Below, piece by piece: positions 1 through 64,000 of a stretch of 64,000 nt of DNA. Origin of the DNA: Chloroflexota bacterium (GTDB lineage: Bacteria > Chloroflexota > Anaerolineae > J036 > Brachytrichaceae); contig JANXLU010000012.1 of NCBI GenBank assembly GCA_025354985.1, positions 62,001 to 126,000 of the forward strand. Direction: 5' to 3'. Position numbers and translations under genes: made by a program. The notes under the pieces were generated by a model. That model searched no databases. It had not been told where the DNA came from and saw only the letters and a program-made list of their open reading frames with translations. Numbering within the stretch: position 1 is the stretch's first letter; the number at the start of each line of letters is the position of its first letter.

Positions 1-765
1 AATGATCCCTCCCTTGAATCGGGTGTAGGAACCCCCCAGTACCAGCCGAATCCACCCGCCGGTGCCGCCGGACTGGGTTTGCCCAGGTCTCAGGCGACGG
101 CCTCGTCAACCACCTATCCCGCACAAAAGCCGGTTACGTTTGATGATTTGCCACTAACGGTAAGCGCACCAATCGTTGCACCCGGATTGAACAATGTCGA
201 TGGTCTGTCACAACCGGCAACCATTCATCGATCCAATTTTGCTGATTTGACGGCAACAAATGATGATTCCGCTGCGACACAACCGTTCGTCCAGGATGGT
301 TTTCCGGCAACCACTCCAACCCAGCTGTTTACGTCGGTACCGCAATCGTTCCCCGCAATTGAATATGCACATGCAGACGAACACTTTGACCAGGATTATG
401 ACATTACCGGATCCAAGGGTCTGCTCATCGGAACATGCGGGGCAAATGTCGCCGAGCGGGCGGGCATAGTGCAGCCAACCGGTGCAAACGCTTTGATGAT
501 CAGTGTATTTGACAAAGCTGCGTTCAAAACAACCAGCAAAGTGCTGATTCTGCCCGAACTCCGTAGCGACCAAGTGCTGTCACGCAAACTGAAAGAAAAG
601 GGTGACCTCGTTGATGCGCACGAGGGTGAGGACATCATCATCGATACGCAAACATTGCGTGTGAGCTGCAAGGTCAGCAATCTGGATGTGGCCAATGACG
701 GCGAGCACGGTCGCGGCTATTTTAGAAATGTTCGTTTGACCTTTACCGCCCAACAACGAGCATAG
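1..765 (+). CDS. Unknown Pro/Thr-rich protein, 5' end outside the window
   Basis: The reading frame is open from base 1 and ends with TAG at 763-765, so the start lies upstream of the window. A TTG at 79 is possible but there is no reason to prefer it. The first ~115 visible residues are low complexity (Pro, Thr, Ala, Gln), like a linker. The last ~115 residues are more ordered, beginning around DITGSKGLLIGTCGANVAER and ending in a basic, beta-looking segment (FRNVRLTFTAQQRA). No signal peptide or membrane segment is visible in this part. I do not recognise the family. The neighbour downstream is a methyltransferase on the same strand, 32 bp away. Confidence 0.6.
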   Translation, partial: NDPSLESGVGTPQYQPNPPAGAAGLGLPRSQATASSTTYPAQKPVTFDDLPLTVSAPIVAPGLNNVDGLSQPATIHRSNFADLTATNDDSAATQPFVQDGFPATTPTQLFTSVPQSFPAIEYAHADEHFDQDYDITGSKGLLIGTCGANVAERAGIVQPTGANALMISVFDKAAFKTTSKVLILPELRSDQVLSRKLKEKGDLVDAHEGEDIIIDTQTLRVSCKVSNLDVANDGEHGRGYFRNVRLTFTAQQRA

Positions 766-797
766 TCAACCAATTCGCCCTGGGGACTGCATCAGAT

Positions 798-1646
798 ATG
801 CGGGCCGCGACACAGGCACTTCCCGACTACAAAAACCTGGACTGCTCAGGCGAGACAACCCTGGCCGCGGCTCGCATGGAGGCACGCGCCCGCGAGCCCG
901 CCTCTGGCGCTATGTTTCATGAGCTGGTCGCTCCGCTGCTCACTGTTTCCGTCCAGCGCGTGCTTGAGGTCGGCTGTGGCACGGCGGCACTCTCACGCAG
1001 GGTGGCTCGAGCGCTGCCGGGCGCAACAATAGTCGCAACCGACAAAAGCTCGGGCATGCTCGACGCGGCGAAGCGCTTAGTTATCTCCGACGCAATAACA
1101 AACATCGAATGCATGGTGTGGGATGCGCTCGCGCCACCGCAATCACACGATATGCTGACTGCGAGATTTGACCTGATATTGTCATCCGTTGTCGTGCCAT
1201 ACTTTGATGAGACCGAAACAGCCGCGTTTGTTCGGCGTGCGGCGGGCATGCTGACGGCCACGGGCGTACTGGTGTTTATCGAACAAGATCACGAAACTGA
1301 CGCGCTCCATTTCCCGAATCACGCACTATTCAAAAAGATAGTAAGGAAACCTGAGCGTGTCTTACCGGCAACGTCTGCACTGGGTCTGCGAGCCACACTT
1401 CGGCAGGCTGGACTTGCGCCCTTGCCCCGACGCTCGTTTCTTTGGACAGACGATACATATGGCGACTACACGCGCGATCTATTGGGCAGGTTTGCCCATT
1501 CAGCAAGTGATCGCGAATACATCACGCCTGCCGAACGTGACGAGTGGCAGCACACATTAGAGTCTTTGGCCAAGCGCGGTGACTTTTATTACGGGATTGT
1601 CTACCACCTGATTGCAGCTAGCAATAAGACTCTGGATAAAGCTTGA
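798..1646 (+). CDS. Class I SAM-dependent methyltransferase
   Basis: This 282-residue protein has the SAM-binding motif I LEVGCGTAAL near residue 56, followed by an acidic strand end (ATDKSSGML) that should bind the SAM ribose. Next comes the motif IV region FDLILSSVVVPYF, as in Methyltransf_11/25-type small-molecule methylases. The C-terminal ~100 residues are a less conserved substrate cap. Nothing indicates the substrate. It follows the unknown partial gene by 32 bp on the same strand and ends 25 bp before the convergent argH, so it may be the last gene of an operon that begins upstream of the window. The ATG at 798 has no clear Shine-Dalgarno sequence. Confidence 0.85.
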   Translation: MRAATQALPDYKNLDCSGETTLAAARMEARAREPASGAMFHELVAPLLTVSVQRVLEVGCGTAALSRRVARALPGATIVATDKSSGMLDAAKRLVISDAITNIECMVWDALAPPQSHDMLTARFDLILSSVVVPYFDETETAAFVRRAAGMLTATGVLVFIEQDHETDALHFPNHALFKKIVRKPERVLPATSALGLRATLRQAGLAPLPRRSFLWTDDTYGDYTRDLLGRFAHSASDREYITPAERDEWQHTLESLAKRGDFYYGIVYHLIAASNKTLDKA

Positions 1647-1671
1647 GCGCAGGGGCTGCAACGACCGCAGT

Positions 1672-3066
1672 TTAGCCCTCCTGCGCCATTAACGCCCGAG
1701 CCTTGCCAACCTGCTCACGCACGCTGCGGGCGCTTGTCCCACCGGTCACATCACGACTGTTTACTGATCTGCCAAAGTCAAACACGCCCACAATGTCAGA
1801 CGAAAAATATGGCGAGAGATTGCGCCAATCTTCGAGTGAAAGTGCATCGATTCCGATATGTCGTTCTTCAGCGAGCGCCACCGCGCGACCACTGAGATGA
1901 TGCGCGTCGCGAAAGGCCACGCCCTTGCGCACCAGGTATTCAGCGACGTCGGTAGCCAGCATGGCGGGATCCAAAGCTGCGCGCATACGATCAGCGTTAA
2001 CCCGCATGGTGCGCACTGCGCCGCTCATCACCTCAAGCGTCAGGTCGAGCGTGTCAAGCGTATCAAACAGTGGCTCCTGGACCTCCTGGAAGTCCTTGTT
2101 ATAGGTCAGTGGCGACCCCTTTAGCAAGGTCAGCATATTTATCAGGTTACCAAAGAGGCGCCCCGCCTTCCCGCGGGCAAGCTCCGCGCTATCCGGGTTT
2201 TTCTTTTGAGGCATGATGCTGCTGCCGGTGCTATACGCGTCTGAAAATTGAACAAACCCAAACTCTGCGGTCGAATACAACACTAGGTCCTCCGCAAGGC
2301 GGCTTATATGCGCCCCGATCAACGCCCCGCAAAAAAGAAACTCGGCGATAAAGTCGCGGTCGCTCACGCCATCCAGGCTGTTTTGGCTGATCGCCTCGCG
2401 ATCACGGCCCAACTCAATTGCAATGGCGCCCCGATCGATTGCAAACGGATTTCCGGCCGACCCACCCGAGCCAAGCGGAATAACACCGGCTCGCCGTTCA
2501 CAGTCCCGCAGTCGCTCGGCATCCCGCTGGAGCATCCAAACATACGCCATGCACCAGTGCCCAAACGTGATCGGCTGCGCACGCTGCAAGTGTGTGTAAC
2601 CGGGCATCAAAGTGTCGACATGAGCTTCAGCCTGGTCGGTGAGCGCACGCTGTAGTTTCCGACTGGCAACGCCGACATGGTTTAAGGCCTCAAGCGTATA
2701 CAGTCGCAGATCGGTTGCCACTTGATCATTGCGGCTGCGCCCGGTGTGCAGTTTCTTGCCCACATCACCAACCAGTTCCGTAAGCCTGCGTTCTACCGCA
2801 GTGTGAATGTCTTCGTCGCCCGGCTGCACCAAAAAGGTATTGCCAGCAAACTCTGAGCGAACCCGGCTCAGCCCATTGAGAAGCGTCTGTAATTCGGAGG
2901 TCGTGATGATGCCCGCCCGGGCGATTGCATGAGCATAGGCCACGCTGCCACGGATATCCACGTCCCAGAGCCGGATATCAAACGGCATGGAGTCTTGAAA
3001 TCGCTTCATCAATGCGTCCAGTTCACCACTGAACCGCCCACCCCAAAGTTTTGATGTCGTTGTCAT
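1672..3066 (-). CDS. argH: Argininosuccinate lyase
   Basis: This is the last step of arginine synthesis: argininosuccinate to arginine plus fumarate, in the cytosol. The 464-residue length is normal for the family. It opens with KLWGGRFSGELD, which is typical of ArgH, contains TGRSRNDQVATDLRLY, and has the fumarase/aspartase superfamily signature GSSIMPQKKNPD near residue 281, the loop that carries the catalytic serine. I chose ATG 3066 over the in-frame TTG at 3078 because homologues begin just before KLWGGRF. The gene lies 51 bp downstream of the coiled-coil membrane protein and may be transcribed with it and mutL. No other arg gene is in the window. Confidence 0.97.
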   Translation of the reverse strand: MTTTSKLWGGRFSGELDALMKRFQDSMPFDIRLWDVDIRGSVAYAHAIARAGIITTSELQTLLNGLSRVRSEFAGNTFLVQPGDEDIHTAVERRLTELVGDVGKKLHTGRSRNDQVATDLRLYTLEALNHVGVASRKLQRALTDQAEAHVDTLMPGYTHLQRAQPITFGHWCMAYVWMLQRDAERLRDCERRAGVIPLGSGGSAGNPFAIDRGAIAIELGRDREAISQNSLDGVSDRDFIAEFLFCGALIGAHISRLAEDLVLYSTAEFGFVQFSDAYSTGSSIMPQKKNPDSAELARGKAGRLFGNLINMLTLLKGSPLTYNKDFQEVQEPLFDTLDTLDLTLEVMSGAVRTMRVNADRMRAALDPAMLATDVAEYLVRKGVAFRDAHHLSGRAVALAEERHIGIDALSLEDWRNLSPYFSSDIVGVFDFGRSVNSRDVTGGTSARSVREQVGKARALMAQEG

Positions 3067-3117
3067 TGCGTTCTTCAATCAGTTTTCTATTTGTCGGCCA
3101 ACATGGGCGTGTTGCGT

Positions 3118-3963
3118 CTAGCCCAAATTGGATGTTGCACGCCCCAACCGAACCTCTTCCAATGCAGCCAGTTGGTCATCCAGACTTCGCACTTGATCGT
3201 TCACCTCGCCGGCCAGGTTACTGTAATCAGCCACTTGATTGGTCCCCTGACCCGCCAGCGCCTGCGTATAAATGGTCCCAAGACTGGCAATGGTGCTCTC
3301 AAACTGGACTTCTGCATGTCGCATGGTGGTCGTCAGTGTGCTCAGTGAGTCCAACTGACCTTGTCTGTTTGCGAGCGTCTTTTGCAGTGTGGCGCGAATG
3401 CGGGGATCGATTTCAACTGACAATTGGATCTGCAATTTTGCAATTGCGTCGGGCACGGCGCGCAAGTCTTGCTGAATGATTGAATTCCGCTTAAACCCGG
3501 TTATCCGCTCCGCCATGTTTTGCACGTTCTTTTCCCAATCAGCAAACTGGCGGGATAAATCCGTCAATCGCATCCCCTGGCTGCTGCCTGTGGCATTTTT
3601 AGCCAATCGATCTAGCTCCAGTCGGTAACTCCGCACACGAGCCACGTCCGAGGCCAAATTCGCTTCGACGGGTGATGCGGTTTGAACAGGTGTCGCCGCC
3701 GTTGCCGGTTGTATGATGGATCGTGCAGCGGGCACGGACTGAATCTCGGATTTGTCCTCATCCTCACTCAAGGCAACCCGGGTCAAAATAATAAACTCCG
3801 GGATGCCCATGGCAAGCAAGGGATAAACAGCCCAGAACCCACCTCGAAACCCCTCACCCACGCCGGTTGTAATGTTGATACCAATGAGAAAAATCTGCAC
3901 CCCAATCAAGGGAGCAATAGTGCGCAGTGCCCTGCGAAGTTTACCTGACATGCCGCCAATCAT
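3118..3963 (-). CDS. Membrane-anchored coiled-coil protein, unknown
   Basis: This 281-residue protein has two hydrophobic segments at about residues 15-33 (LIGVQIFLIGINITTGV) and 43-60 (WAVYPLLAMGIPEFIILT), then an Ala/Pro/Thr linker. From about residue 100 onward it is strongly helical and heptad-like, rich in Leu, Gln, Arg and Asp, as in a cytoplasmic coiled coil. I recognise no catalytic motif. Its ATG overlaps the mutL stop codon (ATGA at 3960-3963), so translation is probably coupled to mutL. That arrangement suggests co-expression but not a repair role. It could be a shape or division-associated membrane protein; there is no direct evidence. Confidence 0.7.
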   Translation of the reverse strand: MIGGMSGKLRRALRTIAPLIGVQIFLIGINITTGVGEGFRGGFWAVYPLLAMGIPEFIILTRVALSEDEDKSEIQSVPAARSIIQPATAATPVQTASPVEANLASDVARVRSYRLELDRLAKNATGSSQGMRLTDLSRQFADWEKNVQNMAERITGFKRNSIIQQDLRAVPDAIAKLQIQLSVEIDPRIRATLQKTLANRQGQLDSLSTLTTTMRHAEVQFESTIASLGTIYTQALAGQGTNQVADYSNLAGEVNDQVRSLDDQLAALEEVRLGRATSNLG

Positions 3964-5825
3964 CCCATTCTTCCGAACTGTTTTTCAAGCGCGGAACTGC
4001 TTATTTGGATCATTGTAGGCCGACCGTGCGGGCAGGTTCGGGGTGACTCGCACGCCTCAAGATCGCGCACGAGTGCCTGCATTTCAGCCAACGCCAGCAC
4101 GCGCCCGGCCTTGATGGCCATGCGTTTGCATACCCGGCGCAGCACACGTGCTTCCATATCCTTGCGCAACGGCGTCTCGCTGGATTCAATATCCGCCACA
4201 ATTTCGCGGATACTGCCAGCGACGTCGTCCTGCATCATCACGGATGGAACCGACCGCACCAGGAACGTATTTCCACCAAAGCGATCCATGTCAAAACCAA
4301 GATCACGCAAGGTGGGAAGCTGGTCATCCAATACACGCGCAGAATCCGGCGGAACCTCAACCGGAACCGGATCAAGCAACGGTTGCGACACTACTGTCCC
4401 CAAGTCCACCTGCGCCATAACGCGCTCAAATAACACACGTTCATGGGCGGCGTGTTGATCTATCAGATACAACCCTTCCGGACCCTCGGCGATGATATAC
4501 GTGAGCGCGAGCTGACCCAGAAGGCGCAAGGCCGGCAGGTGAGTACCTGGATGCGGAATCGGTGCGCCTGGTTGCGGCGCGGGCGTGAGCGTGGCTGGAC
4601 CAAGGCCCGACCGGGAGACATCCGATCGATCTGGCACCGCAAACTGCGCTCCAGGAACCGCGTTTCGTTGAATACCCACCCGCTCCCATGAGTGGCTTCC
4701 AGACAGCGGGGTCTGATCTGCGGCAAGCTGGATGGCGAACGCGGTAGAACCACCGATGGCTGGGGTCGGTATGCGATTTTCAACGTCAAAAATAGAAGAA
4801 GGCGCCTCGGTAACCGGACTGTGGGTCAACAACGTGTTTCGCACGGCGCGCTGTATGGCACCAAATACCGCGTTCGCATCGGTAAACCGAACCTCACTTT
4901 TGGCAGGGTGCACGTTTACATCCACCTCGTCGGACGGCACCTGAACCATCACAACGGCAACCGGATACCGGCCAACCATGAGCAAAGTGTGATAAGCCTG
5001 CACCACGGCCGTGGCCAGGCGCACATCCTGCACAGGTCGGCCGTTTACAAATATAGCCACCTTGCTGCGGCTATTATGGGTAAGCTCGGGTAACCCGACG
5101 AACCCGTTTACGCGAATTCGCGGGGAATGATTCGATTCAGCGGACTCCGGCTGCTCGATAGCGGCCATTTTCTGCACGTCCAAAGAGCCCGTGACTTCGA
5201 TCAGCACATCACGCAGACTGCCGTTACCACTGGTTTGAATAACAGATCGACCGTCCTGCGTCAAGGCAAAGCGCACCTGCGGATATGCCATCGCGTAGCG
5301 CATCACCACGCCGTCCAAATGACCGCGCTCGGTCTGATTTGATTTCAGGAACTTCAACCTTGCGGGGATGCGTCCGAACAAGTGCTCCACTGTCATGGTT
5401 GTGCCTTGTGGTCTGCCAATCTGATCCTGCTCAACGGTCACGCCCCCATCCACACGAATCAGACTTCCAACCGGATCGTCGACATGACGTGACGCACAGC
5501 TCACCACGCTCACCGACGCGATGCTGGCCAGCGCCTCTCCGCGAAAGCCCAGTGTCTTGATCGTATCCAGGTCATCCGCGCTTTGCAATTTGCTTGTCGC
5601 ATGATGGGCAAATGCCAATTCGATTTCAGACGAACGAATACCGTGGCCATTGTCTGTGATGCGAATCATGCGCCGACCGCCCTCAAGGCACTCTATTTTT
5701 ATCTCACTGGCCGCGGCATCAAGGGCATTTTCGATCATTTCCTTGACAACCGAGGCCGGACGCTCGACCACCTCGCCAGCCGCAATTCTGGATACAACCG
5801 CATCCGACAGCACATGAATTGGCAT
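3960..5825 (-). CDS. mutL: DNA mismatch repair protein MutL, endonuclease type
   Basis: This 621-residue GHKL ATPase couples MutS mismatch recognition to strand incision. The N-terminal ATPase motifs are visible: MIENALDA, DNGHGI and TLGFRGEALASI, then GRIPARLKFLKS. The C-terminal dimerisation/nuclease domain has the metal-binding motif DQHAAHERVLFE near residue 456 (DQHAX2EX4E), CKRMAIKAG and CPHGRP near residue 597. MutL with these motifs nicks DNA itself and does not rely on MutH. A Pro-rich linker near residues 370-420 joins the halves. I chose ATG 5825 over upstream in-frame starts because homologues begin at this point (MPIHVLSDAVVSRIAAGEVV). A perfect TATAAT lies 6 nt upstream. MutS is not in the window. 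Confidence 0.97.
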   Translation of the reverse strand: MPIHVLSDAVVSRIAAGEVVERPASVVKEMIENALDAAASEIKIECLEGGRRMIRITDNGHGIRSSEIELAFAHHATSKLQSADDLDTIKTLGFRGEALASIASVSVVSCASRHVDDPVGSLIRVDGGVTVEQDQIGRPQGTTMTVEHLFGRIPARLKFLKSNQTERGHLDGVVMRYAMAYPQVRFALTQDGRSVIQTSGNGSLRDVLIEVTGSLDVQKMAAIEQPESAESNHSPRIRVNGFVGLPELTHNSRSKVAIFVNGRPVQDVRLATAVVQAYHTLLMVGRYPVAVVMVQVPSDEVDVNVHPAKSEVRFTDANAVFGAIQRAVRNTLLTHSPVTEAPSSIFDVENRIPTPAIGGSTAFAIQLAADQTPLSGSHSWERVGIQRNAVPGAQFAVPDRSDVSRSGLGPATLTPAPQPGAPIPHPGTHLPALRLLGQLALTYIIAEGPEGLYLIDQHAAHERVLFERVMAQVDLGTVVSQPLLDPVPVEVPPDSARVLDDQLPTLRDLGFDMDRFGGNTFLVRSVPSVMMQDDVAGSIREIVADIESSETPLRKDMEARVLRRVCKRMAIKAGRVLALAEMQALVRDLEACESPRTCPHGRPTMIQISSSALEKQFGRMG

Positions 5826-5831
5826 TGATTG

Positions 5832-5837
5832 ATTATA
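5832..5837 (-). promoter_or_regulatory. -10 element of mutL, probably leaderless
   Basis: On the minus strand TATAAT is followed by six bases (CAATCA) and the mutL ATG at 5825. Transcription usually starts about 6-7 nt after the -10 hexamer, so the mRNA would begin at or next to the start codon. No Shine-Dalgarno sequence is present. No good -35 hexamer is seen 16-18 bp upstream. Confidence 0.6.
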
Positions 5838-5957
5838 TAAATGAGAAACGCCAATTCGCGCGGTGCAACTGTTATGTATCATTGGAAACGACGAGCGGTA
5901 TAGTTCCCAGCGGCTGGGCTACCAAGCCCAACTCATGAACCATTTGAAGGAGTCGTT

Positions 5958-6539
5958 ATGAATACGTTTGCTAAAGCTGCAGGTGTGCTGTCGCTGACCG
6001 GTTTGCTATTGATCCAGGGTGGTTGTGGCGCCATAAAGTCACTGGTTGCCAACAAGGTTAGCGAGGCGGTCGGGTTGGGTGGTAGCGCCGGGACGGTGAC
6101 CATGCTCTGGCCGGATGTGCCGCCGATCCCCGGCGCCAGCAAATCAAATCTGGATTTACCCATCACCGTCAAGCTGGCGGTTCAGGCCGTGATGAAAGCA
6201 TCGGCATCGAGCTCGGATGTAAGCCTTGATACATTTGACTTTATCTCCTACACGACAACCAAAACACCCGATGATGTGGCCAAGGTCTACACCAAGGAAG
6301 TCATGGCTGCGCAGGGCTGGAACGCCAAGGATCAGCCGGGTTGCGTTGGCACCAACGCCGGTTCTACAGGCAGCGGCGCCAACGTTCCGCTCGGCGGCGG
6401 GTTTTGTTTGTTTGCCAAAAATGGTGCGGTCAAGGGTCAGGGCACCGCGCTCATTGTGGCCATGGTGCAGGACGACACTGCCAAACAAACGAACGTCTGG
6501 TATGTGAGATTTGCCGGAACCAATCTGGCCAAAAAGTAG
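5958..6539 (+). CDS. Small secreted lipoprotein, unknown
   Basis: This 193-residue protein has a type II signal peptide whose lipobox LLLIQGGC places the lipidated cysteine at residue 23, so it should be anchored on the outer face of the cell membrane. The mature part is Gly/Ala/Ser-rich with a segment around SYTTTKTPDDVAKVYTKEV that reads like a small alpha/beta fold. No enzyme motif is visible. Translation is supported by a good ribosome-binding site (AAGGAG, 5949-5954). It is a single gene, divergent from mutL and convergent with the GH39 gene. Confidence 0.8.
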   Translation: MNTFAKAAGVLSLTGLLLIQGGCGAIKSLVANKVSEAVGLGGSAGTVTMLWPDVPPIPGASKSNLDLPITVKLAVQAVMKASASSSDVSLDTFDFISYTTTKTPDDVAKVYTKEVMAAQGWNAKDQPGCVGTNAGSTGSGANVPLGGGFCLFAKNGAVKGQGTALIVAMVQDDTAKQTNVWYVRFAGTNLAKK

Positions 6540-6592
6540 CGCTTCTTTACCGGGCGGTTTCCCTCCCAGCTCGACGCCCGGCTGCGACGCTG

Positions 6593-8260
6593 CTAGCCGG
6601 GCCCGAGCAGCAGAAGCGATATCGCGTGGACCGGCATCGCAAACTCAAAACCAACGGTTCCATCAACGACGGTCAAAAACGCTGGCGGGGTGAGCAATTC
6701 AAGACCTTCGCGTGCCTTAATAGCTGTGCGCTGGCTGTCTGATGGATACATGGGCCGCCCACGTTGCACCCACACGCCATAGGCGTTGCTGTGCGAATCA
6801 TCCACCCGATAGTGCTGCAGTTTTAAAGATTCATGTTCCGAGGGCAGATTCGAAATTTCGACCCGAACCTGCCGCACCCCTCCCGCCTCCCATGCATCAC
6901 GGTGGTGATAGATCAGAATGGCCAAGGAGCCATCCGGGTGAATGGTTGCCACGCCGGCAACATCAGAATCCGCGTCGCGCCCCCACAAATCCCGATAGCT
7001 TATGGGATCCGCCGCGGACGTGCTGGCCAGCGCAAGTTGTTGGGTTCCAAGCCGGGCATACATCCGGAATAAGTTCAGAATGGCCTTGTCGATTCCCTGC
7101 GTGCTAAACGTGCGGGTGCCTTCAAAGCAGCGCTCGCCAACAAATAAAAATGCCCAGCTAAGCAGGCGCAGTTCCCAATGCTTGGTTCGCGCAAAATTGC
7201 TGACTTTGTCAAACGCCGCGGCGACAAAACTTGGATAAAACTCGGTGTTACGGAAGTTTAGGTTTGCGTTGTCCCATGCGCCGCCGCCGGCCCAACCATC
7301 CGGGTCGATCTCGGTAAGTACGCATTCAAGAGAAACAAACTGCGGATATTGCGCGACAATTTCATATCCGGTTTGAACGTCCTGCAAAATTTGTTTGACC
7401 GAAGGAGGATTCTGCGGACGGTGATGGGGATCGGCGCGATAACCGCCACCCTTGACATGAAATGTCACAAAGTCGACCGCCGTGCCCCGGTGACCGGTCA
7501 CCGCGTTGATTCCGGTGGCGCAGTGCTCAAGAAACCCGGCCAAATATTCGCCCGACTTCGCATGCCTCCTGGGGTTTGTGGTGCCCGGGCCGCCCACCCG
7601 CGCCTCCGGACAAGCGGCCTTGACGGCGGCCACCGTGTAGTCATAGAGCTTGTTAAACTCTTCCATTGAGCCACGCCAGTAGTAATCAAGGTCGGGTTCA
7701 TTCCAAAGTTCAAAGTACCAGGTTTTGACTTCCGTCAATCCATAGCGATCAATACAATACACAATGAACGCGTGGACCAGGTCATGCCATTTCTGATAGT
7801 CCTTGGGTGGTGCGTTCCATCCGTGCGATTGATAGTGCTGCATGCGAAAGGTCTCGCTGGTGACATCGTAAAAGACCGGGTCAGCCAAATCCTGGGGCAT
7901 AAAGCCAAGCTCGACAAACGGCTTGCAGCCATTTTTCAACAAGGCATCAAACGTCAGATCCACAAAGTGCCAGTTGTAGGTGGGCTTCCCTTCGGCATCC
8001 TCGATATAGGCATTGGTTGAACCCCATTTGAAGGAGGCCAAACCGTTGCCGGTGCAAAACAGGTGATGGGCGCGGACATAGTACGGTTTGTCGTCAAGCG
8101 CACCGAATTTTGCAAGCAGTTCCAGCCCTTCCGGTACATAGGTGTAATTGATCTCGTCGAAGCCAATGTAGTTCCAGTTATGCGCAAAGTTGCCCACGGG
8201 ACTGGCGACATCGATTGTCAGCAGTGCGGCACTGTGCGTGGACGATGTGGTGGTTGTCAT
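6593..8260 (-). CDS. Glycoside hydrolase family 39 (beta-xylosidase-like)
   Basis: This 555-residue protein has a (beta/alpha)8 glycosidase core with the GH39 acid/base motif ELWNEPD (Glu near residue 187) and a plausible nucleophile Glu near 316 in CVLTEIDPDGW. There is a C-terminal beta-sandwich from about residue 420. No signal peptide is present, so it probably acts in the cytosol on imported oligosaccharides. GH39 members cleave beta-xylosides or iduronides; the exact substrate cannot be read here. It follows the ABC importer genes on the same strand after a 394-bp gap that could carry its own promoter. Together with the importer, aldolase and dehydratase it suggests use of a plant or algal glycan. 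Confidence 0.85.
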   Translation of the reverse strand: MTTTTSSTHSAALLTIDVASPVGNFAHNWNYIGFDEINYTYVPEGLELLAKFGALDDKPYYVRAHHLFCTGNGLASFKWGSTNAYIEDAEGKPTYNWHFVDLTFDALLKNGCKPFVELGFMPQDLADPVFYDVTSETFRMQHYQSHGWNAPPKDYQKWHDLVHAFIVYCIDRYGLTEVKTWYFELWNEPDLDYYWRGSMEEFNKLYDYTVAAVKAACPEARVGGPGTTNPRRHAKSGEYLAGFLEHCATGINAVTGHRGTAVDFVTFHVKGGGYRADPHHRPQNPPSVKQILQDVQTGYEIVAQYPQFVSLECVLTEIDPDGWAGGGAWDNANLNFRNTEFYPSFVAAAFDKVSNFARTKHWELRLLSWAFLFVGERCFEGTRTFSTQGIDKAILNLFRMYARLGTQQLALASTSAADPISYRDLWGRDADSDVAGVATIHPDGSLAILIYHHRDAWEAGGVRQVRVEISNLPSEHESLKLQHYRVDDSHSNAYGVWVQRGRPMYPSDSQRTAIKAREGLELLTPPAFLTVVDGTVGFEFAMPVHAISLLLLGPG

Positions 8261-8654
8261 AATTTGAATGTCCAGTGTGGGCGTGACCGAAAAACATCAA
8301 GAAACCGCATTTTCCACGGGTTACATGCATTATGAGTCACGGGAAAATTGCAACGCATATTGGAACATATGTTCTTTTGGCAGCATTTGGATTAATGGCG
8401 AGACTGCCCAGTTATGTGCCGCGTCTCGAACCTGACCAATACAACTGAGGAGCCATTAACCGATCAGCGCCTGGTTGCGGTTACATTAGCACCTTGAGGC
8501 GTAGCAGTGCTTCGGCAACAGCCAGATGCCAGGCAACCCGCGATCGTAATGTGACGCGGACAGTGCATCGGGGGTGGTCTTCAGATCAGGACTCTGCAAA
8601 ATAGTCCCGCGATCACATTCCTGGGCGCGTCTGCGGCTTCAGCTGATCAAGCAA
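8261..8654 (-). other. Gene-free 394-bp stretch with a 12-bp palindrome
   Basis: No convincing gene is present. It lies between the 3' end of the importer operon and the 5' end of the GH39 gene, so it probably carries the GH39 promoter. A perfect 12-bp palindrome, GAACATATGTTC (8363-8374), lies about 105 bp upstream of the GH39 start and could be an operator. It does not resemble the LacI-type site upstream of the importer operon. Confidence 0.45.
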
Positions 8655-9665
8655 CTAGGTAGGCAGGAGTTCGGTCAGCTTGTCGGTGGAAATGCGCTCA
8701 TGTTGATCGTGAATGTAGCAGGACGCAGCCTGATGCTCTGACAATCGGAACAGCGGTGGGGGCTGTTTGCATTTCTCCATGGCAAACGGACATCGGCCAT
8801 AAAATTTGCAGCCGGTGAGCAGCTCGCCCGCCTCAGCCTCGCGCGCTTTAATTTCGCTGTCGCCCCATTTGCGCGACAGATCGGGCCACGGAATGGAGTC
8901 AATGAGTAGCCTGGTATAAGGATGTTGCGGATTCTTGATAACGGTGTCGATGTCACCGGCCTCCATCACTTGTCCGCGATACAACACGATAATCGAATTT
9001 GCCACATGAAAAGCGGTGGTCAAATCGTGGGTGATATAGAGGATTGAAATTCCAAACTCACGGTTGAGTTTCCGCAGACTCTCCAAAATGGTAGCTCGCA
9101 ACGAAGCATCGACCATTGAGACTGGCTCGTCCGCCACGATCACCTTTGGCTTTAGCAGCAGCGCGCGAGCAACATTGATGCGCTGGCGCTGACCGCCCGA
9201 GAGCTGATGTGGAAAGCGGCCCAACACATCTTCGGCGCGCAATCCGACGCCGTTAAGGGCTTCTTCCATCAGAGACCGGGTTTTGGCCGCGGTGTTGGCC
9301 AGCTTAAACTTCTGTATCGGGACTGTCAGCAAGTGGTCAACGGGATAGAACGGATTAAACACCGCAAACGGATCTTGAAAAACGGCCTGCACATCTCTGC
9401 GGAACGATGTCCGGTCACTGGCATCCAGTTTCGTAATGTCCTTGCCGTAATAGAAGATTTGGCCACTGCTTGGTTCCAGAAACCCGAGTAATAGCATGGC
9501 AAGCGTTGTCTTACCACTTCCACTTTCACCAGCCACCGTCATAATGGTGGGTGTGCTGGCATCAAGCGTTAGCGACAGATTATCCAGTGCTGTCGTACTT
9601 GCGCGTGAAATAAGGCCACGCGAATATGTTTTGCTAACGTTACGTAACTCAAGAATGGGTGCCAT
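8655..9665 (-). CDS. ABC importer ATPase, OppF/DppF type
   Basis: This 336-residue nucleotide-binding subunit has Walker A GESGSGKTT, signature LSGGQRQRINVARAL and Walker B KVIVADEPVSM. After the ATPase core is the oligopeptide-transporter C-terminal domain with four cysteines (GCKFYGRCPFAMEKC and a later ASCYI). It pairs with the OppD-like ATPase upstream (22 bp gap) to drive the OppB/OppC-like channel. Such family-5 systems import peptides, nickel or, often in Thermotogae and related bacteria, oligosaccharides. The flanking glycosidase and sugar-acid enzymes favour oligosaccharides here; this is inference. It is the last importer gene. Confidence 0.93.
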   Translation of the reverse strand: MAPILELRNVSKTYSRGLISRASTTALDNLSLTLDASTPTIMTVAGESGSGKTTLAMLLLGFLEPSSGQIFYYGKDITKLDASDRTSFRRDVQAVFQDPFAVFNPFYPVDHLLTVPIQKFKLANTAAKTRSLMEEALNGVGLRAEDVLGRFPHQLSGGQRQRINVARALLLKPKVIVADEPVSMVDASLRATILESLRKLNREFGISILYITHDLTTAFHVANSIIVLYRGQVMEAGDIDTVIKNPQHPYTRLLIDSIPWPDLSRKWGDSEIKAREAEAGELLTGCKFYGRCPFAMEKCKQPPPLFRLSEHQAASCYIHDQHERISTDKLTELLPT

Positions 9666-9687
9666 TTTTTATTAAAGCAGATTTCGA

Positions 9688-10650
9688 TCAAGCCTTTTCC
9701 ACAAAGTGGCAGGCAACAAAGCGACCTGGAAGTTTTTCCTCGAACGCGGGAACAATTTGCTTGCACGAATCTTGTGCAATTGGGCAGCGCGGGTGAAATG
9801 AGCAACCTGGCGGAAGGCGGAGCAAGGCAGGCGCTAATCCGGGAATGCCATGAAACACACCGCGTTTTTTGAGGTCCGGCAGACTATTAATCAACGCCTG
9901 GGCATAGGGATGCAAAGGTTTGGCAAACATTTCGGAAACCGGACTAAGCTCCATTAACCTGCCCGTATACATAACCGCAACCTTGTCGACAAATTGAGCC
10001 ATCAACCCCATATCGTGGCCAATCAAAATAATCGCACAACCCAGTTGCGCTTGAACCGTGTCCAGCGTTTGCATCACCTGCCGCTGGGTCACCACGTCGA
10101 GGGCGCTTGTTGGCTCATCCGCGATAATGACCTTGGGTTTTAACAGAATCCCGATCGCGATGCAAACACGTTGCTTCATTCCGCCGCTCAACTCGTGAGG
10201 GTACATCCGGGCAACGGTTGGCCGGAGATCCACCGATACCAACGCCTCATCGATGCGATGCTGAATCTCGGTGCTGCTGAAGTGCTTTGCATGTGCCTGC
10301 ATTGCATCTTTCATTTGCGCACCTATACGCAAGACGGGATTTATCGAGTTCATCGCACCTTGCGGAATATAACTAATCCGACTCAGTCGGGCCTCACGCA
10401 TATCGTTCTCGGATAGGGCGGTAATATCCACTCCGTCCACGACGACGCGGCCTCCGTCAATGCGGCCTGGAGATTTGATCATGCGCATCATCGCCAGCGC
10501 CATGGTGCTTTTGCCGGAACCAGACTCACCAACCAAGCCCATCTTTTCGCCAGAATCAAGCTCCAGGTTTACGCCATCAAGCGCACGAACGCGTCCACCT
10601 TCCGTATAGTAGGTAACTTGAAGGTTGTTTACTTGCAAAACGGGTGTCAT
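9688..10650 (-). CDS. ABC importer ATPase, OppD/DppD type
   Basis: The 320-residue ATPase has Walker A GESGSGKSTMA, signature LSGGMKQRVCIAIG and Walker B KVIIADEPTSALD. It ends in the oligopeptide/dipeptide C-terminal domain with clustered cysteines (GCSFHPRCPIAQDSC). I chose the start at 10650 (MTPVLQVNNLQV) over one 60 bp upstream: it is where homologues begin, and it leaves a 13-bp spacer after the permease stop where the longer version would overlap the permease by 47 bp. It is the heterodimer partner of the next ATPase in one five-gene importer operon. Confidence 0.92.
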   Translation of the reverse strand: MTPVLQVNNLQVTYYTEGGRVRALDGVNLELDSGEKMGLVGESGSGKSTMALAMMRMIKSPGRIDGGRVVVDGVDITALSENDMREARLSRISYIPQGAMNSINPVLRIGAQMKDAMQAHAKHFSSTEIQHRIDEALVSVDLRPTVARMYPHELSGGMKQRVCIAIGILLKPKVIIADEPTSALDVVTQRQVMQTLDTVQAQLGCAIILIGHDMGLMAQFVDKVAVMYTGRLMELSPVSEMFAKPLHPYAQALINSLPDLKKRGVFHGIPGLAPALLRLPPGCSFHPRCPIAQDSCKQIVPAFEEKLPGRFVACHFVEKA

Positions 10651-10663
10651 AAGAAATTGAGGA

Positions 10664-11599
10664 TTATTCAGAACGACGTGCGCGCGGGTTGGCAACTTCA
10701 TCCAACCCAATGTTTATGAGCGTTAGTGCCGCGAAAATCAAGGCTAGGGCTCCAACCGGCCAAAGCGGCCACCACCACCATCCGTTGAATATTGCCGATT
10801 GTTGTTGCGCAAAGTAAATAATGTTGCCAAGCAGGGGCTCACGCAATGGCGCCAATCCCAAAACCGAAAGACCAAACGAAATAAAGATTGCGTCGAACAC
10901 TGCATTGACAAAACTGGCCACAATAAATGGCAGCAGATTGGGCAACAGTTCCTGAAAAATGATCGCCAGATTGCCCATACCCGACAGACGCGCAACATTT
11001 ACAAACATGCGCTCTTTCATGCTCAATACTTGCGATCGAATGACCAATGTAGGTTTCATCCATGCCAGAATTGCGACAATGCCGGCAATAATCAATATGG
11101 CTTGAATGGGCTTCTGATCGTCAAACAAAGTATTACGGTCAAGCGTTGCAGCAATGATCACTTGAATCAAAAACGCGGGTATCGGCTGCAAAACGGCGCA
11201 AACACTCGTAATAATACGATCAACCCAACCACCAAAAAATGCTGAGAAAAACCCAAGTATTACTGGAACTATCGTTGCCGCTGCGCCGGCAATTAATCCG
11301 ATTAGCGCGGTCTGCCACAGACCAGTTACCATCGCTGTATGCAGGTCCCGACCGTACCAATCCGTGCCCAGCCAAAAATTCGGTCCAGGTGGCTGTTTCG
11401 TACGAACTGCCAACGGATATGCCGTGTCTGGATCGAGCGTAAGCACACCGTGAATCGTAAATGCAGTCAGAAACAAAATAATGGCAAGGCCAACTACGAT
11501 GCCTTTATTTCGCCGAAGATAGCGACCAAGCAAAACAATGCGTGAAGGTGGTCGATAAAGTTCAGGTGCGGGAATCGAGCTTGAAGCAACAGCTTGCAT
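10664..11599 (-). CDS. ABC importer permease, OppC/DppC type
   Basis: The 311-residue integral membrane protein has an N-terminal cytoplasmic stretch, then a first membrane span (GIVVGLAIILFLTAF), a periplasmic-facing loop with NFWLGTDWYGRDLHTAMVTG (the family's LGTDxxGRD motif), and five more hydrophobic spans typical of BPD_transp_1. The EAA-loop region that contacts the ATPases is around VARLSGMGNLAIIFQELLPN. It starts 4 bp after the OppB-like permease gene. Confidence 0.93.
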   Translation of the reverse strand: MQAVASSSIPAPELYRPPSRIVLLGRYLRRNKGIVVGLAIILFLTAFTIHGVLTLDPDTAYPLAVRTKQPPGPNFWLGTDWYGRDLHTAMVTGLWQTALIGLIAGAAATIVPVILGFFSAFFGGWVDRIITSVCAVLQPIPAFLIQVIIAATLDRNTLFDDQKPIQAILIIAGIVAILAWMKPTLVIRSQVLSMKERMFVNVARLSGMGNLAIIFQELLPNLLPFIVASFVNAVFDAIFISFGLSVLGLAPLREPLLGNIIYFAQQQSAIFNGWWWWPLWPVGALALIFAALTLINIGLDEVANPRARRSE

Positions 11600-11602
11600 G
11601 AT

Positions 11603-12607
11603 TTATTGGCGATCCATGCGAATGCGCGGATCTAGCAGTGGATAGAGCAGATCAGTTAGTAACATGGCAAGAGCAACGCCACCAATAATAAAAATCACAA
11701 TTCCGTAGATTACCGGAAAGTCATTGGTCACAATTGCGCCTTGCAGCAAACTGCCGAGACCTTGAATGCCATACAGCCCTTCCACCAAAAGACCTGAAGT
11801 GACGATTGCGCCGATATCAAGTGCCAGGGCGGTGACTGAAGGGAGCATCGCGTTTCGAACATAGTAATTTCCAAATATGGTCCACGGTTTCAGTCCTTTG
11901 TGTTCGGCGAAGTTCACATAGTCCTCACCTTGAATTGTGACGCCCATGCCACGCATACCCAATGCCCACCCACCGGCTGAAGCGAGGATAAGTGACGTCG
12001 CCGGCAAAATAAGGTGTTTGGCAACATCCAAGATAAACGGTAGGGACCAATTTGGAGTCGCGCCGGATGTAAAAGTTCCGGTAATCGGAAGCAACTTCAT
12101 TTGGAAGGCAATCACATTCACCAGGACAATTCCAAGGACCACCGGGTGCACACCTTTCAAAATGGTCAATGGCACTGCAAGTGACTTCAACCAGCGTGGC
12201 GTCTTGGGCCAGGCGCTCAATGCACCCAGCAGATTACCTAGAATAAAAGAAGCTGCGACAGCAAAGGTATAGAGCGGCAGCGAATATGGCAAGGAATCTG
12301 TAATCATCTCGCCCACGCGCTTTGGATAGTAGGCCAGTGAATAGCCGAGATCTCCACGCAAAATAGACCCCATATAAACTGCATATTGCTCGGGCAGTGA
12401 TTTGTCGAGCCCGAATTTGGTGTTGTAGGAATCAACAATCTTTTCGAGATCGGCCGGGCTGAACCCTCCGGAGCGGGATAGCGCGGCAAATCGTTCACGA
12501 ATTGGATTCTTACTTGACAAACGTGGAATGAAGAACACCATGGTGAACGCCACCCAAAGAACCAGAAGCAAGAAAAGTACGCGGCGGATGAAATATCGAA
12601 TTGTCAC
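11603..12607 (-). CDS. ABC importer permease, OppB/DppB type
   Basis: The 334-residue permease starts with the usual YFIRRVLFLLLVLWVAFTMV span of OppB proteins, has DLGYSLAYYPKRVGEMI after the first loop, and has six predicted spans in total. The EAA-like motif AEHKGLKPWTIFGNYYVRNA marks the ATPase contact. The start codon is GTG with no Shine-Dalgarno sequence. The 100-bp gap upstream, after the binding-protein gene, holds a long RNA hairpin that probably sets a lower level for the membrane subunits than for the binding protein. Confidence 0.92.
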   Translation of the reverse strand: MTIRYFIRRVLFLLLVLWVAFTMVFFIPRLSSKNPIRERFAALSRSGGFSPADLEKIVDSYNTKFGLDKSLPEQYAVYMGSILRGDLGYSLAYYPKRVGEMITDSLPYSLPLYTFAVAASFILGNLLGALSAWPKTPRWLKSLAVPLTILKGVHPVVLGIVLVNVIAFQMKLLPITGTFTSGATPNWSLPFILDVAKHLILPATSLILASAGGWALGMRGMGVTIQGEDYVNFAEHKGLKPWTIFGNYYVRNAMLPSVTALALDIGAIVTSGLLVEGLYGIQGLGSLLQGAIVTNDFPVIYGIVIFIIGGVALAMLLTDLLYPLLDPRIRMDRQ

Positions 12608-12633
12608 GTCAAGTTTGAAATCTGAAACTGTCG

Positions 12634-12676
12634 GGAGGCATCACGCTTGCACCGTAAATGCAAGCATGACACCTCC
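12634..12676 (-). promoter_or_regulatory. Intercistronic RNA stem-loop after the binding-protein gene
   Basis: Two 17-nt arms (12634-12650 and 12660-12676) flank a 9-nt loop. In the minus-strand transcript all 17 positions can pair: 14 Watson-Crick pairs and three G-U pairs. Read on the plus strand the same three positions become C-A mismatches, so the structure fits only the operon's mRNA. There is no U-tract. Position and form match hairpins that protect binding-protein mRNA from 3' decay in other ABC operons. Confidence 0.7.
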
Positions 12677-12707
12677 GCGACAAAAGCGCACTAACTCAGT
12701 ATTCGGT

Positions 12708-14615
12708 TTATTGCGCTGCCTTCAATTGAGTAACCACCAACATACCGGTGTGTGCCCAGAAAGCGCCATTGGTGCCACCGGCCTTATTGTCTTGCGACGG
12801 CCAGTTTGTCCAATACGTGTTGTTATAGGGGATGCGATGCAACCATTGAATGATCGGGATGTCGATCACATCTTTGTAATAGATATCGAATGCCTGGTTC
12901 GCCAAATCGGTGAACTTGGGATCGTTTGAATCCAAAGGTCCCATGGCGGCCACGATCTTGTCAAAGTCAGGGTTGTTGTAGCGGCTGAAGTTGTTCGAGC
13001 CAGCATTGTTGCCAGATGGCTTCTTGGTGAACAAGAACAGAACAGCTGACGGATCGGCCAAGCTGGCGCCATGTCCAAACATATACAGACCTGGCTTGCC
13101 TGCAGCCATATCGTTATACGTCTCGGGGCCAAAGTCGATCTTGGCATCGAAGCCGCCCTTCTTGAGCTGCTCAACGAGCACTGGAACAATGTCGCTGTGA
13201 ATACCTTCAAAGCCCTTGATAGTAGCGTCTACGGTCTTGCCATCTTTCTCCCATAGGGCCTTCGCATTCTTCTTCCAACCGGCGTCAGTCATCAGCGCAG
13301 CGCTGGCTGCGAGATCAAACTTGCGGGGCTGGTACTTCTCAATGATCGCCTTCATGCCCGGATTGTCGGCAAACTTCTGCAGACCAGGATACAGCGGGAA
13401 TGGATAAACGGTGCTGATCTTGGCGCCCGAGTAGACCACTTCGTCGATCTGATCACGGTTGACTGACAGCTCAATTGCCTTGCGCACGCGGACGTCATTG
13501 TATGGGGCCAGCTGATGGTTCATCCAAAGTGAATTTGGCCACCAGTCAAGATAACCGTGGGGAGGCTGGCTGCCGGTCCACGATTGAATCTTTGGATTCT
13601 TCTGCAGCGTGCTTGCAATAAGCGAATCGCGCATGTCCAGGGACGAATCCATCTCATTGTTTACCAAACGCTGGGCAACGGTCTCCATGTTGCCACCGAT
13701 CTGGCCACCAATGTTAACCATGACGATGCGCTTCACATCCGGCACAGTTGCAATACCGGCCTTAATCGCCCACCAGCTGTCGCGAAGGTCATAAACCTTT
13801 TGCTCCTTGGTCCACTGTACTAGGTCATATGGCCCTGAATGAGCCATATCATTTCCGCCGGCGAACGCGTTCACATCGGCCTGCTTGCTCAACACATGGG
13901 CCGGAACGATCGGAATACCAGTATCGAATTTCAGGGTCAGCACTTCAAACTTGAATCGTGGGGATGGCTTATTGAAGTTGAATTCGACAGTCTTGTCGTC
14001 AACCTCCTTGACATCCTTCACAAACTCTTTGAATTCAGAATGATAGGCCAACTTGTCGTTGTTAATCTGACCATTTGCGGTGAAGGCCACGTCCTTGGAC
14101 GTGACGGGCGTACCATCGCTCCATGTCGCTTCTTTGCGAATTTTGACAGTCAACTTTGTAAAGTCGGCATTGTAGATTCCGCTTTCCGCAAGCCAGGGCA
14201 GTTCCTTGTCAGTAAAAATGCCAAAATAGAAGAGTGGCTCCCACAGCATGGCGTTGCCTTCCTGGTGCGTATACCCGGGTGCGGCCCATGGATTCGTAGT
14301 ACCAACTGGTGAACCTACTGACCATCCCAAAATAAGGGTGCGGTTACGGGGCACATCTTTGAGCGTGCCGGGGGCTGCAGCTGGCGCCTGAGTCGGCGCG
14401 GGGGCCTTGGTAGGATCTGGTGCTTTTGTGGGATCCGGCGCCTTGGTTGGCGCAGGAGCCGCAGGCGCTGCGGGCGCAGCTGTTGCTGCAGGAGCAACAG
14501 GAGCTGGTGCACTGGTTGGCGCAGGCGGGGGAGCCGCTGGCGCACATGCGGCAAGTGCAACCAAACTGACTGCCGCAACGGTGGAACTAAACTTAAAGGT
14601 TTTCATCATGGACAT
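12708..14615 (-). CDS. ABC importer substrate-binding lipoprotein, SBP family 5
   Basis: This 635-residue protein has a lipoprotein signal peptide (lipobox ALAAC, Cys near residue 24) and a ~55-residue Ala/Pro/Thr spacer with tandem PTKAPD units. The OppA/DppA-type binding domain follows (EGNAMLWEPLFYFG, DGTPVTSKDVAFT, RKAIELSVNRDQIDEVV). It captures the ligand outside the membrane and hands it to the OppBC-like channel. The ligand is not evident; family-5 proteins bind peptides and also cello-, xylo- or manno-oligosaccharides. The start has a ribosome-binding site AGGAG 10 nt upstream. It is the first gene of the importer operon, downstream of a LacI-type operator. Confidence 0.94.
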   Translation of the reverse strand: MSMMKTFKFSSTVAAVSLVALAACAPAAPPPAPTSAPAPVAPAATAAPAAPAAPAPTKAPDPTKAPDPTKAPAPTQAPAAAPGTLKDVPRNRTLILGWSVGSPVGTTNPWAAPGYTHQEGNAMLWEPLFYFGIFTDKELPWLAESGIYNADFTKLTVKIRKEATWSDGTPVTSKDVAFTANGQINNDKLAYHSEFKEFVKDVKEVDDKTVEFNFNKPSPRFKFEVLTLKFDTGIPIVPAHVLSKQADVNAFAGGNDMAHSGPYDLVQWTKEQKVYDLRDSWWAIKAGIATVPDVKRIVMVNIGGQIGGNMETVAQRLVNNEMDSSLDMRDSLIASTLQKNPKIQSWTGSQPPHGYLDWWPNSLWMNHQLAPYNDVRVRKAIELSVNRDQIDEVVYSGAKISTVYPFPLYPGLQKFADNPGMKAIIEKYQPRKFDLAASAALMTDAGWKKNAKALWEKDGKTVDATIKGFEGIHSDIVPVLVEQLKKGGFDAKIDFGPETYNDMAAGKPGLYMFGHGASLADPSAVLFLFTKKPSGNNAGSNNFSRYNNPDFDKIVAAMGPLDSNDPKFTDLANQAFDIYYKDVIDIPIIQWLHRIPYNNTYWTNWPSQDNKAGGTNGAFWAHTGMLVVTQLKAAQ

Positions 14616-14794
14616 TAGGATTTTTCTCCTCGACTTCTGATTTATATATTGCGATAACGAAATTGATATGTGGGTATGCTTATTTATGCTCCGTTTGTCC
14701 TCCTGCTGTGAATCTCAAATCTTAAACTCCCGACTACTTAATCTTAGAGGAAGCTAAGGAACCACGACAGTATACGCCTATTGAACAAGTGCAC

Positions 14795-14808
14795 TGAGAG
14801 CGCTTCCA
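14795..14808. promoter_or_regulatory. LacI/GalR-family operator
   Basis: TGAGAGCGCTTCCA fits the degenerate palindrome TGRRAGCGCTYYCA with the central AGCGCT that LacI-family repressors contact (for comparison, the CebR box is TGGGAGCGCTCCCA). It lies 180 bp upstream of the binding-protein start and 479 bp from the divergent aldolase gene. No LacI-family gene is in the window, so the regulator must be elsewhere. The site supports a sugar as the inducing signal. Confidence 0.6.
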
Positions 14809-15069
14809 AACTTATCCATTTCGGTTAAGAATTGGGACCTACGCAAAGACAAGCCCGACCACATCAACACAATGGACGCGTCCAAATGTATGCAGAATTC
14901 GAACTGCAAAAGAGTGGTTCTGAGTTAATTTACTGGCCAACGTCGTCATTTTTTTTAAGCTGCTCGTACACTTTAATTGGAGTATATTGCCTTTAGTGCG
15001 TGGATTGTAACCATTGAACTAATGTTGTCAACGCCAGTAACTCAACACGTTGGTCACGTCCTCACATAA

Positions 15070-15081
15070 CTAGTGCACTAG
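15070..15081. repeat. Perfect 12-bp palindrome upstream of the aldolase gene
   Basis: CTAGTGCACTAG is its own reverse complement. It lies 205 bp upstream of the DapA-family gene and could be an operator for the plus-strand pair. There is no known match that I can name. Confidence 0.35.
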
Positions 15082-15286
15082 GCACGTCTGTAAGTACCAC
15101 ATGATCGCGCGATGACTCAACCACTCAGCACCAGCAGACGTCAAACCGCTTTCGCGGGACAACCCAAAACGTGTCGGATTTGTTCATTCGCTAGTCATTG
15201 CGTTGCGCCGCCCACCCTTGAAAGACTTCCGATGGCTGCGTTATCGGCGAGCAGCGCGTGTCAGCTGTTTTAATTGGATTTAGATT

Positions 15287-16183
15287 ATGACTATGAACAA
15301 CAAGGATTGGCGCGGAATTTTTGGAATTCCCATGACTCCCTGGACGACGCATGACACCATTGACGAGGAGGTTCTCCGCAAAGAGATTGAGTTTATCGCG
15401 ACGACCTGCAAGGGCATAGTGACACCGGTGCTGGTGAGCGAGTTTCAAGCTCTTGATGAATCCGAACGCCGCACGATGATGAAGGTTCCGATTGAACAGG
15501 CGGGCCGACGTGTTCCTGTGATCGTAAACGTGGCCGGCGTGAGCACACCCCAGGCCGTGGCCTTTGCACGCTCGGCCGTGGAATTTGGTGCCGATGGTGT
15601 CATTGCGATGCCGCCCTATACGATAAAGCCCGACTTTGATGTCATCTACAGCTATTTCAGCGCGATTAACGCCGCGGTAAACATCCCAATATGGATCCAG
15701 AATGCAGGGTTGGTGCCGATGAGCACCGACCAGGTGATTCGATTGTGCAACGACCTTGAACACGTAAAGTGGGTCAAGGAAGAGGTGCCTCCGACACCGC
15801 GCAGCATCGGAGCGCTGTGCGCGCGCAAAAGCCCGAACGTACACGGCGTCATGGGGGGCGTGGGTGGTCTTTATTTGCCCACCGAGCATGCACGCGGCGT
15901 AGACGGGTGCATTATCGCGTGCGAATTTTGCGATATCGAACAGAAATTGTGGGATGCACTTGAAGCGGGCGACGCCACGGGTGTGAACCATTGGTTCGAC
16001 ATCGTTCAGCCCATGATTGTGCTGGAAAGCTTGATGGGTATGGGCTTTGCAAAAGAAATAATGGTCCGCCGCGGGATTTTCAAATCAAACGCCATGCGCA
16101 TGCAAACCAACCCGTTACTCGCCGATGATCTCCGCGAAATTGATCGCCAGTGGGAACGGATCAAACCATTTATCGCGTTGTAA
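15287..16183 (+). CDS. DapA/NAL-family aldolase or dehydratase (sugar-acid type)
   Basis: This 298-residue TIM barrel of the dihydrodipicolinate synthase superfamily has a Schiff-base lysine at residue 164 (VKWVKEE). The usual catalytic tyrosine motif (YNxP) is replaced by IQNAG, with Gln near residue 138, so it is unlikely to be a true DapA. Members of the superfamily cleave or dehydrate 2-keto-3-deoxy sugar acids. It is followed 51 bp later by an enolase-superfamily dehydratase, the enzyme type that would make such a substrate. The pair lies divergent to an importer and glycosidase. The exact substrate is unknown. The first of two in-frame ATGs (15287, 15293) was taken; no Shine-Dalgarno sequence is clear. 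Confidence 0.8.
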   Translation: MTMNNKDWRGIFGIPMTPWTTHDTIDEEVLRKEIEFIATTCKGIVTPVLVSEFQALDESERRTMMKVPIEQAGRRVPVIVNVAGVSTPQAVAFARSAVEFGADGVIAMPPYTIKPDFDVIYSYFSAINAAVNIPIWIQNAGLVPMSTDQVIRLCNDLEHVKWVKEEVPPTPRSIGALCARKSPNVHGVMGGVGGLYLPTEHARGVDGCIIACEFCDIEQKLWDALEAGDATGVNHWFDIVQPMIVLESLMGMGFAKEIMVRRGIFKSNAMRMQTNPLLADDLREIDRQWERIKPFIAL

Positions 16184-16234
16184 GGCACGCCGAGGCGTAG
16201 CGTAACAAACCAAACATATTTAAGAGGAACACAA

Positions 16235-17569
16235 ATGGCAGAAAAACCTGTAGAAACGGCTGGCGCAAAGGCAGACAAGGCCCTTAACACGGTCAACACC
16301 TTTTCAAAACCGAGTGATCTGAAGATCACGGATATTCGCACCGCAGTAGTTGCGGCAAATTATGACTACCCAATCATTCGCATCGATACCAACCAGGGCG
16401 TGTATGGCATTGGCGAGGTGCGAGATGCCGGACACAGGGAAAACGCCCTGCAATTCAAAAGCAGGTTGATTGGGCAAAACCCTTGCAACCTTGACATGAT
16501 CTTCCGAGACATGAAGCGGTTTGGCAGCTGGGGACGTGAGGGCGGTGGTGTCAGCGGTATTGAAATCGCGCTCTGGGATTTGATCGGAAAGGTCTATGGG
16601 GTGCCCTGCTACCAATTCCTGGGTGGGAAATATCGCGACAAAGTGCGCCTGTATGCCGACACGCCTGCGGCGCACACACCCACACCCGAAGGATATGTGG
16701 AGCGGGTCAACGGTCGCATGGCAAAGGGACTGACGTTTATCAAGTTTGACATTCGTCTTGACTTGATGAATGTATTTCCAAACATGTGGATTGGTTCGAA
16801 GACCAAGCACGAGCTCAACACCGGTAACTGGTGGAACGCACCCGGCAGCGGAACCGGCGTCCACGTCACCGATGAGGGCATCGCGCGCATGGCGGAAATT
16901 GTGGCCGCGGTGCGCGCGGCCGTGGGTTGGGGCGTATCACTGTGTATTGATCACTATGGTCACGGGATGATGACCGCCAAAGAAGTCATCAAATTTGGTC
17001 GTGCGCTTGAACCCTATGGTCTTGCCTGGATGGAAGATCCAGTGCAGTGGTGGGATGTGGCCGGCCACAAACAGGTAAAAGACGCGGTAAATGTGCCAAT
17101 CTGCGCTGGTGAGGAACTGTATTTGCTAAACGGATTCAAGCCATTTATTGAGCAACGTGCGGTTGATATTATTCATCCCGATCTGTTGACATCCGGGGGT
17201 ATGTTGGAAACCAAGAAGATCGCGGACTATGCCGATCAGTTCTCGATTCCCACGGCGCTTCACTTTGCGGGCTCGCCAATTGCATTTATGGCCAACGTGC
17301 ACACGGCCGCGGCCATTCCGAGCTTTGTTGCGCTTGAACATCACGGGCTTGATCTGCCATTTTGGGAGGGTCTGGTAACCGGGCTGCCGGAAAACTACAT
17401 GGAAGGCGGCTATGTCGCCGTGCCGGAAAAACCAGGTCTTGGTGTTGACCTTAACTATGAAAACATCAAGGCCGGGCTGCGCGAACCAAGCGGTCTATTC
17501 GAACCAACCGACGCCTGGAACACGCCCAAGTTGGGTTTTTGGCAGCCGGACAAACGCTGGGACGACTAG
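16235..17569 (+). CDS. Enolase-superfamily dehydratase (galactonate/mannonate-like)
   Basis: This 444-residue protein belongs to the mandelate racemase/muconate lactonising group. Candidate Mg2+ ligands are Asp239 (IDHYGH), Glu267 (WMEDPV) and Glu293 (CAGEEL). His343 (LHFAGSP) is a likely base, and His240 or His243 sit where D-galactonate/mannonate dehydratases carry a catalytic His. The KxK of racemases is KFD here (Lys170, Asp172), as in galactonate dehydratase, so dehydration of a C5-C6 sugar acid to a 2-keto-3-deoxy acid is the best guess. The N-terminal ~28 residues are an extra polar tail. A ribosome-binding site (AGAGG) precedes the ATG. The keto acid could then be cleaved by the neighbouring DapA-family enzyme. 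Confidence 0.87.
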   Translation: MAEKPVETAGAKADKALNTVNTFSKPSDLKITDIRTAVVAANYDYPIIRIDTNQGVYGIGEVRDAGHRENALQFKSRLIGQNPCNLDMIFRDMKRFGSWGREGGGVSGIEIALWDLIGKVYGVPCYQFLGGKYRDKVRLYADTPAAHTPTPEGYVERVNGRMAKGLTFIKFDIRLDLMNVFPNMWIGSKTKHELNTGNWWNAPGSGTGVHVTDEGIARMAEIVAAVRAAVGWGVSLCIDHYGHGMMTAKEVIKFGRALEPYGLAWMEDPVQWWDVAGHKQVKDAVNVPICAGEELYLLNGFKPFIEQRAVDIIHPDLLTSGGMLETKKIADYADQFSIPTALHFAGSPIAFMANVHTAAAIPSFVALEHHGLDLPFWEGLVTGLPENYMEGGYVAVPEKPGLGVDLNYENIKAGLREPSGLFEPTDAWNTPKLGFWQPDKRWDD

Positions 17570-17580
17570 GATTGAAAGAA

Positions 17581-17604
17581 GCAGCCCGGATTAGGCCGGG
17601 CTGC
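17581..17604 (+). terminator. Hairpin terminator after the dehydratase
   Basis: GCAGCCCGG (17581-17589) and CCGGGCTGC (17596-17604) form a perfect 9-bp GC-rich stem with a 6-nt loop, 12 bp after the stop codon. No T-run follows, so it may need a factor or act as an mRNA 3' end protector. Confidence 0.6.
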
Positions 17605-17749
17605 TCGCGTCAGACCGCTTTATCTTGAAGATCACTTCCGTCGAAACGTTTTCCTACTGGATCAATTGGTGCAACTGGCTGTTTGTCAAAATCGAAACGG
17701 ATGTGCGACCGTGCACCCGCCCGGCTGCAACGTGTTTACAATCCTAACC

Positions 17750-18385
17750 ATGGCGAACGACCGTTTGAATATCAACCTTGACGTGAAGGCCAACGACGTG
17801 GGCAGCAAGCGCGTAAATGTGCGCAGCAGCCTGCAGGTGGCCACGCTTATCGGAACGATCAAGGACAAATTCAACCTTGACGGGAATTATGAAATGCGCG
17901 CAGCGGGAGGATATGTCAGCCTGCCAACGGATCGACCACTCAACCAAGCCGGTATTTCGGACGGTGCGACACTGGTCGTTACGCGAATCGTTGAAGCCAC
18001 CGGCACACTGGAAGCGATTCGACGTGGTGAACGCAAACCGTTTAGCAAGCGATTCAAACGAGCCTATTTGCAGGAGGAGCGCACACTCACCGAGTTTGAC
18101 CTACTGTGGCAACCGGCGGTCTTGGGCAGACGGGACCATCGCAACCCCAGCAACAATCGATTGCTGGCGGTGGATCTTGAGGGGATTGAACCCCTGCCAA
18201 CTGTGTCACGCGCCCATGCCTGCATCACCGAGGCGAACGGTTCGTTTTATATCGAAGATATACAGGGACGCAACCCGGTCTACGTCAATGGCAAAAAACT
18301 GCCGGCCAGCGCAACCCAGCAGTTGCCGGCAGGGGCGGTCATCCGGGTCGGTCGACTCAACCTGACGTTTAACCTGATCAGCTAG
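17750..18385 (+). CDS. Ubiquitin-like (YukD/EsaB-type) plus FHA domain protein
   Basis: This 211-residue cytosolic protein has two domains. Residues 1-75 form a beta-grasp, ubiquitin-like fold in the style of YukD/EsaB (LNINLDVKANDVGS... ending ISDGATLVVTRIVEA). Residues ~115-210 are an FHA domain (VLGRRD, TVSRAHACI, YVNGKKL, IRVGRLNLTF), which binds phosphothreonine peptides. I chose ATG 17750 because the domain starts there; an upstream in-frame start at 17666 would add 28 unrelated residues. YukD-like domains are associated with type VII secretion, but no EssC-type ATPase or WXG100 protein is nearby. Two other FHA proteins lie within 16 kb. The function is unknown. Confidence 0.75.
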   Translation: MANDRLNINLDVKANDVGSKRVNVRSSLQVATLIGTIKDKFNLDGNYEMRAAGGYVSLPTDRPLNQAGISDGATLVVTRIVEATGTLEAIRRGERKPFSKRFKRAYLQEERTLTEFDLLWQPAVLGRRDHRNPSNNRLLAVDLEGIEPLPTVSRAHACITEANGSFYIEDIQGRNPVYVNGKKLPASATQQLPAGAVIRVGRLNLTFNLIS

Positions 18386-18442
18386 CCTGCTGACGTGCAG
18401 CAGCCAAGTCCGGTCCACGGCCGAAATTACCCATCACCCATC

Positions 18443-18640
18443 TTGAAGGTCCTAATAACCGGCGCCAACGGATTGATCGGCAACCTAGTATTTGCGAATC
18501 TAGCCGGTCGCCAAGACACCTTTGAACCATACGGCGGCGCCAGACGCGAGCAGTCATCCTCGCGCATTGTGGCAAATTTTTATCACATACCCGTGGAACG
18601 AATGCGGACTGCCGATGCACCCCAAGACGGTGCACCGTAG
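18443..18640 (+). pseudogene. 5' stub of an NAD-dependent epimerase/dehydratase
   Basis: The translated start LKVLITGANGLIGNLVFANL is the glycine-rich Rossmann nucleotide-binding motif of extended short-chain sugar-nucleotide epimerases. It is followed by a short piece reminiscent of the next strand (SSRIVANFYHIPVERM) and then a stop. Only about 65 of the ~300 residues expected remain, and no continuation is seen in other frames before the convergent S41 gene. It may be translated from TTG 18443 but cannot be a working enzyme. Confidence 0.6.
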
Positions 18641-18671
18641 CGTTCACCATACCGAACCGTGCGCGGCGCTT

Positions 18672-20174
18672 CTAGCGCGACCCGACAGCAACCAGCGCCG
18701 CCGAAATAGCCTCGTCATCTTCGACCGTCACCTGTTCCCATGTCCTTGAAACAGGGATATTGGGCTGCAATCCCTTGCGGGCCCAGGTTGTGCCGTTTGG
18801 CATATAAAACGTGCGTATTGCCAGGAGTAGTTCCGAGCCATCCGTAAAGTCATAGGGCAACAATTCCTCGATCAAACCGGAGCTGGCCTGACCCACTGTT
18901 TTGGCGCGACCGCTCCCTTGTAAAGCACCTGCAAACACCTCTCCAAATGACGCGGTTAGCTTTCCAGTCAGTATCACAATGGGGACTGATTGTGAATTAC
19001 CAATGGTCTCTGCCGTGCATGAAATATTCGTCTTTTTACCTTCTCGATCGATGCCATAACCAACAACCCCGGCAGTAAAGAGACCAAGGTGGGCTTGTAA
19101 CACAGGCAAATCGCCCCCGCCGTTGTTGCGCATATCGATGATAAGACCGTCCAAGGTTCCCCCCGCGCCATTCATAAGATCGCGCAGACTGGCGCGCGTA
19201 TCCGTGCTTATGGTGCGACCGTCGAATCCCGGGATATACAAATATCCGATCTTGCGGTTACTTGCTGACGGCAACAATCTAGCTTCGACGCGAGAGCGAT
19301 TTTCAAGCGTGGCGCGAGACACGGTTACCTCGCGCGTGGCGCCGCCGGGCGAACGAACAGAGAAAACTGCGGTGCTACCAACTGGTCCACCAAAGTTAAT
19401 CAAACGCCCATCCGAGCCAATGACGGACTGGCCGTCCACGCGCAGTATGTGCTCGTGCTGTTTTAACCCGGCCTTTGCCGCCGGGCTGCCAGGCAGCACT
19501 TGCGTTAGATATGCATAGGTATTGTCATCGCTTCGCCACAAATCCAGACCAAAGCCCACGTAGGTGCCAAATCCGCCGGAGCGAGACTCTTCGTCCTTGA
19601 CCTCCGTTGGAGTCAAAAATACCGAATGGTGGTCATTTAGTCTCTCAATAAGACCCTTCATTTCGGCGTAAAAATCCTCTGAACTGAGGCCGGAAGATAT
19701 TAGCCCGCCAATTCGTGCGGATTCGCGCTTTAGATCGACACCGCCATAGTCCAGATAGACATAATCATCTGAAATAAAGCCGAGGGTTTGATTGAGAACA
19801 CTAGTTTGTTGCCCGGAATCACCACGCGTCCCTGTGCGTGGTCGTGAGGTGGGTGTCGAAACCGCGCGTGACGCCGCTGGAGTAGCTACCGCTTGTGTCG
19901 ATCGGGCCGCCGAGGCGCGCACGGTTGATTCGCCCGTCACAGTTGCGGCAGGTTTTCGTGCCGTGCCAGCAGTGGTCGGCGGCGTCGAGATAGGTTCGTC
20001 CAACCCGCCGGCGGGGAGTTCGGCGGCCGCCGTCCGCGGCGTCGTCACATAGAGACCGGTAACCGATGAGAGCGTTCCGACCGCGAACATCCCCCCAAGG
20101 CCGGCACACGAGCACCCTACGGCCAGCACGGCGCAACCAACAAGCCAAAAAAGTGGACTTCGTTTGGATTTCAT
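18672..20174 (-). CDS. S41 family C-terminal processing protease with PDZ domain
   Basis: This 500-residue protein is probably a lipoprotein (AVLAVGCSC near residue 20) with a Thr/Ala-rich linker to about residue 125, so it should act outside the membrane. It has a helical domain, then a PDZ domain around residues 205-285 (VLPGSPAAKAGLKQHEHILRV), then the S41 core (LIIDMRNNGGGDLPVL). The nucleophile Ser is in KLTASFGEVFAGAL near residue 408 and the general-base Lys in SGRAKTVGQAS. Such proteases degrade or trim exported proteins from the C terminus. A ribosome-binding site (CGGAGG) lies upstream. It lies 68 bp after the VWA-FHA gene on the same strand and may be co-transcribed with it. Confidence 0.9.
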   Translation of the reverse strand: MKSKRSPLFWLVGCAVLAVGCSCAGLGGMFAVGTLSSVTGLYVTTPRTAAAELPAGGLDEPISTPPTTAGTARKPAATVTGESTVRASAARSTQAVATPAASRAVSTPTSRPRTGTRGDSGQQTSVLNQTLGFISDDYVYLDYGGVDLKRESARIGGLISSGLSSEDFYAEMKGLIERLNDHHSVFLTPTEVKDEESRSGGFGTYVGFGLDLWRSDDNTYAYLTQVLPGSPAAKAGLKQHEHILRVDGQSVIGSDGRLINFGGPVGSTAVFSVRSPGGATREVTVSRATLENRSRVEARLLPSASNRKIGYLYIPGFDGRTISTDTRASLRDLMNGAGGTLDGLIIDMRNNGGGDLPVLQAHLGLFTAGVVGYGIDREGKKTNISCTAETIGNSQSVPIVILTGKLTASFGEVFAGALQGSGRAKTVGQASSGLIEELLPYDFTDGSELLLAIRTFYMPNGTTWARKGLQPNIPVSRTWEQVTVEDDEAISAALVAVGSR

Positions 20175-20242
20175 GACGCAGGTCCTCCGAGGTCAGCCAT
20201 GCAGCGGACCTCGATAATCCGGCATGGTCGATCAACACGAAG

Positions 20243-22144
20243 TTAGTCTCGGTTCACATAGCGGGTACTATCGGATCCGCTCAATAGATCACTGCTTGCC
20301 GTACTAAATCTAAGCTTTACACCCTTGCGGGTCAGGTCGCCCAGAATTAACTCATCACCTTCGTGCAAGTCAATCTGCTGGCCTTGAGGAATACGACGAC
20401 CGTTCAAAAATGTGCCCGAGCTGCTGGAATCCGTGATGAAGCTCCGGCCGTCAATCGCTTCAATGGTGCAGTGCGCACGGCTGATGGAGCTCTCCTGATT
20501 TGCAAAGAATTGGAGATCAGTACCTTGCGGACTACGGCCGATCACCGTCTTCGCCAGGGTGAGTTTGAGCGGATAGTTGATCAGCTCGCGGGGCCCGGCA
20601 AGTACAGTTAGGGATCCATAGGTCACGGCTTTGCCCGGCGCGTAGATCATGGTTTTGGGTGCGTCCTGTCGTTGCCCACGCCGCCGCATGATGATGACCG
20701 CCGCGCCTGCAAGCAGGCCCAATACAAGCACCGCTCCCCCTACCCCGGCGGCGGCACCCGTGGTCAGCGTAACACCCTGTGGCGTCGGAGACGGCGCGAC
20801 CGTGGGCACGGGTGTGGGCGGCGCAATGACGGTGACGAACAAATCCGAGCGACCAACATTCTCCACGCCCAGCGAGTCTTTTATACGCACTTCAAGCCTG
20901 AGCGGTTTTTTGTTCACCGCCGTGGTCGCCGCGTCACTTAGGTCACCAACAAATTCCACCCTGCCCGGGGTTATTTTTGGCACAGCCGAGGTGACCCGAC
21001 CGTCCACCAAGAGCTGAGCCGTTTCCACGGTACGCGTAAATCCATCCGCAAACTTATAGGAAGCCACGACCTGTGGTCGCAAAGGCGGATACGTCGACTC
21101 GCCATTGGCATTGGTGGTGGGCTCGCGTCGGAGCTCATTGCCTGTGGCGGGTGTGTCAATGGTCACGCTTGCGGGCAGAGGCGACACGGCATAAGTGGCG
21201 GTTCCCTGCACTGGCTGGTCGGCGGCGTTAACCGTGATTCGGCGGTTACCCGGTGTGCCGACTGCGCTGGTGTACGTGACTTGATAGTAAGTTCGCTGCG
21301 CAGAGACCGCACGATAGGCATTTTCGGCATCGGTTCCAATATTTGGCCCAAGCTGAATGTAGGCGCCGTTGCTGACGCCGGCAAGCGTTTGCAGTGGCTC
21401 TTTCGGTGTAAAGCCATCGGTCTGAATGGCAATAATGGTCATCCCCTTCGCGCGCGCGTCACCAGCATAGTTTCGGGCCGCGGCCGCCGCCACTTGAGGC
21501 GCCGGGTCCTCCACGCCACGTGACACAAAAACGATGGCAACTGGCTGGCTGCCGGGGACGGGCACGAAACCAGCTGCGGAACGTATGGCATCCTGAACCG
21601 CCTCAAGACCCTTTGTGGGCGCACGGCTGCGGGTTGCAAACGTCTCACGACCCACCCACTGGCCGTAGTCATCACGACGCGTGGTTGGGTTCACCACCAC
21701 CTCGGTGCGATCACCACTGACATTTTCGCGCGACAACACCTGTACACGATCCCGACCGTCAACAAATATGTTCCGTTCAGTCAGTGTGCCCAGCGCAGTA
21801 CGCAGCGGATTGGCAACCGCGAGATAGTTGTTGTTAACGCCATAATCGATCACGAAGATAAACGTCATTGGACCGTCATCTTTTGGTGTGATCTGCACAT
21901 TTTGGGCCGGAACCAACTGACCATTTTCAAAGATGGGCAGGTTGCCGGGATTGAGCCCGGTTATCACCTTGTTGCTCGCGTCCAAGGCGCGCAATTTGAA
22001 ACCAACCTGGGGGAAAGCACTCGCAACCACATCGGTGATGACATAAGCGCCGGCCGCTTGTGCTCGCGCAGGCAGCGTCACCTGGCACAGACCGACCATA
22101 GTCAAACCCAGCGCCAGTGATAGTCGAAGCAGGATACGTGACAT
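20243..22144 (-). CDS. Secreted VWA-like domain, membrane anchor, cytosolic FHA domain
   Basis: This 633-residue protein has a signal peptide at residues 1-30 (cut after PARAQA). An extracellular von Willebrand A-like region follows (TFIFVIDYGVNNNY in the MIDAS position; IVFVSRGVEDPAP), then Ig-like beta domains. One membrane span near residues 460-485 (GAVLVLGLLAGAAVIIM) is followed by basic residues, and a C-terminal FHA domain at ~520-615 (KTVIGRSPQG, SISRAHCTI, GTFLNGRRIPQG) should be cytosolic. It could link an external ligand to phosphothreonine signalling inside. The MIDAS is not canonical DxSxS, so metal binding is uncertain. A similar protein occurs at 58.3-60.4 kb. Confidence 0.85.
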   Translation of the reverse strand: MSRILLRLSLALGLTMVGLCQVTLPARAQAAGAYVITDVVASAFPQVGFKLRALDASNKVITGLNPGNLPIFENGQLVPAQNVQITPKDDGPMTFIFVIDYGVNNNYLAVANPLRTALGTLTERNIFVDGRDRVQVLSRENVSGDRTEVVVNPTTRRDDYGQWVGRETFATRSRAPTKGLEAVQDAIRSAAGFVPVPGSQPVAIVFVSRGVEDPAPQVAAAAARNYAGDARAKGMTIIAIQTDGFTPKEPLQTLAGVSNGAYIQLGPNIGTDAENAYRAVSAQRTYYQVTYTSAVGTPGNRRITVNAADQPVQGTATYAVSPLPASVTIDTPATGNELRREPTTNANGESTYPPLRPQVVASYKFADGFTRTVETAQLLVDGRVTSAVPKITPGRVEFVGDLSDAATTAVNKKPLRLEVRIKDSLGVENVGRSDLFVTVIAPPTPVPTVAPSPTPQGVTLTTGAAAGVGGAVLVLGLLAGAAVIIMRRRGQRQDAPKTMIYAPGKAVTYGSLTVLAGPRELINYPLKLTLAKTVIGRSPQGTDLQFFANQESSISRAHCTIEAIDGRSFITDSSSSGTFLNGRRIPQGQQIDLHEGDELILGDLTRKGVKLRFSTASSDLLSGSDSTRYVNRD

Positions 22145-22151
22145 TGTGACA

Positions 22152-22157
22152 AGTGTA
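22152..22157 (-). promoter_or_regulatory. -10-like element of the VWA-FHA gene
   Basis: TACACT on the minus strand is followed by 7 nt and the ATG at 22144, the same geometry as at mutL and xpt. No Shine-Dalgarno sequence is present, so a leaderless transcript is likely. Confidence 0.4.
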
Positions 22158-22220
22158 CTAGGGTGCGGTGTTATTGTGGCGGCAATTCAAACAATTCGCC
22201 AATCAAATGGCTTGGCACGC

Positions 22221-23036
22221 TCAGTGACTTAGTCCGGCGATAAATGCGTGCATGGCAGACACCATTGCCTGTGGCTGATCACGATGAATGGCGTGGCCGG
22301 CGCCCGCAATGTAGGCGGTCTGGCACGCGGGGATCAGCGTCTGCGCAAACGCGGCCGATGACGCTGTTACGATTGAGCCTCGTTCGCCGTCGCCGTAGAT
22401 TAATGACGTTGGACAAATCACACGCGTAGCGGCCTCCTGCCAGTGCGTGTCAAATTCGATGCCATCCACCGCATAGATTCGGGCGCGAACCTGAAGCTTG
22501 CTGGTGGCCCAATGATCACAGTCTTCCTCGCTCCAACCCGGATTGTCAACCGCACATTTGGCAGCCAACTGCTCCCGGGTCAAACCCGCCAAATCGCGCA
22601 GCCAGGCGAACCAGGCGTACCTACCGGCATCCGCTTCTTCAGCGGTTACGACACGCGGAGTCTGACCCGCAAAGGGCGGGTCTTCCAGGATCAAAGCGCG
22701 CACCAGCTCGGGGTGCTGCGCCGCCAGGCGGTTACCAACCCACCCCCCAAACGAGTGGCCGACCACAATCGCGGGGCCGGTAGCAAATTTCAGCAAAACC
22801 GCCGAGGCATCCGCGACATAATCAGTCAATCGGTAACCCGATGGTGGTGAATCGCTCAACCCATGACCGCGTTGATCGATGGCGATGACATCAAAATTTT
22901 GTGCAAGCTGGCGCGCAGTCCAGCCCCAATAGGCGGCGTGATCAGTTACACCATGGAGAAGCAACAAAGTTGGTCCACTGCCACCGCGCATGTAGTGGAG
23001 GCGCAAACCGTTCAGTTGAACAAAGTGCTGAATCAT
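22221..23036 (-). CDS. Alpha/beta hydrolase
   Basis: This 271-residue protein has the complete set of alpha/beta hydrolase motifs: the oxyanion-hole strand LLLHGVTDHAAYW, the nucleophile elbow GHSFGG (Ser near 94), an acid in the YGDGERGS region and the terminal His in GAGHAIHRDQP. The length and HGxxDH pattern are typical of small-molecule esterases, epoxide hydrolase-like or C-C hydrolases; the substrate cannot be told. No signal peptide is present, so it is cytosolic. It lies between the VWA-FHA gene and a SnoaL-like gene on the same strand. Confidence 0.88.
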   Translation of the reverse strand: MIQHFVQLNGLRLHYMRGGSGPTLLLLHGVTDHAAYWGWTARQLAQNFDVIAIDQRGHGLSDSPPSGYRLTDYVADASAVLLKFATGPAIVVGHSFGGWVGNRLAAQHPELVRALILEDPPFAGQTPRVVTAEEADAGRYAWFAWLRDLAGLTREQLAAKCAVDNPGWSEEDCDHWATSKLQVRARIYAVDGIEFDTHWQEAATRVICPTSLIYGDGERGSIVTASSAAFAQTLIPACQTAYIAGAGHAIHRDQPQAMVSAMHAFIAGLSH

Positions 23037-23066
23037 ATTTACCTTGACATGTTCACAGTGAGCTAT

Positions 23067-23561
23067 CTACGCGGGCGAGCATTCGCGGCTGCCAGTGCAA
23101 TTTAGAGTCGCAAACAATTCGGACTGCAGCTGCCAACGACCGGCCATTTTGCGCCACACGGCCAGATAGGTGCCACTCATTGTCATGACACCGTCCGGCT
23201 TGTTCCACTTTCCCTGCCAGGTGCCGGATTCGCTGGCGGTAACACCTGATTCACCCATCTGTATGTTTGACGGGGTGCGCTCATACGTCAAAAACGTTGA
23301 ATCGGCGAATGATCGTTCGAAGGCGGCGCGGACTGCGTCACGCCCAATCATCGGCTGGCCATCACCGACCGAGACATGGACAGTTGAGAGGCAGCTATCG
23401 ACTGCGCGAAGCGCGTCATGTTCGGCAATTGCTCGATTAGATTCCGCCCGCAGTGCTCGGATCGGTCCGTCATTGCCCTCAGCACGCAACCGCGTTGCGA
23501 CGCCAGGCAGCGACATCACCGGCGGTTTTAGTGAAATGGATTTTTTCTGTGTTGTGCTCAT
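23067..23561 (-). CDS. SnoaL/DUF4440-like protein (NTF2 fold)
   Basis: The protein has 164 residues. The region from about residue 45 has the pattern of the NTF2-like/DUF4440 family: ALRAVDSCLSTVHVSVGDGQ, IGRDAVRAAFERSF and the terminal GTYLAVWRKMAGRWQLQSELF. Such small cone-shaped proteins are often ligand-binding or ketosteroid-isomerase-like. No catalytic residues can be assigned. The first ~30 residues look unstructured. ATG 23561 is preferred to an upstream in-frame start at 23591. It lies 30 bp upstream of the hydrolase and may form an operon with it. Confidence 0.75.
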   Translation of the reverse strand: MSTTQKKSISLKPPVMSLPGVATRLRAEGNDGPIRALRAESNRAIAEHDALRAVDSCLSTVHVSVGDGQPMIGRDAVRAAFERSFADSTFLTYERTPSNIQMGESGVTASESGTWQGKWNKPDGVMTMSGTYLAVWRKMAGRWQLQSELFATLNCTGSRECSPA

Positions 23562-23650
23562 GCCGAAGTGTTCGGGGGGATGATAGCGCACGTTGGTCTG
23601 TTTATACTTTTGTCATTTTGACGTAACAGTTGGCTGGCACTGTTGCGGGC

Positions 23651-24346
23651 ATGGAGAAACTATTTAGGTCCCAATTTATTGTTGCCGCTGCGGCAGTGCT
23701 GCTTACCGCCGGGTGCGGGCAAGCACCAGTTCCCGTGCCTATTAGCAATGTGGCTGCCACCGCAGCACCACTTTTGAGCGCGACCGCCGATTCGAAGCTG
23801 GCCGAAAGCAATGCCATGGAAGCCAAAGCCACCGACACGGCCATGAAGGCTACCGAAGCCAAGTCAACCGAGACCGCGAAGATGGCAGCGGAAGCCAAAT
23901 CGACCGCGACCGCAATGAAAGCCGTCGAGGCAAAATCAACCGAAACTGCGATGATGGCGATGGAAGCCAAATCGACCGAAACCGCTATGAAAGCCATGGA
24001 AGCCAAGGCCATGGCCCCCCGAACCGGACAGTTCTACAACTTGGACGAAAAGGGCGCGGGAACGGCAGTGCTTGCAAAGACGGAGTCAGGCGATTTCAGT
24101 CTTTTATTCAAAGGCTTCAAGGTGAACAACGGACCCGACTTGTATGTGTATCTGGTGGTAGATGACCCGGTCGCAAAGGACGGGCCAGGCGTGATCAAGG
24201 GCGCGCTTAACCTTGGCAAATTAAAGGCAAACTCTGGCGATCAGACGTATTCCATCCCAACCGGCATGGATATTTCCAAGTACAAGAGCGCGATCGTGTG
24301 GTGCCAAACTTACAGCGTGACATTCATCGCCGCACCGCTAAAGTAA
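23651..24346 (+). CDS. DM13-domain lipoprotein with tandem 12-residue repeats
   Basis: This 231-residue protein has a lipobox LLTAGC (Cys22). Residues ~57-121 are helix-forming repeats of EAKSTETAMKAx, which should make a rigid stalk. Residues ~125-231 form a DM13 domain (TGQFYNLDEKGAGTAVL, NNGPDLYVYLVVDDP, IVWCQTYSVTFIAAPL), including the conserved cysteine near residue 221. DM13 domains have been proposed to take part in extracytoplasmic redox reactions. It probably stands off the outer membrane surface. The ATG at 23651 starts the signal peptide; a start 21 bp upstream would add residues that do not fit one. Confidence 0.88.
   Translation: MEKLFRSQFIVAAAAVLLTAGCGQAPVPVPISNVAATAAPLLSATADSKLAESNAMEAKATDTAMKATEAKSTETAKMAAEAKSTATAMKAVEAKSTETAMMAMEAKSTETAMKAMEAKAMAPRTGQFYNLDEKGAGTAVLAKTESGDFSLLFKGFKVNNGPDLYVYLVVDDPVAKDGPGVIKGALNLGKLKANSGDQTYSIPTGMDISKYKSAIVWCQTYSVTFIAAPLK
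23816..24013 (+). repeat. 36-bp tandem repeat inside the DM13 gene
   Basis: About five and a half in-frame copies of a 36-bp unit encode EAKSTETAMKAx with substitutions (K/T/A variants at positions 4-12). The copies differ at many bases, so the array is not recent. It encodes the spacer between lipid anchor and DM13 domain. Confidence 0.85.
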
Positions 24347-24369
24347 GCCTTTTAGAACAACCGTTGGAT

Positions 24370-24738
24370 TTAGCGCCCGCGCACCAGATTGGAAACTGCG
24401 GCGCGGGCGCGATGCATTCGCGAGGCCTCGGATTTCGCCTCCAAAACCTGGCTCACGATTTGGCGCTTCAGGGAAACCGACTGCGCCTCGTAGCATGCAG
24501 CGGCAAGCTCCACGCTTCGCAGCACTTCGCCCAGCTCAGGCGGAATGTCCGGCGCCGTGCGTCCCGTGTCAGGGACTAGCTCAAGTGGGAGTTCCGCCTC
24601 CTCGCCGACGCCCAGCGCTTTGAATACTCCGAGGGGAATGACAAGACGGAACCCGTTTGCGCCTGCCGGCAATAATGTGAGCTCAAAGGAAACTTCAAAT
24701 GTAGTGACACGCACCGGCACGCGATTGCCATCTCCCAA
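24370..24738 (-). CDS. YdeI/OmdA-family protein (DUF1905 plus C-terminal helix)
   Basis: This 122-residue protein has a small beta-barrel of the DUF1905 type (residues 1-60; FELTLLPAGANGFRLVIPLGV). The C-terminal helical segment matches the bacteriocin-protection YdeI/OmpD-associated family: DIPPELGEVLRS and SLKRQIVSQVLEAKSEASRMHRARAAV. The role of the family is poorly known. It is a lone gene, convergent with the DM13 gene 23 bp away. Its upstream 100 bp hold no recognisable element. Confidence 0.75.
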   Translation of the reverse strand: MGDGNRVPVRVTTFEVSFELTLLPAGANGFRLVIPLGVFKALGVGEEAELPLELVPDTGRTAPDIPPELGEVLRSVELAAACYEAQSVSLKRQIVSQVLEAKSEASRMHRARAAVSNLVRGR

Positions 24739-24839
24739 TTTTCGGGCTAGTGCTTCAGGTTATTTAGGTACAACGCTGCATACCAAAGCGAACTATTCGG
24801 GCAAAACATCGTAAGCTTTGCATTGGGTATTAGGATTCG

Positions 24840-25439
24840 TTAAGGTTCCGGCACGGTCGGTTTCGATTGGCCGGCACACAACGGGCAGGAAGTGGGAAGC
24901 CAAAGCCGAAAGTCGAGCTTCTCGACGAACTCCATGCCAAGACCATGGCTGGCCACAAAGGAAGCCGATCCGTCACCAAGAAGCAAAAGTGCGCCAACAA
25001 CAACCGGTCGGGCCCCGGCGGCCTGGAGTGCACGCACCGTGCCGCGAATGGCGGACCCGGCGCTGACGGCATCATCCACAACCGCAACTGATTTTCCGCG
25101 CACGCGACTCTGCTGCGATTTACTCAAGCAATAGTCGACGGGAAATAGAGCCCCTGGGACTTTACGCACACATCGTTCGGTGAAGAAATATGGCAGATCC
25201 AAAAACGATGCAATATTTTGCGCCACGATTGCCCCTCCAAACAGCGGGCCACACACCGCCTCGATGTTATAGGTGACAAGCTTGTCTGCAAGTTGATGGG
25301 CGGATTCTTGAACCTGGCGCGCATGCGACATCAATCCGTCCAAATCAAACCACGTATCAGCGTGATAGCCAGATTCAAGCGCAAAATGGCCCTTGGTTAT
25401 CTGAACCAGCGCACTTATGCTGACGGAGTTCTTGACCAT
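24840..25439 (-). CDS. Orotate phosphoribosyltransferase-like protein
   Basis: The protein has 199 residues with the PRTase fold. The PRPP-binding loop is SVAVVDDAVSAGSAIRGTV, and the N-terminal segment (GHFALESGYHADTWFDLDGL) resembles PyrE, where it precedes the first PRPP contact. If it is PyrE it converts orotate plus PRPP to OMP in pyrimidine synthesis. The C-terminal tail WLPTSCPLCAGQ, with a CPLC pair, is an extra seen in some archaeal/Chloroflexi-type paralogues. The start could also be TTG 25454. It is divergent from xpt, with 49 bp between the start codons. Confidence 0.78.
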   Translation of the reverse strand: MVKNSVSISALVQITKGHFALESGYHADTWFDLDGLMSHARQVQESAHQLADKLVTYNIEAVCGPLFGGAIVAQNIASFLDLPYFFTERCVRKVPGALFPVDYCLSKSQQSRVRGKSVAVVDDAVSAGSAIRGTVRALQAAGARPVVVGALLLLGDGSASFVASHGLGMEFVEKLDFRLWLPTSCPLCAGQSKPTVPEP

Positions 25440-25476
25440 GGTGTCCGATGGCAATGGGATGTCAAGCCATCCCCAA

Positions 25477-25482
25477 TATAAT
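25477..25482 (+). promoter_or_regulatory. -10 element of xpt, probably leaderless
   Basis: Perfect TATAAT followed by CACAAA and the ATG at 25489. The 6-nt spacing equals that at mutL. No Shine-Dalgarno sequence is present. Confidence 0.6.
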
Positions 25483-25488
25483 CACAAA

Positions 25489-26064
25489 ATGTTACTGCTT
25501 GAACAAAGGATTGCAACGGAAGGTAAAAACCTTGGTGATGGGATTCTAAAGGTGGATTCGTTTATCAATCATCAAGTGGATGCCGGGCTGATGATGGCGT
25601 GTGGCGTGGAGTTTGGCAACTTTTTTGCGAACACCGGCGCCAATAAAATACTTACGTGTGAGATCAGCGGCATTGCACCGGCCCTGATGACCGGATGGCA
25701 GCTGAAGGTGCCAATCGTGTATGCGCGTAAAACCAAACCGGTCACGATGCCGGACATTGTGTTCATGACCACTGCGCCGTCACATACAAAAAGACGAGAT
25801 GTTGAAATTATGGCTTCGCCGGAATATTTGCGGCCAGACGATACCGTTCTTATTATTGATGACTTTCTGGCAACGGGTATGACCATCCTCGCGCTCGTCA
25901 GAATTGCGCACGCGGCGGGATGCAAGGTGGTTGGCATTGGCACACTTGTGGAAAAGACATTCGAACACGGGCGCGATGCGTTGCTGCACTTGAACATCCC
26001 GGTGCACGCATTGGCCAGAATCAAATCCATGGCCAACGGCAAAATTGAGTTTGAACCAAACTAA
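25489..26064 (+). CDS. xpt: Xanthine phosphoribosyltransferase
   Basis: This 191-residue purine-salvage enzyme makes XMP from xanthine and PRPP. Family signatures are clear: LEQRIATEGKNLGDGILKVDSFINH, NKILTCEISGIAPA, the PRPP loop VLIIDDFLATG and EKTFEHGRDAL. The length matches Bacillus Xpt. I chose ATG 25489 (MLLLEQRI) because homologues start there and a leaderless promoter abuts it; an upstream in-frame start overlaps the divergent gene. The stop codon TAA is directly followed by the ATG of the next gene. No purine riboswitch fits in the short leader. Confidence 0.93.
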   Translation: MLLLEQRIATEGKNLGDGILKVDSFINHQVDAGLMMACGVEFGNFFANTGANKILTCEISGIAPALMTGWQLKVPIVYARKTKPVTMPDIVFMTTAPSHTKRRDVEIMASPEYLRPDDTVLIIDDFLATGMTILALVRIAHAAGCKVVGIGTLVEKTFEHGRDALLHLNIPVHALARIKSMANGKIEFEPN

Positions 26065-27069
26065 ATGGTTTCGGTTATTTTTACGGTTCTGAACGAAGCT
26101 AGGACGATCAGTGTATTGTTGGACTCACTCGCCGCGCAAACGCGCCAACCTGGTGAAGTGGTGGTTTGCGATGGCGGGAGCACGGATGAAACCCTGGCGC
26201 TTATCCACGCAGAAACAAATCGCAAGCGCATGAAGGTGCGCTTGCTTTTGGAGCCGGGCGCAAATATTGCGCGGGGGCGCAACCTCGCCATCGCGGCAGC
26301 CGATGGAGACATTATTGCCTGCTGCGACGCCGGTGTCCGCCTTGAACCCGATTGGCTCAGCCAAATAACGGCCCCATTTCGCGAGGACGCAATACCGGTA
26401 CCCGGTGTATTTGCACCACCCCCGGCGCCAAACGCCGTGGCAGGATTTTTTGTCGCGGAGGCGCACTCAACCTTTGAAACTGCGCTGAGCGCCACCGTGT
26501 TGCCCGTGCTAAGTGAAATCAGGCCGGAAACCTTTCTTCCATCATCGCGTTCGGTGGCATTTAGAAAGACCACCTGGCAGGCGGCGGATGGCTATCCCGA
26601 ATGGCTGGATTATTGCGAAGACCTTCTGTTTGACTTTGCCGTTCGCGAAACCAGCGGCGGTTTTGCGTTTGCACCCCGCGCCATCGCGCACTTTCGACCG
26701 CGCAGCACCCTCAGGGCTTTTTTCAAGCAATATTATCTGTATGCACGCGGAGATGGCAAGGCAAATCTGTGGTCAAAACGCCACATTATTCGATACGTGA
26801 CCTACCTTGTCGCAGTGCCTGCGTTGATAGGGGGCGTTGTGCTCGTCTCACCGTTGTTGCTCCTTGCCCTGGCAACTGGTGCGGGTATTTATTTGCGTCA
26901 ACCCTATCACCGGCTGCCACAGGTGCCCGCATTTGAGTCCATGACGCTTGGACAAAAACTACATTCCGCCGCGCTGATTCCATTGATTCGGGTGACGGGT
27001 GATATTGCAAAAATGCTGGGCTATCCGGTTGGTTTGCTCTGGCGCGCGCGACAGGCAAGACGGGGATAA
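26065..27069 (+). CDS. Family 2 glycosyltransferase with C-terminal membrane segment
   Basis: This 334-residue protein has a GT-A domain beginning with [20 protein letters not shown], the nucleotide-binding [12 protein letters not shown] and the metal-binding region [15 protein letters not shown] in the DXD position. The acceptor-side motif is [10 protein letters not shown]. Two hydrophobic stretches near residues 248-280 anchor it in the membrane. It should transfer a sugar from a nucleotide donor to a lipid or surface polymer. Its ATG follows the xpt stop with no spacer, and the next gene starts 8 bp after it, so it is mid-operon. No metabolic link to xpt is evident. Confidence 0.85.
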
Positions 27070-27077
27070 TAAACAAT

Positions 27078-28646
27078 ATGTCTACCAATGACCCAATTCT
27101 GGTCGCCAAGGGCGACACCGACAACGTCATAATCCTCAACAAGGGAAATCGCCATGGGCTGATTACGGGCGCAACAGGAACCGGCAAAACCGTAACCCTG
27201 CAAACGATCGCAGAACAATTTAGCAAACGCGGTGTGCCCGTGTTTATGGCTGATGTAAAGGGTGACCTGAGCGGAATGAGCCAACCGGGTGGGAACAACC
27301 CAAAAATTGCAGATCGCGTCAAGCAGCTCGGGATGCAAGCCGTTTTTAAGCCCGCTGCCGTTCCGGTGACATTTTGGGATGTGTTTGGTGAACAAGGTCA
27401 TCCGCTCCGTGCCACGGTGAGTGAAATGGGTCCGATCCTGCTTGGCAGAATGCTTCAGCTAAACGATGTGCAGGAAGGTGTTCTAAACATCGCGTTCAAA
27501 TATGCCGACGATCAAGGCCTATTGTTGCTGGACTTAAAGGATCTGCGCGCCATGATGCAGTATGTAGCCGAGAACTCACAAAGCCTGATGACAGAATACG
27601 GCAGCGTGAGCACGGCAAGTGTTGGCGCGATTCAGCGGGCGTTGCTTCAACTGGAGCAGCAGGGTGGAGACAAATTCTTTGGAGAGCCCGCGCTTGATTT
27701 GGCGGATTTAATTCAGACCGAGTCCGGTCAGGGCGTTGTTAACATTCTCGCCGCTGACAAATTAATGCAGAACCCGCAAATGTATGCCACATTTCTGCTA
27801 TGGTTGCTGAGTGAACTTTGGACGAAGCTGCCGGAAATCGGTGACCCGGATCGACCAAAACTTGTGTTCTTTTTTGACGAAGCGCACCTTTTGTTTGATG
27901 ATGCGCCTTCCAATTTGTTGGACAAGGTGCAGCAAGTTGTGCGGCTGATCCGAAGCAAGGGCGTTGGCGTGTACTTTGTGACGCAAAATCCGACCGATGT
28001 GCCAGACAGCGTACTGGGACAACTCGGGAACCGCGTTCAACACGCGCTGCGCGCATTTACCCCGCGAGATCAAAGAGCGGTGAAATCGGCCGCGGACACA
28101 TTTCGCCAAAACCCAAAGATCAATATTGAAGAGGTTATCACCCAGCTAAACGTTGGCGAGGCGCTTGTCAGCTTCCTTGATGACAGTGGAGCACCGACGA
28201 TCGTGCAGCGTGCCTGGGTTGTTCCGCCCATGTCGCAGGTGGGCGCAATATCGCCGCAGCAGCGGGCCAGTGTCATTCAAAACTCGATTGTCGCCAGCCA
28301 CTATGAACAGGCGATTGATCGCGAAAGCGCGTATGAGGTGCTTAAGTCCAGGCATACTGTGCAGGTTGCCCAACCCGCATCCGCACAAACGCAAATACAG
28401 ACCCAGCCGAGCCAGCAACCACGGGTGCAGCAAGCGCCCGCACGCACGCAACCGCCCGCCGCGCCCGTGGGTCCTTCCATTGACACCTCTGCAATTCTGA
28501 CCGGGATCGGCGCTGCTGCGGGAATCGTGGGCAAGAGCCTGCTGCGCGGCGTGGGCAGCAGCCTTGGTCGCCAACTGACGCGCAGCATCCTGGGTGGACT
28601 GTTGGGCGGAAGCACTACCTCACGCCGCAGCAACAGTGGATGGTAG
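27078..28646 (+). CDS. HerA-like ATPase (DUF853 family)
   Basis: This 522-residue P-loop ATPase has Walker [13 protein letters not shown] near residue 30, the family segment [14 protein letters not shown], and Walker [16 protein letters not shown] near 262. The HerA/FtsK-like fold acts as a hexameric DNA or protein motor; DUF853 proteins have no settled function. The C-terminal ~110 residues are Gln/Pro/Ala-rich and end in a Gly/Ser-rich helix, as is usual in this family. A GATAAT 7 nt upstream of the ATG could be a leaderless promoter, although the gene also lies 8 bp after the glycosyltransferase. Confidence 0.85.
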
Positions 28647-28664
28647 CCAGACAATGTTTCCGTA

Positions 28665-29693
28665 ATGGATCTAGGTAACATCATTTTCTTTATTGTCGTC
28701 GCCAGTTGCATCTCGCAACTAGGGCGACAGCGGATGACCCGCAGCTGGCAATTTGTATATGTCGGGGTACTGATGCTCGCCGCCGTGGCATGGTGGTACG
28801 CACCCGGTTATGGCCCGTGGATCGCCGGAGCGGCATACGTGATGTTTATCCTGACGCCCCAAGGATTGCTGCGGAATATGGCGGAAGCGCGGTCAATAAC
28901 GGAGTTTCAGGCCGCAGGTCGATGGCTGCCACTTATCAAGGTGCTTCACCCATTTCGAGACTGGCAGGCTCTGGCAAGCATTTCGAAGCGACAATTCACG
29001 GTGATCGATGAGGCCGCGTCGCAGCTTGCAGCCGTGCAATCACGTTCGCTGCAAACGCGATTGCTGGAAAACCCGGCAACGTATGGGTTGATCGCCACCA
29101 ATCTCGTCATATTTGCCTTTACCACCATCATGGGTCTCCGGCTGGGCGAGGTGCGCGCCGTGCAAATATACGGCGCTTTTGTACCCCAGCTCGCCTTGTC
29201 AGGAGCCTGGTGGCGGGCGTTTACAAGTGAGTTTCTGCACTTTGGCGTGGCTCATGTGGCATTTAACATGCTTGCTCTAAACAACTTTGGGCGGGGGCTG
29301 GAAGCGCGACTTGGAAGCTGGCGATTTCTCGCCATATATTTGCTAAGTGGCGCGATGGCCGCTGGCGGCATTCTGGTTCTGGCGACGCAGGGGCTGCAAG
29401 CCATGAATCAGATTTATGCCGGCGCATCCGCAAGTATCTTTGGTATCGTGGGTGCGCAGCTATATCTCGCGGTTTCGGCACGGCGAACCGGCGGTGCGCC
29501 ACAAGGCACACTGGATATTCAAAGCATTGTGTGGCTGGTTTTGATGCAGTCGGTGTTTGACTTCAGCGTTCCGGGGATTAGCTTTGCCGGGCACATTCTC
29601 GGGCTCCTAAGCGGTTTTGTGCTATGTGCGGTCGTATCCTTGGTGTGGCCAAAACGAGATTTGGCTGCAGAATTACCACCGTTGGTTCATTGA
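28665..29693 (+). CDS. Rhomboid-family intramembrane serine protease
   Basis: This 342-residue integral membrane protein has two N-terminal spans, a ~70-residue cytosolic segment, then a six-span rhomboid core. Catalytic residues are visible: the serine in GASASIFG (near residue 255) and the histidine in AGHILGL (near 310). The HxxxN motif appears as HFGVAHVAFNMLALN. Rhomboids cut membrane-anchored substrates within the bilayer. It is the last gene of the xpt - glycosyltransferase - HerA-like - rhomboid set (18-bp gap) and ends 21 bp from the convergent proline-racemase-family gene. Confidence 0.9.
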   Translation: MDLGNIIFFIVVASCISQLGRQRMTRSWQFVYVGVLMLAAVAWWYAPGYGPWIAGAAYVMFILTPQGLLRNMAEARSITEFQAAGRWLPLIKVLHPFRDWQALASISKRQFTVIDEAASQLAAVQSRSLQTRLLENPATYGLIATNLVIFAFTTIMGLRLGEVRAVQIYGAFVPQLALSGAWWRAFTSEFLHFGVAHVAFNMLALNNFGRGLEARLGSWRFLAIYLLSGAMAAGGILVLATQGLQAMNQIYAGASASIFGIVGAQLYLAVSARRTGGAPQGTLDIQSIVWLVLMQSVFDFSVPGISFAGHILGLLSGFVLCAVVSLVWPKRDLAAELPPLVH

Positions 29694-29714
29694 AGCTTAT
29701 TCAATGAGATACGG

Positions 29715-30794
29715 TCAACGCAACAGGAAGCCGTCCCGCAGCACATCATCCGGCGCGATCAAAAATTCATGTCTGCCGGTAATCCATGCCCGACCACTGA
29801 TCGCGGTTGTAATGGCAGGGTACTCTCCAAATTTCGTTTGCGCCACGATCGTACCCGTGAATGGCGTGCCAAGGATGCTCTCGACCACAAATGGCCGACC
29901 GATTTTTAGCCGACCGCGGGCATGTTCAAGCGCCAAACGACCGCTCACCCCGGTTCCAGTCGGCGAGCGATCAACCTCACCTTCGGCAAACACGCACACG
30001 TTTCGCGATTGATGAGCGCCATCGTGGGCACTGCCCTCCAGGATTGTGCCGTATAGAAAACCAAGGGCGGGCTCGAATGGGTGCACGATGGGCAGCGCAG
30101 CCATTACTGCGCGCTTGATAGTCATGCCAACGTCTATTAACTGGCGCGCATGCGCCGCATCCAGCGTGAGGCCCAGCCGATCAGCGTCAACATATGCATA
30201 GAACGCGCCGCCGAAGGTAACGTCGTATTGAATTTCACCCAAACCGGCGACTTTAACCACTTGATCACGCGCAAACACAAATGATGGCACGTTCTCAAAC
30301 TGGACCCGTCTGACACGCCTGCTTTGTATATCGGCGGATGCCGTCACCCGGCCAGCCGGGGTATCAATATGGACTGCAATCGGCGCCTGTTTGAGTCGGT
30401 CGGCGATTCGACGGCATAAGGATGACCAAATGGAATCCGCCATGGGTTGACCGTCATCGCCGGCGCTCATTTCGTACAAGGCAGTTACCAATGCGATGAT
30501 CCCGTGACCACACATGGTGCTCCAGCCTTCGTTGTGCATAAACAGCACGCCGAAATCCGAGCCGGGCGTGACCGCCTCGGTCACAATCGCACCATACATA
30601 TCGGCGTGACCGCGCGGTTCAAACATCAAGCGCCGCCTGAGCCAATCCAGGTGCTGACGCGCAAATTCACGTTTGGCGACCATGTTGTCGCCCGGTACAG
30701 CATTAATTCCCCCCGTAACGATGCGCAAGGGTTCACCTTCCGTGTGAACATCCACGGTGGTGAAGGATTGCCAATTGGGAGGTGGGGACCACAT
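29715..30794 (-). CDS. Proline racemase family, likely trans-3-hydroxy-L-proline dehydratase
   Basis: The protein has 359 residues. Proline racemases and 4-hydroxyproline epimerases use two cysteines. The first is present (TMCGHGIIALVTALYE, Cys near 93). The second is replaced by Thr in DRSPTGTGVSG (near 277). The Cys/Thr pair is the known mark of trans-3-hydroxy-L-proline dehydratases, which make pyrroline-2-carboxylate. It starts 11 bp after the DapA-family gene stop, so the two are probably one unit. No pyrroline-2-carboxylate reductase or proline oxidase is seen nearby. Confidence 0.85.
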   Translation of the reverse strand: MWSPPPNWQSFTTVDVHTEGEPLRIVTGGINAVPGDNMVAKREFARQHLDWLRRRLMFEPRGHADMYGAIVTEAVTPGSDFGVLFMHNEGWSTMCGHGIIALVTALYEMSAGDDGQPMADSIWSSLCRRIADRLKQAPIAVHIDTPAGRVTASADIQSRRVRRVQFENVPSFVFARDQVVKVAGLGEIQYDVTFGGAFYAYVDADRLGLTLDAAHARQLIDVGMTIKRAVMAALPIVHPFEPALGFLYGTILEGSAHDGAHQSRNVCVFAEGEVDRSPTGTGVSGRLALEHARGRLKIGRPFVVESILGTPFTGTIVAQTKFGEYPAITTAISGRAWITGRHEFLIAPDDVLRDGFLLR

Positions 30795-30805
30795 GATAGG
30801 GAATC

Positions 30806-31699
30806 CTACGGTTTGTTGGCCAGGGCGTGACGGATGGTTGCCAACGCCTGCTCGCGTTCGGCGCCGTCAAGGACCAACCGCGGGGCACGCACACGCTCGA
30901 CACCCATGCCAACTTCCTGCTGACAAAGCTTGATCAGCTGAACGAATTTGGTCACGGTGTCCATCCGCAAAAGGGGCAGAAACCACTGATATAGCGGCAG
31001 CGCCATTTCAAGGTTGCCCTCGCGCGCCAAGTTGAACAAATCAACGCTTTCCTTTGGAAAGGCGTTTACCAGCCCGGCGACCCAACAGGTCACACCCACA
31101 CCCACGCCTTCGACAATGGCGTCATCCACACCCATGGCCAACGTGAGCCGGCTGCCACTGAGCTCGCGTATCGCCATGATCCGACGCACATCCGCGCTGC
31201 TTTCCTTGACCGCGTGAAAATTTTTGACCTCAAGCGCAAGCTCGGCAATCTGCTCGGGTTTGAAATCCGTGCCATAAGCGATTGGGTTGTTATACAGCAT
31301 GCATGAGAGCTTGGTGGCCTTCATGACGGCGACCACATGGGCCTTCATTTCGCGCCAGTCACTCTTGTAGACATATGGTGGCAACACCATCAAGCCCGTG
31401 CAACCGGCAGTCTGAGCCGCCTTGGCGAGCGTCACCGCTTCGGCGGTGCTCAGCGCCGCGATGGCTGCAACAACCGGAACACGATCACCCACGGCTTGCA
31501 CCAGAGTCGTCCACAGTGCAACCTTTTCTTCAAGCGAAAGTGCATTTCCTTCACCCAGCGAACCGGGAGAAACAATGCCGGTGCAACCGGCATCCACCTG
31601 CCAGTTGGCGTGGCGTGCGCAAAACTTGTGATCGATGCCGCCCTTTTTGTCAAACGCGGTTGTTATTGCGGGCATTACGCCCTTCCATTGAATGCTCAT
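30806..31699 (-). CDS. DapA-family lyase/deaminase
   Basis: This 297-residue TIM barrel has a complete DHDPS-type active site: GSLGEGNALSLEEK, the catalytic tyrosine in MLYNNP and the Schiff-base lysine in HAVKESSAD. In hydroxyproline pathways a DapA-family enzyme deaminates 1-pyrroline-4-hydroxy-2-carboxylate, and such a gene often lies beside a proline-racemase-family gene as here. That role is therefore the leading guess, ahead of true DapA. ATG 31699 (MSIQWKGVMPAITT) is chosen over a start 78 bp upstream that overlaps the amylase gene. The 58-bp gap to the amylase gene holds nothing obvious. Confidence 0.83.
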   Translation of the reverse strand: MSIQWKGVMPAITTAFDKKGGIDHKFCARHANWQVDAGCTGIVSPGSLGEGNALSLEEKVALWTTLVQAVGDRVPVVAAIAALSTAEAVTLAKAAQTAGCTGLMVLPPYVYKSDWREMKAHVVAVMKATKLSCMLYNNPIAYGTDFKPEQIAELALEVKNFHAVKESSADVRRIMAIRELSGSRLTLAMGVDDAIVEGVGVGVTCWVAGLVNAFPKESVDLFNLAREGNLEMALPLYQWFLPLLRMDTVTKFVQLIKLCQQEVGMGVERVRAPRLVLDGAEREQALATIRHALANKP

Positions 31700-31757
31700 A
31701 ATTGTTGCACTGCACGAGACCAGCGTTCCTGTTAAGAGCACTGATCGTCCACTGTCT

Positions 31758-33218
31758 TTAGCTAACTTTAAACACAACGCCGGATCTTCCGGCCACCTTC
31801 ATGTTGCTGATCATACCGCCCGTTACAAACTTGCGCGCCTGCCCGCCAAATACCTCCCGCACGGGCGTGCCATCCATTAGCTGCAAAGATTGCGCAACGC
31901 GCACGTCCAACAGCGCATCATTCATTCCAGAGTTGAGCACCACAATTAAACGCTCGTCGTCCAACACGCGCGCATAGGCGAGCACATCATCCTCGGCGTA
32001 CAGCACGCGAAAATCACCCGTGCGCAAGGCCACGTATTTCTTGCGCAGTTGAATCGCGGACTTAAACCATCCGAGCAGGTCACGATCCCACGATAGGGGC
32101 TGATCCCACGGGAAGGTGCGTCGGCAATCAGGATCCTTGCCTCCTGCCAGCCCAATTTCGTCGCCATAGTAGACCGACGGTGCGCCAGGATACGTCATTT
32201 GAAACAAGGTGGCCAATTTGAGCGCGCTTGTGTCGCCTTTTGCATACGTCACGAACCGCGAAATGTCATGGCTATCCAGCAAATTCATTTGGGACTGGGT
32301 TATTGCCTGCGGATACAGCGACAACAAACGATTCATTTCATGGGCAAATCCCCGTGAATCAAAAGCTGGTACGGGAGCAACCCCTGATCCCTCAACCTGA
32401 GCTGAATCGTGTTTGTCGCGGGCAAAAAATCCCATGCAGGCGCGGGTGAACAGGTAGTTCATCACCGCATCAAACTGATCACCCTGCAGCCACCGCTGTG
32501 CCTCGTGCCAGATCTCGCCGACAATGTACGCCTCGGGATTTATTGCCTTTACACGCGCTCGAAACTCCCGCCAAAATGAATCGTCATCGATTTCGCCGGC
32601 GACATCCAGTCGCCACCCATCGGCGCCAAAACGCATCCAGTGTTCGGCCACACCAAACAAGAATTCGCGCACCGCGGGCGTCTTCGTGTTGAATTTTGGC
32701 AAGGCCGGTATGCCCCACCAGGCCTCATAGCCGATTTTTCCCGAATATGCGTTTAATGGAAAGTCACGGAAGGTAAACCAATCCAGATAAGGAGAGCTCT
32801 TGCCATTTTCCAGCGCATGATTGAATTGATAGAACCCCCGGCTTGCGTGGTTGAAAACCCCGTCGATGACCACGCGAATCCCGCGTTTGTGCGCCTGGTT
32901 TAGAAGCTTGAGAAAGGCCGCGTCGCCACCGAGGATGGGATCAACGCGCAGATAATCGTGAGTGTGGTAACGATGGTTTGCAGTGCTCTGGAGAATCGGG
33001 GTGAAATAGATGGCATTGATACCCAAATCCTTCAGGTAATCCAGCCGCTCGCACACTCCCATCAAATCACCACCCTTGAACCCAAAGGTGGTCGGCGGCG
33101 TGTCCCATGGCTCGAGAAATCCCGGTTTCTGGATTGTTGCGCTACTGGCAAATCTATCCGGAAATATTTGGTAAAAAATTGCGTGCTTCACCCATTCGGG
33201 CGTTGTTGCGATACTCAT
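31758..33218 (-). CDS. GH13 alpha-amylase family (cyclomaltodextrinase/neopullulanase-like)
   Basis: This 486-residue protein has the four GH13 conserved regions: DGVFNHAS, GWRLDVAGEI (nucleophile Asp), IVGEIWHEA (acid/base Glu) and LLDSHDISRF (transition-state His-Asp). It starts directly with VKHAIFYQIFPDRFA, so the N-terminal domain of classic neopullulanases is missing. No signal peptide is present, so it should act on maltodextrins in the cytosol. ATG 33218 is chosen because longer versions overlap the upstream FHA gene. It lies 88 bp after the FHA gene on the same strand. Confidence 0.93.
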   Translation of the reverse strand: MSIATTPEWVKHAIFYQIFPDRFASSATIQKPGFLEPWDTPPTTFGFKGGDLMGVCERLDYLKDLGINAIYFTPILQSTANHRYHTHDYLRVDPILGGDAAFLKLLNQAHKRGIRVVIDGVFNHASRGFYQFNHALENGKSSPYLDWFTFRDFPLNAYSGKIGYEAWWGIPALPKFNTKTPAVREFLFGVAEHWMRFGADGWRLDVAGEIDDDSFWREFRARVKAINPEAYIVGEIWHEAQRWLQGDQFDAVMNYLFTRACMGFFARDKHDSAQVEGSGVAPVPAFDSRGFAHEMNRLLSLYPQAITQSQMNLLDSHDISRFVTYAKGDTSALKLATLFQMTYPGAPSVYYGDEIGLAGGKDPDCRRTFPWDQPLSWDRDLLGWFKSAIQLRKKYVALRTGDFRVLYAEDDVLAYARVLDDERLIVVLNSGMNDALLDVRVAQSLQLMDGTPVREVFGGQARKFVTGGMISNMKVAGRSGVVFKVS

Positions 33219-33306
33219 TGATGTAAGCTGCGTGGCTCGACTTATATTGGGGATTATGGTTGCTTGGAAATCTTGGAAATGGAGGACAAGCTTGACCGCC
33301 GCATGG

Positions 33307-33702
33307 TTAAGCGTCCTGATCGGCGCTACCCGTTGTTCCGTCAAGAACCTCGGGTGGCTGGCTAAATGCCACTTCCTCGCCGTATATTACATCCACGCCG
33401 CCAAGGGAAATAATATCGCCGGCCTCAAGCGGGCATTGCGCAATTGGATAGCCGTTCAGCCTGGTTCCACCGGTGCTATTCAGATCCACACACAAAAACC
33501 TCATTGACTGAGTTTGCCAGCGCAATTCCACGTGCATACGACTGACGCGCCGATCATCAATTACGACATCACCTTCGCGGCTGCGTCCAATGCGAACGGT
33601 ATTTTGATTCAGAATAATTTGGCGATTGCCATCCACAATGAGAAATGGGCGCCGGGGCAATTGCAGCCGGGTTATGGTTTGATCGCTGTGCACAGGTTGC
33701 AT
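33307..33702 (-). CDS. Stand-alone FHA domain protein
   Basis: This 131-residue protein is almost only an FHA domain: TVRIGRSREGDVVIDDRRVSR is close to consensus, followed by RMHVEL, a DLNSTGGTRLNG loop and a terminal GDIISLGG strand. It should bind a phosphothreonine peptide in the cytosol. No kinase is encoded in the window. A short acidic C-terminal tail follows. It is the first gene of the minus-strand set with amylase, DapA-family lyase and racemase-family enzyme; what links it to them is unclear. Confidence 0.85.
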   Translation of the reverse strand: MQPVHSDQTITRLQLPRRPFLIVDGNRQIILNQNTVRIGRSREGDVVIDDRRVSRMHVELRWQTQSMRFLCVDLNSTGGTRLNGYPIAQCPLEAGDIISLGGVDVIYGEEVAFSQPPEVLDGTTGSADQDA

Positions 33703-33859
33703 GGCGGTTGCGAGTATCGCACAGCTAAGATCCGAGGCTGCAGCGAAACGGCTTGCAACTTGGCCATTCGCTTAACTGGCTCTAACGTGTTCGCACGGTG
33801 CAAACCCAGGAATTGCATTAGCCCAAAGTTTTAGAGCTTGGCCCGCACGGTGTAACTTA

Positions 33860-33879
33860 TGTGCAATATTTGTGCAATA
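33860..33879 (+). repeat. Direct repeat in the mscL promoter region
   Basis: TGTGCAATA occurs at 33860-33868 and again at 33871-33879, an 11-bp step, about one helical turn. It ends 29 bp before the mscL start, overlapping the likely -10 region, and could be a regulator site or chance. Confidence 0.35.
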
Positions 33880-33908
33880 ATGGATGCGTTCTTTTTGGAG
33901 GAAACCAA

Positions 33909-34211
33909 ATGATAAACGAATTTCGCGATTTCATTTTTCGAGGTAACGCGCTGGCCCTAGCCATCGGCGTGCTGGTCGCCGGAGCATTCGGCAAGGTCGT
34001 AGACGCCGTAGTTGAACACTTGCTCAACCCGATAATCGGTGCAATCCTGGGCGGCATTGACCTGACTCAGGCACTGATGATTCCGCTAACACCCAAGGCA
34101 TCCATCGGGATTGGCGCAATCATCGCGGCCATCATTTCTTTCGCGGTGACCATGCTGGTGTTGTTCATTCTGGCGAAGTCGTTCGCCCAAGACTCTCTTA
34201 AGAAGGAATAA
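33909..34211 (+). CDS. mscL: Large-conductance mechanosensitive channel MscL
   Basis: This 100-residue channel releases solutes on hypo-osmotic shock. MINEFRDFIFRGNALALAIGVLVAGAFGKVV is the typical N-terminal amphipathic helix and first membrane span; the second is IGIGAIIAAIISFAVTMLVLFIL. The length is below the ~136 residues of E. coli MscL: the periplasmic loop and the C-terminal cytoplasmic helix are both short. The ATG at 33909 has a strong ribosome-binding site (GGAGG, 33896-33900). Its TAA overlaps the ATG of the next gene (TAATG). Confidence 0.95.
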   Translation: MINEFRDFIFRGNALALAIGVLVAGAFGKVVDAVVEHLLNPIIGAILGGIDLTQALMIPLTPKASIGIGAIIAAIISFAVTMLVLFILAKSFAQDSLKKE

Positions 34212-34438
34212 TGAATATTAAAGATCAATTGTTGGGTGAGGTTTGCTCAAAGGCCGGTATCACCCACGAACAAGCAAGCATGGCAATAGACGCGGCCATT
34301 GCATTTCTAAAGACAAAATTACCGGAGCCCATCGCCGGCCAGGTGGACGCATTCATGGGTGGAAGTGGGGAGGCACCGGCCGGTGGCTTGGGTGGCGTCA
34401 TGGGCATGTTGGGTGGATTATTTGGCGGCAAGCAGTAG
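34211..34438 (+). CDS. Small Gly-rich protein coupled to mscL
   Basis: This 75-residue protein has an N-terminal helical half (DQLLGEVCSKAGITHEQAS, AIAFLKTKLPEPIAGQVDAF) and a Gly/Met-rich tail (GGLGGVMGMLGGLFGGK). Short proteins of this build occur in many bacteria without a known function. The start codon overlaps the mscL stop, so translation is coupled. A strong terminator follows 33 bp after its stop, so mscL and this gene form a two-gene unit. Confidence 0.8.
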   Translation: MNIKDQLLGEVCSKAGITHEQASMAIDAAIAFLKTKLPEPIAGQVDAFMGGSGEAPAGGLGGVMGMLGGLFGGKQ

Positions 34439-34471
34439 CCGCGCTTTAACACGCACGATCGCTCAAAGTCT

Positions 34472-34511
34472 GGGGCCGTCGGTTGAATTCCCGACGGCCC
34501 CGTTTCTTTTT
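34472..34511 (+). terminator. Rho-independent terminator of the mscL unit
   Basis: GGGGCCGTCGG (34472-34482) and CCGACGGCCCC (34491-34501) form a perfect 11-bp stem with an 8-nt loop, followed by GTTTCTTTTT. Strong intrinsic terminator. Confidence 0.93.
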
Positions 34512-34539
34512 CCAAGTCAATGCGAGTGCGTAAAATGCT

Positions 34540-36168
34540 GTGTTGTTGAACATTGTCCAGCGCGGCGTGCCACGCACGCTCCGTGCTCTAGTTCCATTCC
34601 TTCCGCTGGGACTTGCCGTCGGGATTTTTTTGGTCTATTTTCTGGTGATGTGTGCTTATGCACGATCCGTGATTTCGTTTCCGTTTGACTATGACCAGGG
34701 TGAGGGATTTGAGCTTTATGACGGGATCAGGCTGGCACGCGGATTCAACATCTACTTGGATAATTCGGCATATCCTTTTTATGCCTCCAACTATCCACCA
34801 CTGTATCGTCTGGCGCTTGTCCCACTAATTTGGGTATTTGGTCCAAATCTATGGGTCGCCCGGGCGCTGACCTTTCTCTGCACGTTGGGTATTGGGGCGG
34901 TCATTTATGTTGCGGTGCGCCAACCGAGCCAACGTAATCGGGTACATCATCTATCAACTGCGCTGTGGATGCTTATCCCGATCATCGCCGCTCTGGCCTT
35001 CTTCGCTGCAAACTATGTCTATCAAATCGCGCCTTTGGCTCGGGCACATTTGCCAATGGTACTGCTCGCCATTTCCGGAATTGCACTGATCGACCGGGCT
35101 GCATCCACGCGTGCAACCGTGTGGCCAAGCATAAGCGCGAATCGAGCCATCTATGTTGGCGTATTTCTGCTAGTCGCGGCGGGCTTCACCAAGCTTCAGG
35201 CCGTCGATGCGCTGGCTGCTGGATTCGGGTTTTTGCTGATTCGCAATCCTCGCCTGTGGTTAAAGCTGTTCTTGATCAGCGCCTTCACAAGCGCAGCGCT
35301 GGTTGTTCTGATCAACGCGGCCAGCAGCGGGCAATTTTGGCTGAATGTCGTGGCGGCCAACGTCAATGAATACAGTTGGGACCAAACCATCGGGATATAC
35401 AAACAATTCTGGGAGTTGCAAGCACCCTTGATCGTCTGTGGCTTTGCATTTGTGGGTGTGGATTTTTTTCGAGCATTCCGCGCACGGAGCCTGCAAATCA
35501 TCAGCATTTGGAGCCTGTATTTTCTTGCTGGCTGCGCCATGGGACTGCTAACTGGCAAATGGGGCGCGGGGCCGGTATACCTTATCGGTTGCATTGCAGC
35601 AAGCTGCGTCTGCGCCGGGAGGCTTATAAACATGGTGATTTCACGGCCAAGACTGGCCACCACACTGGCCTGCATGGTATTTTTATTCCAAGCTGCCCTG
35701 AACATTCACCTTCCTACCAGCGGCCGCTTGTTTGGGACGGTGGCGAAGGTACTAGGCAGGCAGGATGACCAGTCGAGTTACCCTCCCTATCCGTATTTTG
35801 ACTCAATTGGATATACACAGCTGGGTCATGTGCTGGACGAGGCCGATACACGCCACGGATGGGAGATTGTGACCAAGGTGCGCGAAGCACCCGGACCAGT
35901 GTGGTCGGAGGAAGCCATGTTTACCCTGCTGGCGGGAAAGGACGTAGTCTCAAACCCAACCCAGCTGTATAACTTGAGCAAGGCAAACATGCTTGACACG
36001 CGCGAAATGATTCGATTGTTGGATCAGAAAGCTTTTGGCGCTGTTGTTTTTCGAGCGCAGTTTTATCCAAAGGACGTCCTGGGCGCCATTGGACGGAACT
36101 ATCAATGGCCCGCTGCACCAATCAAAATGAATGGCTTTGACTATTGGGTGCTGACTCCGCTCCCCTAG
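34540..36168 (+). CDS. GT39/PMT-like membrane glycosyltransferase
   Basis: This 542-residue polytopic protein has about ten hydrophobic spans. After the first span is the loop DYDQGEGFELYDGIRLARG, which matches the acidic catalytic loop of the PMT/ArnT (GT-C) fold, and NYPPLYRLALVPL follows. The C-terminal ~150 residues are a soluble outward domain. Such enzymes use polyprenyl-phosphate sugars to glycosylate lipids or proteins outside the membrane. The start is taken at GTG 34540, 28 bp after the mscL terminator. Its TAG overlaps the recQ stop on the other strand within the palindrome CTAG (36165-36168). Confidence 0.8.
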   Translation: MLLNIVQRGVPRTLRALVPFLPLGLAVGIFLVYFLVMCAYARSVISFPFDYDQGEGFELYDGIRLARGFNIYLDNSAYPFYASNYPPLYRLALVPLIWVFGPNLWVARALTFLCTLGIGAVIYVAVRQPSQRNRVHHLSTALWMLIPIIAALAFFAANYVYQIAPLARAHLPMVLLAISGIALIDRAASTRATVWPSISANRAIYVGVFLLVAAGFTKLQAVDALAAGFGFLLIRNPRLWLKLFLISAFTSAALVVLINAASSGQFWLNVVAANVNEYSWDQTIGIYKQFWELQAPLIVCGFAFVGVDFFRAFRARSLQIISIWSLYFLAGCAMGLLTGKWGAGPVYLIGCIAASCVCAGRLINMVISRPRLATTLACMVFLFQAALNIHLPTSGRLFGTVAKVLGRQDDQSSYPPYPYFDSIGYTQLGHVLDEADTRHGWEIVTKVREAPGPVWSEEAMFTLLAGKDVVSNPTQLYNLSKANMLDTREMIRLLDQKAFGAVVFRAQFYPKDVLGAIGRNYQWPAAPIKMNGFDYWVLTPLP

Positions 36169-38312
36169 CCCCCATCGGCCGGTTTGGCATGCGTGCGCTT
36201 CCAATCTTCAGCGACGCAACGAATAATGTGAAAGGAATATTCCTCGGGAAGAATCTGCTTGATTGGCGTGAGCAAGGCCGCAGAACCCACGTGCTCGATG
36301 GCCGCCATGATCACCTGTGTTTGCTCAATTGGAACCACACGTTCAATCGCCAGGCTGCCTTCGGCGATCAGCTCCGCGCAGTGGGAATAAATGGTGCTGA
36401 TCGCAAGCGCCCGCTCTGCGGCCACGCGTTCAGGGGTGAGCCCGCGCGCAAGAAGCAAGCGGGTGGTCTCAACCGTGCTCTCCGGCCCGCGCTGTCGGGG
36501 CTTGCCACCGGGCGTAACGGGAGCGTTGGCCGCCACCTTGCGCAACGAGACGTTCACGGCAGCGCGTGCGGCCAGGGTGATTTCCCCCTTTGTTGACAAC
36601 ATCAAGACGGGCAATGGATCCGCACTTGGGCGCAAATATCCGGAAGACAGCAGTTGATTGATCAGACCCTCGATCTCTTTTAAGCGCAGTGTGGAAAACT
36701 TTGCAAAATTACGATTGGCTTTGTAGCGCGCCATTTCTGGCGCTTCGCTACCGCGCAAAATTTGAGCAAGCTTGCCCTTGCCCACGCCATGATCGCGACC
36801 ACGCAGCACGGCGATGGTATCCAGCACGATCAGCGCCGCGCGCTCACTTTGCGTCTCGGCCTTTCGGGTGGGTGTGTTAGTGAATTCGCCAACAACGTTT
36901 TGCTCGTCACAGTTGTCACAACAGCGCGCAGCTTCGGCACTTTCGTCATCGCCAAAATAATCCAGCAGCAATCGGCGACGACAAGAATCAGTCTGTGCAT
37001 AGCCGTTCATGATCCGCAAAAGTGCACGGCGGTGCTCCTTGCGTCGCTCGGTCTGTACCACCAAACCGTCAATCACCGCGGAGGTCAAAGGACCCGTCAC
37101 GTTTGTAATTTGTTCGAGCGCGATGCGAGCCTTGGTTTCTCCCATGCCGCAACGCTGAATCAATTCATCCACCATCAACATGCCGTCGCTCTCGGAATAT
37201 ATCGCGGCGACCCGGCGTATATCCTGATCGCCGGGCGTGTCATTCTCGATAAAATGCTCGTGGAGCATCCCGTCGCGTGTCGCATGCAGTAGTGTCGCTC
37301 GCGCAGGCAACCCATCGCGCCCGGCGCGTCCGGCCTCCTGATAATAGGCTTCAAGCGAGCCCGGCATTGCGTAGTGCACGACAAATCGAACATCCGGTCT
37401 GTCAATGCCCATGCCAAACGCATTGGTCGCCACCACAAGCGGCAGGTCACCCGAGATAAACGCATCCTGAACGCGAGCGCGTTCGGTCGCCTGCATCGTG
37501 CCGTGATAGTGCTGCGCCGGTCGGTGCAATGAGGTCCGTATATGATCTGCGACCATCTCGGCATCCTTGCGCGTGCCGGTGTAGATAATGCCCCCGCCCT
37601 GCGTGCCAAATTCGAGGATCACGTCGCTCAAGTGGTTTAGCTTTGAAGCAAGGTCGGGTGCGTATTGCACCTCAAGATAGAGATTCGGACGGTTGAAGCC
37701 AAATACAAAGCGTTTTGCCTCCGGAATGCCCAACATATTCACTATGTCAACCTGGGTGCGTGGCGTGGCGGTGGCGGTCAGAGCGAGGGTTATTTTTGGG
37801 TTTAGCTGCTTGCGGGCGGATGCAATTTGCATGTAGTCCGGGCGAAAATCGTGGCCCCACTGACTAAGGCAATGCGCCTCATCCAGCACAAGCATGCTCA
37901 ATGTCACTCGCGCCAGCGCGCTTCGGAAATTGGCGCTGCGCAGCCGCTCGGGAGCGATCAGTACCAGCTTGTAATCGCCCCGCACGAGGCCCTGCACACG
38001 CTTAAGCTGTTCCGCCGGCTCAAGTGTGCTGTTGATATAGGTTGCCGATATACCGCGCTTGACCATGGCATCAACCTGATCCTTCATTAGCGCGATCAAG
38101 GGCGAGAAGACGACAGCGCTCCCGGGCAACATGAGCGCGGCAAGCTGATAGATAAGGCTTTTACCAGACCCTGTGGGCATGACCACCAAGGCATCATTTC
38201 CGGCGATCACATGCGTAAGAGCAGCTTCCTGACCGGCGCGAAAAGCCGGGAAACCAAAATACTTCTGCAGTGCTTCTTGTGGCGTTAACGATGGCATGGC
38301 TGATTCATTCAT
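36165..38312 (-). CDS. recQ: ATP-dependent DNA helicase RecQ
   Basis: This 715-residue superfamily-2 helicase unwinds recombination and replication intermediates. Motifs are MPTGSGKSLIYQLAALM (I), LDEAHCLSQWGHDFRPDY (II plus the aromatic-rich loop), TATATPRT (III) and QEAGRAGRDG (VI). The RecQ zinc-binding cysteines follow (CRRRLLLDYFG, CCDNCDE), then the RQC winged helix. In place of a clear HRDC domain, the last ~100 residues look like an HTH_40-type helical domain (TTRLLLARGLTPERVAAERALA). It starts 22 bp after the Fe-alcohol dehydrogenase gene and is probably co-transcribed with it and the esterase. Confidence 0.96.
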   Translation of the reverse strand: MNESAMPSLTPQEALQKYFGFPAFRAGQEAALTHVIAGNDALVVMPTGSGKSLIYQLAALMLPGSAVVFSPLIALMKDQVDAMVKRGISATYINSTLEPAEQLKRVQGLVRGDYKLVLIAPERLRSANFRSALARVTLSMLVLDEAHCLSQWGHDFRPDYMQIASARKQLNPKITLALTATATPRTQVDIVNMLGIPEAKRFVFGFNRPNLYLEVQYAPDLASKLNHLSDVILEFGTQGGGIIYTGTRKDAEMVADHIRTSLHRPAQHYHGTMQATERARVQDAFISGDLPLVVATNAFGMGIDRPDVRFVVHYAMPGSLEAYYQEAGRAGRDGLPARATLLHATRDGMLHEHFIENDTPGDQDIRRVAAIYSESDGMLMVDELIQRCGMGETKARIALEQITNVTGPLTSAVIDGLVVQTERRKEHRRALLRIMNGYAQTDSCRRRLLLDYFGDDESAEAARCCDNCDEQNVVGEFTNTPTRKAETQSERAALIVLDTIAVLRGRDHGVGKGKLAQILRGSEAPEMARYKANRNFAKFSTLRLKEIEGLINQLLSSGYLRPSADPLPVLMLSTKGEITLAARAAVNVSLRKVAANAPVTPGGKPRQRGPESTVETTRLLLARGLTPERVAAERALAISTIYSHCAELIAEGSLAIERVVPIEQTQVIMAAIEHVGSAALLTPIKQILPEEYSFHIIRCVAEDWKRTHAKPADGG

Positions 38313-38334
38313 CGGGACGGTTGCGGAGTAAAAA

Positions 38335-39546
38335 CTACATTGCCCTGCGCAAAATCCAGGTCATGGCCGCAACATCCAATGGTCGCGGACTGCATCGCAC
38401 CAGACGTTGATATGTCATGGCGGTTTCGGCCATGGCAGGTATGTCTGATTCCTTTATTCCGATGTCTGAGAGACCACGCGGAATACCGATGTCCGCCTTG
38501 AGCTTCTGAAGCGCGCTCACGCACGATTGTGCCGCCGAAGTTGTAGAAAGTCCGCTTACCGACTCGCCCAGCCAACCTGCGATTTCGGCAAAGAAGGAAA
38601 AATTACTGGGAAGCAAAAACTCCACAACTGCCGGTAAAAGGATCGCATTACCAAGGCCATGGGACGTGTGGGTCAGGGCCCCCAAGGGATATTGCAAGGC
38701 GTGCACACTGCTTAGTCCACTGTTTGCAAATGCCATCCCGGCCAGCAATGCCGCCAGGCTCATGCCCTCTCGTGCGCCAATATTATGCGGCTGATAGACC
38801 GCATCGCGCAGATTTTCCGCCGCCAGCTGAATCGCGCGCGCTGCCAACGTGGCGCTCAATGGATTGTTACCCGGAAATGAAAGGCGCTGGCTGGCCGGGA
38901 CGGGCAGCGCACTGTGATCAAGAATTGTGTAAGACTCGATGGCATGTGTCAGCGCGTCCATGCCGCTCTCGGCGGTAACCCGCGCCGGACAGCTCAATGT
39001 GAGCAGTGGATCCACGATTGCCAGGCGCGGAAGCAGGTGAAACGAGCTGATCGCAAGCTTTAAATGACGCGACGTGTCCTCAATAACGGCGATTGGCGTG
39101 GTTTCGCTACCCGTGCCGGCGGTCGTCGGAACCGCAATCACCGGGATGACCGGGCCGGGAACCAAATTCTCGCCAAAGTAGTCGGCCGGTGCACCGCCAT
39201 GGGCGAGCACAGCTGCGCAGCACTTGCTCACATCCATATTGCTTCCACCGCCGATGCCAATGACACAATCCGGCGTGCCAAATGCGGACTGCGCCGCAGT
39301 TATAGCCGCGGTGCAAATATCGGTACTTGGTTCCGGCACGCCGCCCTCAAAAACACTAACTGCGATACCGGCTTCAAGTAACCTCACACGGATTGGATCA
39401 ATCAAACCAGTGGTTTTGAGGATACCGTCGGTCACAATAAACGCCGTCCTAAAGCCCAACGACGCTAATGCCGTGCCGATTTGTTGGGAGCTCGCACGCC
39501 CAAATAGCACCTCGCTTGCAGCGGAGAAATTCCAATGTGTTCGCAT
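38335..39546 (-). CDS. Iron-containing alcohol dehydrogenase
   Basis: The protein has 403 residues of the group III (Fe2+) alcohol dehydrogenase family. The NAD-binding segment is GIGGGSNMDVSKCCAA with PTTAGTGSETTPIAVI. Metal ligands are expected in ESGMDALTHAIESYT and SSVHALQYPLGALTHTSHGLGN. An insert near residue 215 (PVPASQRLSFPGNNPLS) resembles that of hydroxyacid-oxoacid transhydrogenases, so a 4-hydroxybutyrate or similar substrate is possible. It starts 3 bp after the esterase stop, pointing to an esterase/dehydrogenase pair acting on the same ester or lactone; this is inference. Confidence 0.88.
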   Translation of the reverse strand: MRTHWNFSAASEVLFGRASSQQIGTALASLGFRTAFIVTDGILKTTGLIDPIRVRLLEAGIAVSVFEGGVPEPSTDICTAAITAAQSAFGTPDCVIGIGGGSNMDVSKCCAAVLAHGGAPADYFGENLVPGPVIPVIAVPTTAGTGSETTPIAVIEDTSRHLKLAISSFHLLPRLAIVDPLLTLSCPARVTAESGMDALTHAIESYTILDHSALPVPASQRLSFPGNNPLSATLAARAIQLAAENLRDAVYQPHNIGAREGMSLAALLAGMAFANSGLSSVHALQYPLGALTHTSHGLGNAILLPAVVEFLLPSNFSFFAEIAGWLGESVSGLSTTSAAQSCVSALQKLKADIGIPRGLSDIGIKESDIPAMAETAMTYQRLVRCSPRPLDVAAMTWILRRAM

Positions 39547-39549
39547 GTT

Positions 39550-40221
39550 CTATTTTTGCTTCTGCTTGAACAACCACGCCCATACGTCGGGGTTGGCATA
39601 GGTTTTGATCCAACTGACGTGCCCCACTCTCGGGTATATCGTAAACAAGGGTGAGCCACCGATAGATCGAATCCGATCCACTAATACCTCGCTTGCGCGC
39701 AGCGGAACGATATCATCGCCCGCGCCATGAAAACACCAGATTGGCATATTTTTTAGACCATTGGCGTACTGTGCAAACTTGAACGTGGAACGGACACCAC
39801 CGCAAATAGGCAGTAGGGCTGCAAAACGGGTCGGATGCAAGGCTCCCATTTCCCATGTGCCGTAGCCACCCATGCTCAGACCAGTCAAATAGGTGCGGCA
39901 TTGATCGGTACGAAAGCGACCGGCTACATCCGCCAGTAAATCGATCAGCGTGTTGTAATGTGCATCCCATCGCGACCCGTACGGGCACTGTGGGGAAACA
40001 AAAATAGCCGGCGCATCCCATCCTTGTTTGAGAAGTTTCGGTGGGCCGTTTTTGCATACTTGCCAGACATCGTTGCCACGCTCACCGCTTCCGTGCAAGA
40101 ACAAAACCACGGGCCACTTACGCCGCGAACGCGCATACGCTGTTGGAACATGCAGTAAATAGTCGAGCCCTTTGGCCGACGGTTTTGCTGACGCTGATGC
40201 GGCAATGTGTCCGGCTTCCAT
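39550..40221 (-). CDS. Esterase of the PHB-depolymerase/carboxylesterase type
   Basis: This 223-residue alpha/beta hydrolase has the strand VVLFLHGSGERGNDVW, the nucleophile elbow GLSMGG (near residue 135), the acid in CFHGAGDDIVP and the His in GHVSWIKTYANPDVWAW. The arrangement matches dienelactone hydrolase/phospholipase-carboxylesterase proteins with an HGSGERG motif. No signal peptide is present. It is the first gene of the esterase - Fe-ADH - recQ set. Its ATG is separated from a -10-like CATAAT by 7 nt. Confidence 0.85.
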   Translation of the reverse strand: MEAGHIAASASAKPSAKGLDYLLHVPTAYARSRRKWPVVLFLHGSGERGNDVWQVCKNGPPKLLKQGWDAPAIFVSPQCPYGSRWDAHYNTLIDLLADVAGRFRTDQCRTYLTGLSMGGYGTWEMGALHPTRFAALLPICGGVRSTFKFAQYANGLKNMPIWCFHGAGDDIVPLRASEVLVDRIRSIGGSPLFTIYPRVGHVSWIKTYANPDVWAWLFKQKQK

Positions 40222-40228
40222 GCCGTGA

Positions 40229-40253
40229 ATTATGACATTGGCCCGGCTACAAT
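40229..40253. promoter_or_regulatory. Back-to-back leaderless promoters in a 39-bp gap
   Basis: The esterase (start 40221, minus) and HAD phosphatase (start 40261, plus) are separated by only 39 bp. CATAAT (minus strand, 40234-40229) lies 7 nt before the esterase ATG and TACAAT (plus, 40248-40253) lies 7 nt before the HAD ATG. Each -35 region would fall within or beyond the other promoter, so the two may interfere. Confidence 0.5.
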
Positions 40254-40260
40254 TCGATTT

Positions 40261-41073
40261 ATGATTGCACTCGCTTCAATTCAGAACCTTATTATCGACA
40301 TGGACGGTGTGCTTTGGCACGGCGACAAGCCGATGCCACAGTTGCCCGAATTTTTTGTCAAGCTGCGACACCTTGGCATCCGGTTTGTACTGGCAACCAA
40401 CAACGCGGCCAAAAGCGGCGCCGATTTCACAGCGAAACTTGCCAGCATGGGCGTCACGGTTGCGGTTGAGGAAATTCTGACATCGTCTCAGGCAACCGCA
40501 AACTTCCTGGCGCAGTCCGCGCCCAAGGCGCAAATTTACGTTGTCGGTGAGGATGGGTTGAAGGACGAGCTCCGCGCGAAAGGACTCCGGGTAGTTGAGC
40601 CGGCGGACTGGGACCTGGCGGATCATGTGGTGGTAGGAATTGATCGCACGCTCACGTATGCCAAACTGTCTGATGCGTGCCTTTTGATCCGCCGTGGCGC
40701 CAAATTTATCGCCACAAACCCGGATGTGACATTTCCGGGTGAGCGCGGCATCGTGCCGGGCAATGGAGCAATCGTCCAACTATTGCGTGTGAGCTCGGAT
40801 GTTGAGCCGCTGTTCATAGGCAAGCCCCAGCCGACGATGATGATGCAGAGCATGACGCGCATGGGTGGAACCGTGGCAAATACCGCGGTGTTGGGCGACC
40901 GACTCGATACCGACATTTTGGGTGGCATTAACGCCGGGCTCACCTGCATTATGGTAACCAGCGGCGTGAACACCCGTGCCGATGTGGCAAATGGAACCAT
41001 CAAACCCGACTACATTTTTGCCGATATTACGGAGACTATTGCGGCTCTTGATGCGGCACGAAAAAAGCAGTGA
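40261..41073 (+). CDS. HAD-IIA sugar phosphatase (NagD-like)
   Basis: This 270-residue phosphatase has HAD motif I IIDMDGVLWHGD, motif II FVLATNNAAKS, the C2 cap typical of class IIA with TNPDVTFPGERG, and motifs III-IV in IGKPQPTMM and VLGDRLDTDILGG. Class IIA members dephosphorylate nucleotides, p-nitrophenyl phosphate, phosphoglycolate or glycerol phosphate. ATG 40261 is supported by homology and the adjacent -10 hexamer. Its stop overlaps the GTG of the next gene (GTGA at 41070-41073), so the two are translationally coupled. Confidence 0.92.
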   Translation: MIALASIQNLIIDMDGVLWHGDKPMPQLPEFFVKLRHLGIRFVLATNNAAKSGADFTAKLASMGVTVAVEEILTSSQATANFLAQSAPKAQIYVVGEDGLKDELRAKGLRVVEPADWDLADHVVVGIDRTLTYAKLSDACLLIRRGAKFIATNPDVTFPGERGIVPGNGAIVQLLRVSSDVEPLFIGKPQPTMMMQSMTRMGGTVANTAVLGDRLDTDILGGINAGLTCIMVTSGVNTRADVANGTIKPDYIFADITETIAALDAARKKQ

Positions 41074-41633
41074 TTGGCAAGCGCGCTTTGCGATCCAGGT
41101 TCCTGACGTTTCGCAAGGCTATTCCGGAGAATGCGCGTGACCGCGCAAACGCGATCATCTTTACCCGTGCAAGCGCACACAAACTCTTTGCCAGCGCCGC
41201 CGTTGTGCACTGCTATGTTTCAATGGACAGCGAAGTGGACACCCACCGGCTGATTGAGCATTCACTGGCACAGGGCAAACGGGTGGTGGTGCCAATCTGG
41301 ACCCGGGGGACTTCGGATACGCTTGCGTGCGAGATTTCCTCGCTCAATTCACAAGATTTTGTTACGGGTGGTTTTGGCCTGGCCGTCCCGCGTGTCGTGC
41401 GCGAAGTGGCATTATCAGAGGTCGACTTGATTTTTGTACCGATGCTCGCCTTCCAACCGGTGAGCATTGACGCTACTGCCGCCCACCGGCTTGGATACGG
41501 AGCGGGTTACTACGACAGATTGCTGTCGCGCACATCCGCGCCAAGGATAGGTCTGGCATTTGCGCTGCAGCGGACGGATGAGCTAATGGTGGAGCCACAT
41601 GATCAATTGCTCGATGAGGTTATTACGGACTAA
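41070..41633 (+). CDS. 5-formyltetrahydrofolate cyclo-ligase
   Basis: This 187-residue enzyme converts 5-formyl-THF and ATP to 5,10-methenyl-THF, returning a storage folate to the one-carbon pool. The signature RLGYGAGYYDRLL is present, together with the N-terminal basic helix KRALRSRFLTFRK, which binds ATP phosphate, and LIFVPMLAFQP. The length is typical. The GTG start at 41070 overlaps the HAD gene stop. The 142 bp after its stop carry no recognisable gene. Confidence 0.93.
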   Translation: MIGKRALRSRFLTFRKAIPENARDRANAIIFTRASAHKLFASAAVVHCYVSMDSEVDTHRLIEHSLAQGKRVVVPIWTRGTSDTLACEISSLNSQDFVTGGFGLAVPRVVREVALSEVDLIFVPMLAFQPVSIDATAAHRLGYGAGYYDRLLSRTSAPRIGLAFALQRTDELMVEPHDQLLDEVITD

Positions 41634-41775
41634 GCTTCGGTTTTGGCCTATTTGTTTGCAGCCGGTATGCTGGATTCACGACCGTCACGATTGCCGAGCG
41701 GAGCCGTCATGACCCTGCTTCATGATGATCACTTCCTAACCAAGGTCTTGTTCACCTGCAATACGGCAAATGAGG

Positions 41776-43218
41776 CTATAAGTCACGCGGAGGCAGGATG
41801 TCGCGGTAAGCCGGGTTTGCCAGCACGTTTTGCAAATCCGTAGTGTTAGTCTCCAACCGTAGATAGTCGGCCATGGCGGCGCGCGCGCTGGGCTGATCCT
41901 TCCGTTGCAGATGCAACCGCATAATGTTAAACGCCAGGTCGGCGTTGCGCGGATCGGCTTCGCGGGCGCGCGTGAAGGAATCGAGCGCAGCACCAAGGTC
42001 GCCGACTTCCTGATAGGCCGAACCCAACTGACCAAGCAAATCAGCTGATGCGCCATGCATGCGCATAAGGTTGAACAACACGCCAATTCGTTGAGCGGGT
42101 GTCATATCCTTGGTGATTGCCAGCTGTGCCGCCGGAGGAAGCTGTGCAATGGCGGCATTCGCTCCCGATTGGGCGGTGTAAACGGGCTGAGCGGATGACA
42201 TCGTAGCCTGAGGTGCGCCTGCATAGTTGTTTGATGCAGGAGTTGATCCGATGTTGCCTCCAGTATTACCGCCAATAACCAGGTTGTCTTTGCGAACGCG
42301 CAAATCCAGATAGTTCATCACACCGAAAATGCTGCGCAGCGGCACTTGAAACAGACTTGTAATCATACTAAACACAAAAATAATGACCACCAAGATTCCG
42401 GTAATTGCCTGCGGGGTGCCCAATGCCGGGATGAGCAACGAGGGAATCAATCCGATTAGGCTGAACAGCACTAATGGGATGCCAAAAACAACAGACAACA
42501 GCAGCGACATGGCAATAAACCGACCAAGCAGGTTGAAGCGAAATCCCTTGACGATGGCTGTGCTGCGTCGCAAAGCGTCGACCGCGCCCTGGCCCTCACC
42601 CACAATGACCGGGCTGCTCATGCTCCAATTTAGCGTCAACAAAATGGCAACCGGCATAAGAACCAGCCCGAGCGGCAGACAGCAAGCAGCAGTGACCGTG
42701 AGAATATTTTGCAGACTTGACACGTCAAACGCGCGTGAAACACCTGGAATGGCGCGCGCATTCAACAAGATGGCAAAAATTCCGCCATATATTCCCGCAA
42801 TCAACGGCATTAGCAACAACGAGACCACCCCGGACTTGATAAAAGTGGTGGCCCACAGACTTCCAAATTTTGAGCGAACCGCGCCATAGGACGCACGCAC
42901 GCCGGGTGTGCGGCCAAGCGAACGTTCGATCGCGGCATAGTTGAGTGCACCATCCATCCATGGCACAAAAATGGCGATGATGAGCGTGATCATGGTGAGA
43001 CAGCCGGCGATGATCGAAACACCCGGCTGCGCAGTTGTGCCGGCACTTGCATTGACCAATGAAATCGTGGTCTGAATGCCCGACAACAGAAGATATGGCA
43101 CCATCACAACGGCCGTGATGCTGGCAAACTTCACCAATGATTTTCGAAACAAATTAAACGTTGCACTAATGAGGTCACCGACGCCACGTGGCGCGAGCTG
43201 AGTCGCGGATAAAGACAT
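41776..43218 (-). CDS. Multi-span membrane protein with C-terminal TPR region
   Basis: The protein has 480 residues. The N-terminal segment (RGVGDLISATFNLFRKSLVKF) and about six hydrophobic spans to residue ~305 resemble the membrane domain of glycerophosphodiesterase-type proteins (DUF7544-like), which often have no catalytic part. After a Gly/Asn/Ala-rich linker, residues ~385-480 contain at least one clear TPR unit (LGSAYQEVGDLGAALDSFTRAREADP). It could be a membrane scaffold. ATG 43218 is chosen since the upstream extension overlaps the divergent ccmC. A TATACT lies 8 nt before it. Confidence 0.75.
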   Translation of the reverse strand: MSLSATQLAPRGVGDLISATFNLFRKSLVKFASITAVVMVPYLLLSGIQTTISLVNASAGTTAQPGVSIIAGCLTMITLIIAIFVPWMDGALNYAAIERSLGRTPGVRASYGAVRSKFGSLWATTFIKSGVVSLLLMPLIAGIYGGIFAILLNARAIPGVSRAFDVSSLQNILTVTAACCLPLGLVLMPVAILLTLNWSMSSPVIVGEGQGAVDALRRSTAIVKGFRFNLLGRFIAMSLLLSVVFGIPLVLFSLIGLIPSLLIPALGTPQAITGILVVIIFVFSMITSLFQVPLRSIFGVMNYLDLRVRKDNLVIGGNTGGNIGSTPASNNYAGAPQATMSSAQPVYTAQSGANAAIAQLPPAAQLAITKDMTPAQRIGVLFNLMRMHGASADLLGQLGSAYQEVGDLGAALDSFTRAREADPRNADLAFNIMRLHLQRKDQPSARAAMADYLRLETNTTDLQNVLANPAYRDILPPRDL

Positions 43219-43294
43219 AGTCGATGAGTATAATCTCAGAGAGTAATCAAAGGTTAAACAAGCCATTGTTAGTAATGTTGCACAGCCCCGCACA

Positions 43295-44014
43295 ATGAGT
43301 TCAAAGTCATTCAAATTGGCCTTTACCCCGATTTTGGGATGGTCGGCGTTGGTGCTGTTGATTGCCGGTCTGCTCATGGCTTTTCTGGTGGCGCCGCGTG
43401 CTCAGGCCGCCAGCGGCGGAGATGTCCAACGTATTTTCTACTTTCACGTCCCCTCAGCCTGGGTTGGCTTTGGCGTGTGGAGCGTAACCGCTTATGCAGG
43501 TTGGCGCTACCTCAAAACACGTGATCTGCGATACGACCGGATTGCCTCCGCGGCCTCCGAGGTCTGTGTGGTGTTTATCACCATGATGTTGCTAAGCGGT
43601 ATGCTCTGGGGCAAACCGGTTTGGAATGCGTTTTGGACCTGGGAAGCCAAGTTAACCTTTAGCGCGTTGCAATCCCTAATGTATCTGGCCTATTTGCTGT
43701 TGCGCTCCGGGATCGATGATCCGCATCGAAAGGCGCGCTTTGCCGCCATCTACGCTCTTCTTGGCGCGGCCTTGATTCCGTTCAATTTCCTTGTCAGCAG
43801 GGTTCTTGAAACTGTACACCCAGCGGTTTTTGGACCCAGCGTAAATGCCAAGTCCCAAGGCGGCTTTGGCGTTCCGGTCGAAATGATCGTGGTACTCATG
43901 GTTTGCCTGACCGCCTTTACCCTGCTGGCTTGGTTTTTTATCCGGGTGCGGGTCGGGTTGCTTGAACGCGAAGAGTTGATTGAGACGCGTCGCGTGGCTC
44001 TGATCGGTTCATAG
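43295..44014 (+). CDS. ccmC: Heme exporter/cytochrome c maturation protein CcmC
   Basis: This 239-residue protein of the CcmC/CcsA heme-handling family has six hydrophobic spans. The first conserved His is in VQRIFYFHVPSAW, the tryptophan-rich WWD-like segment is GKPVWNAFWTWEAKLTF, and a second His sits in RVLETVHPAVFG. It would present heme on the outer face for attachment to apocytochrome c. It begins a three-gene unit with a ccmD-like gene (9-bp gap) and ccdA. The other ccm genes (A, B, E, F) are not in the window. Confidence 0.9.
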   Translation: MSSKSFKLAFTPILGWSALVLLIAGLLMAFLVAPRAQAASGGDVQRIFYFHVPSAWVGFGVWSVTAYAGWRYLKTRDLRYDRIASAASEVCVVFITMMLLSGMLWGKPVWNAFWTWEAKLTFSALQSLMYLAYLLLRSGIDDPHRKARFAAIYALLGAALIPFNFLVSRVLETVHPAVFGPSVNAKSQGGFGVPVEMIVVLMVCLTAFTLLAWFFIRVRVGLLEREELIETRRVALIGS

Positions 44015-44023
44015 AACTGTAAG

Positions 44024-44176
44024 ATGTTTAGCGATAATAATGCCATCTATCTGATCATGGCGTATTGTGTATTCATCGGCGGCATTCTTTCGTACTTGAT
44101 TTCATTAATACTTAGAACCGCCAACGTAAAGCGCGACGAGCGTGAAATCGCCGAGTACGAAAAGGAAACTCACTGA
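44024..44176 (+). CDS. ccmD: CcmD-like small membrane protein
   Basis: A 50-codon gene sits between ccmC and ccdA. It encodes one N-terminal hydrophobic span (IYLIMAYCVFIGGILSYLIS) and then a charged helix (KRDEREIAEYEKE), the build of CcmD, which stabilises the CcmABC heme complex. Its stop overlaps the next start (TGATG at 44174-44178). A GGAAA near its 3' end can serve as ribosome-binding site for ccdA. Sequence similarity in such short proteins is weak, so the name rests mainly on size, topology and position. Confidence 0.72.
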   Translation: MFSDNNAIYLIMAYCVFIGGILSYLISLILRTANVKRDEREIAEYEKETH

Positions 44177-44970
44177 TGGCACAGATTTTGGTGACCCCAG
44201 CTAACCGCGCGGCATCCGACCGGGCGCGAAGACTATCCACGTTTATCCAGGGCGTTTGGTTTGTATTAGGTTTTGCCACCTTCATCATTGGAGTGCTTGG
44301 TCTTATCGGCACGGTTCTTGGCGACCTGTTCTTTGATGCACGCAAGATTCTGCAAATCGCCGGTGGCATCATGCTAATCGGTTTTGGGCTGTTTACGCTT
44401 GGTGTGATTAAGATTCCGTTCCTGTATTCAGATACCCGCAGGAGCCTTGGCGGCGTGAGTCGGGGCGTAGGCGCGGCCCAAAGCTACCTCACCGGGTTGT
44501 CATTTGCTGCGGGCTGGTCACCATGCATTGGGCCATTCCTTGGGGCTATTTTGTCGCTGAGTTTTACCGCGAGCGGAATCGCCCAAAGACTGATTTTGTT
44601 GACGGCGTATGTGGCCGGGTTGGGCGTGCCATTCCTGTTGGTAGCGCTGCTTGCGGATCGGCTGACGCCGCTATTGGCTGGACTTAAGCGAAACATGCGC
44701 GCGATTGAACTTATCAGCGGCGGTCTGCTGATCGGTATCGGAATCCTGATGTTGATGGGTCAGTTAGCCCAATTTTCACAGGTATTTTCGTCAGTTGACC
44801 TCGGGCTGGATACCGCTATTCTCGGCAACGGTGGCATGGAAGCTCCGACTTTCCTTGTTGCCGCGGCTGCGGGCTTCCTAAGCTTCGCCTCGCCATGCGT
44901 CCTCCCGCTCGTCCCGGCATATCTGGGATACATCGGCGGTTGGGCGGTCAACAGCGCTGATCGCGTGTGA
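44176..44970 (+). CDS. ccdA: CcdA-type thiol-electron transporter, circularly permuted
   Basis: This 264-residue protein with six spans carries reducing equivalents across the membrane for cytochrome c maturation through two cysteines. In ordinary CcdA the FxSPCVLPL span comes first and the GWxPCxGP span fourth. Here GWSPCIGPFLGAIL (Cys117) comes first. The protein ends with a span that reads like a normal CcdA N terminus, starting at Met221 (MEAPTFLVAAAAGFLSF, then ASPCVLPLVPAYLGYIGG, Cys241). The first residues (TPANRAASDRARRLSTFIQG) look like the loop that normally follows that span. No piece appears to be lost. Overlap with ccmD supports real translation. A truncated tandem duplication or assembly error is the alternative. 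Confidence 0.8.
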   Translation: MAQILVTPANRAASDRARRLSTFIQGVWFVLGFATFIIGVLGLIGTVLGDLFFDARKILQIAGGIMLIGFGLFTLGVIKIPFLYSDTRRSLGGVSRGVGAAQSYLTGLSFAAGWSPCIGPFLGAILSLSFTASGIAQRLILLTAYVAGLGVPFLLVALLADRLTPLLAGLKRNMRAIELISGGLLIGIGILMLMGQLAQFSQVFSSVDLGLDTAILGNGGMEAPTFLVAAAAGFLSFASPCVLPLVPAYLGYIGGWAVNSADRV

Positions 44971-45026
44971 CGATCGTCAAAATTTCTCTGACAGCCTTAG
45001 TTGGAAAAGACGTGCGCCTTTATTAT

Positions 45027-45391
45027 CATTCGAACCAAATTTCAACTTCGTAGCCATCTGGATCTGCGACATAGGCATATAGGAAACCCAGGCCGAAGTC
45101 ACCACGGCGACGCACGCGCCCCCCTGCATTACCGACCTCCACCAGCGCAACCTCATTGTCCTCGGGTGCCTGAAGCCGAAATCCAAAATGCACTATCCCA
45201 CGCATTTGCCCTGGAAACGGTGCGGTTTGATCAAACGTAATTACGTCTTGCTGCCCCGGTGTTTTTGCGTGAATTCGACCCTGTTCGCGAAAATAGGCTT
45301 AGAGACCAAAGACACTTGAGTAGAAACTGTACGTTCGTTCACCATCTTGAACCGCCATCGCAAGGTGAGTTAAGCCAAAGGTATTGACCAT
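45027..45391 (-). pseudogene. VOC (glyoxalase) family gene with one in-frame stop
   Basis: From ATG 45391 the frame encodes a ~120-residue vicinal-oxygen-chelate protein: THLAMAVQDGERTYSFYSSV, GRIHAKTPGQQDVITFDQ and a terminal YAYVADPDGYEVEIWFE. Codon 31 is TAA (45299-45301), right after SSVFGL where homologues continue without a gap; the rest of the frame is intact. It follows metW by 22 bp and so is the last gene of the methionine operon. It is either a young pseudogene, a stop-codon readthrough gene or a sequencing error. Confidence 0.8.
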
Positions 45392-45413
45392 GGATTTAAT
45401 TCGGAGCGCAAAG

Positions 45414-45983
45414 CTATTCCGCGCGGATGACATATACCGCCATCCGCGCGGCGAGGGATTGGGCGTTGTTTACGTGTCCACGACCATTGACGTAGCGCTT
45501 GTGTTCGACACGAGCTCCCAGGGTGGCGATAAACGCCTCGAACTGATCCAAGGTAATGGCTCGGATGCGCGGCTCGCCAGAAGCCAGGGAGGTTCCATAG
45601 CCCCGACCGAGCACAGACTGTACCCTGGAGCGCCAATGCCCGGCGTTGGCAAATGAGATGACACTGCGTGCCCCAACCCGCAGCATTTCACGCACCACTG
45701 GAACAGGTTCGTTCAAATAGCCGATGGTGTCACTCAGCACGACATAGTCAAAGACGCCATCACGAAAGTCCGCCAGACCTTCTTCAATGTTGCCCTGGCG
45801 CACCGGCACGCCGCGCGCGATACAGGCGCGCACTTTGGTCTCGCTAAGCTCCACCCCGCGTGCATTGGCTTGCTTGTCACGGATAAGCGCGGCAAGCAAT
45901 TCACCATCGCCGCAACCAAGATCGAGCACCTTGGCGTTCAAAGGGATCAAGCCGGTGATGATCTTTAAATCAAGTCTTTCCAT
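45414..45983 (-). CDS. metW: Methionine biosynthesis protein MetW
   Basis: This 189-residue methyltransferase-fold protein regularly accompanies MetX and supports homoserine acetylation. Motif I is VLDLGCGDGELLAALI, followed by GVELSETKVRACIARGVPV and NIEEGLADFRDGVFDYVVLSDT, all characteristic of MetW. It lies 18 bp after the sulfur-carrier fusion gene in the methionine operon, so it should respond to the SAM riboswitch at 52.6-52.7 kb. Confidence 0.92.
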   Translation of the reverse strand: MERLDLKIITGLIPLNAKVLDLGCGDGELLAALIRDKQANARGVELSETKVRACIARGVPVRQGNIEEGLADFRDGVFDYVVLSDTIGYLNEPVPVVREMLRVGARSVISFANAGHWRSRVQSVLGRGYGTSLASGEPRIRAITLDQFEAFIATLGARVEHKRYVNGRGHVNNAQSLAARMAVYVIRAE

Positions 45984-46001
45984 GGCGTAACTCGGACGCG
46001 A

Positions 46002-47444
46002 TCAATATGTAGGCAGCGTGGGATCAATTTCGTTTACCCAGGCAAGCACGCCGCCGGCGACATTTTTGACGTTTTTGAAACCAGCGCTCAGCAACAGTTT
46101 GGTGACATCCGCGCTCCGACCACCACCCTTGCACTGCACAAGCACTTCACTGTGCTGGGCGAGCTCGGCGAGATGGTCGGTCACAGAGGCCTTTGGCATC
46201 AGCACCGCGCCGGGAATGCGCACGATTTCCCATTCATGTGGCTCCCGAACATCGATCAAGGTGGCCGAGCCCAGACCGGTCTTCAAGCGGTCACTCAATT
46301 CATGTACGCTAATTTCCGGGATTCCGCTGGGTGCTTCGTCATGTACCGCGCCGGCTTTGGGCACACCACAAAATTGATCATAATCAATCAACGCATGAAT
46401 CGTGCGGTTCTTTCCGCAGATGGGACAGTCAGGATCCTTGCGCAGCTTGAGCGTACGAAACGACATCTCAAGTGCGTCGTAAATCAGCAACCGACCGATC
46501 AACGGTTCTCCGGCGCCGGTGATCAATTTGACCGTCTCAGTAGCCTGAATCACCCCGATAATACCCGGGAGCACGCCAAGTACGCCACCCTCTGCACAGC
46601 TTGGAACCAACCCCGGTGGTGGTGGCTCACTGTATAAACAGCGATAGCACGGGCCATTCGGCGCGCCAAACACCGAGGCTTGACCGTCAAACCGAAAAAT
46701 ACTGCCATAAATGTTGATCTTGCCCAGCAGTACGCAGGCGTCGTTCACCAAGTAGCGGGTCTGAAAGTTGTCGGTGCCGTCAACCACGTAGTCATAGTCC
46801 CTGATGATCTCCATGGCGTTTTCGCTCGTCAACGGAACCTCATAACCGTTGACCTTAACATGCGGGTTTATGTCCGCAATACGCGCCCGAGCGCTCTCCA
46901 TCTTTGATTTACCCACCGTGCTGGTGCCGTGAATAATCTGGCGCTGCAGGTTGCTCTCATCAACTACGTCAAAGTCGACGATGCCCAGCGTGCCAACACC
47001 GGCCGCTGCCAGATACATCGCGCAGGGTGAGCCGAGACCACCTGCGCCAACCAACAGGACTTTTGCCGCTTTGAGCTTTTTCTGACCAGACGGTCCAATT
47101 TCCGGCAGGATTAGATGCCGTGAATATCGACGAATTTCCGCATTGGTCAGGGTCACCGGTTCATCTGGCGCTCCGCCGGCCACGCTTGGCACAATACTTA
47201 GCGTAGAACCGGCCGGCACCGGCGTGTCCATGCCCTGGAGGTAGCGCACGTCTTCATCACCGAGATAAATATTGACAAAGCTGCGCAGCTTGCCCTCGTC
47301 GGTAAAAAGGTGTGGCTTCAGTGCAGGGTGTTGTGTTACCAATGTGGCGACAACAGCGCTAACCGAGCCCGGTTGCAGGATGATCTGCTTTGCGCCGCCA
47401 ACGTTGGGCCGCAAGGGTGTGGGGATTTTTACGGTAATCGTCAT
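46002..47444 (-). CDS. Sulfur carrier - MoeZ-type E1 - rhodanese fusion
   Basis: This 480-residue protein has three domains. Residues 1-91 are a MoaD/CysO-type beta-grasp carrier ending in SVAGG (Gly90-Gly91). Residues ~98-345 form a ThiF/MoeB adenylyltransferase with GAGGLGSP (133-140), RYLVNDAC (Cys237) and a zinc site of CxxC pairs (266/269, 340/343). Residues ~378-480 form a rhodanese domain with the active loop CKGGGRS (Cys438). E1 plus rhodanese is the MoeZ layout, which activates CysO in mycobacteria. The carrier's diglycine is not free here but continues into the linker APDEPV. Position between trans-sulfuration genes and metW suggests sulfur supply for homocysteine. ATG 47444 is chosen because homology begins there. 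Confidence 0.9.
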   Translation of the reverse strand: MTITVKIPTPLRPNVGGAKQIILQPGSVSAVVATLVTQHPALKPHLFTDEGKLRSFVNIYLGDEDVRYLQGMDTPVPAGSTLSIVPSVAGGAPDEPVTLTNAEIRRYSRHLILPEIGPSGQKKLKAAKVLLVGAGGLGSPCAMYLAAAGVGTLGIVDFDVVDESNLQRQIIHGTSTVGKSKMESARARIADINPHVKVNGYEVPLTSENAMEIIRDYDYVVDGTDNFQTRYLVNDACVLLGKINIYGSIFRFDGQASVFGAPNGPCYRCLYSEPPPPGLVPSCAEGGVLGVLPGIIGVIQATETVKLITGAGEPLIGRLLIYDALEMSFRTLKLRKDPDCPICGKNRTIHALIDYDQFCGVPKAGAVHDEAPSGIPEISVHELSDRLKTGLGSATLIDVREPHEWEIVRIPGAVLMPKASVTDHLAELAQHSEVLVQCKGGGRSADVTKLLLSAGFKNVKNVAGGVLAWVNEIDPTLPTY

Positions 47445-47466
47445 GTTGGAAATTTTGTCCTGTTTG

Positions 47467-48681
47467 CTAAAGGAGTGCAAGCGCCCGGGTCAGATCCTGC
47501 AGAATATCATCGACATCCTCGATGCCCACGCTGAGGCGGATGAGTCCGTCGCCGATACCCTGCGCCCGGCGCTGATCGACACTGAGTTCCCGGTGTGATG
47601 ACAGCGGCGGATACGTCACCATTGAATAAATATCACCCAGCGACGTTGCGGGCAGCACAAGCGAAAGCGCATCCATGAACTTAAACGCAGCCTCTCGCGA
47701 ATCCTGCGCCAATTCAAACGCAATCATGCCACCAAACTTTCCGCCAAACTGCGCGGCGGCAAAAGCATGTTGTGGATGCGAGGTTAGTCCCGGATAGATC
47801 ACACGCTTGACCGCGGGGTGTTGTTCAAGCGCCGTTGCGATGTACAGCGCCGAGGCGCATTGTCGATGTAGACGCAACTCAAGGGTTTTAATGCCACGCG
47901 AAATCATGCGGGCTTCAAACGCACCCAGATTCATCCCCAGAGTGTGCGCATAGTTGCGCAGCGTATCCAAAACCAGGCTGGTTCTGGCCACGGCCACGCC
48001 ACCCAACGCATCACCGTGACCGCTCAGATATTTGGTGGCGCTATGCACCACAATATCCGCGCCCAACTGCAACGGTTGCTGCAGGATCGGTGTGGTTAGG
48101 GTGGCATCCACAATCAGGCGGGCGTCCGCGGCGCGCGCAAGTTTGGCGATAGTTGCGATGTCCGCAATCTTTAGAAGTGGATTACTGATGGATTCAACCA
48201 GCACAACATCCGGCTCACATTCCTCGATCTGCGCCGCGACCTGGCCCATGTCGCACATATCGCAATATGTGATTTGAGCGCCGTGGGTGGCGATGAAGTC
48301 CCGCAACAACACGTGATCCGCGCCATATAAATCATGAGACGCCAGCACGTGGCGCGGCTGTGGCGCCATGCTGCCCCGTGGCGTGCCCGCCGCGAGGATG
48401 GCCAGGTAAATGGCCGCCATACCACTGCTGCACGCCACCGCGCCCCGCCCACCCTCGGCGACGGTCATAACCTGCTCCAACTGGTTGGTGGTTGGGCCGC
48501 CGTGCCGAATGTAATAGACATTCGTGTCACCCGCGGCAAACGCATCGTCCAGCGCTGCGGCGGACGAATACACATAGGTGGTGCTTGAATGAATCGGAGT
48601 CGAGGTGGGCACAACGCGGCCATCTGCGCGATCGTGCTCACCCGTGTGAATCAATTTTGTGTTGAGATGAAGTTCGGTCAT
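47467..48681 (-). CDS. Trans-sulfuration PLP enzyme (cystathionine gamma-synthase/lyase type)
   Basis: This 404-residue Cys/Met-metabolism PLP enzyme has the PLP lysine in VVHSATKYLSGHGDALGG, the N-terminal HTGEHDRADGRVVPTSTPIH, and the terminal motif LIRLSVGIEDVDDILQDL. The usual YxRxxNPT substrate loop is YYIRHGGPTTNQLE. It could act as cystathionine gamma-synthase, cystathionine lyase or a second acylhomoserine sulfhydrylase; the sequence does not decide. It starts 8 bp after metX. Together with metY the operon has two enzymes of this family. Confidence 0.9.
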   Translation of the reverse strand: MTELHLNTKLIHTGEHDRADGRVVPTSTPIHSSTTYVYSSAAALDDAFAAGDTNVYYIRHGGPTTNQLEQVMTVAEGGRGAVACSSGMAAIYLAILAAGTPRGSMAPQPRHVLASHDLYGADHVLLRDFIATHGAQITYCDMCDMGQVAAQIEECEPDVVLVESISNPLLKIADIATIAKLARAADARLIVDATLTTPILQQPLQLGADIVVHSATKYLSGHGDALGGVAVARTSLVLDTLRNYAHTLGMNLGAFEARMISRGIKTLELRLHRQCASALYIATALEQHPAVKRVIYPGLTSHPQHAFAAAQFGGKFGGMIAFELAQDSREAAFKFMDALSLVLPATSLGDIYSMVTYPPLSSHRELSVDQRRAQGIGDGLIRLSVGIEDVDDILQDLTRALALL

Positions 48682-48689
48682 TGGATAAC

Positions 48690-49787
48690 TTACACGCGCT
48701 TTAGAAAGTCCCGGGCCAGCTCGGCCAGGCGATCCACTTCCAACAGGAAGGCATCATGCCCATAGTCACTGTTGATTTCCACGTAGGTTGCGTCAATGTC
48801 ATTTTGCAACAACGCGCGCACCAGCTCCTTGGACTGGGCGGATGGATACAGCCAGTCACTGGTATAACTCATAACCAGAAACTTTGCAGTGGTTTTGCGA
48901 AAGGCATCCGCCAACGAGGGCAAACCATAACTCAGGTCAAAATAATCCATGGCCTTGCTGAGATACAAAAACGAGTTCGCATCAAAGCGCTTGGTGAACT
49001 GATTGCCACGGTAGGTCAAATAGGTTTCAACCTCGAACTCGCTCTCAAACGTATAGCCATAGTGCGTATTGATGCGCATGCGCCGGCCAAACTTTTCGCG
49101 CATGCTGGCGTCACTCAGAAAGGTGATGTGCCCGATCATGCGCGCTACGGCCAGCCCGCTGTCCGGGCGTGCGCCTTCATAGTATTCGCCCTTGCGCCAA
49201 TTCGGGTCGGCATAGATCGCCTGGCGCGGCACCTCGTTAAGCGCGATGGTCTGTGCGCTCAGCCGAGCCGTGCTGGCCAGCACGATCGCGCTCCGCAGCC
49301 GCTTTGGATAGCTCACAGACCACTGCAGCGCCTGCATCCCACCCATGCTGCCGCCAGCCACACACAACCAGTACACGATGCCAAGATGATCAGACAACAA
49401 CGCCTGCGCGTCCACCATATCGGCAATCGTCACGATGGGAAAGCTGAGCGCATAGGGTTTGCCTGTGGCCGGATTGACCGAGGCCGGCCCCGTGCTGCCG
49501 TTACAGCCCCCCAGCACGTTGCTGCACACTACAAAGTATTTGTCGGTGTCAAAAGCCTTGCCGGGCCCAACGGCCTCTTCCCACCAGCCCGGGCGGGATT
49601 CTCCCGTGCTACTCGCGCCCGCCAAATGCGCATCTCCACTCCATGCATGACAGATCAAAATAGCGTTGGTACGTGCGGGGTTCAGGCTGCCATAGGTTTC
49701 ATATGCAAGCGTAATTGGGCCAAGCGTGGCCCCGCTTTGCAGCTTGAGCTCGGACTCGTGGTTGAAGATTTTCTGGTCGCTGATCAT
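48690..49787 (-). CDS. metX: Homoserine O-acetyltransferase
   Basis: This 365-residue alpha/beta-hydrolase-fold enzyme activates homoserine with acetyl-CoA as the first committed step of methionine synthesis. Signatures include YETYGSLNPARTNAILICHA, VCSNVLGGCNGSTGP, the nucleophile GGSMGGMQAL (Ser near 145), the acid in TSDWLYP and the His in YGHDAFL. The active site cannot distinguish acetyl from succinyl transfer with certainty; the partner MetY favours acetyl. ATG 49787 overlaps the MFS gene stop (ATGA). A start 117 bp upstream would overlap the MFS coding region. Confidence 0.95.
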   Translation of the reverse strand: MISDQKIFNHESELKLQSGATLGPITLAYETYGSLNPARTNAILICHAWSGDAHLAGASSTGESRPGWWEEAVGPGKAFDTDKYFVVCSNVLGGCNGSTGPASVNPATGKPYALSFPIVTIADMVDAQALLSDHLGIVYWLCVAGGSMGGMQALQWSVSYPKRLRSAIVLASTARLSAQTIALNEVPRQAIYADPNWRKGEYYEGARPDSGLAVARMIGHITFLSDASMREKFGRRMRINTHYGYTFESEFEVETYLTYRGNQFTKRFDANSFLYLSKAMDYFDLSYGLPSLADAFRKTTAKFLVMSYTSDWLYPSAQSKELVRALLQNDIDATYVEINSDYGHDAFLLEVDRLAELARDFLKRV

Positions 49788-50995
49788 TTTTCCTCGGGCG
49801 GCTTGACCGAGACAAACCCGCGATACAGCGCCAGATCGTAGATGATCTTGAGCGCACCAGCGGCGATAAAGGGCAGGCTGAGAAACGCGCTTGCAAAAGT
49901 CCATGTGAGCGCTGGAGCTAGCGCGCCTCCCACGCTGCGCGCGATCCCGGTGATCCCGGCCGCAGCGCTGCGCTCACCCGGTGTGACTACTGCCATCACG
50001 TAGCTCTGGCGGGTGGGCACATCCATTTGCGAGATGGAAAAGCGCATCAGCAACACCAGGATCGCCAACGGCAAGGTCGGCATCAGTGGCACCAACATGA
50101 GCAGAATGTTTGACGGGATATGCGTGAATACCATCGTGTTGATCAACCCAATCCGCGCCGCCAGCCAGGTGGCGCTTAGCGCGGAGATGCCGGCCAAAAT
50201 ATTAGCGGCAAAAAAGATGCTGCCGAGCGTAGCGGGTTCCAGGTCAAACTTAGTCTTAAACCAATACGCCATAAACGACTGCAGTACCAGTCCGCTACCA
50301 AACGAATCGAGCGCAAATAGTGCCGACAGCCAGGTGACAATGTTACGCGACTTGGTGAGGCCAAAGCGACCACCCGCAGGTTGTTCCGCCGGCTTTGTCT
50401 CCACACCCGCAGAAACAAACATAAACAGCAAAGCCAGCAGTACGCCAAGCACGGCGTACACCACCACAATGGACCGATAACTTGCGAGATCTGCGACCCC
50501 AGCGTTCTTTAGCACCTGGACCAGAAGACCACTGAGCAGCGTCCCAGTGGCGGTGGAAAAAGATCCCAACAGGTTGTACCAGGCAAACGTGCGTGTGCGC
50601 TGGTCGCCGGGAATGATCTGGGTGAGCGCTGCCTGTTCTATTGGAAGAAACGGACCGACTTCGTTGCCGCTCGGGCTGATAACGCCAATGATGGCGGTAA
50701 CCACGAGCAAAATGTAGTTATCCGTAACCGCAAAAATCGCACCGGCAACGAGCATAAGCACCGCACCTGCAATTAGCATCCGACGCCGACCGATCCGATC
50801 CGCATTGATGGTGATCCACAGCGAAACAATCGCATCCCCCGCCAGTGTCAGCGATATCAACCAACCTATTTGGGATGTATCCAGCCCCACCCTGGCCAGA
50901 TAAAGCGCAAGCGCAACTGCGAGGAAACCATAGGCAAACATGCGCAACATGCGCGTGGCAAACAATAGTTTGAAGTCGGTCGATAACTTATTCAC
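49784..50995 (-). CDS. MFS transporter in the methionine operon
   Basis: The protein has 403 residues with twelve hydrophobic spans. The loop between spans 2 and 3 is NADRIGRRRMLIAG, the MFS signature (GxLaDRxGRR), and the second half has an equivalent RIGLINTMV. The substrate is not known. Its position between metY and metX under one SAM riboswitch suggests export or uptake of methionine, a precursor or a sulfur compound. Its start overlaps the end of the 83-aa gene by 8 bp, and its stop overlaps the metX start. Confidence 0.85.
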   Translation of the reverse strand: MNKLSTDFKLLFATRMLRMFAYGFLAVALALYLARVGLDTSQIGWLISLTLAGDAIVSLWITINADRIGRRRMLIAGAVLMLVAGAIFAVTDNYILLVVTAIIGVISPSGNEVGPFLPIEQAALTQIIPGDQRTRTFAWYNLLGSFSTATGTLLSGLLVQVLKNAGVADLASYRSIVVVYAVLGVLLALLFMFVSAGVETKPAEQPAGGRFGLTKSRNIVTWLSALFALDSFGSGLVLQSFMAYWFKTKFDLEPATLGSIFFAANILAGISALSATWLAARIGLINTMVFTHIPSNILLMLVPLMPTLPLAILVLLMRFSISQMDVPTRQSYVMAVVTPGERSAAAGITGIARSVGGALAPALTWTFASAFLSLPFIAAGALKIIYDLALYRGFVSVKPPEEK

Positions 50996-51239
50996 GAGTG
51001 AACTTTATCAATCGCATGGATGGAGTCTTTCCATCCGCCTCATCCGCCAGCGTGACGTCAATCTCATCACCAATGGCAACACTGGCGCTTAGCGCGCGCA
51101 GCAATGTGCGATCCGCACCCACCTTGACCAGGTAGGGATAGCACACTGTGCGCGAGCCAAACTTGGCCGGCAACTCTTTAAAGAGTTGTACGCCATCCTG
51201 TTGGATGGCGGTCAGGAGCATTCTGGTTTGGGTCAGCAT
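50988..51239 (-). CDS. 83-residue protein of the methionine operon, unknown
   Basis: This small soluble protein is mixed alpha/beta with no signal peptide or membrane span. A middle segment (KFGSRTVCYPYLVKVG) and an acidic C-terminal half (SVAIGDEIDVTLADEADG) suggest a small beta-barrel or OB-like fold. The single cysteine is at residue 33. The start codon overlaps the metY stop (TAATG at 51241-51237) and its end overlaps the MFS start, so it is surely translated as part of the operon. I recognise no family. Confidence 0.75.
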   Translation of the reverse strand: MLTQTRMLLTAIQQDGVQLFKELPAKFGSRTVCYPYLVKVGADRTLLRALSASVAIGDEIDVTLADEADGKTPSMRLIKFTRE

Positions 51240-52516
51240 TAACCAAGCGCTTGATCAATATCCCAAATAATATCGTTTACGTCCTCAATTCCGATGCTCA
51301 GACGAATAAAGTCATCCGTAACGCCGGTCGACAACTGCTCTGCTGCGGTCAGCTGGCTGTGGGTGGTGCTGGCCGGGTGAATTGCCAGGCTCTTGGCGTC
51401 GCCAATATTGGCAACATGGCTAAACATCTTCAGATTCTCGATGAACTTCTGCCCAGCCGCCCGGCCACCTGCGATACCAAAGCCGATCAGTGCGGTAAGA
51501 CCCTTGGGCGCGACCCTGGCCAGGTCGGTCTTCCACTTGTAGTCGGCCAGGCTTGGGTGATTGACCCAGGCGACGCTGGCATGGCCGCTTAGGTGCTTGG
51601 CCACCGTATTGGCGTTGGCAATATGCCTATCCATGCGCACGTGCAACGTCTCCAACCCCAGGATGTTTAGCCAGGAGTTGAGTGGGCTCTGGCTGGCGCC
51701 AATGTCTCGCAACAATGTCAGGCGGGCCTTGAGAATATAAGCCGGGGCGCCCAACGCGCTATAGGTCAGTCCATGATAACTCTGATCGGGCTCATTAAAT
51801 AGCGCATTATGACGGCTGCTCTTGGACCAGTCATACTTGCCGCTATCCACAATCACGCCGCCGATACTGGTTCCGTGACCACCAATGTATTTCGTCGTAC
51901 TATGGACCACGATGTCAGCACCCCATTCGATCGGGCGAACCAAATAGGGCGTAGCTGCAGTGTTGTCCACGATCAGCGGCACGCCGTGCGCATGGGCAAC
52001 CTTGGCCGTAGCCTCGATGGGATACAGGTTCAGTCGTGGGTTTCCAACCGTTTCACCATAAATGGCCTTGGTGTTTGGCTTGATCGCAGCGGCAAGAGCA
52101 GCCAAGTCATCCGGATCCACAAACGTGCACTCGATGCCAAACTTTGGCAGCGTGTAGTGAAACAGGTTATAGGTGCCGCCATATACACCCGTGCTGCACA
52201 CGATGTGATCACCCGCACTTGCAAGGTTCATCACCGCAAAGCTGGAGGCCGCCTGACCGCTGGCCAGTACCAGACCACCCACACCACCCTCGAGCGCGGC
52301 GATCCGCTGCTCGACCACATCATTGGTAGGGTTCATCAGGCGGGTGTAAATATTGCCAAATTCCTTGAGACCAAACAGATTTGCCGCGTGCTCGGTGCTC
52401 TTAAATTGGTAGCTGGTTGTCTGGTGAATGGGTGCGGCGCGAGATCCGGTTGTTGGGTCAGGCGAGGTGCCCGCGTGCAGGGCCAGGCTGTCGAAACTTA
52501 GTTTATGGTCAGACAT
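51239..52516 (-). CDS. metY: O-acetylhomoserine sulfhydrylase (homocysteine synthase)
   Basis: This 425-residue PLP enzyme makes homocysteine from O-acetylhomoserine and a sulfur donor. Its start LALHAGTSPDPTTGSRAAPI is characteristic of MetY, as is the insert-bearing YTRLMNPTNDVVEQRIAALEGG. The PLP lysine is in VVHSTTKYIGGHGTSIGG and the end in FIRLSIGIEDVNDI. ATG 52516 is chosen by homology; GGA lies 12 nt upstream, within the spacer after the riboswitch terminator. It is the first gene of the methionine operon. Confidence 0.95.
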   Translation of the reverse strand: MSDHKLSFDSLALHAGTSPDPTTGSRAAPIHQTTSYQFKSTEHAANLFGLKEFGNIYTRLMNPTNDVVEQRIAALEGGVGGLVLASGQAASSFAVMNLASAGDHIVCSTGVYGGTYNLFHYTLPKFGIECTFVDPDDLAALAAAIKPNTKAIYGETVGNPRLNLYPIEATAKVAHAHGVPLIVDNTAATPYLVRPIEWGADIVVHSTTKYIGGHGTSIGGVIVDSGKYDWSKSSRHNALFNEPDQSYHGLTYSALGAPAYILKARLTLLRDIGASQSPLNSWLNILGLETLHVRMDRHIANANTVAKHLSGHASVAWVNHPSLADYKWKTDLARVAPKGLTALIGFGIAGGRAAGQKFIENLKMFSHVANIGDAKSLAIHPASTTHSQLTAAEQLSTGVTDDFIRLSIGIEDVNDIIWDIDQALG

Positions 52517-52553
52517 GTTCGGATTTTCCTTTTTGTTTTTTGCAGCTGTTTTG

Positions 52554-52596
52554 CCGAAAAACAAAAACGCCCACAGCACACTGGGTGGTGAGGGCG
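52554..52596 (-). terminator. Riboswitch-controlled terminator before metY
   Basis: On the minus strand CGCCCTCAC (52596-52588) pairs with GTGGGCG (52574-52568), with one bulged T and a 13-nt loop. A T-rich run (TTTTTGTTTTTC) follows. It lies between the SAM aptamer and metY, 38 bp before the start codon, as expected of a transcription-terminating SAM riboswitch. Confidence 0.85.
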
Positions 52597-52622
52597 AACG
52601 AGTATTACCTTGCCTGCCGCCA

Positions 52623-52727
52623 CTCATCTTCCAGTTTTACTGTCGGATTTAGCACCGTGATGCGACACTTGCGTGTCGCCGGTTGCTGAGGCTTCATAGG
52701 GCCGTTCCCTCTGCCTCTCTGGATAAG
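52623..52727 (-). promoter_or_regulatory. SAM-I (S-box) riboswitch
   Basis: Reading the minus strand, P1 is formed by CTTATC (52727-52722) and GATGAG (52628-52623). The conserved core follows in order: AGAGAGGCAGAGGGA, GGCCC, ATGAAGCC, CAGCAACC, then the P3 hairpin GCGACACGCAAGTGTCGC and GGTGCTAAATCC. These match the S-box consensus in sequence and spacing. SAM binding should favour the downstream terminator and shut off the whole met operon. The metY start is 107 bp downstream of the aptamer. Confidence 0.95.
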
Positions 52728-52908
52728 CGCGTTTGCTATTCGGTTGTAACTAACAGTTTAGGATGTTAATGGAGTTTTACGCATTTGTCAAGACTACGGC
52801 AAAATTGGTCGCAAAAATAATTCTGAATTCACTTCGTTATCATCCTCGCCGCGTTGACAGCTTGTCGCATAGATTTTCTCGGCGGAATCGCACATAATTG
52901 CCACAGAA

Positions 52909-53316
52909 ATGCTAAATCGGCGATTGCAGAGAACTATTCAGTTGCGGAATTGGTCGAATGGAGGGACGGAAAAGTTCAGATTTATTTCTGCTGCCACCAC
53001 CATGCTGCGCCCGCCTCCTGCGCGACACAATGGACGCCGGGCCTATGATCAAAGCGTTTTACAAAAACTGGGGGTCATCAAGTTGGCGCAGGAGGCAGGC
53101 TACACCATATCCGAAATTCACTCGCTGCCCGATCAGTTTCCCACAGACATGCAGCCATCAATCAAGTGGCAGGCGCTTGCGCCAGCAAAGCTGGCGGAGA
53201 TTGACCGCCGAATGACCCATCTTCAAGAAATGCGATCACTGGTGGAACGCACGCTGCAATGCGAGTGCGAGGCGCTTGAAGACTATTTCTTGTTTGGCAT
53301 AGGTGTCAGGGATTGA
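52909..53316 (+). pseudogene. MerR-family regulator with damaged DNA-binding region
   Basis: From about residue 33 the frame matches MerR proteins: LRPPPARHNGRRAYDQSVLQ, GVIKLAQEAGYTISEI and a C-terminal dimerisation helix ending RTLQCECEALEDYF. The winged-helix start that should precede it is broken. A fitting segment (YSVAELVEW) lies in another frame just upstream (ending near 52968), and the join GGTEKFRF follows in the final frame. One or more frameshifts near 52968-52975 therefore seem likely. It could still be read from an internal start but would lack the HTH. It overlaps the 3' end of vapC by 11 bp. Confidence 0.6.
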
Positions 53317-53755
53317 GTAGCACCAGTTGCAGACCCTCCGCTTCATAACTCTTAAAATCGCCATCCAGCGTCACGAAACGCAGGCCGCCGGTGATGGCGA
53401 AGGCCGCCAGATACGCATCCATCCAAACCTTGGGGGAGGCCGTGTCACGTGCGGCCAGCCGCTGCCACAACGCGGCTGTGCCGGGCGGTTCGTCGATTTC
53501 TGTGATCTCCGGGCGCGAGAGCAGCATCTGGAGTTCCGCGAGCGCGGAGGCATTAGTCATCTGCCACGCGTCGTATTGCCGCAGCAGTTGCGGAGTGGTG
53601 ATCAAGCGCAGGAAACTGACCTGCGTCGCCCGGCAAAAGACAGCGGGTTCATCCGCCGTCGCCGCTTCCAGCGCGGCTTGCGCGTACGCGTGGAACGGGT
53701 GCGTGGGAAACACCGCCGCAACCCAGGCGCTCGAATCAAAGAGAGATGCCGGCAC
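53306..53755 (-). CDS. PIN-domain toxin, VapC family
   Basis: This 149-residue predicted ribonuclease has the PIN-fold acidic residues in the expected places: Asp in SLFDSSAWV (residue 7), WMDAYLAAFA and FVTLDGDF near the C terminus. VapC toxins cut tRNA or rRNA when their antitoxin is degraded. The GTG start overlaps the end of the antitoxin gene by 20 bp, the usual arrangement. It sits in an island of decayed genes but appears intact itself. Confidence 0.88.
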   Translation of the reverse strand: MPASLFDSSAWVAAVFPTHPFHAYAQAALEAATADEPAVFCRATQVSFLRLITTPQLLRQYDAWQMTNASALAELQMLLSRPEITEIDEPPGTAALWQRLAARDTASPKVWMDAYLAAFAITGGLRFVTLDGDFKSYEAEGLQLVLLNP

Positions 53756-54044
53756 GCTGCATGTCCTCCTCTAACAGGGCTTGCTGTTCCGTGGCGATCA
53801 ATTCCTCCGCTGTCATCCGGCTCGCGGGTGCATTCGTGCCACAACGAATGACGGGAAATCCTCTCTTGTTCAGCACGATATGCTCCGACCTTGGGAGCGC
53901 GGTGGCTTGAGCCGGAAGGCTCGCTGCGTTCAAGCTCTGACTTAGGAGTTCCGCCACTAACCGCTTGAGCGGCCGTCTTTCCTGCACGGCGCGGATTTTC
54001 ATGCGCTGCACCAGATCATCGGGTAAATCCAGGGTTGTTTTCAT
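53736..54044 (-). CDS. Ribbon-helix-helix antitoxin, VapB/FitA type
   Basis: This 102-residue protein begins with a ribbon-helix-helix DNA-binding domain (MKTTLDLPDDLVQRMKIRAV, then RPLKRLVAELL). The C-terminal half (NKRGFPVIRCG, MTAEELIATEQQALLEEDM) should wrap the toxin. It would neutralise VapC and repress their common promoter. Its start overlaps the 3' end of the rhuM remnant by 4 bp, so the TA promoter may lie within that remnant. Confidence 0.88.
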   Translation of the reverse strand: MKTTLDLPDDLVQRMKIRAVQERRPLKRLVAELLSQSLNAASLPAQATALPRSEHIVLNKRGFPVIRCGTNAPASRMTAEELIATEQQALLEEDMQRAGISL

Positions 54045-54373
54045 CTGGCCATCTTACCATCTTGCCAGCTTGCTGTTAAACCGACTTTATGCCAGACCTC
54101 GCGCGTACCCGCAAATCGAACTTGTAAGTCATCCTTACAAGTTGCCGCCTCCACCAGCTCACCCTCGGCAAAAATGCCTCTCAAGTGGAACGTCACGTTT
54201 TGCGGTGTCGTCTCGAATAGCTCGGCCATCTGCGCCTGCGTCAGCCACAGCATCTCTTCTTCAAACCGGCACTGCATGCGCGTCCGCCCGTTCTCCGTCT
54301 GGTAGAGAATCAGGCTGGATTGCGGCCCGGGTTCCAGATTCTGGCGAAGGCCGGTGGACGGTGATCGAATCAA
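54041..54373 (-). pseudogene. RhuM-family fragment
   Basis: Residues ~18-95 of this frame match the N-terminal part of the RhuM (virulence/type I-associated) family: SLILYQTENGRTRMQCRFEE, LWLTQAQMAELFETTPQNVTFHLRGIF. It then loses similarity after TCKDDLQVRFAGTREV and stops. Full RhuM proteins are ~330 residues, so at least two thirds are missing. The first ~17 residues are antisense to the gnd remnant and are not part of RhuM. RhuM genes often lie inside type I restriction loci, matching the hsd remnants nearby. Confidence 0.7.
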
Positions 54374-54456
54374 TCGATCTGGATTGCCCGATACCGGCCA
54401 TCACCGCATCATTGCAAGCGCGCTTTGGCGGGCACGGGGTGAAGATGAAGGCATAA
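54331..54456 (+). pseudogene. 3' fragment of 6-phosphogluconate dehydrogenase
   Basis: The 41 residues read VPDSGEGRWTVIESIDLDCP, then IPAITASLQARFGGHGVKMK. This matches the C-terminal region of decarboxylating Gnd (DSGEGRWT, VPAPVITASLFARF, FGGHxVK), with an internal deletion between ARF and GGH, where ~20-30 residues are expected. The rest of the gene is absent; its left end abuts the rhuM fragment on the opposite strand at about 54325-54331, marking a recombination junction. Confidence 0.65.
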
Positions 54457-54475
54457 AGGATTTGAACAAATCCTT
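54456..54475. repeat. Short inverted repeat after the gnd remnant
   Basis: AAGGATTT and AAATCCTT form a perfect 8-bp stem with a 4-nt loop, one base after the gnd stop region. It may be the old gnd terminator or a mobile-element end. The ~180 bp that follow, to 54658, hold no recognisable gene. Confidence 0.4.
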
Positions 54476-54658
54476 AAGGGGGTTTGCAGTCACCGGGTAG
54501 ATGTCGAACTCGGTATCTTTCACTCAATGCAGCAGCATGTTCACGCGAGCACGCTGTGATGCACTTTTGTAAGGCACTCCAAGTTGGCTATTCATCACTA
54601 TGTTCATAATTGGCTATAAAATCGTGGCTGAATCTGGGCTTCCAGACAGTGAGTGTGT

Positions 54659-55063
54659 CTACGGCATTCTGCGAACGTACATGGCACCCCTATCTGTCGA
54701 CGCTTTATAAGGTGATGTTCCTGCGACAAAACCGAAACTCAAAACCCATTCGACAAAGTCCTCATCCCAGCTAAGATTGCCCTGTCCGATTGGTCCACCT
54801 TCAAGTCGAAATTGATATTTATCTGAAAGGTGGCAGAGAACTTCCATTGCTTTTGTTGCGTTGCCGCGCCTCCGAAATTGAACGGGAACGAATACCTCGT
54901 CGATAATTACCTGAGTCGGGCATCCAGAATCAGAATCCGTGTTGGGGCTAAGAAAAAACTTGGCTGCAAATGGTGTTCGCACCTCGAACGAATGATTGTT
55001 AGTCCAACGAACTTTACCGATTTCTTGAAATATGGTTCTGGAACTAACTTGTTTTGGCTTCAT
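54659..55063 (-). CDS. Possible GNAT-family acetyltransferase
   Basis: This 134-residue protein has a segment VIIDEVFVPVQFRRRGNATKAMEVL near the middle that fits strand 4 and the acetyl-CoA loop (R/QxxGxA) of GNAT proteins. The preceding N-terminal strands are short and the end (GFVAGTSPYKAST) is compatible with the last strands. The substrate is unknown. The gene is visibly AT-richer than the core genes of the window and lies in the decayed island, so it may be acquired cargo. Confidence 0.5.
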   Translation of the reverse strand: MKPKQVSSRTIFQEIGKVRWTNNHSFEVRTPFAAKFFLSPNTDSDSGCPTQVIIDEVFVPVQFRRRGNATKAMEVLCHLSDKYQFRLEGGPIGQGNLSWDEDFVEWVLSFGFVAGTSPYKASTDRGAMYVRRMP

Positions 55064-55078
55064 TGCTACATTATCTGG

Positions 55079-55315
55079 TTAACTTGTGTGGAAAACAAAA
55101 AAAGACCTTCCACTTTCGTTGGGTTCGAAGTTTCCGGAGCGTCCGAAACTACTGGAATATTGTGAAACTTGAACTTTCAGCGTCATGACGGGGCGGTGGG
55201 TGTATTTCAGATCCACGAGCTTTCCGATAAAGCTCTCTTCGATGCCTTGCTCTTTGAGGACGAGATGCCTGGGATGCGGGGTTTCCGGGTAGGTGCTGTC
55301 AGGGGAGGTGGGCAT
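55079..55315 (-). pseudogene. Possible 5' fragment of hsdR (type I restriction)
   Basis: The 78-residue frame contains GIEESFIGKLVDLKYTHRP, which resembles the N-terminal segment of type I restriction R subunits (FIxKLxDLKYxxRPDI). Similarity is then lost and the frame ends after 78 residues; intact HsdR is ~1000 residues. It follows a clearer hsdM fragment on the same strand, the normal gene order for such loci. Confidence 0.45.
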
Positions 55316-55375
55316 TCTGGTCAGTTGTTGAGATTCACGCCGAGTAGGGCCCCGAATTGCTGAACACGGCCGCGC

Positions 55376-55507
55376 TCACCCTGCGGGCAACCTTCGATGG
55401 TCCATGTTGTTGCGCAGCATATCGGCGGCCAGCCAGAGCCTGGCCTCGAAACCGAGGATGGGTGTGCCATGATGCGTTGCGGATGGAGTGTTTTTGTTGC
55501 GCGCCAA
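55376..55507 (-). pseudogene. 5' fragment of hsdM (type I DNA methylase)
   Basis: From TTG 55507 the frame gives LARNKNTPSATHHGTPILGF followed by EARLWLAADMLRNNMD and a stop. LGFExxLWxAADxLRNNMD is the conserved opening of type I modification (HsdM) proteins. Only ~43 of ~500 residues remain. Confidence 0.65.
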
Positions 55508-55567
55508 GCGATGGTAGAGTATGCCACGCTGAAGCAGATCACCTTTTGGCCGCACGCCCTGCGTCCA

Positions 55568-56390
55568 TCACCGCCTTTTTGTCAAGCGACGTTGCAGCCG
55601 CCGTGGCGCACCCGTTGGAATGGGTTTACACGCGCCGACAACGGGACAGTCAATCGACCCGAACAACCATGCATGTGATTCCGGCTTCGCCACGCGTAGA
55701 AAGTATTGCTGGATCGTGCCGGAAATCCACCTGCAAAACGGCTGGTGTGCATTCAGATCATCACCAAGGAGTGTCACGGTTTTTGGCTAAAAACGCGGCG
55801 CATGCTTGTTCAGCCAACGCTTGGCTGCATTCAGTTCGCAATCCTGCTTGTGCTGTCCATCCTGGTTACTGATGAACTCGGGTGGAAATGCAACCACTTC
55901 TGAATGCCCCCACTTCACGATCATCGGAATGATCGCACTGTGCCCATGCGTCACGCTGCCGTTGGCGTGCGTTTGCTTAAAACAATGTTTGCATTCCACC
56001 TTGGATGAGCTGAAGTAACTCACGCCATCTAATGCAATCAGAAATGTGCCGTTGACGTCCCAATAGGCCTAATACCGCCCCGCCCGCTTTAGCTCTTCAT
56101 GCAACCAGTCAAAGTTTTCCCATAGCACACTCGGGTTCTGCCCATCGAGCAGATTCCGGATTTGCGTTGTAGTCGGTATGCGATCGATTCCGAACAGCGT
56201 CCCCGCATTGCTGCTGCCTTGCTGCTGCTCCATCTGCCACTCAAACTCATCAAACGAAGGATCTTGGAAGTAGAACATTGCAAAGCTGCATATCGCAGCG
56301 TCGCTCAGCTCGTAACGCTGGTTATTGTTCGGCTCGCGCGTCGGGCCATTTGCCCCAACTCCATTTCAGGTGCACCATCAGGCGCTGCAT
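55568..56390 (-). mobile_element. Degraded DDE transposase of an insertion sequence (ISNCY-like)
   Basis: Reading the minus strand from 56390, fragments join into one transposase: WGKWPDAR, a frameshift, NQRYELSDAAICSFAMFYFQ, EQQQGSSNAGTLFGIDRIPT, a TAG at 56069-56071, GTFLIALDGVSYFSSSKVEC, QDGQHKQDCELNAAKRWLNK, a second TAG at 55787-55789, VTLLGDDLNAHQPFC, then loss of similarity. This order (NAxTLFGIxxIPT, ALDGxxYFSSxxxxCxxC, QDCExNAAKRWL, GDDLxxxQP) is that of a transposase family often filed under ISNCY. No terminal inverted repeats or target duplication were found. The 3' third, including the last catalytic acidic residue, is gone, so it is inactive. Confidence 0.75.
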
Positions 56391-56530
56391 GAGCGGTTCG
56401 ATCCCCTTAGGTTCGCTACCCCACCGCTGCCGTCACGTTTAGATTTATTTCTGATGCAAAATTGGTCGCCTGTCTCAGCAGAATGAGAGAAACCAGAGCC
56501 GCACTGATTGAATCTGCCCCAGAATTCAAT

Positions 56531-56536
56531 TATTAT
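56531..56536 (+). promoter_or_regulatory. -10-like element of the PQQ-propeller gene
   Basis: TATTAT followed by 7 nt and the ATG at 56544; no Shine-Dalgarno sequence. Fits the leaderless pattern seen at mutL and xpt. Confidence 0.45.
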
Positions 56537-56543
56537 TCCGATC

Positions 56544-58250
56544 ATGTCAGATTCATCCGCCACTCTCCAACAAAGTGATTGCCCGAGCTGCGGCGCGCCC
56601 GTGAGCTTCTCCGGTCTGGCCGATGACGTGACGGAGGTTAAGTGTCAATATTGCGGCACGTTGATTCAGCGACCGTTTACCCGGGCGCCCGCCCATCCTC
56701 ACGCCGCACCAAACGTGATTATTAAAGTCCCATCAGTCACCTACAGCACGGCGTGGGTCAGGCCCGCGGCGGCTGCGGCCACGGTCGTCGGTGGCTCCGG
56801 ATGCGTGATTGCCATAGCCTCGGTTCTGTTGCCGTTGCTTATTGTGGGTGGGTTGCTCTTTGTTGTAAATCGGGGGCCAATCACGTCCGCGATTTCGCGA
56901 TTAATCGAGGGTAATAGTAATGCCATGCCAGCGCCTCTGGTCGATGCCGCCCGCAAGTCAGTGAACACGTTCACACCGCCGCCTATAACGGTGCAGTTAC
57001 TGGGGTTTGATCAACGCGATGGCGCCGCGTTGGCCGACCCTTTCGTCGTGACGACCGACGAGTACAAAGAATACTTTGTTGGCCTTGTCAACAGCCAGAC
57101 CAAGCTTCTGAGGTGGCGCGTTCCCGTCAGCAAGGATTACACAGCGCTCAAGGTGGTCCAAACGAGCGGCACCGTTTTGATCAGTGACTCGGACCAACTA
57201 TTGGGTGTCGATGGTGCCACAGGCAGCGTGAAGTGGCATGCATCGTTATCGCGCGCCCTCCAGACCAACTGCGAAACTTGCTTGATTGCAGCAAACAACG
57301 CCGCGGTGACCCTGGCACGCGATGGCACGATCCAGGGTTTTGACGCGCAAACCGGCGCCCAGCTTTGGAGCAAAAAAGGTGATGCGGCTACGCGGCGGAT
57401 GTATCCGCTGGGGGACAAGTTTGGCGTGGCGGAGCAGGTGCCCGGCAAAAATTCGGCCTATGCGTTTGCCATCTACAGCTTGGCGACAGGCGAGCGAATC
57501 CGCCTGATCGAAGGTGCCTGTTCCAACGGATCCTTTAAGAACGACGCCCGCAATGATACGTATAGATTGTCACCAGATGGACAGGCAGTGTATGCAGTTT
57601 GGGACGGCAACTATCCGTGCTTGCAACGCTATGATGCCAATACCGGCGCTAAAACGTGGGAGCGCGCGCTCAAGAGTGGCGAGTTCCCCTTCTCTCTGGG
57701 AAGCTCATCCACAGCGTTTTTTGTCGGCAACAACACTATCTATGGATACGCCGATGGTACGTCGTCAACAGCCGGCACGTTATTTAGCTTTGATGCCAAA
57801 ACGGGCGCAGGCAAAAAGTTTGAACTTGAAAAGAATTATAGGTTGCGATTTATCGACACCTTTGCAAAACCCGGCGGAGGTGAACTGCTCATCACCCGCG
57901 CCCAAAGTCAATTTGACCAGGATCGCGAACGCACCGAGGTCTGGGCTTTGGATGCCAGCGCCGGACAAATTGCTTGGAAGAGCACCTTTAGCGCGCCCGG
58001 CAAAGACATGGACAAATTTGACGCGGCCGTTGGGACGAGGGGAATCGTGGCCTGGCAGTGTATCAACAAGATTTGCAATTTATTCCATATCAATGCCCAG
58101 AATGGAACAACCAGCGCGCCCACAGCGGCCGGGTTTTCGGCTGGTTCGGCGAGCTGGTACAGATTTACCGATACCACGCTGTGGATGAGCACGAATCGCG
58201 AGCTAAAGGCCGTGGACTTGGAGACCGGCGCAGTTAAGCTGTCCTGGTAA
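56544..58250 (+). CDS. Zinc-ribbon, membrane anchor and PQQ-like beta-propeller protein
   Basis: The protein has 568 residues. Residues 10-45 form a cytosolic zinc ribbon (DCPSCGAPVSF and VKCQYCGTLI). A membrane span lies near residues 85-112 (VVGGSGCVIAIASVLLPLLIVGGLLFVV). The rest is a PQQ/WD40-like propeller outside, with repeated units such as LLGVDGATGSVKWHASL, IQGFDAQTGAQLWSKKG and LQRYDANTGAKTWERAL. These repeats fit a binding or scaffold propeller; no quinoprotein catalytic residues can be assigned. It ends 14 bp from the convergent VWA-FHA gene. Confidence 0.82.
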   Translation: MSDSSATLQQSDCPSCGAPVSFSGLADDVTEVKCQYCGTLIQRPFTRAPAHPHAAPNVIIKVPSVTYSTAWVRPAAAAATVVGGSGCVIAIASVLLPLLIVGGLLFVVNRGPITSAISRLIEGNSNAMPAPLVDAARKSVNTFTPPPITVQLLGFDQRDGAALADPFVVTTDEYKEYFVGLVNSQTKLLRWRVPVSKDYTALKVVQTSGTVLISDSDQLLGVDGATGSVKWHASLSRALQTNCETCLIAANNAAVTLARDGTIQGFDAQTGAQLWSKKGDAATRRMYPLGDKFGVAEQVPGKNSAYAFAIYSLATGERIRLIEGACSNGSFKNDARNDTYRLSPDGQAVYAVWDGNYPCLQRYDANTGAKTWERALKSGEFPFSLGSSSTAFFVGNNTIYGYADGTSSTAGTLFSFDAKTGAGKKFELEKNYRLRFIDTFAKPGGGELLITRAQSQFDQDRERTEVWALDASAGQIAWKSTFSAPGKDMDKFDAAVGTRGIVAWQCINKICNLFHINAQNGTTSAPTAAGFSAGSASWYRFTDTTLWMSTNRELKAVDLETGAVKLSW

Positions 58251-58264
58251 TTCCGCCTGCGCAC

Positions 58265-60412
58265 CTACATCTTGAACTGCAGCCGCACCCGCGGCCCCAG
58301 CCCAATAGTGTCGCCATCGGCGAGCTTAAACGGCTTGCCCTTGGGAATGGGTTTGCCATTTAGGGAGGTGCCATTTGTGCTGGTGTCATCCTGCACGTAA
58401 TAGTCCCCACCCGCGCTGATGATCATGGCATGTTTGCCGCTCATCCCAAACGTGCCATCCACCGGAACCACGCCGTCGTTGCCCGGCGCGCGACCCAATG
58501 AAAACCGGGGCTTGTTCAGGGTCGCCCGAAACACGACACCATCGGGCGCAATTGCGGTCAAGGTGGCCGATTTTTTTTCCGCCGAGGCAGCCATCACGGG
58601 AACGACGATTGGTTTCGCCTCTTGCCTGAGTTTCACTGATATATCTTCTGCAACCATGGGCTCCACCCGGGCGGGTTCCGATTGTGCTGAACGACGCACC
58701 ACATCGGGCAATTTCATGTCAACTCCTTTGACCCGTGCCACCGAGCGGTTTCGGGTAAAGTTGATGATCCCCAGAGTGCCAAACAAACCCACCATCGCGG
58801 CCAGTGCCAGCCCGGTCAACGCAATTGGGTTCTGCGCTATCGATTTCAGCAGACGGTCAAAGGCCGTAGTGCGGTTGATGGTGATCTTGCGCTCAAACGA
58901 GGCGTCCGCCACCAGCGGCGCATTGGTCGAGTCCAGCGCGCGCACTTTGACTGCGAAGGTTCCTGCCAGCGCAGCGTCAATGGGCACCACCAGCGGTCGG
59001 TCACCGTTAAACCGGATTTCTTTTTCGTTGAGCAGATCCCCGCCGGCATCTCCCTCTAGCCACACCTTGTAGCGGTCGATGTCATCCAGATTTGTCCGGC
59101 GTAACGTCACCGTTATTACGGTAGGGTCGGCGGCGGGCACGTCAATTGAGGCAATCGACATGGCCCCTTGCACCAGTTCCCACGAGGCACTTTTTGGTTC
59201 CTTTGCTGGCACAAGGTTCCCCTTGATATCTTTGCCAACCGCGGTGATTTCATACTCTGTGCCCGTCTTGAGATTTGCCGCCAACACCGGAAGCGTGTCT
59301 TTGATATCAGACTTGCCAAACGTGGGTTTTGCCACCGTTGTTCCGGCTTTTTTGTCGGTAACGGTCAATTCGAGCGCCTCCAGATTCTCCTGATTGGTGA
59401 AGTTCATATTCACCTTGAAACCGGAGCCCGTCGGTATGATCCCCGCGATGTTGATGCTCGTCGGCTTGGGATACAGCTTTGAGGATGAAAACTCAATCGG
59501 GAATGTCGCGGCGGTTCCATCCTTCATCCGCACCGTCATGTCGCCGGTGATCTTGCCGGCCGGCACCCATACCGTCCAACCCGACAACCACTGGTTGTTG
59601 ATCGCGCTCATCAGGTTGCTCGACGCAAATGGATCATTCAGCCCACCTTCAACCACCACCCCCTTGGTGGGTACGGCAAACCGATTTAGATCTTCCGTGC
59701 GCGCCGCGTAGCCCTTGACAACCACCGCATTGATTTGCACCTTGTTGTTGGCGGCCTCGGTCAGGATCGAATCCACGCTTGGCCGGCCACATGTGTCACT
59801 GCTCGCTGTCAGCACAATGACGCTCCGGCGTCCATTAGCATTCGACAGGGTTCGCACCGCGGTATTGATACCTTCGTTCAGACAGCTGTTTCCGCTGGTT
59901 TTGGCGCCGAGCTTGGGGATTGCCTTGGTGATCTTTTCGCGATCTTTTGTAAAACCTTCGACCGTGTTGATGTCATCCGAAAACGTCATCAGCTGGTAAA
60001 AGGCGGTTTCAGGGCCCTGTCCGAGCGCATCGCGCAACCCATCCCGCAGGGCAGCAAAATCTTTCGGGCTGGCACCCAAAGTGGCGCTGGCATCAACCAG
60101 CAGCACAATGCTGCGTTCGTCCACAACCCGTTGGGCCTCGTTGGTATAGGTGTCGCGTCCAATCTTGAGCTCGGTACGATCGACGTCCGTTTTGCGCACC
60201 GATCCATTTACCGGATCAAGCACGCTAAAGACCACCCGCAAACCAAGCCCGGGCACCGTGCTGTCCTTCGGAAATTGATCATCCACGGTAGTGATCTCGT
60301 GCACATACAGCGGCTTGACCGCGATTTGTGCGGCCATTTGCGCGGGAGCGCAAAATATCGCCGCACCGATCAACATGCAAAAGCCCGTTCGGAAAATGGT
60401 GTTGCCCCGCAT
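58265..60412 (-). CDS. Secreted VWA domain, membrane anchor, cytosolic FHA domain
   Basis: The protein has 715 residues with a signal peptide of about 27 residues. A von Willebrand A domain spans residues ~75-270, with the MIDAS-like IVLLVDASATLGAS and VIVLTASSDTCGRP. Ig-like beta domains follow, then one membrane span near residue 545 (NPIALTGLALAAMVGLFGTL). The C-terminal FHA domain (~630-715) has FSLGRAPGNDGVV, GKHAMIISAGGDYYVQDDTS and NGTSLNGKPIPKG. The domain order equals that of the 20.2-22.1 kb protein, though sequences differ. Its cytosolic FHA implies phosphothreonine signalling. ATG 60412 begins the signal peptide; longer starts add residues that do not fit one. Confidence 0.87.
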   Translation of the reverse strand: MRGNTIFRTGFCMLIGAAIFCAPAQMAAQIAVKPLYVHEITTVDDQFPKDSTVPGLGLRVVFSVLDPVNGSVRKTDVDRTELKIGRDTYTNEAQRVVDERSIVLLVDASATLGASPKDFAALRDGLRDALGQGPETAFYQLMTFSDDINTVEGFTKDREKITKAIPKLGAKTSGNSCLNEGINTAVRTLSNANGRRSVIVLTASSDTCGRPSVDSILTEAANNKVQINAVVVKGYAARTEDLNRFAVPTKGVVVEGGLNDPFASSNLMSAINNQWLSGWTVWVPAGKITGDMTVRMKDGTAATFPIEFSSSKLYPKPTSINIAGIIPTGSGFKVNMNFTNQENLEALELTVTDKKAGTTVAKPTFGKSDIKDTLPVLAANLKTGTEYEITAVGKDIKGNLVPAKEPKSASWELVQGAMSIASIDVPAADPTVITVTLRRTNLDDIDRYKVWLEGDAGGDLLNEKEIRFNGDRPLVVPIDAALAGTFAVKVRALDSTNAPLVADASFERKITINRTTAFDRLLKSIAQNPIALTGLALAAMVGLFGTLGIINFTRNRSVARVKGVDMKLPDVVRRSAQSEPARVEPMVAEDISVKLRQEAKPIVVPVMAASAEKKSATLTAIAPDGVVFRATLNKPRFSLGRAPGNDGVVPVDGTFGMSGKHAMIISAGGDYYVQDDTSTNGTSLNGKPIPKGKPFKLADGDTIGLGPRVRLQFKM

Positions 60413-60525
60413 ACAATTTTGGCGCTCACTGGCGCTGGAAAAGATTATATGCGGCATCCCCAAAACTCGGTTAAGCTAAATTCGCGAAACTGCCGCAAAC
60501 AAACGCAACAGGTACACTTCGTCGC

Positions 60526-62499
60526 GTGATTTCACTGACAAAGGCGCCCACCCGTGCACAGGCGCGGTGGTTGCTGTTGATCGTGCTATTGGCTGGGTTT
60601 GCCGCGCGGCTATACGCGTTTGATTCGACCTATGTGGACTCGGACCGCGCCAATGTGCACGGCATCGGCATCGAGATTTTAGACAAGGTGCAGCAGGGGC
60701 GCATTACGGAGCTTCCGCTCTTTTCCGATGCCAGTTCCATCCGGCTGCCCAATGGCCCGTTGGTGGCCTATCTGCTTGCCATTGTTGCCGCCGCCGATCG
60801 CGGTTTGACGATGGCCGTAATTTTTGGCCTTTTGCTAAATGTGTTGGTCGTGCCGCTCACGTTTATCGCCGGGCGAATGGTCATCAGCTGGTGGGGTGGT
60901 TGGTTTGCTGCCTTGATTGCGGCGGGCAGCAATTGGGCGGTATATATGGCCCGCGGCAGTTGGCACCCCGCATATATCGAGATGGGGTCCGTACTGGCAT
61001 TTGTGTTGCTCCTGCGTGGTTTGCTTCGCAGCAGCAATCGGGCGCTGGTTGTCGGGATTGCGGTGTCGCTTTTGGTTGCGGCGGGCGATGTCAAAGGCTT
61101 TGCAGCACCGGCCCAGGCCATGGTGGCCACGTTCCTGGCCGGTGCGTTCCAAAAACAATTGCGACGTGGTTGGCTGGTGGGCCTGGCGCTCTGTCTTGTG
61201 TTGATTACCGGCTACGTGCTTGCATTGCAGTCAACCGGGCAGCTTGGCCTGCTCACAAACAACGGCCTCACCAAGATCGCCGAGGTTTCGTATGGTGCGG
61301 AGGAGCGGGTAGCACGCGACATCACCACCTTTAACCGAGATATCTTTGGGCACGTTTCACGCCTGGCCAGCGGTGCGGACTACTATCGCATCTGGATATC
61401 GCCGGACACTTCGGGGTACTCATGGTTTGCACTATTGAACAACCTTGTCTCGGTCGCACTGGCCGCGTTAATGCTGCTAGGTGCGGTTCGGATCGTATTG
61501 TCCTGGCGCGTTTCACTCGTGGCGTTTATTGGCGGGTGGGTGCTGCTCACCTGCGGCTTTCTGGCTGCGCTGACCATTGTCAGCCCAAACTTTCGAATTC
61601 CGCCATACTACGCGTTAACCATGTCACCCGTGCCATACCTGCTGGCCGGACTCGGCGCACGTACTGTGCTGACTCGCGTGCGCTGGTCTCACTTGCCGGT
61701 GGTCGTATTGTGCTTGCTGATCATAGGTTGCGATTCGTGGAACTTTAACGCGGCGGCCCGGACGGCACTCCAACAGCAGATCCAGGAAGTGCGCTTTATC
61801 CCACTCCGCTGGGCTCGTGCGCTCGGCGCGGCATGGCGCGCCCAGTGCACCTATATGAGTGATTCACGGGATTGGTGGGATGTGAGCCTGATGCAAAGCT
61901 CTGATCGCATTTGGCGGGGCGGAGCGCATAACAATCAGAACGGCAGCATTCATGAGTTCGCGCCCCTAGGTGGTGATTGCATCGTTGCCGACCCGGGTGG
62001 TGTGCCGCCCGCGCACACCGATAAATTTGTGACCGTTCTCGAAAACGGCAGCGCGGTGACCACTTGGCGCTCCTTGCCTTACACAACCACCGCAACCATG
62101 GGAATTCACAACAATTTGGGCTGGTCACTGCTGGAGTTCCGTGCTACGGTGTCGGGCGGAAATCTAAACGTGCGCCATGTGTGGCGTATTGATCAACTAC
62201 CGGATGAGCCCCACTATCTATGGATTTTCGCACCGTTTATCAAGCTGCTGGGCCCGGACGGCGGTGTCGTGGCTCAGCTTGATGGCGCGATCTCGATGGA
62301 AGGTCGGGAATGGAGGGCAAATAATATTGTGTTTAGTGATGCGGTGATACCGTTGCCCGGGAAACTAAAGCCGGGCTCTTACCGCGCTATCGCAACCTTG
62401 TTCGATCCAAATCAAAAAAAGAATGCCGTATATTTCGCCGATGCGGAGCCTGGCAAGCCCATCCTGGAGCTTAGCCAGTCGATCGAGATAAAACCATGA
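60526..62499 (+). CDS. GT39/PMT-like membrane glycosyltransferase
   Basis: This 657-residue protein has about ten hydrophobic spans in the first ~410 residues and a large outward C-terminal domain. The loop after the first span (YAFDSTYVDSDRANVHGIGI) holds acidic residues in the position of the PMT/ArnT catalytic Asp, followed by FSDASSIRLPNGPLVAYLLA. It would transfer sugar from a polyprenyl phosphate on the outer face. The start codon is GTG. Its stop overlaps the ATG of the Rieske gene (ATGA at 62496-62499), an unusual coupling of a glycosyltransferase to an oxygenase. Confidence 0.78.
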   Translation: MISLTKAPTRAQARWLLLIVLLAGFAARLYAFDSTYVDSDRANVHGIGIEILDKVQQGRITELPLFSDASSIRLPNGPLVAYLLAIVAAADRGLTMAVIFGLLLNVLVVPLTFIAGRMVISWWGGWFAALIAAGSNWAVYMARGSWHPAYIEMGSVLAFVLLLRGLLRSSNRALVVGIAVSLLVAAGDVKGFAAPAQAMVATFLAGAFQKQLRRGWLVGLALCLVLITGYVLALQSTGQLGLLTNNGLTKIAEVSYGAEERVARDITTFNRDIFGHVSRLASGADYYRIWISPDTSGYSWFALLNNLVSVALAALMLLGAVRIVLSWRVSLVAFIGGWVLLTCGFLAALTIVSPNFRIPPYYALTMSPVPYLLAGLGARTVLTRVRWSHLPVVVLCLLIIGCDSWNFNAAARTALQQQIQEVRFIPLRWARALGAAWRAQCTYMSDSRDWWDVSLMQSSDRIWRGGAHNNQNGSIHEFAPLGGDCIVADPGGVPPAHTDKFVTVLENGSAVTTWRSLPYTTTATMGIHNNLGWSLLEFRATVSGGNLNVRHVWRIDQLPDEPHYLWIFAPFIKLLGPDGGVVAQLDGAISMEGREWRANNIVFSDAVIPLPGKLKPGSYRAIATLFDPNQKKNAVYFADAEPGKPILELSQSIEIKP

Positions 62500-63479
62500 C
62501 GATGCCCGAAAATTTATTCGCCTGCTGGCACCCGGTTGCGTATGCCCACATGCTGTTGGATAAGCCACTGTCGGTGAAGTTACTGGACAGGCTGCTCGTG
62601 ATCTGGCGCGGGCGCGACCGTGTTCCGCACGCGATGGATGATCTGTGCATTCACCGCGGGACGGCGCTGTCACTCGGCGAGGTCAAGGGCGACGAGATCA
62701 TGTGCCCTTATCACGGCTGGCGATACGATGCAACCGGCGCCTGCACGCTGATTCCTCAAAGCCGCTTTGACAGCATCCCCACCAAGGCCCGCGTAAACTC
62801 CTTCCCTTGCGTCGAGCGCTATGGTCTGGTGTGGGTTACTCTGACCGAGCCGCTCCACCCGTTGCCGGAAATCCCCGAGTTGGAAAGCCCGGAGTGGAAG
62901 GTGGTGAACACCGGTCCATTTTCCTGGCAGTCCGATGCCTCACGCCAGCTGGAAAACTTTACCGACTTTGGGCACTTTCCGTGGGTGCATCCCGGTTTGC
63001 TGGGCGACCTAAACCGACCCGAGGTGCCCGATCACACGGTCACTATCGAAGGCCATGTGTTGCACTACACCATCGTGCGACCCGAGGCAGCGAACTCGGC
63101 AGACTTTCCCGTGTTTGCCAATGAAGCGGTTGAACAACCAATGCGCCGCAGCCGCTATGAGGTGCACCTGCCCTACACGATTGTGCTCCGCTTGGGGTGG
63201 GGCAAGACCAAGGGCATGGTGTATTTCTTTGTGTCGCAACCGGTCGCTGCAAATCGCTGCATTGGCTTTTGCATTATCGGGCGCAATTACGACTTCGACC
63301 AGCCAGACGATGTGCTGCAGAATTTCGAAAACGTCATCTTCAATCAAGATAAACGTATTGTCGAGTCACAGCGACCGGAGCAGGTTCCGTTTGACCTCGC
63401 CGCGGAATTGCACTTGAAATTTGACGCGGTGGCGATGGCTTATCGGCGCGCCATGACCGCCAATCGATTTTCGGATTGA
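62496..63479 (+). CDS. Rieske oxygenase, ring-hydroxylating/O-demethylase type
   Basis: The 327-residue protein has a Rieske [2Fe-2S] site (Cys50-x-His52 in DLCIHRG; Cys70-x2-His73 in MCPYHGWRYD). A mononuclear iron site is indicated by ENFTDFGHFPWVHPG, with the two histidines and bridging Asp of this class. The length is close to VanA (vanillate O-demethylase oxygenase), shorter than dioxygenase alpha subunits. It needs a reductase, which is not in the window. Substrate unknown; coupling to the membrane glycosyltransferase hints at modification of an aromatic or lipid-linked compound, but that is only inference. Confidence 0.88.
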   Translation: MTMPENLFACWHPVAYAHMLLDKPLSVKLLDRLLVIWRGRDRVPHAMDDLCIHRGTALSLGEVKGDEIMCPYHGWRYDATGACTLIPQSRFDSIPTKARVNSFPCVERYGLVWVTLTEPLHPLPEIPELESPEWKVVNTGPFSWQSDASRQLENFTDFGHFPWVHPGLLGDLNRPEVPDHTVTIEGHVLHYTIVRPEAANSADFPVFANEAVEQPMRRSRYEVHLPYTIVLRLGWGKTKGMVYFFVSQPVAANRCIGFCIIGRNYDFDQPDDVLQNFENVIFNQDKRIVESQRPEQVPFDLAAELHLKFDAVAMAYRRAMTANRFSD

Positions 63480-63522
63480 TGGGCGCGTGATATTCGCACT
63501 CGCCCATCAATCGGTGTCCGCC

Positions 63523-64000
63523 TTAGTCCCAGCGTTCCGTCAAGCGTTCGCGCGCCTCTTCCACGCCGACTTTCCACAAGGCCAGCATATCCTCATCCGG
63601 GCGCTGATACAGACCCGCGAAGTTGCCGTCACCAAGGACTGCGCGCATGGCGACCGGCGGCAAGTGACGTGAACGGGCCACATCCACCGGGGTCTTGCTC
63701 CCAGTTGGTACGGCCACACCGGCGAGCCGCGTCCAAGGAAAGTTTTCCATCCAGCTGGCATGCGATGCCACGATATCGGTCGCCTGCACCTGCGCCCACG
63801 TGCGTGGCGCGTTCCACCAATTGTGGAATTTCACGCGCACACCAGATGATGCGTGATCCGCCACCCACTCTTCGGCAAACGCGCCGGCGGGTGAGTTGCC
63901 CCCGTGCCCGTTTACGATTAGGATACGCTTAAATCCCTGCTCAGCCAGGCCGTCCAACACATCACCAATCACCGCAAGATAGGTGCGCTGGCGCAGGCTG
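63523..64000 (-). CDS. Creatininase-family amidohydrolase, 5' end outside the window
   Basis: The frame is open to base 64000, so the N-terminal part is missing; 158 residues plus the stop are visible. The metal-binding signature RILIVNGHGGN is clear, followed by GAFAEEWVAD and a later ASHASWMENFPWTRL that carries further expected ligands. The family includes creatinine amidohydrolase, 2-amino-5-formylamino-pyrimidinone formamide hydrolase (ArfB) and MftE; the remaining part does not separate them. It is convergent with the Rieske gene, 43 bp away. Confidence 0.85.
   Translation of the reverse strand, partial: SLRQRTYLAVIGDVLDGLAEQGFKRILIVNGHGGNSPAGAFAEEWVADHASSGVRVKFHNWWNAPRTWAQVQATDIVASHASWMENFPWTRLAGVAVPTGSKTPVDVARSRHLPPVAMRAVLGDGNFAGLYQRPDEDMLALWKVGVEEARERLTERWD

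What the first reader, a model, noticed from the sequence alone, without database searches (positions are those of the whole stretch)
17750..18385. Ubiquitin-like domain fused to an FHA domain
A YukD/EsaB-like beta-grasp domain precedes a phosphothreonine-binding FHA domain. YukD-like proteins belong to type VII secretion, where FHA domains occur in EssC; a direct fusion without secretion ATPase nearby is unusual and could be an adaptor in Ser/Thr kinase signalling.
Basis: partly seen in the sequence, partly recalled or inferred. Interest (0 to 1): 0.5.

Follow-up and report, generated by a model that had tools for sequence, protein, structure and literature searches.

The report
Ubiquitin-like/FHA part of type VII secretion
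The gene encodes a real two-part protein, a ubiquitin-like domain joined to a phosphothreonine-reading domain, and it looks like a stray part of a little-described protein-export machine of Chloroflexota bacteria, one that often uses an unusually large motor.

Summary
In detail: window 17750-18385 (+) encodes 211 aa, a ubiquitin-fold domain (residues 4-84, Z 12.0 to ubiquitin) followed by an FHA domain (Pfam 43.9 bits). "No secretion ATPase nearby" is true only of this window. In 28 of 30 genomes inspected the gene lies within 162 bp of an EccC-type type VII secretion (T7SS) ATPase gene, same strand; the exceptions are this genome and G280. This genome has the other parts elsewhere: a 2962-aa EccC with seven P-loops, a membrane pseudokinase and WXG100 proteins. 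The FHA gene at 20243-22144 belongs to relatives' T7SS clusters. So this is a T7SS part separated from its operon. In an EccC tree, all 32 testable rows of a 34-row branch come from loci or genomes with the fusion; two more distant fusions pass Pfam's cut-offs for YukD and FHA. FHA pocket residues are invariant in 19 of 19 sequences. Most likely mechanism (inferred): the ubiquitin-like half docks on EccC, the FHA half on a phosphorylated or kinase-like partner, gating secretion. Ten searches of open papers listed no description of it. New variant of a known kind.

The parts
17750..18385 (+). Ubl-FHA gene, 211 aa; T7SS accessory component
17759..17995 (+). ubiquitin-like (YukD/EsaB-type) domain, about residues 4-82
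   Evidence: (sub-threshold Pfam)
18059..18382 (+). FHA domain, about residues 104-211; GR 126-127, SRxH 153-156 and N175 invariant in 19 of 19 aligned sequences
20243..22144 (-). FHA protein (633 aa, C-terminal FHA; no Pfam VWA match; signal-like start and a hydrophobic stretch by eye); its family (37-39% identity) lies in the T7SS clusters of relatives and is also convergent to Ubl-FHA in L046 and L067
58265..60463 (-). 732-aa protein with C-terminal FHA; best matches are VWA-FHA genes of relatives' T7SS clusters (30-33% identity)

Best explanation
Window 17750-18385 encodes the Ubl-FHA subunit of a Chloroflexota type VII secretion system. In most relatives it is encoded beside the EccC motor, usually directly downstream; here it has been separated from EccC by rearrangement but kept intact. 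Shown: two-domain fold, constant linkage to EccC in relatives, presence of the other T7SS parts in this genome. Inferred: the Ubl half binds an ATPase domain of EccC, as the EccD ubiquitin-like domain does in ESX-5. The FHA half takes the place of the FHA domains that EssC carries in Bacillota and binds either a threonine-phosphorylated partner or the membrane-anchored zinc-ribbon pseudokinase encoded beside EccC. It would thereby couple Ser/Thr kinase and PP2C signalling to assembly or activity of the motor. The confidence below is for 'T7SS component'; the phospho-dependent step alone I put at about 0.5.
For: Fold. Linkage: in 28 loci the gene is adjacent to EccC on the same strand, gap -17 to 162 bp, 26 downstream and 2 upstream. 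That is 28 of 30 genomes inspected; the protein is full-length in 29, and in G164 the match covers residues 42-210. Co-occurrence in 396 class genomes: 14 of 17 Ubl-FHA genomes have EccC at E<=1e-85 against 43 of 379 others, p 1.8e-10; the other three (G003, G018, G164) have EccC or a piece of it at the locus. EccC tree of 69 rows: all 23 labelled rows fall in one branch of 34, SH-aLRT 100; of the 11 others, 9 could be tested and all 9 have a Ubl-FHA gene after EccC. Own genome: EccC at C91; pseudokinase at C53, 342 bits, next best 88; 6 WXG100 matches over cut-off; no other YukD match at E<=1. FHA pocket residues G126, R127, S153, R154, H156, N175 invariant in 19 of 19. The EccC frame gives no FHA hit at E<=0.01. 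Passages read: EccD Ubl contacts EccC's first nucleotide-binding domain (PMC11217815); EssC FHA binds the EssB pseudokinase and lacks phosphate-binding residues (PMC10765036).
Against: No experiment exists; both binding steps rest on analogy. The window gene is not near EccC, so a new role after separation cannot be excluded. G002 of the same genus has EccC fragments but no Ubl-FHA match: loss or an assembly gap. The window protein's Pfam YukD score is below cut-off. The EccC bit scores of 1046 (EccCa) and 1508 (EssC) are sums over repeated modules; the best single place scores 364 bits, under the EccCa cut-off of 509, and no genome (0 of 396) reaches it. One search also missed the whole EccC of G164 that one search shows, so its counts are low. 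Genomes are related, so counts are not independent. The FHA's phosphopeptide and partner are unknown.
Confidence: 0.88

Rival explanations
1. Variant of the mechanism: a phospho-independent structural bridge. The FHA half constitutively binds the membrane pseudokinase, as EssC FHA binds EssB, and serves assembly rather than signalling.
For: A zinc-ribbon-like, kinase-like protein lies upstream of EccC or of the Ubl-FHA/EccC pair in 19 of the 25 T7SS neighbourhoods with wide context, divergently in 15 and on the same strand in 4. It has one C-terminal membrane helix and no HRD aspartate in the 8 of 8 sequences aligned. EssC FHA lacks phosphate-binding residues yet binds EssB (PMC10765036 passages).
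Against: The pocket residues lost in EssC FHA are invariant here in 19 of 19; kinase and PP2C genes are also in several clusters.
Confidence: 0.35
2. T7SS-independent adaptor: after leaving the EccC neighbourhood the protein serves general Ser/Thr kinase signalling in this genome, perhaps with the neighbouring FHA gene.
For: Not linked to EccC in G000; 13 FHA hits and several kinase-like hits in the genome.
Against: It is the only YukD-type match in the genome while EccC, pseudokinase and WXG100 proteins persist; it keeps 48-61% identity to the ten closest T7SS-linked homologues aligned.
Confidence: 0.08
3. The N-terminal part is not a YukD relative but another beta-grasp family (for example TGS or MoaD-like).
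For: Pfam YukD below cut-off; the fold lists show ubiquitin-type proteins generally.
Against: hhalign to a T7SS YukD; distant fusions beside EccC pass Pfam's YukD cut-off; constant linkage to EccC.
Confidence: 0.04

Closest known systems
EsaB/YukD (TsxB) of T7SSb and of the newer Bacillota subtypes
   Same: small ubiquitin-like component next to the EccC/EssC ATPase
   Different: a discrete small protein there (PMC11217815 passages); here fused to an FHA domain
EccD of T7SSa (ESX)
   Same: ubiquitin-like domain used as part of the motor complex
   Different: EccD's partner is a multi-pass membrane domain; no EccD match over cut-off in 17 of 17 Ubl-FHA genomes
EssC N-terminal FHA domains (T7SSb)
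   Same: FHA domain as part of the T7SS core
   Different: there fused to the ATPase and without phosphate-binding residues (PMC10765036 passages); here on the Ubl protein with the pocket residues kept
TseJ/TsfJ (DUF6382-FHA) of T7SSe/f
   Same: separate FHA protein encoded in the T7SS cluster
   Different: N-terminal DUF6382 instead of Ubl (PMC11217815 passages)
TshM of T7SSh and EssB of T7SSb (for the neighbouring pseudokinase)
   Same: kinase-like part plus one membrane helix (passages)
   Different: the Chloroflexota protein starts with a CxxC...C zinc-ribbon-like stretch in 7 of 8 aligned sequences; Pfam gives kinase families only, apart from one chance-level hit

Membership tests
Type VII secretion system (general) | EccC/EssC FtsK-type ATPase encoded with, or in the genome of, the component | tested here: met
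   single-place EccCa score 364 bits is below NCBIfam's cut-off of 509, the whole repeated protein scores 1046; closest solved chains are 4nh0 (E 1e-87), YukB and EccC5
Type VII secretion system (general) | WXG100 proteins present | tested here: met
   own genome: 6 of 7 matches over Pfam cut-off (below cut-off the model rings in 13 of 14 control genomes, so only those over it count); WXG100-type genes by BLAST in 18 of 25 neighbourhoods with wide context (three of these proteins confirmed by Pfam)
Type VII secretion system (general) | demonstrated secretion of a WXG100 substrate | not testable with these tools
YukD/EsaB family | ubiquitin fold | tested here: met
YukD/EsaB family | Pfam YukD score over curated cut-off | tested here: inconclusive
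   window protein 19.2 against 27 bits; distant fused homologues 38.7 and 33.8; hhalign to a YukD 92.8%
FHA domain | Pfam FHA over curated cut-off with GR, SRxH and N motif residues | tested here: met
T7SSa (ESX) | EccD membrane protein | tested here: not met
   no match over cut-off in 17 of 17 genomes; two weak hits (G357, G387) to the Ubl part only. None of the 14 control genomes rang, so the search had no positive control
T7SSb | FHA domains at the N-terminus of the ATPase | tested here: not met
   no FHA hit in the 2963-aa frame at E<=0.01; in the window genome and several relatives the EccC frame starts within a few residues of a PPRIQPxxP-type stretch
T7SSb | EssB/YukC | tested here: inconclusive
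   the neighbouring pseudokinase matches kinase families in Pfam and no EssB family; similar layout only

The most novel reading that the evidence does not exclude
Chloroflexota carry their own phosphorylation-gated type VII secretion subtype. Its Ubl and FHA modules are fused into one soluble gate protein instead of being fused to EccD or EssC. Its EccC motor has grown, perhaps independently in at least three lineages, to (D1-D2)x3-D3 with up to seven P-loops in one chain of about 2,900 aa.
Probability: 0.5. Interest if true: 0.75.

Novelty: new variant of a known kind. Interest (0 to 1): 0.6.

Why it matters
T7SS subtypes a to j have been defined in Actinomycetota and Bacillota (PMC11217815: abstract and passages seen; 'chloroflex' occurs 0 times in its main text). 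A Chloroflexota subtype with a Ubl-FHA fusion suggests that the ubiquitin-like and FHA modules are interchangeable pieces of one regulatory layer around EccC, and gives a soluble 211-aa protein on which phospho-control of a T7SS can be tested directly. The seven-P-loop motor raises the question of how many active ATPase sites a T7SS needs.

Tried and rejected
Considered and rejected: assembly artefact for the giant EccC (seen in separate genomes, including contigs of 2.1 Mb, G280, and 6.3 Mb, G493); a plasmid-borne origin (tblastn of the window protein against 72,556 plasmid records: no match). A single ancestral triplication of EccC modules is not favoured, where D1 modules group mostly by lineage, but gene conversion could do the same; not decided. 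In that tree my pattern missed three D1 modules (two of G642, one of G708), so 33 of 36 were used and the G708 module labelled 'second' is really the third. A claim that the fusion is exclusive to the 34-row EccC branch was dropped. The PDB fold lists did not show YukD itself; this is not evidence against it. In the phylum survey (39 of 400 with a match) 28 genomes match with the FHA half only and were not counted; G000 and 10 others are full-length.

Rows dropped: one of 8 pattern matches for P-loops in the giant EccC (residue 1174) was left out because it lies outside the FtsK modules; Pfam independently gives seven stretches. The pattern finds 5 to 7 P-loops in the giants of other genomes (one further chance match was counted in some rows). 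The EccC tree used all 60 places plus 9 I chose; left out were 4 of the 10 phylum genomes (G465, G493, G426, G486) and the fragments of G002, G003, G018 and UBA6663. The row of G279 was labelled on the assumption that its EccC pieces on two contigs are one gene.

Led nowhere: NCBIfam gave only sub-threshold hits for the window protein. None of the ten paper searches listed a description of this system; subscription papers and preprints are not held, so an earlier description may exist.

Full report
The gene. Window 17750-18385 (+) is an intact 211-codon reading frame starting at ATG. Pfam finds an FHA domain (43.9 bits, cut-off 20.7) and a sub-threshold YukD match (19.2 bits, cut-off 27). With ten natural sequences AlphaFold2 models residues 5-80 as the beta-grasp order strand, strand, helix, strand, short helix, strand, ten-residue blocks at pLDDT 75-91; mean pLDDT is 69.5 and the FHA part between 121 and 153 is poorly modelled. 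VIA-align fits residues 4-84 to ubiquitin with Z 12.0, rmsd 1.9 over 77 residues. A profile of 19 homologues aligns over residues 3-81 with a YukD protein from another EccC locus, probability 92.8.

Relatives and context. Among 60 genomes (own plus 59 relatives), 7 others have the full-length protein. That the window is from Chloroflexota, class Anaerolineae, is inferred from these. In 396 genomes of the class, 17 have the protein. In 400 genomes of the phylum there are 10 full-length matches outside the class. Reading the neighbourhoods, the gene lies next to an EccC gene in 28 loci, always on the same strand, with gaps from -17 to 162 bases; 26 are downstream and 2, in the window's own genus, upstream. 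Thirty genomes were inspected (8 of the family, 9 others of the class, 3 further named contigs, 10 others of the phylum); in G164 only residues 42-210 were matched. The two without linkage are the window genome and G280, which both have EccC elsewhere.

What the partner is. In the window genome EccC is at contig C91:118833-127721, 2962 aa. Over the whole protein it scores 1508 bits on the EssC model (cut-off 778) and 1046 on EccCa (cut-off 509), but these are sums over repeated modules: the best single place scores 364 bits on EccCa, E 1.0e-108, under the cut-off. The nearest solved chains are 4nh0 (E 1e-87; that it is an EccC is recalled), YukB and EccC5. Pfam finds seven FtsK/SpoIIIE stretches. 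The seven modules with P-loops are of three kinds: 1, 3 and 5 are 67-68% identical with a Walker B ending in DE, 2, 4 and 6 are 45-50% identical, and module 7 ends the chain. I read this as (D1-D2) three times plus D3; the four ordinary EccC chains read in the family have three P-loops and open frames of 1,365-1,419 aa. Membrane helices were not detected at my simple threshold; the N-terminal match to the EccCa profile suggests them.

Completeness of the system in this genome. Six WXG100 matches pass Pfam's cut-off, three of them (with a fourth, weaker one) in one cluster on C66. A zinc-ribbon-like, kinase-like protein with one C-terminal membrane helix, encoded upstream of EccC in 19 of 25 wide neighbourhoods, is at C53 with 342 bits, next best 88. 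Its catalytic-loop aspartate is replaced in the 8 sequences aligned, so it is probably a pseudokinase, though Pfam's kinase model is matched over cut-off. A kinase with FHA domains, a VWA-FHA protein and a PP2C phosphatase lie together on C20, followed by a gene 47% identical to a Pfam PP2C protein. The FHA protein at window 20243-22144 has its best matches inside the T7SS clusters of relatives, and in L046 and L067 its relative is also convergent to Ubl-FHA. So the window seems to keep one half of the ancestral cluster, with an S41 peptidase gene between.

Co-occurrence and tree. In the 396 class genomes, 14 of 17 Ubl-FHA genomes and 43 of 379 others have EccC at E<=1e-85, Fisher p 1.8e-10; the three remaining Ubl-FHA genomes have an EccC or a piece of one at the locus. 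The test ignores kinship, and one search missed the EccC of G164. In a tree of 69 EccC N-terminal regions all 23 rows labelled with Ubl-FHA fall in one branch of 34 rows, SH-aLRT 100, quick method, midpoint root. Of the 11 unlabelled rows in that branch, 9 could be tested by fetching the DNA beyond EccC, and all 9 have a Ubl-FHA gene there; one of them (G380, second locus) matches weakly (E 2e-08). The other two (G216, G298) are cut by contig ends. Outside the branch I looked at 10 of 35 rows. Three have no match (G016, G205, G301); G251 and G025 have a stand-alone YukD; G045 has FHA repeats only; G026 has a protein with weak beta-propeller hits next to EccC; G005 has an FHA protein with a DNA-binding domain; G200 and G362 have YukD-FHA fusions that pass both Pfam cut-offs. 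So the fusion is typical of the branch but not exclusive to it. G002, same genus as the window, has EccC fragments and no Ubl-FHA match.

Mechanism. Shown: fold, linkage, co-occurrence, and an invariant FHA pocket signature (G126, R127, S153, R154, H156, N175) in 19 of 19 aligned sequences that share only 12 invariant columns in all. That such residues contact phosphothreonine in other FHA domains is recalled. [quoted passage not shown] Inferred: the FHA takes the place of the EssC FHA domains, which bind the EssB pseudokinase but have lost phosphate-binding residues (PMC10765036, passages). Since here the pocket is kept and kinase or PP2C genes are in several clusters, phospho-dependent gating is somewhat more likely than a constitutive bridge.

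Membership and novelty. It is encoded as a T7SS component and most likely works as one. It is not T7SSa (no EccD over cut-off in 17 of 17, a search without a positive control) and not T7SSb (no FHA on the ATPase). The 2024 survey of T7SS subtypes covers Actinomycetota and Bacillota (abstract and passages); a 2006 survey lists YukD for low-GC Gram-positives and Actinobacteria (passages). WXG100 or ESX components in Chloroflexi have been noted in print (PMC4010439, PMC10765036 and a table of PMC3482391, passages), so the presence of T7SS-type genes in the phylum is known. The Ubl-FHA fusion and the seven-P-loop EccC were not described in the listings and passages I saw from ten searches.

Noticed in passing
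L061:2833-11721 (own genome C91); also L040, L045, L067, L068, L086, L092, L167-L176: Giant EccC of about 2,900 aa with (D1-D2)x3-D3; the D1 modules group mostly by lineage, which fits several independent triplications to the same size or gene conversion.
   Followed up: partly
L073:3986-5164 and L074:9915-11060: At two ordinary EccC loci (G016, G026) the gene next to EccC is 380-390 aa; L074's has weak beta-propeller hits after an N-terminal stretch that looks Ubl-like by eye: perhaps another fusion partner of the Ubl.
   Followed up: no
window 33307-33702 (-): A further small FHA protein (131 aa from ATG; FHA hit), near an MscL-like gene by eye; relation to T7SS not tested.
   Followed up: no
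window 23630-24346 (+): Lipoprotein-like gene (by eye) with a repetitive EAKSTETAM region; the opposite strand is open over the same repeats.
   Followed up: no
window 1-64000: No tRNA or tmRNA gene found in 64 kb.
   Followed up: no
L071: Contig titled Thermoflexus hugenholtzii JAD2 isolate LE-05nov19-69 matches by length (4502) the contig of genome G003, placed in the window's genus; the title may be a loose label.
   Followed up: no
L168:12409-13206, L067:12695-13567: Conserved 265-290 aa protein beside the WXG100 genes in several clusters, no Pfam match of note; possibly a chaperone.
   Followed up: partly
G357:C23:39958-40176, G387:C517:6336-6554: Two Ubl-FHA genomes carry a further small open frame (89-99 aa) resembling the EccD ubiquitin-like part, maybe a second, stand-alone Ubl.
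   Followed up: no
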